From a virus: 32,136 nucleotides of DNA. The DNA lies in IMG/VR virus record IMGVR_UViG_3300021375_000103, positions 1 to 32,136 of that record. The stretch is one strand, 5' to 3'. Positions 1-32,136 of this stretch are shown here, in pieces. The notes beneath the pieces were generated by a model, which searched no databases, was not told where the DNA came from, and saw nothing but the letters and a program-made list of their open reading frames with translations. A program made the position numbers and the translations under genes. The first letter of the stretch is position 1; each line of letters starts with the position of its first letter.

Positions 1-1
1 G

Positions 2-760
2 CATGTCAAGACGCTACGGGGTAAGCCCGGACATCTTGATGACGATACGATGAGGCAGATTCTTTCTGCGTATTCACCCCACGAAAGGGAGATGCGTAAG
101 TTTGGTAAGCCTACGATTGGGTCAGGTTTAGTATTTCCAATACCTGAAGAAAAAATAATGTGTGATCCTTTTGATATACCAGAGGATTGGGACAGAATAG
201 CAGGAATAGATTTTGGTTGGGACCATGATACTGCTGTTATATGGGGAGCGTATGATGAGAGTGAGGACACGTTCTATGTTTATGATGCATATAATGCTAA
301 CAAGCGTAGCCCTGCGGAACATTCTATTGAGATTATGCGCCGTCCTGCTTTCATTCCTATTGCTTATCCCCACGATGGTAATCGTCGTGATAGCATTGGT
401 AATCCGGGGTTGGCGGATCAGTATCGGACTCTTGGCTGCAATTTTTTACTTGAGCATTTCTCCAATCCCGCTGCGTTGGGGCAGAAGAAAGGCTCTAACA
501 GTGTGGAGGAAGGTATTCAGCAAATGGTAGTTTGGATGGAAGAAGGTAGGTTTAAGATATTTGAAAACTTATCTCATGTTCTACAAGAGTACAGACAGTA
601 CCACAGAAAAGACGGAAAGATTGTAGCGGTAAGAGATGACAGTATGTCAGCATTAAGATACTGCTTTATGAGTAGAAGATTTGGAGTGCCGGGTTCTGGT
701 GACACGTGGAACTTTAACTTCGATAAACCTTTAGAATATCAGGAACTAGGAATTGTATGA
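2..760 (+). CDS. terL: Terminase large subunit, C-terminal part (5' end outside window)
   Basis: The reading frame is open back to base 2, so the gene is cut by the window edge. The first internal ATG at 50 is not the true start. The visible part is the RNase H-fold headful/cos nuclease domain. Counting from the ATG at 50, it has the motif GIDFGWDHDTA with an acidic residue at D54, a second acidic site in YPHDGNRRD (D109) and a third in RDDSMSALRY (D196/D197). The preceding stretch (YSPHEREMRKFGKPTIGSG) is typical of the ATPase-nuclease linker of podoviral TerL. The ATPase half must lie upstream. The protein translocates and cuts DNA at the portal. Its stop overlaps the portal start (ATGA), so the two are translationally coupled. 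Assignment is confident; the packaging type cannot be told. Confidence 0.93.
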   Translation, partial: HVKTLRGKPGHLDDDTMRQILSAYSPHEREMRKFGKPTIGSGLVFPIPEEKIMCDPFDIPEDWDRIAGIDFGWDHDTAVIWGAYDESEDTFYVYDAYNANKRSPAEHSIEIMRRPAFIPIAYPHDGNRRDSIGNPGLADQYRTLGCNFLLEHFSNPAALGQKKGSNSVEEGIQQMVVWMEEGRFKIFENLSHVLQEYRQYHRKDGKIVAVRDDSMSALRYCFMSRRFGVPGSGDTWNFNFDKPLEYQELGIV

Positions 761-2694
761 GTGATCCAGTAACAGAAGATGAAATTGTAAGTCGAATTGA
801 TGGAGAAATCAATGAGGCTGTAGGGTATGGCGATGACGTTTCTGAACAACGTCGTGAAGCCATGCGTTATTACTATGCTCTTCCTTTGGGTAATGAGATC
901 GAAGGGAGAAGCCAGTATGTAGATAGCACAGTACAAGATACTGTTGAGTGGATTAAACCATCGCTTATGCGTGTGTTTGCCTCCGGTGATGAACTGGTTA
1001 AATTTGAGCCTAATAATCCGGGTGAGGTTGACATGGCTGCACAAGCCACAGACTATGTAAACTACGTGCTACAGAACCAACACAACGGTTGGGAGATTAT
1101 GTACCAGTGGTTTACTGATGCGCTTCTACAAAAGAACGGCATTATCAAAGTGTGGTGGGATGAGTACGATGAGTATGTTCGTGAAGAATACAAGAACCTT
1201 AATGACCTAGAGTTTGAAGCCTTAATGTCTGATGACTCAGTAGAGGTCGTAGAGCATGATGAGTATGGTGGTGAAGATGGAAACTTTTACCATGATGTTA
1301 TCGTAAAGAGATCACAGTACAACGGTAAAGTATGCATCGAAAACGTACCACCTGAAGAGTTTCTTATTAACCGTGAAGCAAAAACCATAGAAGATGCAAG
1401 GTTTATTTGTCATCGTGTAAGAAAAACCTTGTCAGAACTTAGACAGATGTATCCTGATATAGATGTTGAAGACCTGAAGGGTGGAGATACTGGAAGCCCT
1501 ATGTGGAACGATGAGCAGAATGCTAGATACGCTTTTGATCACACTCAGGACTTTTTCAATACATCACAAAATGCAGCGCCTGAAGAGTCTATGCAAGAGT
1601 ATTGGCTTTATGAGTCGTTTATTCGCACTGACTTTGATGGAGATGGAATTGCAGAATTAAGAAAAGTTTGCACGGTAGGTAGCACCATAATGGCTAACGA
1701 TGAGATTGACAATATGCCGTTCATCAGCATTACTCCTATTCAGATATCACACAAGTTCTTTGGACTTTCTGTGGCTGACTTGGTTATGCCATTGCAAAAA
1801 ATCAAAAGTGTACTGATGCGCAACCTGTTAGACAATATGTACAATCAGAACTATGGACGGTTTGCGGTATTGGAGGGCCAGGCAAATCTGGATGATTTAC
1901 TGACGGCTAGACCGGGAGGCATCGTACGTGTTAAATCACCTAATGCTGTCACCCCTCTGGCTACTCCTCCGCTTGAACCTTTTGTGTTTAACATGGTTCA
2001 GTATCTAGACGATGTGCGTGAGTCACGTGCAGGTGTAAGTCGAATGAGCCAAGGAATGAATGAGGACGCATTAACCTCTCATACTACGGCTACTGCTGTT
2101 AACGCAGTTATGACTGCATCACAATCAAGAGTAGAACTTATAGCCCGTAACTTTGCTGAGACAGGCGTTAAGGATTTGATGTGTAAGATATATGAACTGT
2201 TAGTTAAGAACATGGACAAGAAGCGTGTCATCAAACTCAGGGATCAATGGGTAGAAGTTAACCCAAGGTCATGGGCTGACAGGATGGATGCTACTGTGTC
2301 TGTTGCTCTGGGCAACGGTAATAAGGATCAGCAGGTTGCACAGTTGACTCAGTTGACTCAGATGGCTATGGGTCAACAAGCCTCTGGTAGCCCAATGGTT
2401 AGCCCTGAGAACCTATACAACTTGCAGGCATCATTGCTTAAGTCTATGGGGTATCAGAATGTAAACGATTATCTTACACCTCCTCAGATGCAAGCCCCGC
2501 CACAACCTGATCCTATGCAAGAGGCTCAGTTGCAGGCTCTTAATGTAGACACACAGGTTAAGCAGGGTGAACTAGAAGTTAAGAGAATGAAAGTTCAGAA
2601 TGAAATTCAAGAAACTAAGATGGAATCTAAATTTAAAATGGCTGAACTAGCAATTGAAGACAAACAAAAGAGGGCAGTTAAAATAGGGTCATGA
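757..2694 (+). CDS. Portal protein (P22-like family)
   Basis: 645 residues, the usual size for P22-like portals. The N-terminal part (RREAMRYYYALPLGNEIEGRSQYVDSTV) and the conserved block VEWIKPSLMRVFASGDELVKF are characteristic. So is the later region LMRNLLDNMYNQNYGRFAVLEG, followed by the Gly/Pro-containing PGGIVRVK. The C-terminus (from about residue 540) is Gln/Met-rich and becomes a Lys/Glu coiled coil, probably the barrel. The dodecameric ring sits at one capsid vertex and acts as the DNA channel and the docking site for terminase and adaptor. It starts inside the terminase stop (ATGA) and its own stop overlaps the next start in the same way. Confidence 0.92.
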   Translation: MSDPVTEDEIVSRIDGEINEAVGYGDDVSEQRREAMRYYYALPLGNEIEGRSQYVDSTVQDTVEWIKPSLMRVFASGDELVKFEPNNPGEVDMAAQATDYVNYVLQNQHNGWEIMYQWFTDALLQKNGIIKVWWDEYDEYVREEYKNLNDLEFEALMSDDSVEVVEHDEYGGEDGNFYHDVIVKRSQYNGKVCIENVPPEEFLINREAKTIEDARFICHRVRKTLSELRQMYPDIDVEDLKGGDTGSPMWNDEQNARYAFDHTQDFFNTSQNAAPEESMQEYWLYESFIRTDFDGDGIAELRKVCTVGSTIMANDEIDNMPFISITPIQISHKFFGLSVADLVMPLQKIKSVLMRNLLDNMYNQNYGRFAVLEGQANLDDLLTARPGGIVRVKSPNAVTPLATPPLEPFVFNMVQYLDDVRESRAGVSRMSQGMNEDALTSHTTATAVNAVMTASQSRVELIARNFAETGVKDLMCKIYELLVKNMDKKRVIKLRDQWVEVNPRSWADRMDATVSVALGNGNKDQQVAQLTQLTQMAMGQQASGSPMVSPENLYNLQASLLKSMGYQNVNDYLTPPQMQAPPQPDPMQEAQLQALNVDTQVKQGELEVKRMKVQNEIQETKMESKFKMAELAIEDKQKRAVKIGS

Positions 2695-2936
2695 CACCAG
2701 AACAAAGACAGACTAATGCAAAAAGATTATTAGAAGATGATCTGTTTGCAGAAAGTATCGAAGCGTTAAAAGCGCAACTACTACATGAGTGGCAAGTGAC
2801 AAGCCAACATGATATTGAGAGTAGAGAACAGATTTGGCTTGAACTCAAACTGGTGGATAGATTAGTAGGACATATCCAATCAATATTTGAGGAAGGACAA
2901 ATAACTAAATTTACATCAACAATGAGAACTATTTAA
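2691..2936 (+). CDS. Small conserved head-module protein, function unknown
   Basis: 81 residues, starting within the portal stop codon (ATGA), so probably translated by re-initiation. The protein is predicted helical and charged, with a block AESIEALKAQLLHEWQ followed by IWLELKLVDRLVGHIQSIFEEG. No membrane segment or catalytic motif is seen. Small helical ORFs at this position, between portal and scaffold, are common in phages with this gene order, which suggests a virion or assembly role. That is inference from position only. Confidence 0.75.
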   Translation: MTPEQRQTNAKRLLEDDLFAESIEALKAQLLHEWQVTSQHDIESREQIWLELKLVDRLVGHIQSIFEEGQITKFTSTMRTI

Positions 2937-2939
2937 ATT

Positions 2940-4010
2940 ATGGCTATACCAAATGTGGTGGACACTACTCCAGTTGAGCGACCCACCGAACCATTAAGCG
3001 AAGCAATGAACATTGCTAACGCACAAGAAGAAATTCTAAAACTTATGGACGCTGATGAGGCGCAACCAGTAGCGGCAGAAAATCAACCTGTAGAAGAAAC
3101 GGAATCACAACCTGTAGAGGAAGAGGAAGTTTTGGAAGAGGAGGCTGAAGTATCTGAGTCTGAGTCTGAAGAATATGAAGATGAAGATGAGGAATATGAA
3201 GCAACAGACAATCGTGATGCTGAAGGGCAGGAAACCGAAATGTACACCATCAAAGTTGATGGTCAAGACGTAGAGGTATCCTTAGAAGAATTGCAACAAG
3301 GCTATTCACGGCAGTCTGACTACACAAAAAAGACGCAGGAGTTATCAGAAGAGCGCAGAACTATTGATGCGGAACGTGCTGAATATCAGAACGGACTAAA
3401 TCAGTTGATGGCGCAGCGTCAACAGTACGAACAGGCGTTAGGCCAACTAGGTCAACAGTTATCTCAGAACATGAGTAAGTTTCAGAATGTTGATTGGCAG
3501 CGATTAAAGAACGAAGACCCGCTAGAGTATGTCACCAAGCGTGATGAATTCCGTGAAGAACAGGAACGCATCAAGTCAGTGCATTACCACCAACAGCAGG
3601 TGCAAGTACAGCAACAGCAAGAGATGGAGCAGATTCGTCAAAAGGCTGTAGCAGAGGAGATAGGTAAACTAGGGACACTTATTCCTGAATGGAATGACCC
3701 CGATGCACAACCTAAGATCGCTAAAGATATTATGGATTATGGTGTAACCTCCGGGTTTACCAAAGAAGAGATGGAGGGTCTTGTTGACTCAAGGTCTGTA
3801 TATCTTATTCATAAAGCCATGAAATATGATGCACTTCAAAATGCTGACTTGAAAAACAAGAAGGTTAAGAATAAACCTAAGATGACTAAGAGCGGAGCCA
3901 AGCGACCCAAGTCCGATGCTAAACGTAGGCGTAAAGCCGAACTTTCAAAACAACTAAACTCTTCAGGGAAGGTTGCAGATGCAGCCAAACTGTTAGAGGA
4001 TATTTTCTAA
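2940..4010 (+). CDS. Capsid scaffolding protein
   Basis: 356 residues. Residues about 35-95 are strongly acidic with runs of E/D. The motif LEELQQGYSRQSDYTKKTQELSEERR (about 115-140) is typical of podoviral scaffold proteins. A long Gln-rich coiled coil follows (about 140-235), and the C-terminus is basic (KNKKVKNKPKMTKSGAKRPK and onward), as expected for the part that contacts the capsid protein. It lies between portal and capsid genes, the standard place. It should guide prohead assembly and then leave the shell. No protease signature is visible in it or next to it. Confidence 0.85.
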   Translation: MAIPNVVDTTPVERPTEPLSEAMNIANAQEEILKLMDADEAQPVAAENQPVEETESQPVEEEEVLEEEAEVSESESEEYEDEDEEYEATDNRDAEGQETEMYTIKVDGQDVEVSLEELQQGYSRQSDYTKKTQELSEERRTIDAERAEYQNGLNQLMAQRQQYEQALGQLGQQLSQNMSKFQNVDWQRLKNEDPLEYVTKRDEFREEQERIKSVHYHQQQVQVQQQQEMEQIRQKAVAEEIGKLGTLIPEWNDPDAQPKIAKDIMDYGVTSGFTKEEMEGLVDSRSVYLIHKAMKYDALQNADLKNKKVKNKPKMTKSGAKRPKSDAKRRRKAELSKQLNSSGKVADAAKLLEDIF

Positions 4011-4022
4011 GGAGAAAATACT

Positions 4023-4979
4023 ATGGGAGTACCAACTAATACACGGGAAACTTACGGAGCCATTGGCATTCGTGAAGACCTGTCAAATATCATTTACAAT
4101 ATCAGTCCGGAAGAAACTCCGTTCATGTCAAACATTGGTAAATCGTCTTGCGATAATACCTACTTTGAGTGGCAGACGGATGCTCTTGCATCAGCCAGCA
4201 CCAGTAACCGTGTTGCTGAAGGTGATGACGCAAGTGCGCTTGCAGTGGCAGAACCAACACGCCGTGGAAACTACACGCAGATCAGCACGAAAGCAATCCA
4301 GACTTCTGGAACTGCTGAAGCCGTTGACTTTGCGGGTCGCAAATCTACGGAAGCCTATCAGATGGCGAAACGTGCAAAAGAACTGAAGTTGGACATGGAA
4401 GCAATGCTTCTTACCAACAACGGTATGGTTGCCGGTTCGTCAGGTACGGCACGTGAAACTGGCTCTGTCGGTGCATGGATTCAGTCAAACCTAGAGAACG
4501 GAACGGCTGCTGCCTCTTCTGCTTTTGGTACGACTCCTCCGACTGCGGGTTCAGATAAGGCTGTTGTTGAGGCCGATATCAAAGACCTCATGAAGAAATG
4601 TTGGGATGCGGGCGCAAGCCCAAGTGTCATCATGGTTGATGGTGCGCTTAAGCAGAAAATCTCTACGCTTTCGCAGAGTGTTTCTGAGTTGCGTACGTCT
4701 GCTAATGACAAGTCGCCTGCATATGTCGTGGCTGCGGTTGACATTTATGTCAGTGACTTTGGCAATCTTCAGATTGTACCTAACCGGCATATGCCTGCCA
4801 AGACCTGCTACTTCCTAGATTATGAGTATTGGGATATCGCTTACTTGCGACCTTTCAATACCTTTGATCTGGCCCGTACAGGTGATAGCATGGCGAAGCA
4901 ACTGGTTGTGGAGTACGGTTTACGTGCACGCAATGAGGCTGCTAACGGTGCCATCCTTGGTTGGGACCCGGCTCTCTAG
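4023..4979 (+). CDS. Major capsid protein (SU10/DUF5309-like HK97 fold)
   Basis: 318 residues. The N-terminal part IREDLSNIIYNISPEETPFMSNIG and the block YFEWQTDALA are typical of the DUF5309/SU10-type major capsid family. The C-terminal half includes GNLQIVPNRHMP, YWDIAYLRPFNTFDLARTGDS and VVEYGLRARNEAANGAI, which fit the end of the family. A strong Shine-Dalgarno (AAGGAGAA, 4010-4017) lies directly after the scaffold stop, as expected for the most highly expressed structural gene. An intrinsic terminator follows. It forms the icosahedral shell with the HK97 fold (family knowledge). Confidence 0.93.
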   Translation: MGVPTNTRETYGAIGIREDLSNIIYNISPEETPFMSNIGKSSCDNTYFEWQTDALASASTSNRVAEGDDASALAVAEPTRRGNYTQISTKAIQTSGTAEAVDFAGRKSTEAYQMAKRAKELKLDMEAMLLTNNGMVAGSSGTARETGSVGAWIQSNLENGTAAASSAFGTTPPTAGSDKAVVEADIKDLMKKCWDAGASPSVIMVDGALKQKISTLSQSVSELRTSANDKSPAYVVAAVDIYVSDFGNLQIVPNRHMPAKTCYFLDYEYWDIAYLRPFNTFDLARTGDSMAKQLVVEYGLRARNEAANGAILGWDPAL

Positions 4980-4995
4980 GAGCGGTAATTGGGAT

Positions 4996-5020
4996 GCCCC
5001 CTTCGGGGGGCTGACCTTTT
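4996..5020 (+). terminator. Intrinsic terminator after the capsid gene
   Basis: Perfect 6-bp stem GCCCCC/GGGGGC (4996-5001 with 5006-5011) closed by a TTCG tetraloop (5002-5005) in the especially stable C(UUCG)G context. TGACCTTTT follows. It lies 17 bases past the capsid stop. The U tract is short and slightly displaced, so it may be a partial terminator or an mRNA 3'-end stabiliser that sets high capsid expression against the genes downstream. Confidence 0.75.
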
Positions 5021-5048
5021 GAATTAGATGACCTATAAAGGAAAGAAC

Positions 5049-5189
5049 ATGAAACTAAGTAAGAAACATTTTGATAGACAGCCTGACAAAAAGGTTGAAT
5101 CGAAGAAGGTAGATGCTATGGCTGAACTGAAAAAGGCTTACAGCAAACCACAAAAGGTTGCCAAGGTAGGAGGCAAGGGGTATGTCTAA
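5049..5189 (+). CDS. Small lysine-rich protein, unknown function
   Basis: 46 codons starting MKLSKKHFDRQPDKKVESKK and ending GGKGYV. It is preceded by a good Shine-Dalgarno (AAAGGAAAG about 5 bases upstream). It overlaps the next gene by 8 bases (ATG at 5182 inside the last codons). About a quarter of residues are Lys, giving a high positive charge, so nucleic-acid contact is possible. A second very basic peptide gene lies at 26407 before the adaptor. Called from RBS, overlap and context. Confidence 0.65.
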   Translation: MKLSKKHFDRQPDKKVESKKVDAMAELKKAYSKPQKVAKVGGKGYV

Positions 5190-5493
5190 GACCATATTTG
5201 ATGTAGATGAAACATCTACCACTTACTTTGAAGAAGGTGACAAAGAGTTTACCTTAACTAAAGTACAGGATACAGCACCTGTGCTAGACAATAACAAGAA
5301 AGAATTCAAAAGCGGAATAAATAACCCTACAGATGGTATGTTTGGAAGAAAGGTAGCGTCTATTCCCTTGGTTGTATGGCAGAACTGGATGAAGGAAACT
5401 AACGGAGCGGTCAGAAGCGACCCTGTTTTGTTGGCTAAATATCTTAACGATCCAGATAACAAATACTTTAGAACACACAACAGCAGGGTATAA
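5182..5493 (+). CDS. Conserved small head-module protein, unknown function
   Basis: 103 residues with an acidic N-terminus and a conserved-looking C-terminal half: VASIPLVVWQNWMKE, then LLAKYLNDPDNKYFRTHNSRV. This pattern (a hydrophobic VWxxW segment followed by an LNDPDNxxFRT motif) recurs in proteins encoded just after the capsid gene in many podoviruses and siphoviruses. Its role there is not established as far as I know. The start overlaps the upstream small basic gene, and the stop is 2 bases before the next ATG. Probably a head-completion or virion component, by inference. Confidence 0.8.
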   Translation: MSKTIFDVDETSTTYFEEGDKEFTLTKVQDTAPVLDNNKKEFKSGINNPTDGMFGRKVASIPLVVWQNWMKETNGAVRSDPVLLAKYLNDPDNKYFRTHNSRV

Positions 5494-5495
5494 TT

Positions 5496-6179
5496 ATGAT
5501 ATTTGGAAAACCATCACAAGAAGAAATGCAGGCAAGATACAGGGCCTTGGCAGAACGAAGCGTTCTAAAGAATGGTGAGTTACCAACTGTTCCTGCGGGA
5601 ACTCAACAGGTTATTTACGGGCAGAATCAAAACTCACTTGGATTAAATTACGGTGATGCTGCTCCTACTATACTTGAGCGCAATGGAAGAAAATATTTCT
5701 ACAATCCTATTGGTGGAAATGATTATGTTTTTAATGAAAGGACAGGAGCGTTTCATTCGGGAGGCTCAGACGGTGGCATCCTTATGTTTAGTCCTGCTAA
5801 AAAGGCTGAAGAGGATGAGGAAGAGGATAATAAACAGACTGCATCCAATAACTCCGGTGGCTCTGGTGGCTCTGGTGGCGGTGGTTCTGGTGGGGGAGGT
5901 AATAACGGTGGTGGAAATGATACCGACCAAGGAACCGTTACATACGCAAGACCAAATAAGAAAGTTTTAGGACATAAAGTTGCTTCAAAAACTATACTAG
6001 GAGACTCTTACGACTCAATGGTTAATTACAACCCTGTAACAACGGGTCAACCACAAAACTCATTGGTTAATACGGGTAATTGGATGGTTCAGTTAGACCC
6101 AAATAACGCACTTGCAGTAGACCCCGGTCAGGTTACGTACGGTAGTAATATTGCTCTTAACCCATACGTAATTTCTTAA
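5496..6179 (+). CDS. Probable virion protein with a glycine-serine linker
   Basis: 227 residues. Residues about 1-95 form one region (IFGKPSQEEMQARYRALAERSVL through YFYNPIGGNDYVF). A short acidic patch and a low-complexity Gly/Ser linker follow at about 123-148, then an Asn-rich C-terminal region ending NPYVIS. The flexible linker between two folded parts is typical of a virion-associated protein. No enzymatic motif is recognised. It lies in a tight series of structural genes with RBS-containing junctions; the next gene has TAAGGAG right at this stop. Confidence 0.75.
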   Translation: MIFGKPSQEEMQARYRALAERSVLKNGELPTVPAGTQQVIYGQNQNSLGLNYGDAAPTILERNGRKYFYNPIGGNDYVFNERTGAFHSGGSDGGILMFSPAKKAEEDEEEDNKQTASNNSGGSGGSGGGGSGGGGNNGGGNDTDQGTVTYARPNKKVLGHKVASKTILGDSYDSMVNYNPVTTGQPQNSLVNTGNWMVQLDPNNALAVDPGQVTYGSNIALNPYVIS

Positions 6180-6189
6180 GGAGAATATA

Positions 6190-6933
6190 ATGCAAGGATC
6201 AAAAACCGTAACTGACAGCACTAATACCAGTAGACCTTGGCAACAAGAATACTACAAGCGTATGCTTGGACAGGCTGAAAATCTTTATAATCAAGGAATG
6301 CCTTCATATTATTCTGGTCCAACTGTAGCAGGATTTACCCCCGCTCAGATGGAGTCAATGAACCTGACATCTAATTATGTTACTGGCGGTGCGCAGGACA
6401 TGATGAACAATCAGAATCAAATTTATCAACAGATGATGAGTGGTCAGGTTAATACAGGTGCAGGCTCACCTTATGGTGATATGGCTGATGCATACAAGAG
6501 ACAGGCAGTAAGTCAGGCTCAGGATGCTATGGCTGAGTTAAGAACGGGTCAGGTTGCTTATCAACCCGGAGGTTCCTCACGTGCCGAACTATTAAACGAA
6601 CGTGTTATGGAAGACACTAACCAAGGCATCAGTGATAATCTGGCTTCTATGTACGGAAATGCGTATGGTCAGGCACAGCAAAAACAGGTTCAGGCTTTAG
6701 GTGAGTATGGCAGCATTATGAATATGCCACTAGAGATGAGCAAACAATTGTACAACCGTGTTGGTCTACCACAGCAGACTCTTAATCAGGCTCTTATGGA
6801 TGATCAGAAGAAGCGATACGACTACAACGCAATGAGTCCTTACAACAACCTTGCTCAGTTCCAGAGTTTCATCAGCGGTAATTACGGTGGACAAAACATG
6901 GGAACTTCTACCTCAACAGCAACGCCATTATAG
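6190..6933 (+). CDS. Probable internal virion / structural protein
   Basis: 247 residues, rich in Gln, Met, Tyr and Asn. It contains the segment YYSGPTVAGFTPAQMESMN, a recurring 'P-x-x-A-x-x-T-P-x-Q' pattern seen in phage virion proteins encoded between capsid and ejection proteins. Long amphipathic helices follow (DAYKRQAVSQAQDAMAELR and DNLASMYGNAYGQAQQKQVQALGEYG). A strong RBS (AAGGAG at 6178-6183) precedes the ATG. By position and composition it resembles the smaller internal or DNA-ejection proteins of podoviruses (T7 gp14 position). Function is inferred. Confidence 0.75.
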   Translation: MQGSKTVTDSTNTSRPWQQEYYKRMLGQAENLYNQGMPSYYSGPTVAGFTPAQMESMNLTSNYVTGGAQDMMNNQNQIYQQMMSGQVNTGAGSPYGDMADAYKRQAVSQAQDAMAELRTGQVAYQPGGSSRAELLNERVMEDTNQGISDNLASMYGNAYGQAQQKQVQALGEYGSIMNMPLEMSKQLYNRVGLPQQTLNQALMDDQKKRYDYNAMSPYNNLAQFQSFISGNYGGQNMGTSTSTATPL

Positions 6934-6942
6934 GATAATCAT

Positions 6943-8790
6943 ATGTTTGCAGCAATACTAGGATCATTAGTTATGGGAACTCTAGCCTCTAAGGTTGGAG
7001 AGAACATCGTGGGTAAAAGGCTTGGCATGAGTGAGAAGGATCGCAAGTTGCTAGGTACTGTGTTTGGTATGGCAGGTGGAGCATACGGTGGATATGCAGG
7101 TCAGGCAGGCTTTGGCTCTACCGCAGGATCAGCCTTTACCGCTCCCGGTGGTCAGTCAGCAGGTATGGCGGGCGCCTCTCCCAAGGTGGGTGGTGACTAT
7201 GGCACCGCTATGAACCTGTTTAGCCAACCAACTGTTCCGGGCGCAGGTCCGGGTTACTATGGTTCTGGACCAGTAGGAAACGTAAACAATACAGGCTACC
7301 AGTATATTCCTGCAATGGGCACTGAGTACACTCCAATTGATGGATATTCAGGAGTGACAGGTTCAGCAGATGCACCGCCTACATTTGAGTATGATGCTAT
7401 GGCAGGTATGGACCCCGGAATGGATATGTATGCTAATCCTAACTATGGACTAGGGGCGGGTCCGGGGTACTATGGTCAGCAACCTGTTGGGCAAACAGGG
7501 TTTAACAATGTGGACTTAATGGGTGGTCAGGGTTACTCAAATCAATATAACCAAATGGCAGGCATGGACCCCCAAACCTATGGTATGGATGGGTATCGCA
7601 TTAATCAGTACAATCAGATGGCAGGTATGCCGGTTAAAACTTATGGTATGGATGGGTATCGAATAACTCCTGTATATCAAGGACCTGCGGGACCTGCTAC
7701 TAGCGCACAAACATTTGCTTTGGATACTCCTTCCAGAACTATAGGACTTGCGCCATCTGGCACACCATTAGAGGTTATGGATGTAGCACCGTATGAGGGT
7801 ATTCCTGAACCTAGAAACTTTCTTACTCCGGGACCTGATGGTCAAATGTACCCAAAAGATTCTTTTACCAAAAATAATCTTAGCATGGGTGATGCGTATG
7901 ATCTTGGCGGAAATCCTGATATAGAACTCACTTACTCAACAGGTGGTGGATATAGTATTGATCCAGAGGGTATCAATATGGATTTGGTAAGGGCTGACTC
8001 AAAGCCGGGTGGTAGACTTACTATTGACAGTGACCGTTTGATGGCAGCAAACTCTAGGATGCCTGAAGACATTGTGAGTAGAATAGAGAACGGTCCTATT
8101 ATTGATAACAGTTTAAACGCTGCCCCAAGAAGCCTTTACGAAAACGCAATTCGAAGCGAAGCATTAAAGGCTCCAAGAGATTCCGTAGGAAGGCCAATAC
8201 TCTCAGATGGAATAAAGGCACAAGCAGCATATGATGCTCCAGTACCATTGTCTGACCCGCAGGGAACGACTTCAGGTTTAAGGGCTGAAGCAGATGCGAT
8301 TAAATTTCAGGCTGAATACGGAAACACCCCTGAACAGATTCAGGCAACTGCTCAAGAGAAAGTGAATGACGCAAGACAAAAACTTATTGAAGGAGGAAAA
8401 AGGGGTGATAATAGAGTCATTGAAAGAGAACAGCAGAACATAGCCTCAACGATTGATGAGGTTAGAGCAACCATGCAGCAACAACTGGCAGAAGACCCTA
8501 GCAAGTTGAGTGAATTCTTGAAAAAAATACCAGACAGCGTGAAGCAGTGGGCTGCTGAAACAGGTGTGGCACTATTAGATATGTGGATTAAACAATCTCT
8601 ATTCGGTCAAGACTATGACGATCAGATAGCAGAGGGTGGTGGTGGAGGAGGCGGTGTCCTGAGAGGCTCTAGCCCTGTGGTGTCACCTTACTCTGGTGGA
8701 GGATCAGGTGGTGGAGGTAAAGGCGTACTCTTCTCAATGGGAGGAAGCGGTCAACAGGGGCGTGGCACACATATTATGGCACTTCAATAG
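6943..8790 (+). CDS. Large glycine-rich virion protein, probable ejection-complex component
   Basis: 615 residues. The N-terminus is hydrophobic and Gly-spaced (MFAAILGSLVMGTLASKVGE, then LLGTVFGMAGGAYGGYAG), compatible with membrane insertion. Residues about 60-240 are low-complexity Gly/Tyr/Met/Pro, with a duplicated 21-residue unit at 7540-7665 and a looser GAGPGYYG repeat. The middle and C-terminal parts contain helices (about 450-530), a WIKQSLFG segment and poly-Gly stretches at about 567-570 and near the end. Position among the internal virion genes and the membrane-like start suggest a DNA-ejection protein, by inference. No lytic enzyme motif is seen. Confidence 0.72.
   Translation: MFAAILGSLVMGTLASKVGENIVGKRLGMSEKDRKLLGTVFGMAGGAYGGYAGQAGFGSTAGSAFTAPGGQSAGMAGASPKVGGDYGTAMNLFSQPTVPGAGPGYYGSGPVGNVNNTGYQYIPAMGTEYTPIDGYSGVTGSADAPPTFEYDAMAGMDPGMDMYANPNYGLGAGPGYYGQQPVGQTGFNNVDLMGGQGYSNQYNQMAGMDPQTYGMDGYRINQYNQMAGMPVKTYGMDGYRITPVYQGPAGPATSAQTFALDTPSRTIGLAPSGTPLEVMDVAPYEGIPEPRNFLTPGPDGQMYPKDSFTKNNLSMGDAYDLGGNPDIELTYSTGGGYSIDPEGINMDLVRADSKPGGRLTIDSDRLMAANSRMPEDIVSRIENGPIIDNSLNAAPRSLYENAIRSEALKAPRDSVGRPILSDGIKAQAAYDAPVPLSDPQGTTSGLRAEADAIKFQAEYGNTPEQIQATAQEKVNDARQKLIEGGKRGDNRVIEREQQNIASTIDEVRATMQQQLAEDPSKLSEFLKKIPDSVKQWAAETGVALLDMWIKQSLFGQDYDDQIAEGGGGGGGVLRGSSPVVSPYSGGGSGGGGKGVLFSMGGSGQQGRGTHIMALQ
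7540..7665 (+). repeat. Tandem 63-bp (21-codon) repeat inside a virion gene
   Basis: Two adjacent in-frame copies (7540-7602 and 7603-7665) each encode NQYNQMAGM, three variable residues, then TYGMDGYRI. The protein is identical except for those three residues (DPQ against PVK), while the DNA carries several silent differences. The duplication is therefore not very recent, or has been maintained. Confidence 0.9.
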
Positions 8791-8799
8791 GAGCGGTAG

Positions 8800-10686
8800 A
8801 TGAGACAATTTAGAAACGAAGACGGACCCCTTGCTCAGTTGATGGCTCAACAGGCTCAGCCTAGCATTCCACAGGCTCCTACAGGCAGCGGTATCTTGGG
8901 TGACCTGATGGATAACATGGGAATTGACGTAGAGATGAGTTCGTCAGAGGCTAAAGGTACTGAGTTTAAACTGAGAGCCAGTGAGAAACCTTCTGTTACG
9001 CAGGATAATTATGATCCTATGGCTTTATGGGGCGATGCTTCTGCTATAGTAGATCAGGAATATGCCAATATGGATACCTCTATGCAGGGTAATCCTTATG
9101 ATGCAGCAGTAGGTAATCTCCTAGCATCAGCCAGTCAGCCTATACAAGACCCTAGTCAAATTCCTGTAGACCCTAGCGGCGTTGCAGCGCCCTCTGGTGG
9201 CTTCTCACAGGATGTAGGTCTAGGTACCCCTATGGTACAGCCTCCTCAGAATCAGCCCGTACAGCCTGATACAGGGACTCTCACGCCAGATGGTGACTCA
9301 TTAGAGAACACATCAGCAGGCTTCACTACGGTTGCTAAACAGGCAGGTTCTGACCAGAACTCTATTGAAAAGACTATAGCGTCAGCAGGTACAGCGGGTA
9401 AAAAGGTTAAGAAGAATAACCTTATGTCGGGTAATGAAGTTACCAATGACAAGATACTTAACAAGTTAGGTTGGGACCCTGAGCGTAGACATACTAATTA
9501 CTTGCTAGAGATGGCGACCGATATGATTGGTCGCTATGCTTTGATGGCTATGGCTAAGAGTCAAGGCGCTACCTATGAAGAAGCACTTGCTATGGCTAAC
9601 TCTTCTCACAAAAGAATACTAGAAGCAAGAGCCAAACAGGAAACCTTTGACGAAGAGAAGCGTGTCTTTGATGCGGTTCAAGAAGTGTTCTATTCTACTG
9701 GTTCTTATGTTGATCCCGGCAGTCAAGCAGATGTATACGACGCTTTGATGGCTACTGGTATGGTCAGTCCTGAAGAGGCTCAGACCATCTCAGGTTATCA
9801 TCCAGAGCAAGAAACCTATAAGGAAGTATACAGGGTTGGTCCTAACGGAAATATTGAAACTAAGCAAGTCCGAAAGGATAAGATGACACCTGAAGGTTGG
9901 ACTGAAAGTTCTGGTGTGGCTGAGTTTAATGCCAAAGATTTGTCCTCACCGGGATATGATATTTTCTTTGATGCACGCAATCCTAAAGCGGGTATTACAC
10001 CATACTATGTGCCTAAAGGTGAGATAGGTCCGGAGGGTACATACCCTACTGAATCTTCTGCAAAGTTAGGTTTTGAATCAATGCATGGAAGACCACCCGG
10101 TATTCCTGACACGGGCACGGATGGAGCGAAATCAGATGAACTGTTATATCTTGCACAAGAATTAGAAGCAGCAAGGTCAGAACCTAATCCTGATCAAGAG
10201 AAGATAAAATTATTAACTGATGCGTTGACTGTAAAAAGAAACCTTTATCTAAAACAAGATAAGGTTACTGAATCTCAGTTGAACACAATTTATAAAGATT
10301 TGGTGTATGGGCAGTGGCAGAAGGAAGCGGCGCTTAAAACCCCGGCATCGCATAACCATTATTCGTTCCCACCAAACTCAAAGTTTAATGATACAAACAA
10401 AAAGGTTTATATTGATTACGGCACTTTAAAACAATTGTGGAAAACTGAGATGTCTCCGTTTAAGGTTATACCACCTAGAGGTGGCGACAAGACCATTAAC
10501 TTCTTACCCTACAATGTAATGAAAAGTAACCAAGCGCCTGTATCTGAGATGCAAAATGATGCTAGGGCTAATGTACCAGTGGCTACGGCAAATGAATCGT
10601 TCACGGCTTTAGCCGGTCAATATAAGAAAGAATTTGGTCAAGAAGCGTACAACGAATTAATGAAAACTCTAACGGAAGGTCAATAA
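8800..10686 (+). CDS. Large virion protein, probable internal/ejection protein
   Basis: 628 residues. The N-terminal 190 residues are Pro/Gln/Ser-rich and probably disordered. A helical region at about 225-310 includes LEMATDMIGRYALMAMAKSQGATYEEALAMANSSH, followed by a region around the PEEAQTISGYHPEQE block (about 330-350). The C-terminus (about 480-628) is mixed, with helical LYLAQELEAARSEPNPDQEK. It starts 9 bases after the preceding stop with an RBS (GGAGCGG), and its stop overlaps the next start. Homology could not be named. The large size, lack of enzyme motifs and flanking genes suggest a virion-internal protein. Confidence 0.75.
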   Translation: MRQFRNEDGPLAQLMAQQAQPSIPQAPTGSGILGDLMDNMGIDVEMSSSEAKGTEFKLRASEKPSVTQDNYDPMALWGDASAIVDQEYANMDTSMQGNPYDAAVGNLLASASQPIQDPSQIPVDPSGVAAPSGGFSQDVGLGTPMVQPPQNQPVQPDTGTLTPDGDSLENTSAGFTTVAKQAGSDQNSIEKTIASAGTAGKKVKKNNLMSGNEVTNDKILNKLGWDPERRHTNYLLEMATDMIGRYALMAMAKSQGATYEEALAMANSSHKRILEARAKQETFDEEKRVFDAVQEVFYSTGSYVDPGSQADVYDALMATGMVSPEEAQTISGYHPEQETYKEVYRVGPNGNIETKQVRKDKMTPEGWTESSGVAEFNAKDLSSPGYDIFFDARNPKAGITPYYVPKGEIGPEGTYPTESSAKLGFESMHGRPPGIPDTGTDGAKSDELLYLAQELEAARSEPNPDQEKIKLLTDALTVKRNLYLKQDKVTESQLNTIYKDLVYGQWQKEAALKTPASHNHYSFPPNSKFNDTNKKVYIDYGTLKQLWKTEMSPFKVIPPRGGDKTINFLPYNVMKSNQAPVSEMQNDARANVPVATANESFTALAGQYKKEFGQEAYNELMKTLTEGQ

Positions 10687-13600
10687 TGTCAGAAAATTAT
10701 TGGGATAGTATAGATGCTGATTCATTTTTTAAGATTGATTCAAACGAAGAGTATCAGAAGACGCAACCAGTGGAGGCTGCTGTTGGTGAGATAGAGGGTG
10801 GTATGAATCCTTTCAAGGCATTCTTTCAGGGTGGTTCACTGGGTGTCACTGATACCGTGCGTGGTGTGACTCAGTGGGCAGGCTATCAAGAGGATGAGAT
10901 GAGGGAGCAAGAGGCTCACCTTAACTCTTTGTTTGACAGTGAAGATTACGGAAACTATGCCAAGGCAGGATACTTCTTAGGCTTGATTGCTGACCCAGTG
11001 GGTTGGATGCTTCCTGCTGCTAAGATTCGTGCGGGCGCACGGATGTATCAGGTCGCTAAGTCAGGTGCTATTGGTGGTGCTGCTTCTGGAGGAACAGGAT
11101 ATATTGATGAAAGTACAGGTATGGAAAACACTCTGGAACAGAGGGCGATTAACGCTGGCATTGGTGGAGTTGCGGGTGCTGTTGGCGGTGTTGCACTTAC
11201 GCCTGCGGTTAAGGGGTTGCAGAAAGCGTATGAACCTATAGGCGAACTTGCTTGGAGAGGCATGAAAGAGCCTGCTATTATGGGTGCATTAGGTGGGGGT
11301 GGCATTGGATTTACCATGACAGGAGAAGATGGCGCACCTTTAACAAATGAAGAGAGGATACGTAACACACTGTTGGGTGCTGCCCTTGGTGGCGCTGCTT
11401 TCAAGGCTCCGAAGATAGCAGCCAAGACAGGTATGACTGACAAGGACTGGAACAAACAGTTTGGTGAATGGTTCGTGCCCTACTATGGAGTGGATAATGA
11501 ATCCGTATCTTTACTGCGAAGGGCAACAGGTCGTACCGCTGTTTACACTGGAGACTTTGAAGAGACTGCAACAGAGATCATGAACCTGCCATACAAGGAT
11601 CGTCAAATGGTGTATGAGATGATGACCAATCCTAAAGGGATGGGTCCTAGTGAACCTAGACTGATGGAATATGACAATTCTAAGATTAATCCTAAGTGGA
11701 TGGGTCCAAAAGACCCTAGACTACAGAGAATTTCAAACGAAAACAGGGCAAAGGTTACGGAATACATGAATCACCTAGTTGACCTTGGAGTTCTGGATAG
11801 CAACGTGGCTGCACGCAACGTGGATGATTACCTTCGTACCACGTACAAGAAGCATGAGGTTTCCAAAAACTTTGTTGAAGATTATACTGGCTCCATGTTT
11901 GCTTTTCGTCACCGTGGAAACGTGAGAGAAGTAGATACAAGTGCTTTAAAGTTGGCGGAACCTGATGAGTTTGGAGTGCAAAAAGTATTATCTGATCATG
12001 AGCAACTTGATGACTTGGGACCCTGGGAATTTCTAAAAGATAAAGGTGACAAGAGTATTGTCCGAAGGCAGTGGACAAAGGATGAGAAGTTGGACATGGG
12101 TGAGATCACAGACGCAGGCTATGCTATGCATAAAACTGGCGGGTTAATGGCACGTGAACGTGCTATGGGTGAACTCATGGATGAGATGGTTAAATCCCCT
12201 AACATAGTTAAAAGCAAAGGTGATCTTAACGTAAAGCAGATACCAAAAGATTTATCCTTCGGTCGTATGCAGGGTAAGTATGTTGATGAGAATGTTTATC
12301 GTGAGATAATGAAACTTCGTGAAATAAAGAAAAGTGATTTTGGTAAACTGAACAAAACTTTTGAAGCATACAGAAAGACTAATGCGCTATGGAAGAAGGC
12401 TCATACAGTGTGGAACCCTGCGGTACAGGTGGGTAACATCGTATCCAGTGGTGCTATGTATGATCTTGCAGGTGGTTCTGCTAGGGAAGTTGTCAATGCA
12501 GCCATGCTACTTAAGAGCAAAGGTCCAATGTATAAACAGATGATGGAAGATGGAGTTCTTAGTACATCGTTCATTAAGGAACTTAATGAAGGTTCCGATA
12601 TCTCAAAGTTATACACCAGTCAGAGTGCTAAATGGTATGAGGGAATCATTGAAGGTTCACCCAAATCTATACAGGGTGCGTTAGAATTAGCAAACAAAGT
12701 GGGGAAGGGTGTTAAGAAGTTAGACAAGATGGCTGAGAAATCTTACACATTTGGAGATGACATATGGAGGGCGGGTTTATACCTAACAGAAGTAAAGAAA
12801 CTTACTCCTAAGATTGGCGCACGCAAGGCTAGGATAGAAGCACAACGCAAGGCTAAAGAATTCTTTGTTGACTATGACTATCAACCACCTGCATTGCAGG
12901 CGATACGTCATACAGTATTGCCATTCTTTTCCTACACATACGGAATACTACCAAGGCTTGCAGAAGTCGGTGCTAAGAATCCGGTCAAGTATGCTAAGTG
13001 GGCTTACATGATGTACTTGTTAAACTCAATCGGTGAGAATACAAGTGGTGTTGACCCTGATAGATTGGCTCAGATACAAGCATTGAAAGATGACAATCCC
13101 ATGTTTGGATTACCCTTTATGCCTAACGCAAGCATTGTAATGCCTGAGTTCATTAGCAAGTATCTTTCTGATTCAAGTGATGTGCAGATTCTGAACCTAG
13201 AAAGATTGCTACCCGGCGGTGTGTTTGGAGAAAAGCAAGGGCTTGCAGGGATCGGTCAGATACCCGGAATACCTAAATCTATTCAACCCGGTTTTGGTGT
13301 GGCAGGTGCTGTGCTTGAACCCATGCGTGGTGTTGACCCTTATACTGGTAGAGAAATACCAGAGGGTCAAAGAATGGATGCTATTTTACGCAATGTTGCT
13401 CCTAACTGGGGTGACTATGGTTTGCCTTACGGACTAGGTTCTGCAATGGAAGATGTCACTGGCATTGAATCTTTCCAGAGACAGAAGGAGAAAAGGGCTG
13501 AAGGTCTGGAGGCTTTTGGTGGGTACACTAGATCAAAGGACGATTACTCTCCTGCTACAGCAGCACTGAGTGGGGTCGGTGTCAGAGTGCAGCCTCAAGA

Positions 13601-13799
13601 TATTGACAAACTGGAGTGGAGATTCCAACAGCAGTTTGAAAAGAGAATTGATAACATTAATAGTAGAATCAAAGATATAGAAAATGAGCCTAAGTATTCT
13701 GATGAAGAGCGTTATCAAATGATTGAAGAACTTGAGTTAAGAATAGAGGCTATAGAAAATATGCGTGAAGATGCGTTGGGCGAAGTCTATGGTGGCTGA
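10686..13799 (+). CDS. 1037-residue internal virion / DNA-ejection-like protein
   Basis: The largest gene in the window. After an acidic N-terminus there are several Gly/Ala-rich hydrophobic segments with glycine-zipper spacing: about 125-140, 155-172 and 198-210 (SGAIGGAASGGTG, AGIGGVAGAVGGVALTP, IMGALGGGGIGFTM), and NTLLGAALGGAAF near 227-240. These fit insertion into the host envelope. An internal NPKxMGPxxPRL duplication lies at 11630-11730. The C-terminal third carries a block LPFFSYTYGILPRLAEVGAKNP, which I associate with large internal proteins of environmental phages, and ends in a Glu-rich coiled coil. No transglycosylase site was identified. A role in DNA ejection is inferred. Confidence 0.78.
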   Translation: MSENYWDSIDADSFFKIDSNEEYQKTQPVEAAVGEIEGGMNPFKAFFQGGSLGVTDTVRGVTQWAGYQEDEMREQEAHLNSLFDSEDYGNYAKAGYFLGLIADPVGWMLPAAKIRAGARMYQVAKSGAIGGAASGGTGYIDESTGMENTLEQRAINAGIGGVAGAVGGVALTPAVKGLQKAYEPIGELAWRGMKEPAIMGALGGGGIGFTMTGEDGAPLTNEERIRNTLLGAALGGAAFKAPKIAAKTGMTDKDWNKQFGEWFVPYYGVDNESVSLLRRATGRTAVYTGDFEETATEIMNLPYKDRQMVYEMMTNPKGMGPSEPRLMEYDNSKINPKWMGPKDPRLQRISNENRAKVTEYMNHLVDLGVLDSNVAARNVDDYLRTTYKKHEVSKNFVEDYTGSMFAFRHRGNVREVDTSALKLAEPDEFGVQKVLSDHEQLDDLGPWEFLKDKGDKSIVRRQWTKDEKLDMGEITDAGYAMHKTGGLMARERAMGELMDEMVKSPNIVKSKGDLNVKQIPKDLSFGRMQGKYVDENVYREIMKLREIKKSDFGKLNKTFEAYRKTNALWKKAHTVWNPAVQVGNIVSSGAMYDLAGGSAREVVNAAMLLKSKGPMYKQMMEDGVLSTSFIKELNEGSDISKLYTSQSAKWYEGIIEGSPKSIQGALELANKVGKGVKKLDKMAEKSYTFGDDIWRAGLYLTEVKKLTPKIGARKARIEAQRKAKEFFVDYDYQPPALQAIRHTVLPFFSYTYGILPRLAEVGAKNPVKYAKWAYMMYLLNSIGENTSGVDPDRLAQIQALKDDNPMFGLPFMPNASIVMPEFISKYLSDSSDVQILNLERLLPGGVFGEKQGLAGIGQIPGIPKSIQPGFGVAGAVLEPMRGVDPYTGREIPEGQRMDAILRNVAPNWGDYGLPYGLGSAMEDVTGIESFQRQKEKRAEGLEAFGGYTRSKDDYSPATAALSGVGVRVQPQDIDKLEWRFQQQFEKRIDNINSRIKDIENEPKYSDEERYQMIEELELRIEAIENMREDALGEVYGG

Positions 13800-14043
13800 A
13801 CCAAAACTTGTTATGGTGCTGTGGTTAGATATCACAGCGACTGCGGACTGGACGGAAGGGGATGAGGTTGATCCCACCCCCTTCCAAACAGTTGGTTGGC
13901 TACACTCATCAGATGATCATGTAGTTAAAGTGGGCAACACCTTGGATGAAGAAAAGAAGGTGTATGGTATTACTGCATTTCCCAGAGGCTGCGTTGAACG
14001 GATTCAGGAGTTGCAACTTTCGACTTCGACTTTCCCTGTCTGA
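13789..14043 (+). CDS. Small conserved phage protein, unknown function
   Basis: 84 residues from the ATG at 13789; an in-frame ATG at 13771 and GTG at 13765 are alternatives inside the preceding gene. The protein (KLVMVLWLDITATADW, FQTVGWLHSSDDHVVKVGNTLDEE, YGITAFPRGCVERIQEL) matches a pattern I recognise in many unrelated tailed phages: an Ile/Val-rich strand, WLDI, VGWL, then YGITAFPxGC. Its function is not known to me. It is the last rightward gene of the block, and its 3' end overlaps the last gene of the leftward operon by 74 bases, tail to tail. Confidence 0.8.
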   Translation: MVAEPKLVMVLWLDITATADWTEGDEVDPTPFQTVGWLHSSDDHVVKVGNTLDEEKKVYGITAFPRGCVERIQELQLSTSTFPV

Positions 14044-14227
14044 TTCTATCAGCAGCATAGACATCCAGATGGATGCCATGCTTCTTGAAGAATATCTGTG
14101 TCCATGTTCGCTGCACATTATCTCTACACATATGAACCCTGTGTCTATTCACCCAACAGAATCGGGCAAAGCATAATAACTTCTGCTCCTCCCATTCCTG
14201 TTCCTGTTCTGCTGATGGGTTCAGCAC
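13970..14227 (-). CDS. Small basic protein with GTG start, last gene of the leftward operon
   Basis: 85 residues from a GTG codon at 14227, one base after the upstream stop. GGGGTAGG lies just before it as Shine-Dalgarno. The N-terminus is Glu/Gln-rich. The centre (VNRHRVHMCRDNVQRTWTQIFFKKHGI) is basic and helical, and the C-terminus is Lys-rich. No family is recognised. It overlaps the rightward gene ending at 14043, so transcripts from the two operons would be complementary over the last 74 bases. Coding is supported by tight coupling and RBS, but it could be shorter. Confidence 0.55.
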   Translation of the reverse strand: MLNPSAEQEQEWEEQKLLCFARFCWVNRHRVHMCRDNVQRTWTQIFFKKHGIHLDVYAADRIRQGKSKSKVATPESVQRSLWEMQ

Positions 14228-14228
14228 A

Positions 14229-14411
14229 TCACCTACCCCGGTTGATTAGTATGTCACAGTAATGCTTGATCTTTTCCAGATCATCATTACCACCTTTGTT
14301 GTCGTATCGACAGATGTACTTCACGATATTCCCCTCAACAAATCCCATGTTATTTTCTAGGATAAAATCAATCGGTTGTATCGCTAGATCGTAATGCTTC
14401 GGCACCTTCAT
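14229..14411 (-). CDS. DUF3310-type small protein
   Basis: 60 residues. It has the pattern VPKHYDLAIQPIDFILENNMGFVEGNIVKYICRYDNKGG..DDLEKIKHYCDILI: HY near the start, PIDFI, EGNIVKY, a basic KGG loop, DLxKIxHY at the end. This is the DUF3310 (SaV-like, nucleotide kinase-like by annotation tradition) family, widespread in phages. No Walker motif is seen, so the name 'kinase' is not supported. It overlaps the preceding gene's 3' end by 44 bases. Confidence 0.85.
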   Translation of the reverse strand: MKVPKHYDLAIQPIDFILENNMGFVEGNIVKYICRYDNKGGNDDLEKIKHYCDILINRGR

Positions 14412-14568
14412 CTTTGTTTACCAAGTTTTCTATAAAAGTTATAATTTCATACAGCACGTTCTTAAGGGCGTCAACATCACCCTCAAGTTTGTCTATACGC
14501 TTTAGCATTTCAGTTTTATGAATGCCATCCCTGGGTATTGCATACCCATCTAGGTTTGCTCCGCTCAT
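14368..14568 (-). CDS. Small coiled-coil protein
   Basis: 66 residues, starting in a TAATG overlap with the upstream stop, which supports the start. The centre (MLKRIDKLEGDVDALKNVLYEIITFIENLVNK) has heptad-spaced Leu/Ile and should form a coiled coil. The C-terminus is acidic and polar. No family is recognised. It sits in the accessory 3' end of the leftward operon. Confidence 0.65.
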   Translation of the reverse strand: MSGANLDGYAIPRDGIHKTEMLKRIDKLEGDVDALKNVLYEIITFIENLVNKDEGAEALRSSDTTD

Positions 14569-14813
14569 TAGTAGTTCACCACATTGTCGAACGCCTCAAG
14601 GACGCTCTTTAATTTATACCATACCTTACCCTTCATAACTTTGGGTTCGGCTCCTTTACGGGTAGTCATCCTACCCTTGATACGCTCAACCACGGCCTCA
14701 TGCCAACCTTCGGTTGAGTTAGTTACGGTTTGCTTTCGTAACCATTCATTAGATACCCAAGTTCTATTCAGGTCATCAATAAATACCTCATCTTTTTTTG
14801 GTTCTATAATCAT
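14568..14813 (-). CDS. Small protein, possible excisionase-like DNA-binding protein
   Basis: 81 residues from the ATG at 14813, which overlaps the previous stop as ATGA; a longer start at 14849 would run into that gene. The middle (RTWVSNEWLRKQTVTNSTEGWHEAVVERIKGRMTTRKG, then KVMKGKVWYKLKSVLEAFDN) has the look of a small winged-helix protein of the excisionase/MerR-like kind, with W-x-x-x-x-W-L near the start and a basic wing. That is a weak visual resemblance, not proven homology. No integrase is seen in the window. Confidence 0.65.
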   Translation of the reverse strand: MIIEPKKDEVFIDDLNRTWVSNEWLRKQTVTNSTEGWHEAVVERIKGRMTTRKGAEPKVMKGKVWYKLKSVLEAFDNVVNY

Positions 14814-15283
14814 ATAGGCATCAACTCCTTTACTGGTACAGCCCAACACTCAGGACGTTCCTGTCCAAAGTCCGTGAGCCATTTGTCTTTCATTAATTCT
14901 TTTCTTGAAAACCCTAGTATTTTAAACTTGGGTCTTTTGCCATGTACCCACATATTTTTAAGACAAACATAACGCATACCTTCCTTGTCATTAGGTCTAA
15001 TGATCAAGCAGGGAGGAACCGTCATGCTCATACGCACCTCAATGTCTGGCGCTAGGTCAGGCTGTGACTTGTACGTATTAACACTGCCATCCCAATAGAT
15101 ACCAAGGTACTTTGCCACTGCCATCTCACTGGCTGCTGCTTTGATGTTGGTATCGAACAAGTCCTTTGGCTTGTAACCTGCTGCGTGTTCACTGCCTTTA
15201 GCCCATGATGACAGGCATCTATTGACACCTACCTCAGTTGCTAACTTCGCTTCGTACCATGTCAACTCAATAGTCTCATCCAT
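14810..15283 (-). CDS. Putative PD-(D/E)XK-fold nuclease-like phage protein
   Basis: 157 residues from the ATG at 15283; a TTG four codons upstream is an alternative. Counting from that TTG, a helix with a conserved Glu (AAASEMAVAKYLGIYWDGS, E57) is followed by YKSQPDLAPDIEVR. There D80 or D84 and E86-x-R88 could form the catalytic D...ExK/R of a PD-(D/E)XK nuclease. A strand CLIIRPND and a YVCLKNMWV region follow. Related proteins occur in many aquatic phages. The active-site assignment is inference and the basic residue is Arg rather than the usual Lys. Confidence 0.72.
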   Translation of the reverse strand: MDETIELTWYEAKLATEVGVNRCLSSWAKGSEHAAGYKPKDLFDTNIKAAASEMAVAKYLGIYWDGSVNTYKSQPDLAPDIEVRMSMTVPPCLIIRPNDKEGMRYVCLKNMWVHGKRPKFKILGFSRKELMKDKWLTDFGQERPECWAVPVKELMPI

Positions 15284-15545
15284 TTTTTCTTTCAACCGTA
15301 TTTATAATTGCTAGATTCAGTTCTTCAACTGTATCAAACTCACCCATTGCGTAGTGATCGTACCATACACCAGTGCCAGAATGATTTGTGATTATGAATT
15401 TCCATTTGTTATCCATAGTCTTGTATCTTTCAGCACCCCAGTTAGTATTACCAACTGAGTCACATACGTTAAAGGATGAACCCTTACCCCAGACCACCTC
15501 ATCTTTCGATGTACTTTCGTATCGCTTTCCAGACTTCTTGTTCAT
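15276..15545 (-). CDS. Small hypothetical protein
   Basis: 89 residues. The second ATG (15545) is chosen because the Shine-Dalgarno GGAGG touches the first ATG (15551) but is spaced 6 bases from the second. The protein has several Trp/Tyr/Gly residues (WKFIITNHSGTGVWYDHYAMGEF) and an Asp/Glu-rich helix near the end (FDTVEELNLAIINTVE), suggesting a compact beta-alpha fold. No family is recognised. It overlaps both neighbours by short stretches. Confidence 0.65.
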   Translation of the reverse strand: MNKKSGKRYESTSKDEVVWGKGSSFNVCDSVGNTNWGAERYKTMDNKWKFIITNHSGTGVWYDHYAMGEFDTVEELNLAIINTVERKNG

Positions 15546-15702
15546 GGTCATCCTCCGAATTAACCATAGGTTCGTAAAGGTATTCTGATACCATCTCTGG
15601 ATCGACTACCCGGTTGTAAACTACGTCATCTAGTATAGTCAGGGCTGACTTCACGTGGAACTCAACCATCGACCCAATACTCTCTTCACTCTTGTCAGTC
15701 AT
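15499..15702 (-). CDS. Small acidic protein
   Basis: 67 residues from the ATG at 15702, which overlaps the exonuclease stop (ATGA) and has GGAG 7 bases upstream; a longer start at 15768 lies inside the exonuclease gene and is unlikely. Sequence begins MTDKSEESIGSMVEFHVKSA and ends EVWKAIRKYIER. The protein is acidic and helical. The position directly behind a nuclease invites the idea of an accessory or inhibitor protein, but nothing in the sequence shows this. Confidence 0.65.
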   Translation of the reverse strand: MTDKSEESIGSMVEFHVKSALTILDDVVYNRVVDPEMVSEYLYEPMVNSEDDHEQEVWKAIRKYIER

Positions 15703-16496
15703 TTCAACTCCTTCAATCTGTTGAACAGGTTCAACGCACTGACAAAGGCTTCGTAGTTTCTTACCCACTCTACTCTAGATTGAAAGCCCTGTTGATACCT
15801 GCCTGTTGCTTTATCCAAACGCAGAACCAATGTCTGCTCCACTTGTCTACCATGTATATCCTCCCATGCCTGTGCGTATGCTGCATTCTGAAGATGGTAC
15901 TCCGGGTATATACCCTTGCTTGTCTTCCAGTCTATGATACACAGGCTACCGTTAACGTATGCTGCACAGTCCAGTGTACCTGCATAGTTGTCCTGCCTAC
16001 TGTATATCTTTTCCTCACTGGATATAAAGTCTATATCATTATCACCTACCCAGATTTTAAACGCTTCAATAGAATTACAGGCATCCGGATCATCAGGTAA
16101 GTCCGGTAGATTATCATCGCCAAAATTACCTTCGGTGCCAATAAAGACTTCCAATGCGTCTTCGATCCACTGGTGCGCTGTCGATCCAGTCTCAAGCGCA
16201 TTGCCTGAACTGCCTCTATACGCCGACTTAACACCCTTGATAATTGCTCCAAGTCCAAGCCTACTTGTATACTTAAACGGTTTAACTTTGTCATCTTCAT
16301 CGTCATCTATAAAAAGGTTCCTCTCTAACCATTCACTTCCTTGCTTCAAAGCCCACGGTATTAATGCGGGTTTAGATATTACAGACAGTACCTTGGTTGC
16401 TGACGCAACTGGTTTACCGTCCACCCTGTAGGCGTGGAGTTTCTTATCAAAGTTTAACTCCACCTCCTGTCCATCATGATACTTAATTACTTGCAT
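15699..16496 (-). CDS. RecB/Cas4-like PD-(D/E)XK exonuclease
   Basis: 265 residues. RecB-family motifs in order: G-S-T-A-H with H108 and a following E (GSTAHQWIEDALEVF), E161/E162 (SSEEKIYS), D176 in YAGTLDCAAYV, D189-W-K191 in CIIDWKTSKG, and Q203-xxx-Y in YHLQNAAYAQAW. The catalytic acid/lysine set is complete. The four cysteines of Cas4-type Fe-S clusters are not present. It probably resects DNA ends in phage recombination together with the Rad52-like protein encoded in the same operon (inference from operon). The start overlaps the endonuclease VII gene by 14 bases. Confidence 0.88.
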   Translation of the reverse strand: MQVIKYHDGQEVELNFDKKLHAYRVDGKPVASATKVLSVISKPALIPWALKQGSEWLERNLFIDDDEDDKVKPFKYTSRLGLGAIIKGVKSAYRGSSGNALETGSTAHQWIEDALEVFIGTEGNFGDDNLPDLPDDPDACNSIEAFKIWVGDNDIDFISSEEKIYSRQDNYAGTLDCAAYVNGSLCIIDWKTSKGIYPEYHLQNAAYAQAWEDIHGRQVEQTLVLRLDKATGRYQQGFQSRVEWVRNYEAFVSALNLFNRLKELK

Positions 16497-16872
16497 TCAA
16501 ATACTCCAATGCTCTTGTTAATCCTTCCACGTTATCTCCTAGTTTGCCTAGTCCTGTATTACACACCGTACAAAGTACGCCCCTTAATTTTCCTGTCTCA
16601 TGGTCATGGTCTACAATTAGACAACCCTTATTCTCCTCACTTGTTTTACCGCATATATCACAGCCATCCTTTGCCATCTCATTGTATTCCTCCAAGGTTA
16701 TGCCATACTTATTTTCTAGGTCCCACCTCCTTTTATAATCCCTGTACCTATCGTTGTGACAGGGTTTACACATTCTATATATTCCACTGCTCTTTCTATT
16801 ACGTCCGGAATTTTTGTATCGTCTAAATTCCTTGCGGGGCTTATCCACCCCGCAAGTTTTACATACAGGCAT
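16483..16872 (-). CDS. Recombination endonuclease VII
   Basis: 129 residues. Two N-terminal CxxC pairs (C4/C7, C35/C38) may bind a first zinc. The endonuclease VII core follows: C71-x-x-C74, D88-H89-D90-H91 in VDHDHETGKLRGVLC, then C101-x-x-C104-N105. This matches the zinc cysteines and the catalytic Asp/His and Asn of T4 gp49. The role is cleaving Holliday and other branched junctions before packaging. It starts in a TAATG overlap with the SSB-like gene. The N-terminal CxxC extension is common in phage members of the family. Confidence 0.93.
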   Translation of the reverse strand: MPVCKTCGVDKPRKEFRRYKNSGRNRKSSGIYRMCKPCHNDRYRDYKRRWDLENKYGITLEEYNEMAKDGCDICGKTSEENKGCLIVDHDHETGKLRGVLCTVCNTGLGKLGDNVEGLTRALEYLNASN

Positions 16873-17123
16873 TAGAACGGTACGTCAGTGGCTCCACCAG
16901 AGGAATGACTTCCTCCACCTGACCCACCACCTTGGTACGGTGCTTGCACCTTACCTGATAGATACTTCGTACCCTTCTGTGACTCACTCCACCACAGTGA
17001 CACCTGAAGTTTTTCTCCTCCTTCGGTTACCATGTTGCCGGTAAAGTCTGGGCGTTTCTCATTACCCTCTTTGTCGGCGTTGAAGATTGAAATCGTTCCT
17101 GCTTTTTGCTCATATGTACTCAT
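16872..17123 (-). CDS. Putative single-strand DNA-binding (SSB-like) protein
   Basis: 83 residues from the ATG at 17123 with RBS AGGAAA; an upstream in-frame start would lie in the RNR gene. The body (KAGTISIFNADKEGNEKRPDFTGNMV, LQVSLWWSES, YLSGKVQAPY) looks like a small beta-barrel of the DUF736/OB type. A glycine-rich linker and the tail TDVPF follow, resembling the conserved SSB C-terminal tip (DDIPF) that recruits partners. It lies between RNR and endonuclease VII, consistent with a replication role. Function is inferred mainly from the tail and context. Confidence 0.7.
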   Translation of the reverse strand: MSTYEQKAGTISIFNADKEGNEKRPDFTGNMVTEGGEKLQVSLWWSESQKGTKYLSGKVQAPYQGGGSGGGSHSSGGATDVPF

Positions 17124-17176
17124 TTTGTTTTCCTGTTGTTGTTGCTCTAGTTGTTGTTGATGAAATTCATCTTGTC

Positions 17177-18799
17177 TCATATACCGCATACTCCTGATAG
17201 ACATTGCTCCTCTGAGTTATCCTCAAAGATCATACCCTTCTTGTTGATTGCCTCTTCATAAGGTACTGAGGTAATCGGTTGACCACCACGTGCGCCGTCA
17301 GGGTAGACAGTCAGACCACGTAGACCCTTTGCATACTTCTGAATCCAACCTACGTACCGTGAGATAAGGTCAGCATTGTTATGCTCAGTATCCCATGCGG
17401 GCAGATTGATTGTACTGCTGATAGCCTGATCCACATAGGCTTGCACATCATGTTGAAACTTGATACGTCTTTCTGGGTCCTGTGCCAGATCAACCGCTGA
17501 TTCAATCTTGTCCGGGTTGATACCCATCTCAATTAGAATCTGCGCCGTACCATCCACCACGAACTCATGCTTCCAACGTGTGCCATCAGTGAGGTATCTA
17601 CGCTTGAATGCTACTGAGTAGACAGGCTCAACACCTGAAGTGGTTCCCGCTAGAATACTAATGGTTCCAGTAGGAGCAATAGCACGTACACCCTTTGGTA
17701 TCACACGAAACAACTCATTACAAAAGTCTTTGGACGTATGATCAGACTCATTACGGTAGACCTTGAGCCATTGCTTTAACTCATCAGTCACCTCATACTT
17801 ATGGCCACGCTTGAGTAACCACTCATGCATACCCATCAGACCCAGACCTAATCGGGAGTTCTTTTCACGTACATCGTACACCTTTTGATAGGGTAGTTCA
17901 GCACGTTCCAGACCGCACACTAGGAACTTAGTCACCAAATGTACTACGTCTTTGAACTCTTCGATTGATTCGATGCGGGACATATTGACAGACGATAGGT
18001 TACATACATCACTGTCATCCTCAGACACCACCTCACAACACGCATTGCGTAGCGTTTCATTCTGCTTGTCACCGAAGTTAAAACTAAATCCTGGCTCACC
18101 AGTTTTCATTGCTTGCTTTACGTTCTCCAGAAACACGGGGTTGCTCTTGTCCTTGAGCCATGCGTCATCGTAGTTCAGGGATACATTCATCATGTCCAAT
18201 GGTGCGGGCGCATTGAAGTCTGCTTCTTTAGATGCTCTCTGTTCTGGAGTCCAGTTCTTAACTCTCAGAAAATCTTGGGCATCCTCATGTTGCCAGTTCA
18301 TGCTACCGTACATTGCAGATCGTCGTGAACCTCCCTGCATTACGTTGCGTCCAATCTCATTGGTGGCTAACAGAAATGGGATAGGCCCACTACTAACGCC
18401 ACCTGTCTTGGACAGTGTGCGACCCTTCGGTCTGAAGTTTGTTACATCAATACCAATACCACCACCTGTCATTAGGCAAGACCCTGCACGTTTCCAAAGG
18501 TCTGCCCACTCCTCACGGCTGTCCTCCTCAGCCTTGAGTAGATAACAGTTGTTATAAAACCTAGCCTTACGTCCTGCGTACCAGAGGTATCTGCCTCCGG
18601 GTAACCACTTGAAGTCTACTAAATATTCTACTAATTGATCACGTTCCTCCTTGGTTAATAGGGCTTCCTCAGTGCCCCCGTTAGTACCTGCAACAGCATC
18701 AACCACGATGTGTGCCCTGTCTGCCCATGTCTCATACTGATTCTGAGCGTATTTGTTTTTGAATATGTTGAGTCCTAACTCAGTTCTAAACTCATTCAT
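17177..18799 (-). CDS. nrdJ: Class II (adenosylcobalamin-dependent) ribonucleotide reductase
   Basis: 540 residues. The active-site set is complete: C85 (FYNNCYLL), N252-x-C254-x-E256 (NACCEVV; radical Cys and catalytic Asn/Glu), C266 in CNLSSVNM, the APTGTISILAGTTSGVEPVYS phosphate-binding loop, and the C-terminal C533-x4-C538 redox pair. There is no ATP-cone and no neighbouring small-subunit or activase gene. This points to a monomeric class II enzyme using adenosylcobalamin and so depending on host B12. It makes deoxynucleotides for phage replication. It is shorter than Lactobacillus-type enzymes (about 740 residues). Its start overlaps the Rad52-like stop (ATGA). Confidence 0.9.
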   Translation of the reverse strand: MNEFRTELGLNIFKNKYAQNQYETWADRAHIVVDAVAGTNGGTEEALLTKEERDQLVEYLVDFKWLPGGRYLWYAGRKARFYNNCYLLKAEEDSREEWADLWKRAGSCLMTGGGIGIDVTNFRPKGRTLSKTGGVSSGPIPFLLATNEIGRNVMQGGSRRSAMYGSMNWQHEDAQDFLRVKNWTPEQRASKEADFNAPAPLDMMNVSLNYDDAWLKDKSNPVFLENVKQAMKTGEPGFSFNFGDKQNETLRNACCEVVSEDDSDVCNLSSVNMSRIESIEEFKDVVHLVTKFLVCGLERAELPYQKVYDVREKNSRLGLGLMGMHEWLLKRGHKYEVTDELKQWLKVYRNESDHTSKDFCNELFRVIPKGVRAIAPTGTISILAGTTSGVEPVYSVAFKRRYLTDGTRWKHEFVVDGTAQILIEMGINPDKIESAVDLAQDPERRIKFQHDVQAYVDQAISSTINLPAWDTEHNNADLISRYVGWIQKYAKGLRGLTVYPDGARGGQPITSVPYEEAINKKGMIFEDNSEEQCLSGVCGI

Positions 18800-19260
18800 T
18801 TACCCAACCCTTCCCTGAACTCCTCATCGGATGCCTTATCCCTTTCCACCATCATCTTATCGTATCCTTCTGGAGTAGCCCATGCTGAAGGCTGACGCCC
18901 GTTGAAGGCTCCGGGATGATAGAGGTACCGACCGATACCGAACTTCACTGCCGCCCGTTTGAGAGCGTCTGAGATACCACCCTTAGCACCTTCGATCTGG
19001 CTGTCATCAGCACCATCTGCTTTGGATACCAGTGTGCCGCCAAAGTTACAGGTTAGGTTGCACATCATGCGACCACCGATAAACTCATACTTGTCTGACC
19101 ATCCATCTACACCGAACACCTCATCAAGTCTTTGCATTACGTCACGTGCTGTGATGTATGCCAGTTCCTTACTACCTCCCGGACCTTTACGAAAGGATAC
19201 CGAACCGATAGGGAATGGACGTTTTAGTAGACGTTCTTGTTTGTTATTCTTCGGAGTCAT
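18796..19260 (-). CDS. Rad52/Rad22-like single-strand annealing protein
   Basis: 154 residues. Diagnostic blocks: YITARDVMQRLDEVFGVDGWSDKYE, the beta segment RMMCNLTCNFGG, and GADDSQIEGAKGGISDALKRAAVKFGIGRYLY. The last is the signature of the Rad52/22 (also Redbeta/Sak-like) DNA-binding core. It anneals complementary single strands in phage recombination and probably pairs with the PD-(D/E)XK exonuclease in the same operon. The length matches phage members. The stop overlaps the RNR start. Confidence 0.9.
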   Translation of the reverse strand: MTPKNNKQERLLKRPFPIGSVSFRKGPGGSKELAYITARDVMQRLDEVFGVDGWSDKYEFIGGRMMCNLTCNFGGTLVSKADGADDSQIEGAKGGISDALKRAAVKFGIGRYLYHPGAFNGRQPSAWATPEGYDKMMVERDKASDEEFREGLGK

Positions 19261-19438
19261 TCTTGGCCTCTTCGCTTGTGATTGGTTTGTAAGTTATTGT
19301 TCCATCTTCTTCATGCTTTGCCTTGTAATATTTGGTTACAAGTTGAGAGTAAGATACTACTTGACCGTCATAGGGTAGCATTGCTTTATTCCATTCATCT
19401 TGATACCTGTCAATCCAAGGTGCTCTCATTCTAATCAT
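19244..19438 (-). CDS. Small hypothetical protein
   Basis: 64 residues. The ATG at 19438 makes a TAATG overlap with the nuclease stop and is preferred over an upstream start at 19465. The sequence (MRAPWIDRYQDEWNKAMLPYDG, then YSQLVTKYYKAKHEED) is charged and probably helical, with an acidic C-terminus. No family is recognised. It sits between two recombination genes and overlaps the Rad52-like start by 17 bases. Confidence 0.6.
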   Translation of the reverse strand: MIRMRAPWIDRYQDEWNKAMLPYDGQVVSYSQLVTKYYKAKHEEDGTITYKPITSEEAKNDSEE

Positions 19439-19776
19439 TATGTTCTCCAATTTTTTATGAACCATTCCGCATCAACAACCGCTAGGGGTTTGGAATGATT
19501 CTTCTTAACTATTAATAGCGGTTCATGCAGTTCCTTGCTGTTATCTACACACTGACTGTATGCCTTGTGTAGATTCAGTCGCTCAGTATTCTTTGCTTCG
19601 ATACTGAATGGAAACTTTGCCCTTGCTTTAGGTGACAGGAGTACATCTTCACCCCCGGCACCCATACTGCGTGAGGTCACATCATCTTCTTTGAGTCCGG
19701 TAAAGCGATCAAGTATCTGATACATTACCCACTGCTGAAGCCTTCGACCTTTTGCTTTGCCTGATTGTGTTTTCAA
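19438..19776 (-). CDS. Small PD-(D/E)XK nuclease, possibly Holliday-junction resolvase-like
   Basis: 112 residues. The start is a TTG that overlaps the previous stop (TTGA); no in-frame ATG lies near. The motif GAGGEDVLLSP (D44) followed by FSIEAKNTERLNL (E60-A-K62) is the D...ExK of small PD-(D/E)XK nucleases. SQ near residue 74 and the strand EPLLIVKKNH then AVVDAEWF complete the fold. VRR-NUC, RusA-independent resolvases and restriction-like nucleases share this pattern, so the substrate cannot be told. It lies between the helicase and the Rad52-like gene. Confidence 0.78.
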   Translation of the reverse strand: MKTQSGKAKGRRLQQWVMYQILDRFTGLKEDDVTSRSMGAGGEDVLLSPKARAKFPFSIEAKNTERLNLHKAYSQCVDNSKELHEPLLIVKKNHSKPLAVVDAEWFIKNWRT

Positions 19777-19949
19777 TATAACTTCTCAATCAGGTCAGCG
19801 TCCTGTGCATATGATTTGATTGTGTCTGCTATGTCTGCTAGTTCCTCCGTTGTGTAGAATCTATTGTTATCTAACTTGATACTGTGAAGTTCTGGATTGT
19901 ACTGTGTACTCTGTATCTTGATTAGATCGTTTAAAATAATTGTTGTCAT
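19773..19949 (-). CDS. Small hypothetical protein coupled to the helicase
   Basis: 58 residues. The ATG at 19949 overlaps the helicase stop (ATGA), and the stop overlaps the next gene's TTG start. The sequence begins MTTIILNDLIKIQSTQYN and contains FYTTEELADIADTIKSYAQDADLIEKLY, an amphipathic acidic helix. The double overlap on both sides is strong evidence for translation. Function unknown. Confidence 0.68.
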   Translation of the reverse strand: MTTIILNDLIKIQSTQYNPELHSIKLDNNRFYTTEELADIADTIKSYAQDADLIEKLY

Positions 19950-20875
19950 GTTAATCCTGCCATGTTTAAGTTTCCATGTATGCCATCAGTAGGTTCAGCC
20001 TTGCCGATTACATCCATCCCTGTCTGCTGTGGCATAGTCCCGGACATATAGTAGTTAAGGCTACCCATGTCGAACTTCAGGTCTATGTCCATCTCAGCCC
20101 CGTCAAAGTGCCTGGCTTTAGCCAGTGATAGGTACGCATCAGCGCCATCCATTTCATACAGGCGACCCATGATAATCACGTTGTCTGCCCTGTTGGTTAT
20201 GTCAGCACTGCCTGCTACGCTCCACTTGTCTAGCCTGTCCTTGATGCTGTTGCCCTTTCTAGCATGAGTCACCAGACAGCAGTGAATATCTAGGTTGCGG
20301 GCTAGGTTAGCCAGTGAGCAGACCACATCTTTCTGACCATTCCAATCGTCTGACGCCATGCTCATAGTCATCAACGAATCAACCAATACAAAGTCAACCC
20401 CGTGAACGTCTACAGCATAGCGTATGATCGACTGTAAGGTCTTGGAGTCAACGCTACCGTGCTGATCGTAGAAGAACATCTTCTCATGCGACCATGCGGC
20501 ATAGGACAGTACAGCGTCCTGTTCTGGGTTCTTCTGAAGGCTACACTGCCGGATCATGCGTGCCATCTGACTGGCGGGGGACATCTCCAGTGAGATGGAC
20601 AGGCACTTATAACCCTGCTCCATTGCGCTGATCATCATCTGACCTGCGATCATGGACTTACCTGCGCCGTTGATACCTGCCAGTACCGTTAACTCCTGCG
20701 CTCTCAGCCTAAACAGATCGTCGAACACGTGAAAAGGCAGTTTGATTCCTGCCATGTTGGTTCCGTTGAGGAACCTATCCATTACTTCCCCTACAAAATA
20801 CCCGGAATCCCTGACCTTACGTTGAGCATCAGTGATCTTGGAGTATTTGAGAAGGGTATCCTTATCAATATCCAT
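19946..20875 (-). CDS. DnaB-type replicative helicase ATPase (RecA fold, no primase domain)
   Basis: 309 residues. Walker A GINGAGKS (67-74), the catalytic-glutamate motif SLEM (95-98) typical of DnaB/Twinkle, Walker B DFVLVDSLM (D166), a sensor-like CLVTHARK region, and a C-terminal ADNVIIMGRLYEMDG.YLSLAKARHFDG block, which is the arginine/lysine-containing H4 region of DnaB-like helicases. There is only a short N-terminal segment (about 40 residues) and no DnaG/TOPRIM or zinc domain, so a primase must come from elsewhere. The start overlaps the preceding gene by 11 bases. Confidence 0.88.
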   Translation of the reverse strand: MDIDKDTLLKYSKITDAQRKVRDSGYFVGEVMDRFLNGTNMAGIKLPFHVFDDLFRLRAQELTVLAGINGAGKSMIAGQMMISAMEQGYKCLSISLEMSPASQMARMIRQCSLQKNPEQDAVLSYAAWSHEKMFFYDQHGSVDSKTLQSIIRYAVDVHGVDFVLVDSLMTMSMASDDWNGQKDVVCSLANLARNLDIHCCLVTHARKGNSIKDRLDKWSVAGSADITNRADNVIIMGRLYEMDGADAYLSLAKARHFDGAEMDIDLKFDMGSLNYYMSGTMPQQTGMDVIGKAEPTDGIHGNLNMAGLT

Positions 20876-21515
20876 ATATTACTCTCTGTCCGAAACGACC
20901 ATTTGAACCACAGTCAGTGAAGTAACCCTTATCTCTTGTCAACTTAGCGCCACCGTTAGGAACCACACGCCTACCTCTTCCGTTGTAATCACGCCGATGT
21001 TCGTAGTCTAGTTTTGCCCAGTCATGCTCAGGCGTACCCTGCTTGATAATCTTCACAGGCTTCTTAGGTTGTGGCCTCCAGTACTGGTCGCCTGATTTGT
21101 TAAGAGCGTGGGTATAAGACCAGTTCTCCTCTTGTGTATTCCACCTCATTCTGCTCATGTTAATGAAGCGATCAGAGGGGCCTGCCTTGTCTGATGAATT
21201 ACCCATGAATGGTGATGAATCATATTGGCAATACTTAAGGGCATCTTCGTATATCCTGATTGCCTGATTTAATATCTGATCCTTCTCATCCTGCCAGACC
21301 TTACCGTAATGTCTAGGCTTGCACTGCTTTATGGAACCTATGGATACAGCCATGTCGTTAAGTGTTTTCTCCCAGTCATTCTGACCTCTGATTCTCATCT
21401 TTGCAGTAGCACTCTTTTGAATCTTGTGCATTTTTTCTAACTGAGTTAGTAAGGTAGATTTAGTTTTAATTCCGTTATCATTCCTTCTAGTAAATCTTCT
21501 AATATTATCTTTCAT
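20865..21515 (-). CDS. Hypothetical basic protein preceding the helicase
   Basis: 216 residues, strongly basic at both ends (MKDNIRRFTRRNDNGIKTKS at the start, RRDYNGRGRRVVPNGG near the end), with a helical centre (LNQAIRIYEDALKYCQYD) and many aromatic residues. It has AAGGAAATAGAAG upstream as RBS. A 14-bp perfect hairpin lies just before the RBS. Genes directly before a phage helicase often encode initiators or helicase loaders, so a replication accessory role is possible but unproven. No known domain recognised. Confidence 0.72.
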   Translation of the reverse strand: MKDNIRRFTRRNDNGIKTKSTLLTQLEKMHKIQKSATAKMRIRGQNDWEKTLNDMAVSIGSIKQCKPRHYGKVWQDEKDQILNQAIRIYEDALKYCQYDSSPFMGNSSDKAGPSDRFINMSRMRWNTQEENWSYTHALNKSGDQYWRPQPKKPVKIIKQGTPEHDWAKLDYEHRRDYNGRGRRVVPNGGAKLTRDKGYFTDCGSNGRFGQRVIYGY

Positions 21516-21530
21516 TTCTTCTATTTCCTT

Positions 21531-21566
21531 ATTTATTTACCCCCCCTCTAAAGGGGGTAAATAAAT
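21531..21566 (-). repeat. Perfect 14-bp inverted repeat upstream of the pre-helicase gene
   Basis: Arms ATTTATTTACCCCC (21531-21544) and GGGGGTAAATAAAT (21553-21566) are exact reverse complements, with an 8-base loop. On the minus strand the hairpin ends about 3 bases before the RBS of the gene starting at 21515. It could work as an RNA structure that controls translation or stops transcription, or as a DNA cruciform/operator. There is no run of Ts after it. Confidence 0.9.
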
Positions 21567-21598
21567 ATCTTAAGGTTAACCTAAACAACAAAGTAGTT

Positions 21599-21616
21599 CC
21601 CCGTACTTCGTAGGGG
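21599..21616 (-). repeat. Short hairpin with a TTC/GAA triloop
   Basis: CCCC (21599-21602) pairs with GGGG (21613-21616), with one bulged base, and TAC (21604-21606) pairs with GTA (21610-21612) around a 3-base loop. On the minus strand it lies upstream of the 14-bp hairpin in the 132-base gap between genes. A palindromic AGGTTAACCT sits between the two hairpins at 21573-21582. Confidence 0.6.
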
Positions 21617-21647
21617 ATGCACTATATTTCCTTTTGTTTTCATAAAC

Positions 21648-21821
21648 TTATACCTCATCAACGCCATTTACAGACAGCCTGTAATACTGCTTGACGTACT
21701 CATGGTCGATGTCCTCATCTGAGTTATTGACGTAAGGATCAGTCCCGTAAACAGTTGTCGAATAGTCCCGGAGAACTTTGGCATCAAGCCATGTTTCTAA
21801 CTCTACTAATTTCTTATCCAT
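21648..21821 (-). CDS. Small acidic hypothetical protein
   Basis: 57 residues from the ATG at 21821. AGGAAGG lies 6 bases upstream, and there is an 8-base overlap with the previous gene's stop. Sequence begins MDKKLVELETWLDAKVLRDY and ends YYRLSVNGVDEV. Acidic, probably helical at the start. Function unknown. Coding is supported by the RBS and overlap. Confidence 0.65.
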   Translation of the reverse strand: MDKKLVELETWLDAKVLRDYSTTVYGTDPYVNNSDEDIDHEYVKQYYRLSVNGVDEV

Positions 21822-22086
21822 TGTAAGCCTTCCTCATGTGGTTTGCTTTGTGCTCAATCTGAGCGTTCATGTACCAAAATTCCTCACACTCCTTGTTCAT
21901 TAATAGGTAATCGTAATTCCTGGGATCATCCTCATCATAGCCAAATCCATTATAGATTGATCCTATGAATTGAATATCTACCACCACCATGATGTCATTA
22001 TCACAGGTGAATACCAGATCATCTATCTTGTACTGCGCACCCTTGGGTGCTTCGTCTACGTCTAACTGTGGATCATTGAACATCAT
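21814..22086 (-). CDS. Small acidic hypothetical protein
   Basis: 90 residues from the ATG at 22086, with GGAGG 6 bases upstream; longer starts lie inside the preceding gene. The protein (MMFNDPQLDVDEAPKGAQYK, then VVVDIQFIGSIYNGFGYDEDD) is acidic and rich in aromatic residues, with a C-terminal helix. The pattern of a beta-strand core with D/E-rich loops recalls small accessory phage proteins, but no family is recognised. Confidence 0.65.
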   Translation of the reverse strand: MMFNDPQLDVDEAPKGAQYKIDDLVFTCDNDIMVVVDIQFIGSIYNGFGYDEDDPRNYDYLLMNKECEEFWYMNAQIEHKANHMRKAYNG

Positions 22087-22285
22087 TCCATTCCTCCATT
22101 GTGAATTCTTCAACCATGTCGTTCTTATCCATGGCTTTATAAGTGTGTTGCCTGACTTCGTTGATATCGAAGCCAACGTATGCAGTGACTGAAGACTTGG
22201 GGTCTTTCAGGTACATATAAACATCGTAAACACTGCGCCCATTTAATACATGGGACTTGCCAACATTAACTATCGCAAAATTCAT
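22073..22285 (-). CDS. Small hypothetical protein
   Basis: 70 residues beginning MNFAIVNVGKSHVLNGRSVY. Short strands at the start are followed by YMYLKDPKSSVTAYVGFDINEV and an acidic C-terminal helix (MVEEFTMEEWNDVQ). It overlaps both neighbours by 13-20 bases, as is typical in this operon. The beta-rich start resembles small 'early' proteins of phages, with no defined function. Confidence 0.65.
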   Translation of the reverse strand: MNFAIVNVGKSHVLNGRSVYDVYMYLKDPKSSVTAYVGFDINEVRQHTYKAMDKNDMVEEFTMEEWNDVQ

Positions 22286-22568
22286 TCATCATCTCCTCTT
22301 GCTCTTCGGGTGGTATACCAGTCATCAGCATCTCACGCTGATCAGCACTCAATTGTGGGAAAACATTTTGGATAAGTTCCCCGTCTCTCCATTCCATAAA
22401 GTCGGACGCTAATGCGTCCTTGATTATGACTATATTACCTTCACCAGTGAAGCAGTGGAGGGTCATAGCCCACAGCATTCCATCAGAGTCTACTGCTAAA
22501 GACTTCACAGCCTTGTAGTTGAAGGGTACTTCATCAAATTCGTCTTCATTCCAATCATAAGCATTCAT
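22266..22568 (-). CDS. Conserved small phage protein, unknown function
   Basis: 100 residues, acidic. The C-terminal block FPQLSADQREMLMTGIPPEEQEEM matches a conserved ending found in many unrelated phage small proteins (pattern F-P-x-L-S-A-D-x-R-E-x-L-x-T-G-x-x-P-E-E). The N-terminal half (VKSLAVDSDGMLWAMTLHCF, then IVIIKDALASDFMEWRDG) looks like a beta sheet. The function of this family is unknown to me. Its start overlaps the next upstream gene's stop as ATGA. Confidence 0.75.
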   Translation of the reverse strand: MNAYDWNEDEFDEVPFNYKAVKSLAVDSDGMLWAMTLHCFTGEGNIVIIKDALASDFMEWRDGELIQNVFPQLSADQREMLMTGIPPEEQEEMMNEFCDS

Positions 22569-23089
22569 CTGCTATTCTCCAGTTGCAACCAGTAGGGAAA
22601 ATCCCTACCGGTGTATTCTATTTTCAACGGCTTGTCACGTGACAGCCATTCGTTACACTTAGCAGTGTAATAATTGCGGTAGCAACGTGATGGGCTAACG
22701 TCAGTCTTGAACTCATCCGGCATACACAAGGGCGGTGGTGTCCAAGTATCGCCCATAGCGTCCACCAAATCCCACACAACGTCCGTTGTCATTAACTTCC
22801 ACAGTCGGTCAAAGGTCTTATGCGACGGCTTACCACGGGCAGTACGTTGCTTGTTAAGCCAAAAGAATAATTCGGTTAGCCATTCAAAGTGTTGAAAGGA
22901 ATCCCCCGCCCAGAGTGTAGACGGGTGATTTTTATGAGTCAATTTGTATAGCCTATCATCTTCAATGCCGTGTCGATGCAGTACAGCGGACAGCATTTGT
23001 CCAGATTCCAAGATCATTTTGACCTCATGCCGGTCGTTATGCCATAAGGCCGAACGCTGTGGGCATGGGTCAAGGTAAAATATATTCAT
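22565..23089 (-). CDS. Conserved phage protein with N-terminal NIFYLDPCP..H..H.VKMILE motif
   Basis: 174 residues. The N-terminus carries a pattern widespread in phage hypothetical proteins: N-I-F-Y-L-D-x-x-P-x-x-x-A-x-x-H-x-x-R-H-E-V-K-M-I-L-E-x-x-Q. It is followed by NHPSTLWAGDSFQHFEWL, a Pro-rich TPPPLCMPDEFKTD, then SRCYRNYYTAKCNEWL. Conserved His, Asp and Glu suggest an enzyme or metal-binding protein, but activity is not established. It is preceded by GGAGAATAAATG. Confidence 0.82.
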   Translation of the reverse strand: MNIFYLDPCPQRSALWHNDRHEVKMILESGQMLSAVLHRHGIEDDRLYKLTHKNHPSTLWAGDSFQHFEWLTELFFWLNKQRTARGKPSHKTFDRLWKLMTTDVVWDLVDAMGDTWTPPPLCMPDEFKTDVSPSRCYRNYYTAKCNEWLSRDKPLKIEYTGRDFPYWLQLENSR

Positions 23090-23305
23090 TTATTCTCCTT
23101 GGTCGTTCAGGTATACCCTGAGATGGGTGGATTTACTAATAGGTTGCCCGTACTGGTAGTGTCTCCAATTTTCGGACGGCTTGAGGTGTTGACCTTTTAC
23201 AATTAATTTGTAGCGGTCTTTGTTTAGAAACTTGCGTGCAAGTCTCACAAATTCCTTACCTTCATCGTCGTTTGGTATCTCTGCAAATTGGTATCTTGGT
23301 TTCAT
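23090..23305 (-). CDS. Small hypothetical protein
   Basis: 71 residues from the ATG at 23305 with AGGA about 9 bases upstream; an alternative start at 23326 lies within the upstream gene. The sequence (MKPRYQFAEIPNDDEGKEF, LVARKFLNKDRYKLIVKGQH-like middle, WRHYQYGQPISKSTHLRVYLN end) is basic with a beta-rich C-terminus. Resembles short conserved phage proteins of unknown function. Confidence 0.65.
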   Translation of the reverse strand: MKPRYQFAEIPNDDEGKEFVRLARKFLNKDRYKLIVKGQHLKPSENWRHYQYGQPISKSTHLRVYLNDQGE

Positions 23306-23307
23306 TA

Positions 23308-24063
23308 TCAAATCCTGGAATTGCATAAATTTATCTTATGTATTAATTTATCAAGTGGTCCTTCGTCGTTAGCATCGAACACTGCTCTAGCAAATCCTCT
23401 TGGCGTAGCAGACCTGATGTTCTTGGTTTTGGCAGACTTGCCACCTAATTTTAGGTGTTGTCGGCTATACCCTGCTTCAGGACACACTGGTCGCTTGCTA
23501 GGCTCATTGAAGCCACCACCAGACCAGATACCAGTCTTTTTGGGATACGCATCCCTAGGCGCAATATAGGTAGGGTACAGCGGATGTTCTGCCTCATCCA
23601 TATCTATATAACCGCCAAAATGCCAAGGGTGAAAGTAAAAGTTAGGCTTGCGCCACATTGTTGACAATCTGCCTACTGGATTTTCTACCATCCACGGCAC
23701 GTTCAAATCATCGGCAAACAATGCGATGCGTTGAGCATGGTTGACGGCTTCAATCTGAAAGTCCGGATTGATCTCCGCTTTCTTAGTCCAATGACACGCA
23801 CCAGAACCGGCTAAATCAGTGCACACAGGAAAGCCCATCACCAATGCTATATCGTCATCAGCGTGACGTTTTAGCAGTCTCTGCCACGTTATTTCGTCGT
23901 GCAGATCAGCCATCATGTAACGAATACACCCGCCAGAATCAAACAATTCGGTAGGCGTGAATCCGTCGTGCTGAATGTCATAAGCAAAGCATTCATATCC
24001 GGCTTCAGCCCAAGGTTTCAGGGCTTCGCCGGTGTAGTCGTAAAAAGATATAACTGTTTTCAT
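23308..24063 (-). CDS. DNA cytosine-methyltransferase-like protein (phage Dcm-like family)
   Basis: 251 residues. Features of a Rossmann SAM-dependent enzyme of the C5-methyltransferase type: N-terminal VISFYDYTGEALKPWAEAGYECFAYDI (motif I and II-like), MGFPVCTDLAGSGACHW at 76-92 where a PCQ-like catalytic motif IV is expected, and WMVENPVGRLS (motif VI ENP-like). A C-terminal KKTGIWSGGGF and GGKSAKTKNIRSATPRGFARAV follow. The PVC instead of PPC and ENP instead of ENV are unusual for canonical Dcm, but are seen in a phage-specific group. Activity is uncertain. It lies just after the hammerhead ribozyme. Confidence 0.75.
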   Translation of the reverse strand: MKTVISFYDYTGEALKPWAEAGYECFAYDIQHDGFTPTELFDSGGCIRYMMADLHDEITWQRLLKRHADDDIALVMGFPVCTDLAGSGACHWTKKAEINPDFQIEAVNHAQRIALFADDLNVPWMVENPVGRLSTMWRKPNFYFHPWHFGGYIDMDEAEHPLYPTYIAPRDAYPKKTGIWSGGGFNEPSKRPVCPEAGYSRQHLKLGGKSAKTKNIRSATPRGFARAVFDANDEGPLDKLIHKINLCNSRI

Positions 24064-24079
24064 TTATTTTCTCCAATTT

Positions 24080-24133
24080 AACCAGACCGTCTCACGACGG
24101 TTTCGCCTGAATCTCACAGGCTCATCAGTGATT
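24080..24133 (-). ncRNA. Hammerhead ribozyme (type I topology)
   Basis: Read on the minus strand: CTGATGA (24128-24122); stem II GCCTG/CAGGC (24121-24117, 24109-24105) with a 7-base loop; GAAA (24104-24101); stem III CCGTC/GACGG (24100-24096, 24091-24087) with a GTGA (GNRA) loop; then the cleavage triplet GTC (24087-24085). Stem I pairs 24129-24133 with 24084-24080 (5 bp, one G-U). Every core nucleotide of the hammerhead is present, including A15.1-U16.1. Both ends lie in stem I, so this is type I. Cleavage is predicted after 24085. The element fills the 70-base gap between two ORFs, and the upstream stop codon abuts stem I. Cleavage would leave a 21-base leader with GGAG before the methyltransferase-like start. 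Confidence 0.9.
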
Positions 24134-24322
24134 TTATATATCCCAGTATCCGACAAATTCATTTTCGTGGTCGTAAACCTCAATAAAAGCAAGGCTTTTA
24201 AGGGCGTCCCTAGCAACAAATCGCCATCCATCTTCAACGGGTTCGTTGCTGTTCAGCGCAAAAACAATATCAAGCGCTAAGGCTCTTTTATAGTAGCGTT
24301 TTTTATTTTCCATTAATGTCAT
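24134..24322 (-). CDS. Small hypothetical protein upstream of the hammerhead
   Basis: 62 residues from the ATG at 24322; a second ATG at 24313 is also possible. Basic N-terminus (MENKKRYYKRALALDIVFAL) followed by WRFVARDALKSLAFIEVYD and ending GYWDI. The stop codon (24134-24136) is next to the hammerhead's stem I, so ribosomes finishing this gene would disturb ribozyme folding. Function unknown. Confidence 0.65.
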   Translation of the reverse strand: MTLMENKKRYYKRALALDIVFALNSNEPVEDGWRFVARDALKSLAFIEVYDHENEFVGYWDI

Positions 24323-24586
24323 TTATGTCACCAATCCGTTGATAAACTCCTGTGATACCTCACGAACCTCAGTTTTTGCATCTACATTCCACTCACCACT
24401 AAAATATTTATTGATGTGGCGGGTTGTTGTGGGGCTGTAGTGAGTCGAAGTCTTGAAATGCCCTTTAACGCCGTCAGGATGCGCCGGATCAAATCCGGCT
24501 ACCGGCGTTTTATACGAAAATAAAACCGTTGTTCCGTCGCTCAGTTCAAGTTCAGTCATATTTGAAGCAATGTTTCTAAGTTTCAT
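24323..24586 (-). CDS. Conserved small phage protein (DUF8033-like)
   Basis: 87 residues from the ATG at 24586. The reading frame continues upstream to an ATG at 24643, giving a 19-residue extension that matches a repeated leader peptide (see 24587-24643). The body (TELELSDGTTVLFSYKTPVAGFDP, FKTSTHYSPTTTRHINKYFSGEW, SQEFINGLV) has the pattern S-Y-x-T-P-V-A-G and S-x-T-T-x-R-H-I-N-K-Y, which I associate with a widespread family of short phage/plasmid proteins of unknown function. The family name is given with moderate confidence. Confidence 0.78.
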   Translation of the reverse strand: MKLRNIASNMTELELSDGTTVLFSYKTPVAGFDPAHPDGVKGHFKTSTHYSPTTTRHINKYFSGEWNVDAKTEVREVSQEFINGLVT

Positions 24587-24643
24587 AATTTTAACCCTTA
24601 AATAAGTCATCCTGAATTGGATAACTTGCATAAAGGTAGGCAT
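24587..24643 (-). repeat. Leader repeat, copy 1 (upstream of the small protein gene at 24586)
   Basis: The 25-base segment 24612-24636 is identical to 25126-25150 except for one base, and the similarity extends to both sides. The repeats lie at the same distance from a start codon: 24636 to ATG 24586 and 25150 to ATG 25099. Read in frame on the minus strand, both encode nearly the same peptide: here MPTFMQVIQFRMTYLRVKI, joined in frame to the downstream ORF. Differences are mostly third-base or conservative, suggesting peptide-level selection. Confidence 0.85.
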
Positions 24644-24670
24644 TTTAAAGACTTACCTAGGTCAGTAAAA

Positions 24671-25099
24671 CTAGCAGTGATACTTGATTAACGCCCGCAT
24701 AGTATTGTCGTAAGCCGTTAACTCCACAACATCAGCGGATTTTAAACCGCTTTCATTGCTGGCGTCTACAAAAGAATCAAACTTGAACGGGTTGTATTTA
24801 GCAATACCGCTTTTATTTGATTCACTAATCAGCCTATCACTTGATAGCGGGTGGCGTAGATAACCGCTTACCCGTGCGTGCACGTTCTTTTTGCCAGTCT
24901 TTAAGACCTTTGAACGCCCTGCATTAGCAACCAAAAAATCAGCAAAGCACAGTGTTATGCTGTCAACGTGCGCCACAACCTTTCCAGATTGTTGCACTGA
25001 ATAACAATTTTTATGCAGATTGCGGTATACCTGTAACTTTTTATTAGTATCAAGTTTAACCGCAGTTCCGTCTAAATTACGTATTGTTAAATAACGCAT
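24671..25099 (-). CDS. Conserved phage protein (KxQVYRNLHK family)
   Basis: 142 residues. Recognisable conserved pattern KLQVYRNLHKNCYSVQQSGKVVAHVDSITL, then VANAGRSKVLKTGKKNVHARVSGYL and a C-terminal KYNPFKFDSFVDAS. This pattern (QVYRNLHKxCxSV...VVAHxDS...GRxxVLxxxxKNVHAxVxG) occurs in many phages and plasmids with no known function. It is the first large gene of the leftward operon, behind the structured leader. Its start is overlapped by an upstream ORF with a strong Shine-Dalgarno. Confidence 0.8.
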   Translation of the reverse strand: MRYLTIRNLDGTAVKLDTNKKLQVYRNLHKNCYSVQQSGKVVAHVDSITLCFADFLVANAGRSKVLKTGKKNVHARVSGYLRHPLSSDRLISESNKSGIAKYNPFKFDSFVDASNESGLKSADVVELTAYDNTMRALIKYHC

Positions 25100-25157
25100 A
25101 ATTGATTACCTTTAAACAAGTTAATCTGAATTGAATAACTTGCATAAAGGTGAGCAT
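25077..25157 (-). CDS. Upstream ORF / leader peptide with structured RBS
   Basis: 26 codons beginning MLTFMQVIQFRLTCLKVINY and ending FNNT, overlapping the start of the next gene by 23 bases in another frame. GGGAG lies 6 bases before its ATG. The ATG is in the 3' arm of a hairpin (TGAGCAT 25176-25170 with ATGCTCA 25157-25151), and the Shine-Dalgarno is in the loop. A near-identical peptide is encoded at 24643-24587. Probably a regulatory leader peptide, by inference. Confidence 0.5.
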   Translation of the reverse strand: MLTFMQVIQFRLTCLKVINYALFNNT

Positions 25158-25467
25158 TTGTTCTCCCTCATGCTCAGGAGGGGCGCAAGCCACACATAAA
25201 CCACGGTCTTATGCTTTACCTTGCTTCAACTTCGCCATGATGTAATCGCCTATTAAAAACCCTGACATTTGCGGTACGTGCTGTTATCCCGTGGGATAAC
25301 TCCGCTTTGATCAGGTCTGGAATTTAATCTATCGGAACCTATGCTGTTTTGATGTGCTTAAGGCGGATACCGATTAATAAACTTTCGATCAGAATCAGGA
25401 AAGAATCTAGCGATGGTGTAACCTTAACTTCAGGTTTTTTTCACGGGTCCTTCGGACCGTAGATTCT
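25151..25467 (-). ncRNA. Highly structured leader RNA of the leftward operon
   Basis: Between the minus-strand promoter and the first genes lie stacked complementary segments (plus coordinates). An 8-bp stem AGAATCTA 25402-25409 with 25460-25467 encloses two hairpins: 25420-25424/25432-25436, and GGTCC 25446-25450/25454-25458 with a TTC loop. ATCGG 25331-25335 pairs with 25370-25374. A three-part stacked helix comprises 25261-25265/25311-25315, 25271-25274/25302-25305 and 25283-25289/25294-25300. Another comprises 25182-25185/25233-25236, 25186-25189/25220-25223 and 25195-25199/25209-25213. The last is 25151-25157/25170-25176. No long ORF occupies the region. No known RNA family was recognised. 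Strand is inferred from the promoter and uORF. Confidence 0.6.
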
Positions 25468-25515
25468 ACCCTTACTGCTTACTGCGTCGAACCATTGCTT
25501 GCATCCGATAACCGA

Positions 25516-25544
25516 ACTATGAGGCCTAGGGTTTTTACTGTCAA
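25516..25544 (-). promoter_or_regulatory. Predicted sigma70-like promoter for the leftward operon
   Basis: On the minus strand a perfect -35 box TTGACA (25544-25539), 17-base spacer and CATAGT (25521-25516; four of six match TATAAT). Transcription would begin near 25509 and run through the structured leader into the gene starting at 25099, giving a leader of about 410 bases. The upstream side is A/T-rich (25545-25575), resembling an UP element. Confidence 0.5.
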
Positions 25545-25559
25545 GACTTTTTTCAATTA

Positions 25560-25809
25560 TTTTTTATTCCCTTTAATATCAATAAGTTACAGTGGAATAA
25601 ATGCTATTCCATTCCATTGGTTGCGCCGTTGCTGTTACCAATTGGGAAAGTCCAAGTCTTTCTGCTATTAGTACAAGTTTCAAAACGATCATCAAGACTG
25701 ATACCCCTAGCATATCTGACCGCTACTATCTAATGATTTATTTCTATCTATTGATAGGCTATGGTTAACTAACTATCTATCTATAGACTATAACTTATAA
25801 GCCAGGGTT
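25560..25809. other. AT-rich intergenic region with repeated CTATCTA motifs; possible origin or divergent control region
   Basis: No gene is seen here on either strand. CTATCTA occurs at 25726, 25744, 25773 and 25777, with another at 25847 just inside the next ORF. The spacing is irregular. GGTTAAC also occurs near 25763. Position between divergent transcription units, AT-richness and short repeats fit a replication origin or operator cluster, but no initiator protein or DnaA-box set was identified. Confidence 0.4.
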
Positions 25810-25822
25810 ATGGTAACCATAA
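25808..25822. promoter_or_regulatory. Inverted repeat over a start codon; candidate operator
   Basis: TTATGGT (25808-25814) and ACCATAA (25816-25822) are exact reverse complements around a central A. The ATG of the ORF at 25810 lies inside. The 10-base motif TAAGGTTAAC follows directly (25820-25829); it also occurs at 21571-21580 and 26270-26279, all outside confident genes. A repressor bound here could control the ORF. Confidence 0.4.
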
Positions 25823-26025
25823 GGTTAACTGATAGATATACCGTTACTATCTATAAAGGTAGAATGATAAAGGTTATAGATAATAAACCTATTAATAGTA
25901 TGGGTGTAACCTATTACCATTTGGATTGTATGGGTATGGGGTATAAGATTATTTTTTATAAGGATGTACCCTTCGCCTATTCACCCACACTCTCAAACCA
26001 TTTGAACAATAACCCCATTGATTGA
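25810..26025 (+). CDS. Small hypothetical protein in the divergent control region
   Basis: 71 residues: MVTIRLTDRYTVTIYKGRMI, then INSMGVTYYHLDCMGMGYKIIFYKDVPFAYSP, ending NNNPID. Composition and strand alternation look protein-like, and the gene is followed by a terminator-like hairpin (26065-26081). The Shine-Dalgarno (AGGG) is too close to the ATG, the region is AT-rich and no homologue is recognised, so coding is uncertain. It stands alone between the divergent operons and could be an early regulator, by inference from position. Confidence 0.45.
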   Translation: MVTIRLTDRYTVTIYKGRMIKVIDNKPINSMGVTYYHLDCMGMGYKIIFYKDVPFAYSPTLSNHLNNNPID

Positions 26026-26064
26026 AGGGTATAAGGAAATGCTGATAAAACTGGGCTGTAACAT

Positions 26065-26081
26065 AAGGGGCACCCCTTTTT
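26065..26081 (+). terminator. Possible intrinsic terminator
   Basis: AAGGG (26065-26069) and CCCTT (26074-26078) form a short stem around a GCAC loop, with a run of five Ts (26077-26081). It lies 40 bases past the ORF ending at 26025. The stem is only 5 bp, so termination may be weak. Confidence 0.45.
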
Positions 26082-26285
26082 GAGCACAGCGTTTTTATTA
26101 TATATCCCATCCACCTACCGGAGGGGTATTTAAAGCACCCACTTTTACCCTATAATAATAGAGTTTAAGCCATTAGAGAGGTATAAGTGTATGATAATAA
26201 ACAGAAAACGGCCTGATCCCCTACGTAACATAGGGACCTGATTTGTTGTTATAAGGATTACCAAAGATATAAGGTTAACATAAGT

Positions 26286-26388
26286 GTTTAAACTACGTAT
26301 CCCCTTTTGAGGGGGATACTAGTTTAAACATAAATATAGAGTTTACTTCGTAAACTTTATATTTAAGATTGGAACGAAGTTCCAATCT
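26286..26388. repeat. Three tandem hairpins upstream of the tail operon
   Basis: Hairpin 1: arms 26286-26304 and 26312-26329, 18 bp with a single bulged C (starting GTTTAAACTA). Hairpin 2: arms 26331-26346 and 26350-26365, 16 bp with one G-T pair and a TTC loop. Hairpin 3: arms AGATTGGAAC 26366-26375 and 26379-26388, a perfect 10 bp with a GAA loop. They are almost contiguous and end 18 bases before the small basic gene at 26407. A weaker hairpin (26217-26223/26231-26236) and a TATAAT-like box (26151-26156) precede them. The 26026-26406 interval otherwise holds no gene. Confidence 0.9.
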
Positions 26389-26406
26389 ATATCATAGTGT
26401 TTTAAT

Positions 26407-26523
26407 ATGAACAATAAAGAATCTAGGCGCAAGCGTCTGGATAAGAAAAACATGGACAAGGATCGGCAGCGTAGACTTAAGCGTCCAAAGCCATACAAAA
26501 GGGTAAAGAATGTCGATATCTAA
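26407..26523 (+). CDS. Very basic 38-residue peptide gene
   Basis: MNNKESRRKRLDKKNMDKDR then QRRLKRPKPYKRVKNVDI. About 40 percent of residues are Lys or Arg. The 3' end overlaps the start of the adaptor gene at 26510 by 14 bases, an arrangement typical of coupled phage genes. No clear Shine-Dalgarno is seen; the upstream sequence is AT-rich behind the three hairpins. Possible nucleic-acid-binding peptide, or a translation leader for the adaptor. Confidence 0.5.
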   Translation: MNNKESRRKRLDKKNMDKDRQRRLKRPKPYKRVKNVDI

Positions 26524-27139
26524 CTATACAGAATTGAAGGATGCTGTGGCTAACTGGATGGATCGTGACGATCTGACCGCACGTATACCTGAGTTTATCG
26601 CTTTGGCTGAAGCCCGGTATAACAGGTTGCTGCGTATCCGGGCTATGGAGAGCAAGCAAAAGGCAGACACGGTAGCAGGCCAACGATCACTTGCCCTACC
26701 CTCCAGATTTTTGCAGATGCGCAATCTACAAATGAACACTGACCCGGTTACTCCTATGCAGTATGTGACTCCTGAGATATACGATAGATTATACGGGGGT
26801 GGTAGTGGTTCAGGAACTCCTAACTTCTATACTGTTATTGCAAATGAGTTGCAACTAGGGCCACAGCCCTCTAGCGTACAGGAAATAGAGATGTTGTTTT
26901 ATGAGAAGTTTGAGCCACTGTCAGACTCTGCAACAACTAATTGGATGATTACCAATGCCCCGGACGTTTACTTGTACGGCTCTCTGTTAGAGGCTGAACC
27001 ATTTATCATGAACGATGGAAGAACTGCCCTATGGCAGAATCAGTTTGAATTGGCTATCAATGCTATACAGGATGCCGACGAACGTGACAGGCACTCTGGT
27101 AGCGCTTTGAGGGTAACCACAGCAACAGGCACGCCATGA
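26510..27139 (+). CDS. Head-tail adaptor (P22 gp4-like / phage adaptor family)
   Basis: 209 residues. The N-terminal pattern YTELKDAVANWMDRDDLTARIPEFIALAEARYNRLLRIRAME is the signature of phage adaptor proteins that bind beneath the portal. The LPSRFLQMRNLQM and YDRLYGGGSGSGTPNFYTV blocks and the aromatic APDVYLYGSLLEAEPFI near the end agree. It is separated from the head genes by the whole leftward operon, an unusual layout unless the genome is circularly permuted. Confidence 0.85.
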   Translation: MSISNYTELKDAVANWMDRDDLTARIPEFIALAEARYNRLLRIRAMESKQKADTVAGQRSLALPSRFLQMRNLQMNTDPVTPMQYVTPEIYDRLYGGGSGSGTPNFYTVIANELQLGPQPSSVQEIEMLFYEKFEPLSDSATTNWMITNAPDVYLYGSLLEAEPFIMNDGRTALWQNQFELAINAIQDADERDRHSGSALRVTTATGTP

Positions 27140-27627
27140 CAGCCCCTATAACGTGGGCTGAAGCCAGTTCACCTATCTACTGGTCTAATATAGGTATTGA
27201 TTGGAATAGCCCTGCTAAAGCAGAGACTTCTATATTTGCTGTTAACTCTGGATTAGTTTTACTATCAGGAGTTGATTACATAGTAGCCATTAGTTTTGGT
27301 GTAAACCTAACATCGGGTAAAGAGTCTAAGCATCATGTAATAGAATCTATATCCTATGGGTTACAGCAGGGGTACAGTAATTTTGGTGGCTTTACTATAT
27401 CAGGAACAGCGCAGTTTGATATTAATGGCGGCGTAACTAGCAATAGTGTTCATACCGCTGTAGGAAATGCTGTATACGGAATAACTAGCAATTACATAAA
27501 TAATACTAATCATTCAGAAACAACTACAATTGGAATAACGATGACTTACTCTAACGGTGACTCACTACTATGGAATCCAGTTGACGAACCTTCCAGTGTA
27601 TGGACAAAAATTGATTACCCAAACTAA
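27136..27627 (+). CDS. Probable tail structural protein
   Basis: 163 residues, starting in the adaptor stop (ATGA). The protein is beta-rich, with Asn/Thr/Ser-rich segments and no charged helices: ITWAEASSPIYWSNIGIDWN at the start, VDEPSSVWTKIDYPN at the end. The W-x-x-I-D-Y-P-N ending and the position right after the adaptor are typical of small tail or hub proteins in environmental phages. Named only by context. Confidence 0.75.
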   Translation: MTAPITWAEASSPIYWSNIGIDWNSPAKAETSIFAVNSGLVLLSGVDYIVAISFGVNLTSGKESKHHVIESISYGLQQGYSNFGGFTISGTAQFDINGGVTSNSVHTAVGNAVYGITSNYINNTNHSETTTIGITMTYSNGDSLLWNPVDEPSSVWTKIDYPN

Positions 27628-27655
27628 TAACTTTAAAGCCAATGGAGGCTTGCAC

Positions 27656-28162
27656 ATGAAACATGATAGCGATATGAACTTAGGACTTAAAAACATTTGG
27701 AACATAAAGTGTTTCGACTCCGAAGGCAATTTAAAATGGGACGTAACCAAGAAGAACTTGGTCGTTACAGAAGGTCTTAACCATGTATTATCTAGTTCCT
27801 TTGACGGCGCTACACAAATTACCGCATGGTATGTAGGGTTAAAGAATGCAGGAACTGTAGCGGCAGGTGACACCATGGCATCTCATGCAGGTTGGACTGA
27901 AAATGTTGACTACAGTCAAGCCGTTAGACAGACGCTTACATTAGGCACAGCGGCGGCAGGTAGCATTGATAACTCTGCAAGTAAGGCTAGTTATTCTATT
28001 AACGGTACGGCTACTATTGCAGGAGCCTTTATCGTAAGTAATAGCACAAAGTCTGGAACGTCAGGCACAATTTACGGGGCTGTTGATTTCGGCTCTGCAC
28101 GATCAGTTATCTCTGGTGACACTCTTGAGGTTACCGTAACATTAACGGCGGCTAGTGCATAA
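27656..28162 (+). CDS. Tail-fibre-like protein of the 'NLVVxEGLNHxL' family
   Basis: 168 residues from the ATG at 27656 (GGAGG 8 bases upstream); a longer frame start inside the previous gene is rejected. The sequence has the pattern KNLVVTEGLNHVLSSSFDGATQITAWYVGL, then DTMASHAGWTENVDYSQAVRQTL and a Thr/Ser-rich end (SGTIYGAVDFGSARSVISGDTLEVTVTL). I recognise this as a common phage structural protein in aquatic viromes, usually near adaptor and fibre genes. Its stop overlaps the next ATG. Confidence 0.8.
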   Translation: MKHDSDMNLGLKNIWNIKCFDSEGNLKWDVTKKNLVVTEGLNHVLSSSFDGATQITAWYVGLKNAGTVAAGDTMASHAGWTENVDYSQAVRQTLTLGTAAAGSIDNSASKASYSINGTATIAGAFIVSNSTKSGTSGTIYGAVDFGSARSVISGDTLEVTVTLTAASA

Positions 28163-28554
28163 TGGCTTTAGAAACAGCAAGTTGGATAACACAATTAGTA
28201 TCTACTAATCCTGTTGACGGCGATCCTGTAGGAGAGGGTGATGACCACCTTCGCATGGTAAAGACTGTTCTTAAGAATAGTTTTCCATCAACCTCAACTG
28301 CCGCTGTTATTCCTAACGTATCAAGTCAATCAGGCAAGTATCTAACCACAGACGGTACAGATACTTCTTGGGGAGTTGTGAGCGCAGGCGCTACAGGTGC
28401 AGGTGGTGACGAAGTGTTTTATGAAAATGAACAAAACGTAACCACAAGTTATAGTATATCTGCAAATGAGAATGCTTTAAGCGCAGGCCCAGTGACTGTA
28501 GATTCTGGCGCAACCGTAACAGTTCCTAGTGGATCAACGTGGGTGATCGTATGA
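28162..28554 (+). CDS. Short tail-fibre/collar-type protein
   Basis: 130 residues. N-terminal motif STNPVDGDPVGEGDDHLRMVKTVLKNSFPS is the conserved attachment region of many phage fibre proteins (GDDHLRxxKxxLxxxFP). The rest is a short Ser/Thr-rich beta segment ending SGATVTVPSGSTWVIV. The same N-terminus appears in the gene at 31360, so it works as a shared docking module. The ATG overlaps the previous stop, and this stop overlaps the next start (ATGA). Confidence 0.82.
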   Translation: MALETASWITQLVSTNPVDGDPVGEGDDHLRMVKTVLKNSFPSTSTAAVIPNVSSQSGKYLTTDGTDTSWGVVSAGATGAGGDEVFYENEQNVTTSYSISANENALSAGPVTVDSGATVTVPSGSTWVIV

Positions 28555-29237
28555 GTACCATAAACGTAAACGCATTAGATAAAGAATCTGGCTCAACGCT
28601 TACGTTGGGTGGGTCAGGAACCGCAGTCACCTTACACGCATCAGCAACGGCGTCTGGTTTTGATTCTGGGCTTGCCTCAGTACAAACCTTTACCTCTAGT
28701 GGAACTTGGACAAAGCCGTCTGGGATTACAAAAATAAATATAACAATAATTGGTGGGGGAGCAGGAGGAGGAGGGGCAACGAATGAGTATGGAGCGGGGT
28801 CAGGTGGTGCGGGATCAACAGTAATTAAATACGCTCATAATGTTTCTTCAATTTCGACCGCAACAATAACCATAGGTTCTGGAGGTGCGGGAGTACTCTC
28901 TGCGGCGGGCAGTCATGGTGGTACTAGCACTTACGTTGATAGCGCTTTAACTCTAACAGCGGGAGGCGGTGATTCTGGAGTAATTTCTTACGGTACAGCA
29001 ACTGGTGGCGACGTAAACATTCAGGGAGTACCCGGAGATTCGCCTCACTTTTACGGCTACAACTTAGGATCAAAAGGTGGAAGCACAACATTAGGTGAAG
29101 GTGGAAATCAACAGTATTATAACTACACCGGCGCAAATGGAACTGGGTATGGTTCTGGAGGTGGTGGCGGGGGTAGACAACAAGGAACAGGCGGTTCTGG
29201 AGCAGGTGGAATTTGCATTATTGAGGAGTACAAGTAA
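28551..29237 (+). CDS. Tail fibre with glycine-rich tip domain
   Basis: 228 residues from the ATG at 28551 (ATGA overlap). The N-terminal segment (MSTINVNALDKESGSTLTLG) resembles the anchors of the two C1q-like fibres. From about residue 48, TFTSSGTWTKPSGITKINITIIGGGAGGGG is the hallmark of a glycine-rich receptor-binding domain (Gly_rich family). Poly-Gly runs follow, like polyglycine helices in tip adhesins. The C-terminus GGICIIEEY is typical of the family. Likely a host-recognition fibre. Confidence 0.82.
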   Translation: MSTINVNALDKESGSTLTLGGSGTAVTLHASATASGFDSGLASVQTFTSSGTWTKPSGITKINITIIGGGAGGGGATNEYGAGSGGAGSTVIKYAHNVSSISTATITIGSGGAGVLSAAGSHGGTSTYVDSALTLTAGGGDSGVISYGTATGGDVNIQGVPGDSPHFYGYNLGSKGGSTTLGEGGNQQYYNYTGANGTGYGSGGGGGGRQQGTGGSGAGGICIIEEYK

Positions 29238-29518
29238 TGAAATACGCAATCATTAAGTCTGGGATTGTCGAAAACATCATTGAATGGGATGGCACTAGCG
29301 AATACCAAACAGACGGCGTTCTTGTCGAAACAGATGCTAACGCATGGATCGGCGGTGTTTACGCTGATGGTGCATTCGTAGCACGACCTCCCGAACCAGA
29401 ACCAGAACCAACCGCAGAAGAACTGCAAGCACAAGCAGACAAAGCATCTGCCGTTTCTAAACTTGAAGCACTGGGTTTGACCGATGCTGAAATTAAAGCA
29501 CTGTCAGGAGGTTTGTAA
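29237..29518 (+). CDS. Small fibre-associated protein, possible assembly chaperone
   Basis: 93 residues, TAATG overlaps on both sides. The N-terminal half (MKYAIIKSGIVENIIEWDGT, then WIGGVYADGAFVA) is a beta unit common in phage tail-fibre assembly proteins. A Pro/Glu linker is followed by an alpha segment EELQAQADKASAVSKLEALGL and a short tail. Position right behind a fibre gene matches tail-fibre chaperones, but direct homology is not shown. Confidence 0.72.
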   Translation: MKYAIIKSGIVENIIEWDGTSEYQTDGVLVETDANAWIGGVYADGAFVARPPEPEPEPTAEELQAQADKASAVSKLEALGLTDAEIKALSGGL

Positions 29519-30123
29519 TGTCTAGTGAAATCAAAGCAAACAAGATAAGCCCTGCTACAGGTACGGCTTTCCAATTTGGTGATTCGGGGGATACGTTTAC
29601 GATTCCATCAGGCGCAACGATAGACGCATCAGCGGGTACTGCAACTGGCTTTGGCGGTGATAACACACCCGCTTTTCAAGCGTATCAAAGTGCAAACTTA
29701 TATTTGCCAGATAACACTTATACAGCAGTTACGGCGAACACAGAAGATTTTGATACGGACAGTGCTTACGACACCTCTACCTATACGTTTACAGTACCTT
29801 CAGGAGAAGGCGGTAAATATTTTTTATATTTTTATGGAGATGTCCAAAGTGGTGGGGGATCGGCTCAAGCGTTAGACGATACGGTCGCTCAAATAAGAAT
29901 TAATTCAGAATCATCTTCCACTGCAAGGTTTAGCAAATATCACGACGATTATATTGGTGGCAATACGAAATCAGTTTTTGTTTCTGGAGTTGTCATTTTA
30001 TCAGCGGCTGACACTGTGAAATTTTGGATAAGACAAAATGTCTACTCAGGTTATGCGTCTAATCTTCTTGGCACTTCACAAAGAGCAACCGTTGTTGGTG
30101 GTTACAAATTGATTGGGGTTTAA
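29518..30123 (+). CDS. C1q-like tail fibre protein, copy A
   Basis: 201 residues. The N-terminal anchor (MSSEIKANKISPATGTAFQF, GDSGDTFTIPSGATI, GTATGFGGDNTPAFQAY) is followed by a C1q/TNF-like jelly-roll pattern: FTVPSGEGGKYFLYFYGDVQ, VFVSGVVILSAADTVKFWI, ending GGYKLIGV. It is probably a trimeric receptor-binding head. The anchor and both ends are shared with the gene at 30431; the middle differs. First member of a two-gene cassette with the small gene at 30126. Confidence 0.85.
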   Translation: MSSEIKANKISPATGTAFQFGDSGDTFTIPSGATIDASAGTATGFGGDNTPAFQAYQSANLYLPDNTYTAVTANTEDFDTDSAYDTSTYTFTVPSGEGGKYFLYFYGDVQSGGGSAQALDDTVAQIRINSESSSTARFSKYHDDYIGGNTKSVFVSGVVILSAADTVKFWIRQNVYSGYASNLLGTSQRATVVGGYKLIGV

Positions 30124-30125
30124 AA

Positions 30126-30434
30126 ATGATTACGAACATCGGATTAAAAAAACTAGGATTTTCTGAAAACGATTATGTCCTTCAAGATGACGGCGACGGA
30201 ACATACATCGCAGAATGGAATTCAAAAGAAAGAAGCCAACCAACTAAAGCGGAAATAGAAACCGCTGAAGAGGAGTGGCAAGCCGAATACGATTCTCAAG
30301 CATACGCAAGAGCAAGAGCCGAAGCATATCCGTCTTGGCAAACACAAATGGACATGATGTTTCACGATCAAACAGAAGGCTCACGCACTTGGCTTGATGC
30401 AATCGAATCCGTCAAAGAGGCATACCCTAAATGA
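30126..30434 (+). CDS. Small fibre-cassette protein, possible assembly factor, copy A
   Basis: 102 residues: MITNIGLKKLGFSENDYVLQ, DDGDGTYIAEWNSKERSQPT, then a helical Ala/Glu-rich end AEWQAEYDSQAYARARAEAYPSWQTQMDMMF, ending VKEAYPK. The C-terminal YPSWxxQ-MDM motif is typical of small phage proteins encoded behind tail fibres. It is paralogous to the gene at 31030. Overlaps the next ATG as ATGA. Confidence 0.78.
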   Translation: MITNIGLKKLGFSENDYVLQDDGDGTYIAEWNSKERSQPTKAEIETAEEEWQAEYDSQAYARARAEAYPSWQTQMDMMFHDQTEGSRTWLDAIESVKEAYPK

Positions 30435-31027
30435 GCGAAATAAAAACAGAAAAACTTTCTCCCCGCACAGGTTCAGGAACCGTAACGCTTGGAACGTCAG
30501 GCGATACGTTTAGCATTCCTAGTGGTGTGACTCTATCGAACTCAGGCACAGCGACTGGCTTTGGCGGTGACAACTCTCCCGCTTTCGAAGCGTTTTTGAG
30601 TAGCGATCAAACTTGCGGGGACGCAACGTATACGAAACTGCAAGCAAACACCGAAGTTTTTGACACTGACACCGCTTACGACAATTCCACGAATTACCGA
30701 TTCACTGTTCCATCTGGAGAGGGTGGTAAATATCGTGCTTATGCCCAGATTGTTTTTTACTCTGCGGCGAATACGAACGACGTAAAAACGCTGCAACTTG
30801 CTTTAAGGAAAAACGGCACAACTGTTGCAATCGCAGAAGGAAATCGTAACGGTTATGGAATTTCCGCAACAGAAAATGTCGAATGCACTTTGATTTTATC
30901 GGCGGGTGATTATCTTGAAGCGTGGGGATATATGGATAATAACAATGGGGCGCAACATCCAAGATTTGCGGGTGAGGCGACTTGGCCCCGCAGTTTCTTT
31001 GGCGCTTATAAATTGATAGGAATTTAA
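30431..31027 (+). CDS. C1q-like tail fibre protein, copy B
   Basis: 198 residues, clearly a paralogue of the gene at 29518. The anchor MSEIKTEKLSPRTGSGTVTL, GTSGDTFSIPSGVTL, GTATGFGGDNSPAFEAF and the end GAYKLIGI are conserved. The middle (YTKLQANTEVFDTDTAYD is similar, then YRAYAQIVFYSAANTNDV differs) has diverged. The DNA around GTATGFGGDN is nearly identical in the two copies (about 29638-29675 and 30547-30584), a likely recombination join. Probably an alternative host-recognition head. Confidence 0.85.
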   Translation: MSEIKTEKLSPRTGSGTVTLGTSGDTFSIPSGVTLSNSGTATGFGGDNSPAFEAFLSSDQTCGDATYTKLQANTEVFDTDTAYDNSTNYRFTVPSGEGGKYRAYAQIVFYSAANTNDVKTLQLALRKNGTTVAIAEGNRNGYGISATENVECTLILSAGDYLEAWGYMDNNNGAQHPRFAGEATWPRSFFGAYKLIGI

Positions 31028-31029
31028 AA

Positions 31030-31356
31030 ATGATTACAGCCAAAGGATTAGAAAAACTAGGATTTGAAACACTTGTTGACTTTGTTCTGCAAGATAATGG
31101 CGACGGCGTTGTTTTTATTGCTGAATGGAAAAGCAGTCAACCACAACCATCAGAAGAAAGAATAAATGCTGCCTCATTAGAAGCGCAAGCCGAATATGAA
31201 GCAACGCAATACCAGCGTGATAGACAGGCTGAGTATCCGTCAATGAACGAACTGATCGTTGCTCTATGGGAAGGTGTGGTCGAAGAACGCATGGCATCTG
31301 TCACTGCGTTGGAAGGATTACGACAGGCAGTTAAGACAAAATATCCAAAGGATTAA
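31030..31356 (+). CDS. Small fibre-cassette protein, possible assembly factor, copy B
   Basis: 108 residues, paralogue of the gene at 30126. Shared MIT..GLxKLGFE and VLQDNGDG..IAEWxS start, Glu/Ala-rich central helix (ASLEAQAEYEATQYQRDRQAEYPS) and VKTKYPK end. Divergence is greater than in the C1q partner's anchor. It completes the second copy of the fibre cassette. Confidence 0.78.
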   Translation: MITAKGLEKLGFETLVDFVLQDNGDGVVFIAEWKSSQPQPSEERINAASLEAQAEYEATQYQRDRQAEYPSMNELIVALWEGVVEERMASVTALEGLRQAVKTKYPKD

Positions 31357-31359
31357 ATT

Positions 31360-32136
31360 ATGGCATTAGAATCAGGAACGTATGTAAAAGATTTAGTTAG
31401 CACCAACCCCCCAGGGACTGATGCTATATCACAAGGGGATGACCATCTTCGCCTGATTAAATCTGTACTGCAAAACTCATTTCCATCAAACAGTAATTCC
31501 CCTATTATTCCCGATGTATCAGGTAATGGAGGTAAATACTTACAAGTTAACAGTGGTGCTACTGCTACACAGTGGGGAACTATTCGTAATCGTGGGTACA
31601 TTAATAGATCAGAGTTTAATTATTCTAGCACTAGTGCAATATTAATTGGATCAGGGTCTTATGAAGTAGATAATGGCTCTGCTCCAGAAACTTTTTATTG
31701 GGATAGCCAACTAACTTTTACGTTAGGAAGTGGCGGCAGTAATGCTTCTAGTAGTGCTTTAGGTACAAATCAATGGCAATACATTTACATGGATGAGTCT
31801 GCTATTAGCGCATCCCCTTTGGTTGCCGCTTCATTCTTAAACTCTACGACTGCACCTACTTATAGCCAATCTAAACATGGTTGGTATAACGGTAGTGACC
31901 GTTGTATCTTTGCTGTTCATATAGATGGTAGTGGTAATATTGAAAAATGGTATCACGATGGCGGTAATCATGTAGAATATATGAATGATATTCAAGACGG
32001 TATTGTATACAGTACAGGCGCTTGGTCTACTGTTACCTTAACAATGCCAGTTTTTGCAAAATTTGCAGAAGCAAGTTTTCTTATTAGAACTCCAGAAACA
32101 GTAACAGACTCAACTTCATTTAGTGTTCGTGTCCCT
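31360..32136 (+). CDS. Tail fibre protein with collar-type N-terminus (3' end outside window)
   Basis: The frame is open for 259 codons to the window edge. N-terminus MALESGTYVKDLVSTNPPGT, ISQGDDHLRLIKSVLQNSFPS and IIPDVSGNGGKYLQV match the gene at 28162, the docking module. The rest (NRSEFNYSSTSAILIGSGSY, HGWYNGSDRCIFAVHIDGSGN and following) is a different beta-rich region, typical of phage fibre shafts or adhesins of environmental viruses. Likely another interchangeable fibre; its tip is not visible. Confidence 0.85.
   Translation, partial: MALESGTYVKDLVSTNPPGTDAISQGDDHLRLIKSVLQNSFPSNSNSPIIPDVSGNGGKYLQVNSGATATQWGTIRNRGYINRSEFNYSSTSAILIGSGSYEVDNGSAPETFYWDSQLTFTLGSGGSNASSSALGTNQWQYIYMDESAISASPLVAASFLNSTTAPTYSQSKHGWYNGSDRCIFAVHIDGSGNIEKWYHDGGNHVEYMNDIQDGIVYSTGAWSTVTLTMPVFAKFAEASFLIRTPETVTDSTSFSVRVP

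Follow-up and report, generated by a model that had tools for sequence, protein, structure and literature searches.

The window, which is the whole stretch of DNA analysed (32,136 nt), encodes a complete type I hammerhead ribozyme (HHR) at 24133-24080 on the minus strand, recognised from the sequence and with our own descriptor. The element is homologous to a large set of phage HHRs in which stems I and III covary strongly. It follows a placement rule that recurs across that set, in which the ribozyme lies flush with the stop codon of the upstream gene and a translatable leader is kept downstream. We conclude that the window HHR is an ordinary member of a known phage-linked hammerhead group, and that it probably acts as a self-cleaving, intercistronic mRNA-processing site in the early/replication operon of the phage.

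Anatomy of the ribozyme and genomic setting

The features of the junction are listed in Table 1. The catalytic core is complete (CUGAUGA, GAAA and UC). Around it are three helices of 5, 5 and 5 bp, plus the A15.1-U16.1 pair; stem I is open and stems II and III are closed by loops. This is the arrangement of a type I hammerhead, as are the conserved core elements CUGANGA, GAAA, UH and A15.1-U16.1, all of which are present. The original prediction, which described the core, the three stems, the type I permutation, the GNRA loop and the minus-strand orientation, was correct to the base. An A outside stem I is conserved on both sides in relatives of the HHR, as are bases of loop II, and these conserved bases suggest a possible tertiary contact between loop II and the stem I flank. 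From homology to the hammerhead class, self-cleavage probably takes place 3' of C17, between 24085 and 24084.

Table 1. Features of the hammerhead junction, in transcript order on the minus strand.
Feature	Position	Strand	Basis or comment
62-aa ORF, upstream	24134..24322	-	no family match; relative only in near-identical contig
Stop codon UAA of 62-aa ORF; its final A is the conserved unpaired base next to stem I	24134..24136	-	many non-redundant phage HHRs share this register
Type I hammerhead ribozyme, whole	24080..24133	-	own descriptor; models R1 77.5 bits, R2 51.6 bits
Stem I 5' strand AAUCA	24129..24133	-	partner strand 24084-24080; covariation at each of the five stem I pairs in relatives
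Catalytic core CUGAUGA (C3 to A9)	24122..24128	-	sequence; columns invariant in relatives except position 7
Stem II GCCUG/CAGGC, 7-nt loop UGAGAUU	24105..24121	-	sequence; stem-loop shared with HHRs from many other contigs
G12 A13 A14 and A15.1 (GAAA)	24101..24104	-	sequence
Stem III CCGUC/GACGG, GUGA (GNRA) tetraloop	24087..24100	-	sequence; covariation in relatives
U16.1 (24086) and C17 (24085); predicted cleavage 24085/24084	24085..24086	-	homology to hammerhead class
Stem I 3' strand UGGUU, which would begin the downstream cleavage product	24080..24084	-	sequence; covaries with 24133-24129 in relatives
21-nt leader of predicted downstream product, GGAG at 24074-24071	24064..24084	-	sequence; compared with typical leader lengths
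Phage DNA methyltransferase (phrog_757), downstream	23308..24063	-	E 2.5e-68; relatives in 1485 phage records

The window derives from a 32 kb IMG/VR virus contig, the plus strand of which carries genes for terminase, portal, scaffold and capsid proteins. The minus strand carries a replication and nucleotide-metabolism module with genes for a DnaB-like helicase, an exonuclease, a ribonucleotide reductase and the DNA methyltransferase (phrog_757). This module surrounds the HHR and bears out the proposed setting in a phage replication operon. The ribozyme occupies a 70-nt intergenic gap between the 62-aa ORF and the methyltransferase gene. The UAA stop of the 62-aa ORF directly adjoins stem I (register 0), and GGAG is found 7 nt ahead of the AUG at 24063. 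The gap of 70 bases, the leader of 21 bases, the GGAG before the AUG and the contact between stop codon and stem I had all been predicted, and all check. The gene layout also agrees with the claim that the predicted cut would part the mRNA of the 62-aa gene from that of the methyltransferase. Promoters and terminators predicted in the gap were as numerous as in shuffled sequences, and none was located at the HHR.

Some further features of the window were noted. The UAA and the two core UGA triplets share one frame (24136-24122, UAA AAU CAC UGA UGA), giving the 62-aa ORF three successive stops; this register recurs in many relatives. A direct repeat of 52-63 nt (82-85% identical, minus strand) is present at 24584-24645 and 25097-25159, where it precedes or overlaps the starts of two successive small genes. 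Copies matching this repeat also occur in L003, the contig of the nearest relative, and the sequence could serve as a repeated leader or a regulatory element. Also present, between 29635 and 31065, are direct repeats of 49 and 67 nt (82-84% identity, spacings of 910 and 904 nt), which point to duplication of a pair of genes in the tail region.

Covariance models, Rfam and folding

Two covariance models were built from HHRs of other contigs: R1 from 10 that share the stem II of the window, and R2 from 24 with different stem II and loop sequences. R1 scores the window HHR at 77.5 bits (E 2.9e-22), a result that is partly circular, because the search pattern that set stem II was itself taken from the window. 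R2 scores it at 51.6 bits (E 1.9e-12) and finds no second match in the 32-kb window. The E-values of both models are rough because calibration was shortened. In 257 Gb of contigs from bacteria and archaea, a general HHR pattern (core plus closing pairs) has 6 matching stretches, versus at least 119 in viral contigs. A hammerhead scoring 53 bits with R1 was identified at L216:7593-7658, in a contig binned as a Thermoplasmata archaeon that may be an archaeal virus or provirus.

A search of Rfam had been proposed as a check on the element. At gathering thresholds it reports no hammerhead in the window. The best match at relaxed E-values is RAGATH-1-hammerhead (RF03152), with 24.8 bits and E 0.05, below the gathering score of 56.3. 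The core, stem III and AU-rich 5' flank of that family align with the window HHR, whereas nothing in the window HHR truly corresponds to the 5' hairpin of the model. Hammerhead_3 (RF00008, 21.2 bits) has the core and stem II in common with the window HHR, but it is of the type III permutation, and the alignment breaks most of the pairs in its stems I and III. Rfam at gathering thresholds likewise reports no hammerhead in ten HHR-rich loci (L043, L049, L061, L064, L067, L095, L097, L129, L141 and L156), in which our descriptor finds more than 20. Given these descriptor matches, we attribute the silence of Rfam on the ten loci to its thresholds.

Stems II and III form in thermodynamic folding (RNAfold z = -1.66, weak evidence alone), and the energy of the full HHR fold equals the MFE, -17.3 kcal/mol. 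With flanking mRNA added, several other folds emerge, and we count these against the processing reading.

Covariation among relatives

The original prediction had named a lack of stem covariation among related phages as one of the grounds for rejecting the ribozyme. Covariation is present at the level of the ribozyme family; at the locus itself the only other copy is 99.8% identical. Relatives for the stem I test were collected with a pattern that leaves stem I free. At positions 1-5 of stem I, 157 of 160 cells are paired, whereas shuffles average 15 to 23 of 32 at each position; every one of the five shows 3-4 pair types. Position 6 pairs in only 2 of 32. In alignment A2, compensatory changes affect every one of the five pairs of stem I and three pairs of stem III. 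All three stems vary in alignment A3, with two-sided changes in 117 cells versus 31 in shuffles. In these alignments stems I and III are paired in 99.4-99.5% of cells, with compensatory changes.

Placement of phage hammerheads relative to stop and start codons

The location and coupling of the window HHR had been considered unusual. This does not hold: the stop-HHR-start arrangement recurs across phage contigs, and in 104 of 307 HHRs with enough flank, among the matches listed, the upstream stop codon falls on the base next to stem I (registers 0 or -1). The survey covers 321 non-redundant phage HHRs among the matches listed, found with the descriptor and selected by core patterns, with ORFs and stops taken from a crude ORF rule rather than a gene caller. 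In a first set, among the matches listed, 49 of 102 HHRs have a stop 2 to 7 nt ahead of C3, versus 27 of 626 non-HHR control CUGANGA sites. For an independent set from two later scans, again among the matches listed, a stop lies 3 to 8 nt before C3 in 79/181 HHRs versus 34/1173 controls. The 95 upstream genes at HHR junctions among the matches listed fall into 82 clusters and are mostly mutually unrelated; therefore the placement is not one inherited junction. Several hammerheads may share a contig. L341, L043, L049 and L347 have three to six within a few kb, one per gene junction, and L341 has five HHR pattern matches in 4.3 kb.

At 115 junctions among the matches listed, the upstream stop and the downstream ribosome-binding site and start could both be measured. 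The median spacing from stop to stem I is 0, versus 16 nt from stem I to the ribosome-binding site (Wilcoxon p 3.5e-17). This asymmetry rejects symmetric compaction as the sole cause of stop phasing; a requirement for leader length downstream can still explain it. The leader from cut to start at these junctions has a median of 32 nt and a 5th percentile of 22.7 nt, which is what a need to translate the cut mRNA would predict. Among the 307 HHRs, a start codon typically lies 27-40 nt beyond the cut. The window fits the stop-phased group, with UAA in register 0 and a start within 20-60 nt of the predicted cut. Its leader is at the short end of the range among phage HHRs. The setting of the HHR against the stop, while a translatable leader is kept, agrees with in vivo cleavage and with intercistronic processing, and gating by a terminating ribosome would fit it as well.

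The unpaired base outside stem I is A in 138/181 HHRs on the 5' side and 150/181 on the 3' side, among the matches listed. Register 0 stops are UAA (21) or UGA (6), with no UAG, versus 17 UAG, 6 UAA and 3 UGA in register -1 (Fisher p 1e-7; among the matches listed), an association that is partly definitional, as a paired G shifts the register. Stop choice thus follows register: UAA or UGA where the last base borders the stem, mostly UAG where the G pairs into it. UGA is rarer at HHR stops than in long ORFs of the same contigs (16/104 versus 521/1294, among the matches listed). The bordering A of the HHR is usually supplied by the upstream stop codon. The base is still A in 88 of the 128 HHRs without a stop codon there (among the matches listed). 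A purely structural need for UAA is unsupported, as HHRs without a stop mostly keep the A and not the whole triplet.

Probable transcript processing and possible translational gating

Intercistronic processing is the most likely role of the element, with translational gating as a possible addition. The transcript would fold into the hammerhead and cut at the predicted site. The upstream product would end, after the stop of the 62-aa gene, in the two stable hairpins of the ribozyme, with a 2',3'-cyclic phosphate. The downstream product would have a 5'-OH and a 21-nt leader with the GGAG ribosome-binding site of the methyltransferase. The two genes would be uncoupled, with separate mRNA ends, separate stability and no hand-over of ribosomes from the upstream gene. 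Both a 5'-OH and a 3' hairpin can stabilise RNA. We infer that the element is catalytic in vitro and in vivo, and that cleavage affects stability and translation.

The ribozyme could, in addition, be gated by translation. The footprint of a ribosome is large enough for one terminating at the UAA to cover stem I and the core, so that cleavage would occur only where the upstream ORF is not being finished. The HHR would then sense upstream translation and decide whether the downstream gene stays linked. The phasing of HHRs to stops in the independent set, the asymmetry of spacing at the 115 junctions and the exact stop register of the window all speak for such gating. However, the same phasing would arise if the HHR merely begins at the coding end and spare space is kept downstream for the leader, and the conserved A that the stop supplies beside stem I is a structural reason for the register. 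The exact stop phasing is consistent with translation gating the folding of the ribozyme and is not proof of it. We consider gating possible but rather doubtful.

Evolution at the locus

An HHR at this exact locus is known from one genotype, represented by the window and a 99.8% identical contig. The nearest relative is L003, with about 88% DNA identity; the flanking genes are the same there, but both the ribozyme and the 62-aa ORF are missing. Between these genes L003 encodes two other small ORFs, and the stop runs straight into the methyltransferase start (UAAAUG). The 62-aa ORF and HHR, about 255 bp, are replaced in L003, and homology resumes at the methyltransferase start codon. Because L003 carries different small ORFs and no ribozyme between the same genes, the 62-aa ORF plus HHR looks like an exchangeable cassette. 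As L003 is without the ribozyme, the methyltransferase does not need the HHR.

The R1 search found an HHR in 0/33 contigs with a related methyltransferase, and the R2 search in 0/80 loci with relatives of two neighbouring genes. Conservation of the HHR together with the methyltransferase or neighbouring genes is thus rejected. No relatives of the 62-aa ORF were found except in the near-identical contig, and a blastn search for the same HHR in cultured phages gave only short, chance-level matches. The restriction to one genotype, the ribozyme-free L003 locus and the lack of an HHR in the 33 contigs and 80 loci searched count against the processing reading.

These observations bear on whether the HHR is a decayed or selfish passenger that arrived with the small ORF as an exchangeable cassette, is useless to the phage and cuts with perhaps neutral effect. 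The swap of about 255 bp in L003 is what such a passenger would leave, the flanking ORFs are small and poorly conserved, and HHRs beside small non-conserved ORFs are noted in PMC6155905. However, the core is perfect and both covarying stems are fully paired. Leader length is also kept across unrelated phages, which is not required of a passenger. We therefore regard this explanation as unlikely.

A chance match, or a hairpin pair with another function (terminator or coding segment) that resembles a hammerhead, is very improbable and is refuted in practice by the R1 and R2 matches: the modest RNAfold z, the lack of an Rfam match at gathering thresholds and a 57-codon open frame crossing the HHR (TTG start, 24237-24064) stand against the E-value from the independent model R2, the recurrence of the element, with compensatory changes, in many contigs where the genes on either side are unrelated, and the lack of any predicted terminator-like site at the HHR.

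Relation to known hammerheads

Two papers describe comparable elements. HHRs flank single genes in prophages, several per region, and a role in phage transcript processing has been proposed (PMC3088659; Perreault et al., 2011). Of the 18 consensus HHRs tested in that study, 14 cleaved in vitro, and those of an A. tumefaciens prophage cleaved when transcribed in E. coli. According to De la Pena and colleagues (PMC6155905), hammerheads in prokaryotes are often found next to small non-conserved ORFs and are phage-linked, with roles described as unknown. The window HHR has the same core, three stems and permutation as these bacterial, prophage and phage type I HHRs. Like them, it is found beside a small ORF in phage-like DNA, and some of its relatives also occur several per contig. 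We see no difference in kind; exact stop phasing is not described in the available portions of these sources.

A close parallel is HHphage of the haloviruses HF1/HF2, an HHR that precedes the start codon of an early helicase gene by 13 nt (PMC3088659). The window is similar in that its hammerhead likewise lies a short way ahead of the start codon of an early replication gene (21 nt from the cut, against 13 nt for HHphage). The 5' end of the HF1/HF2 early transcript was mapped within 3 nt of the HHR cut and so agrees with cleavage. HHphage has a two-base core insertion and an archaeal host, whereas the core of the window HHR is consensus.

Significance

The presence of HHRs beside phage genes was already known from the papers cited. 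The stop-codon phasing rule in hundreds of phage HHRs, among the matches listed, may be new; we found no published description of it in the open-access literature, where subscription papers are mostly missing. The phage HHR group is probably under-annotated in phage genomes, because Rfam thresholds miss it at the ten loci searched. PMC6155905 treats the function of phage and prokaryotic hammerheads as an open question. The placement rule (flush with the stop, leader mostly 27-40 nt) makes both mRNA processing and translational gating directly testable. We suggest, tentatively and as a less than likely case, that there is a widespread class of phage HHRs in which the upstream stop is part of the ribozyme: its A would be the conserved base bordering stem I, stop choice would depend on register, and a terminating ribosome would compete with folding. 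If this is true, translation termination would set when the mRNA is cut.
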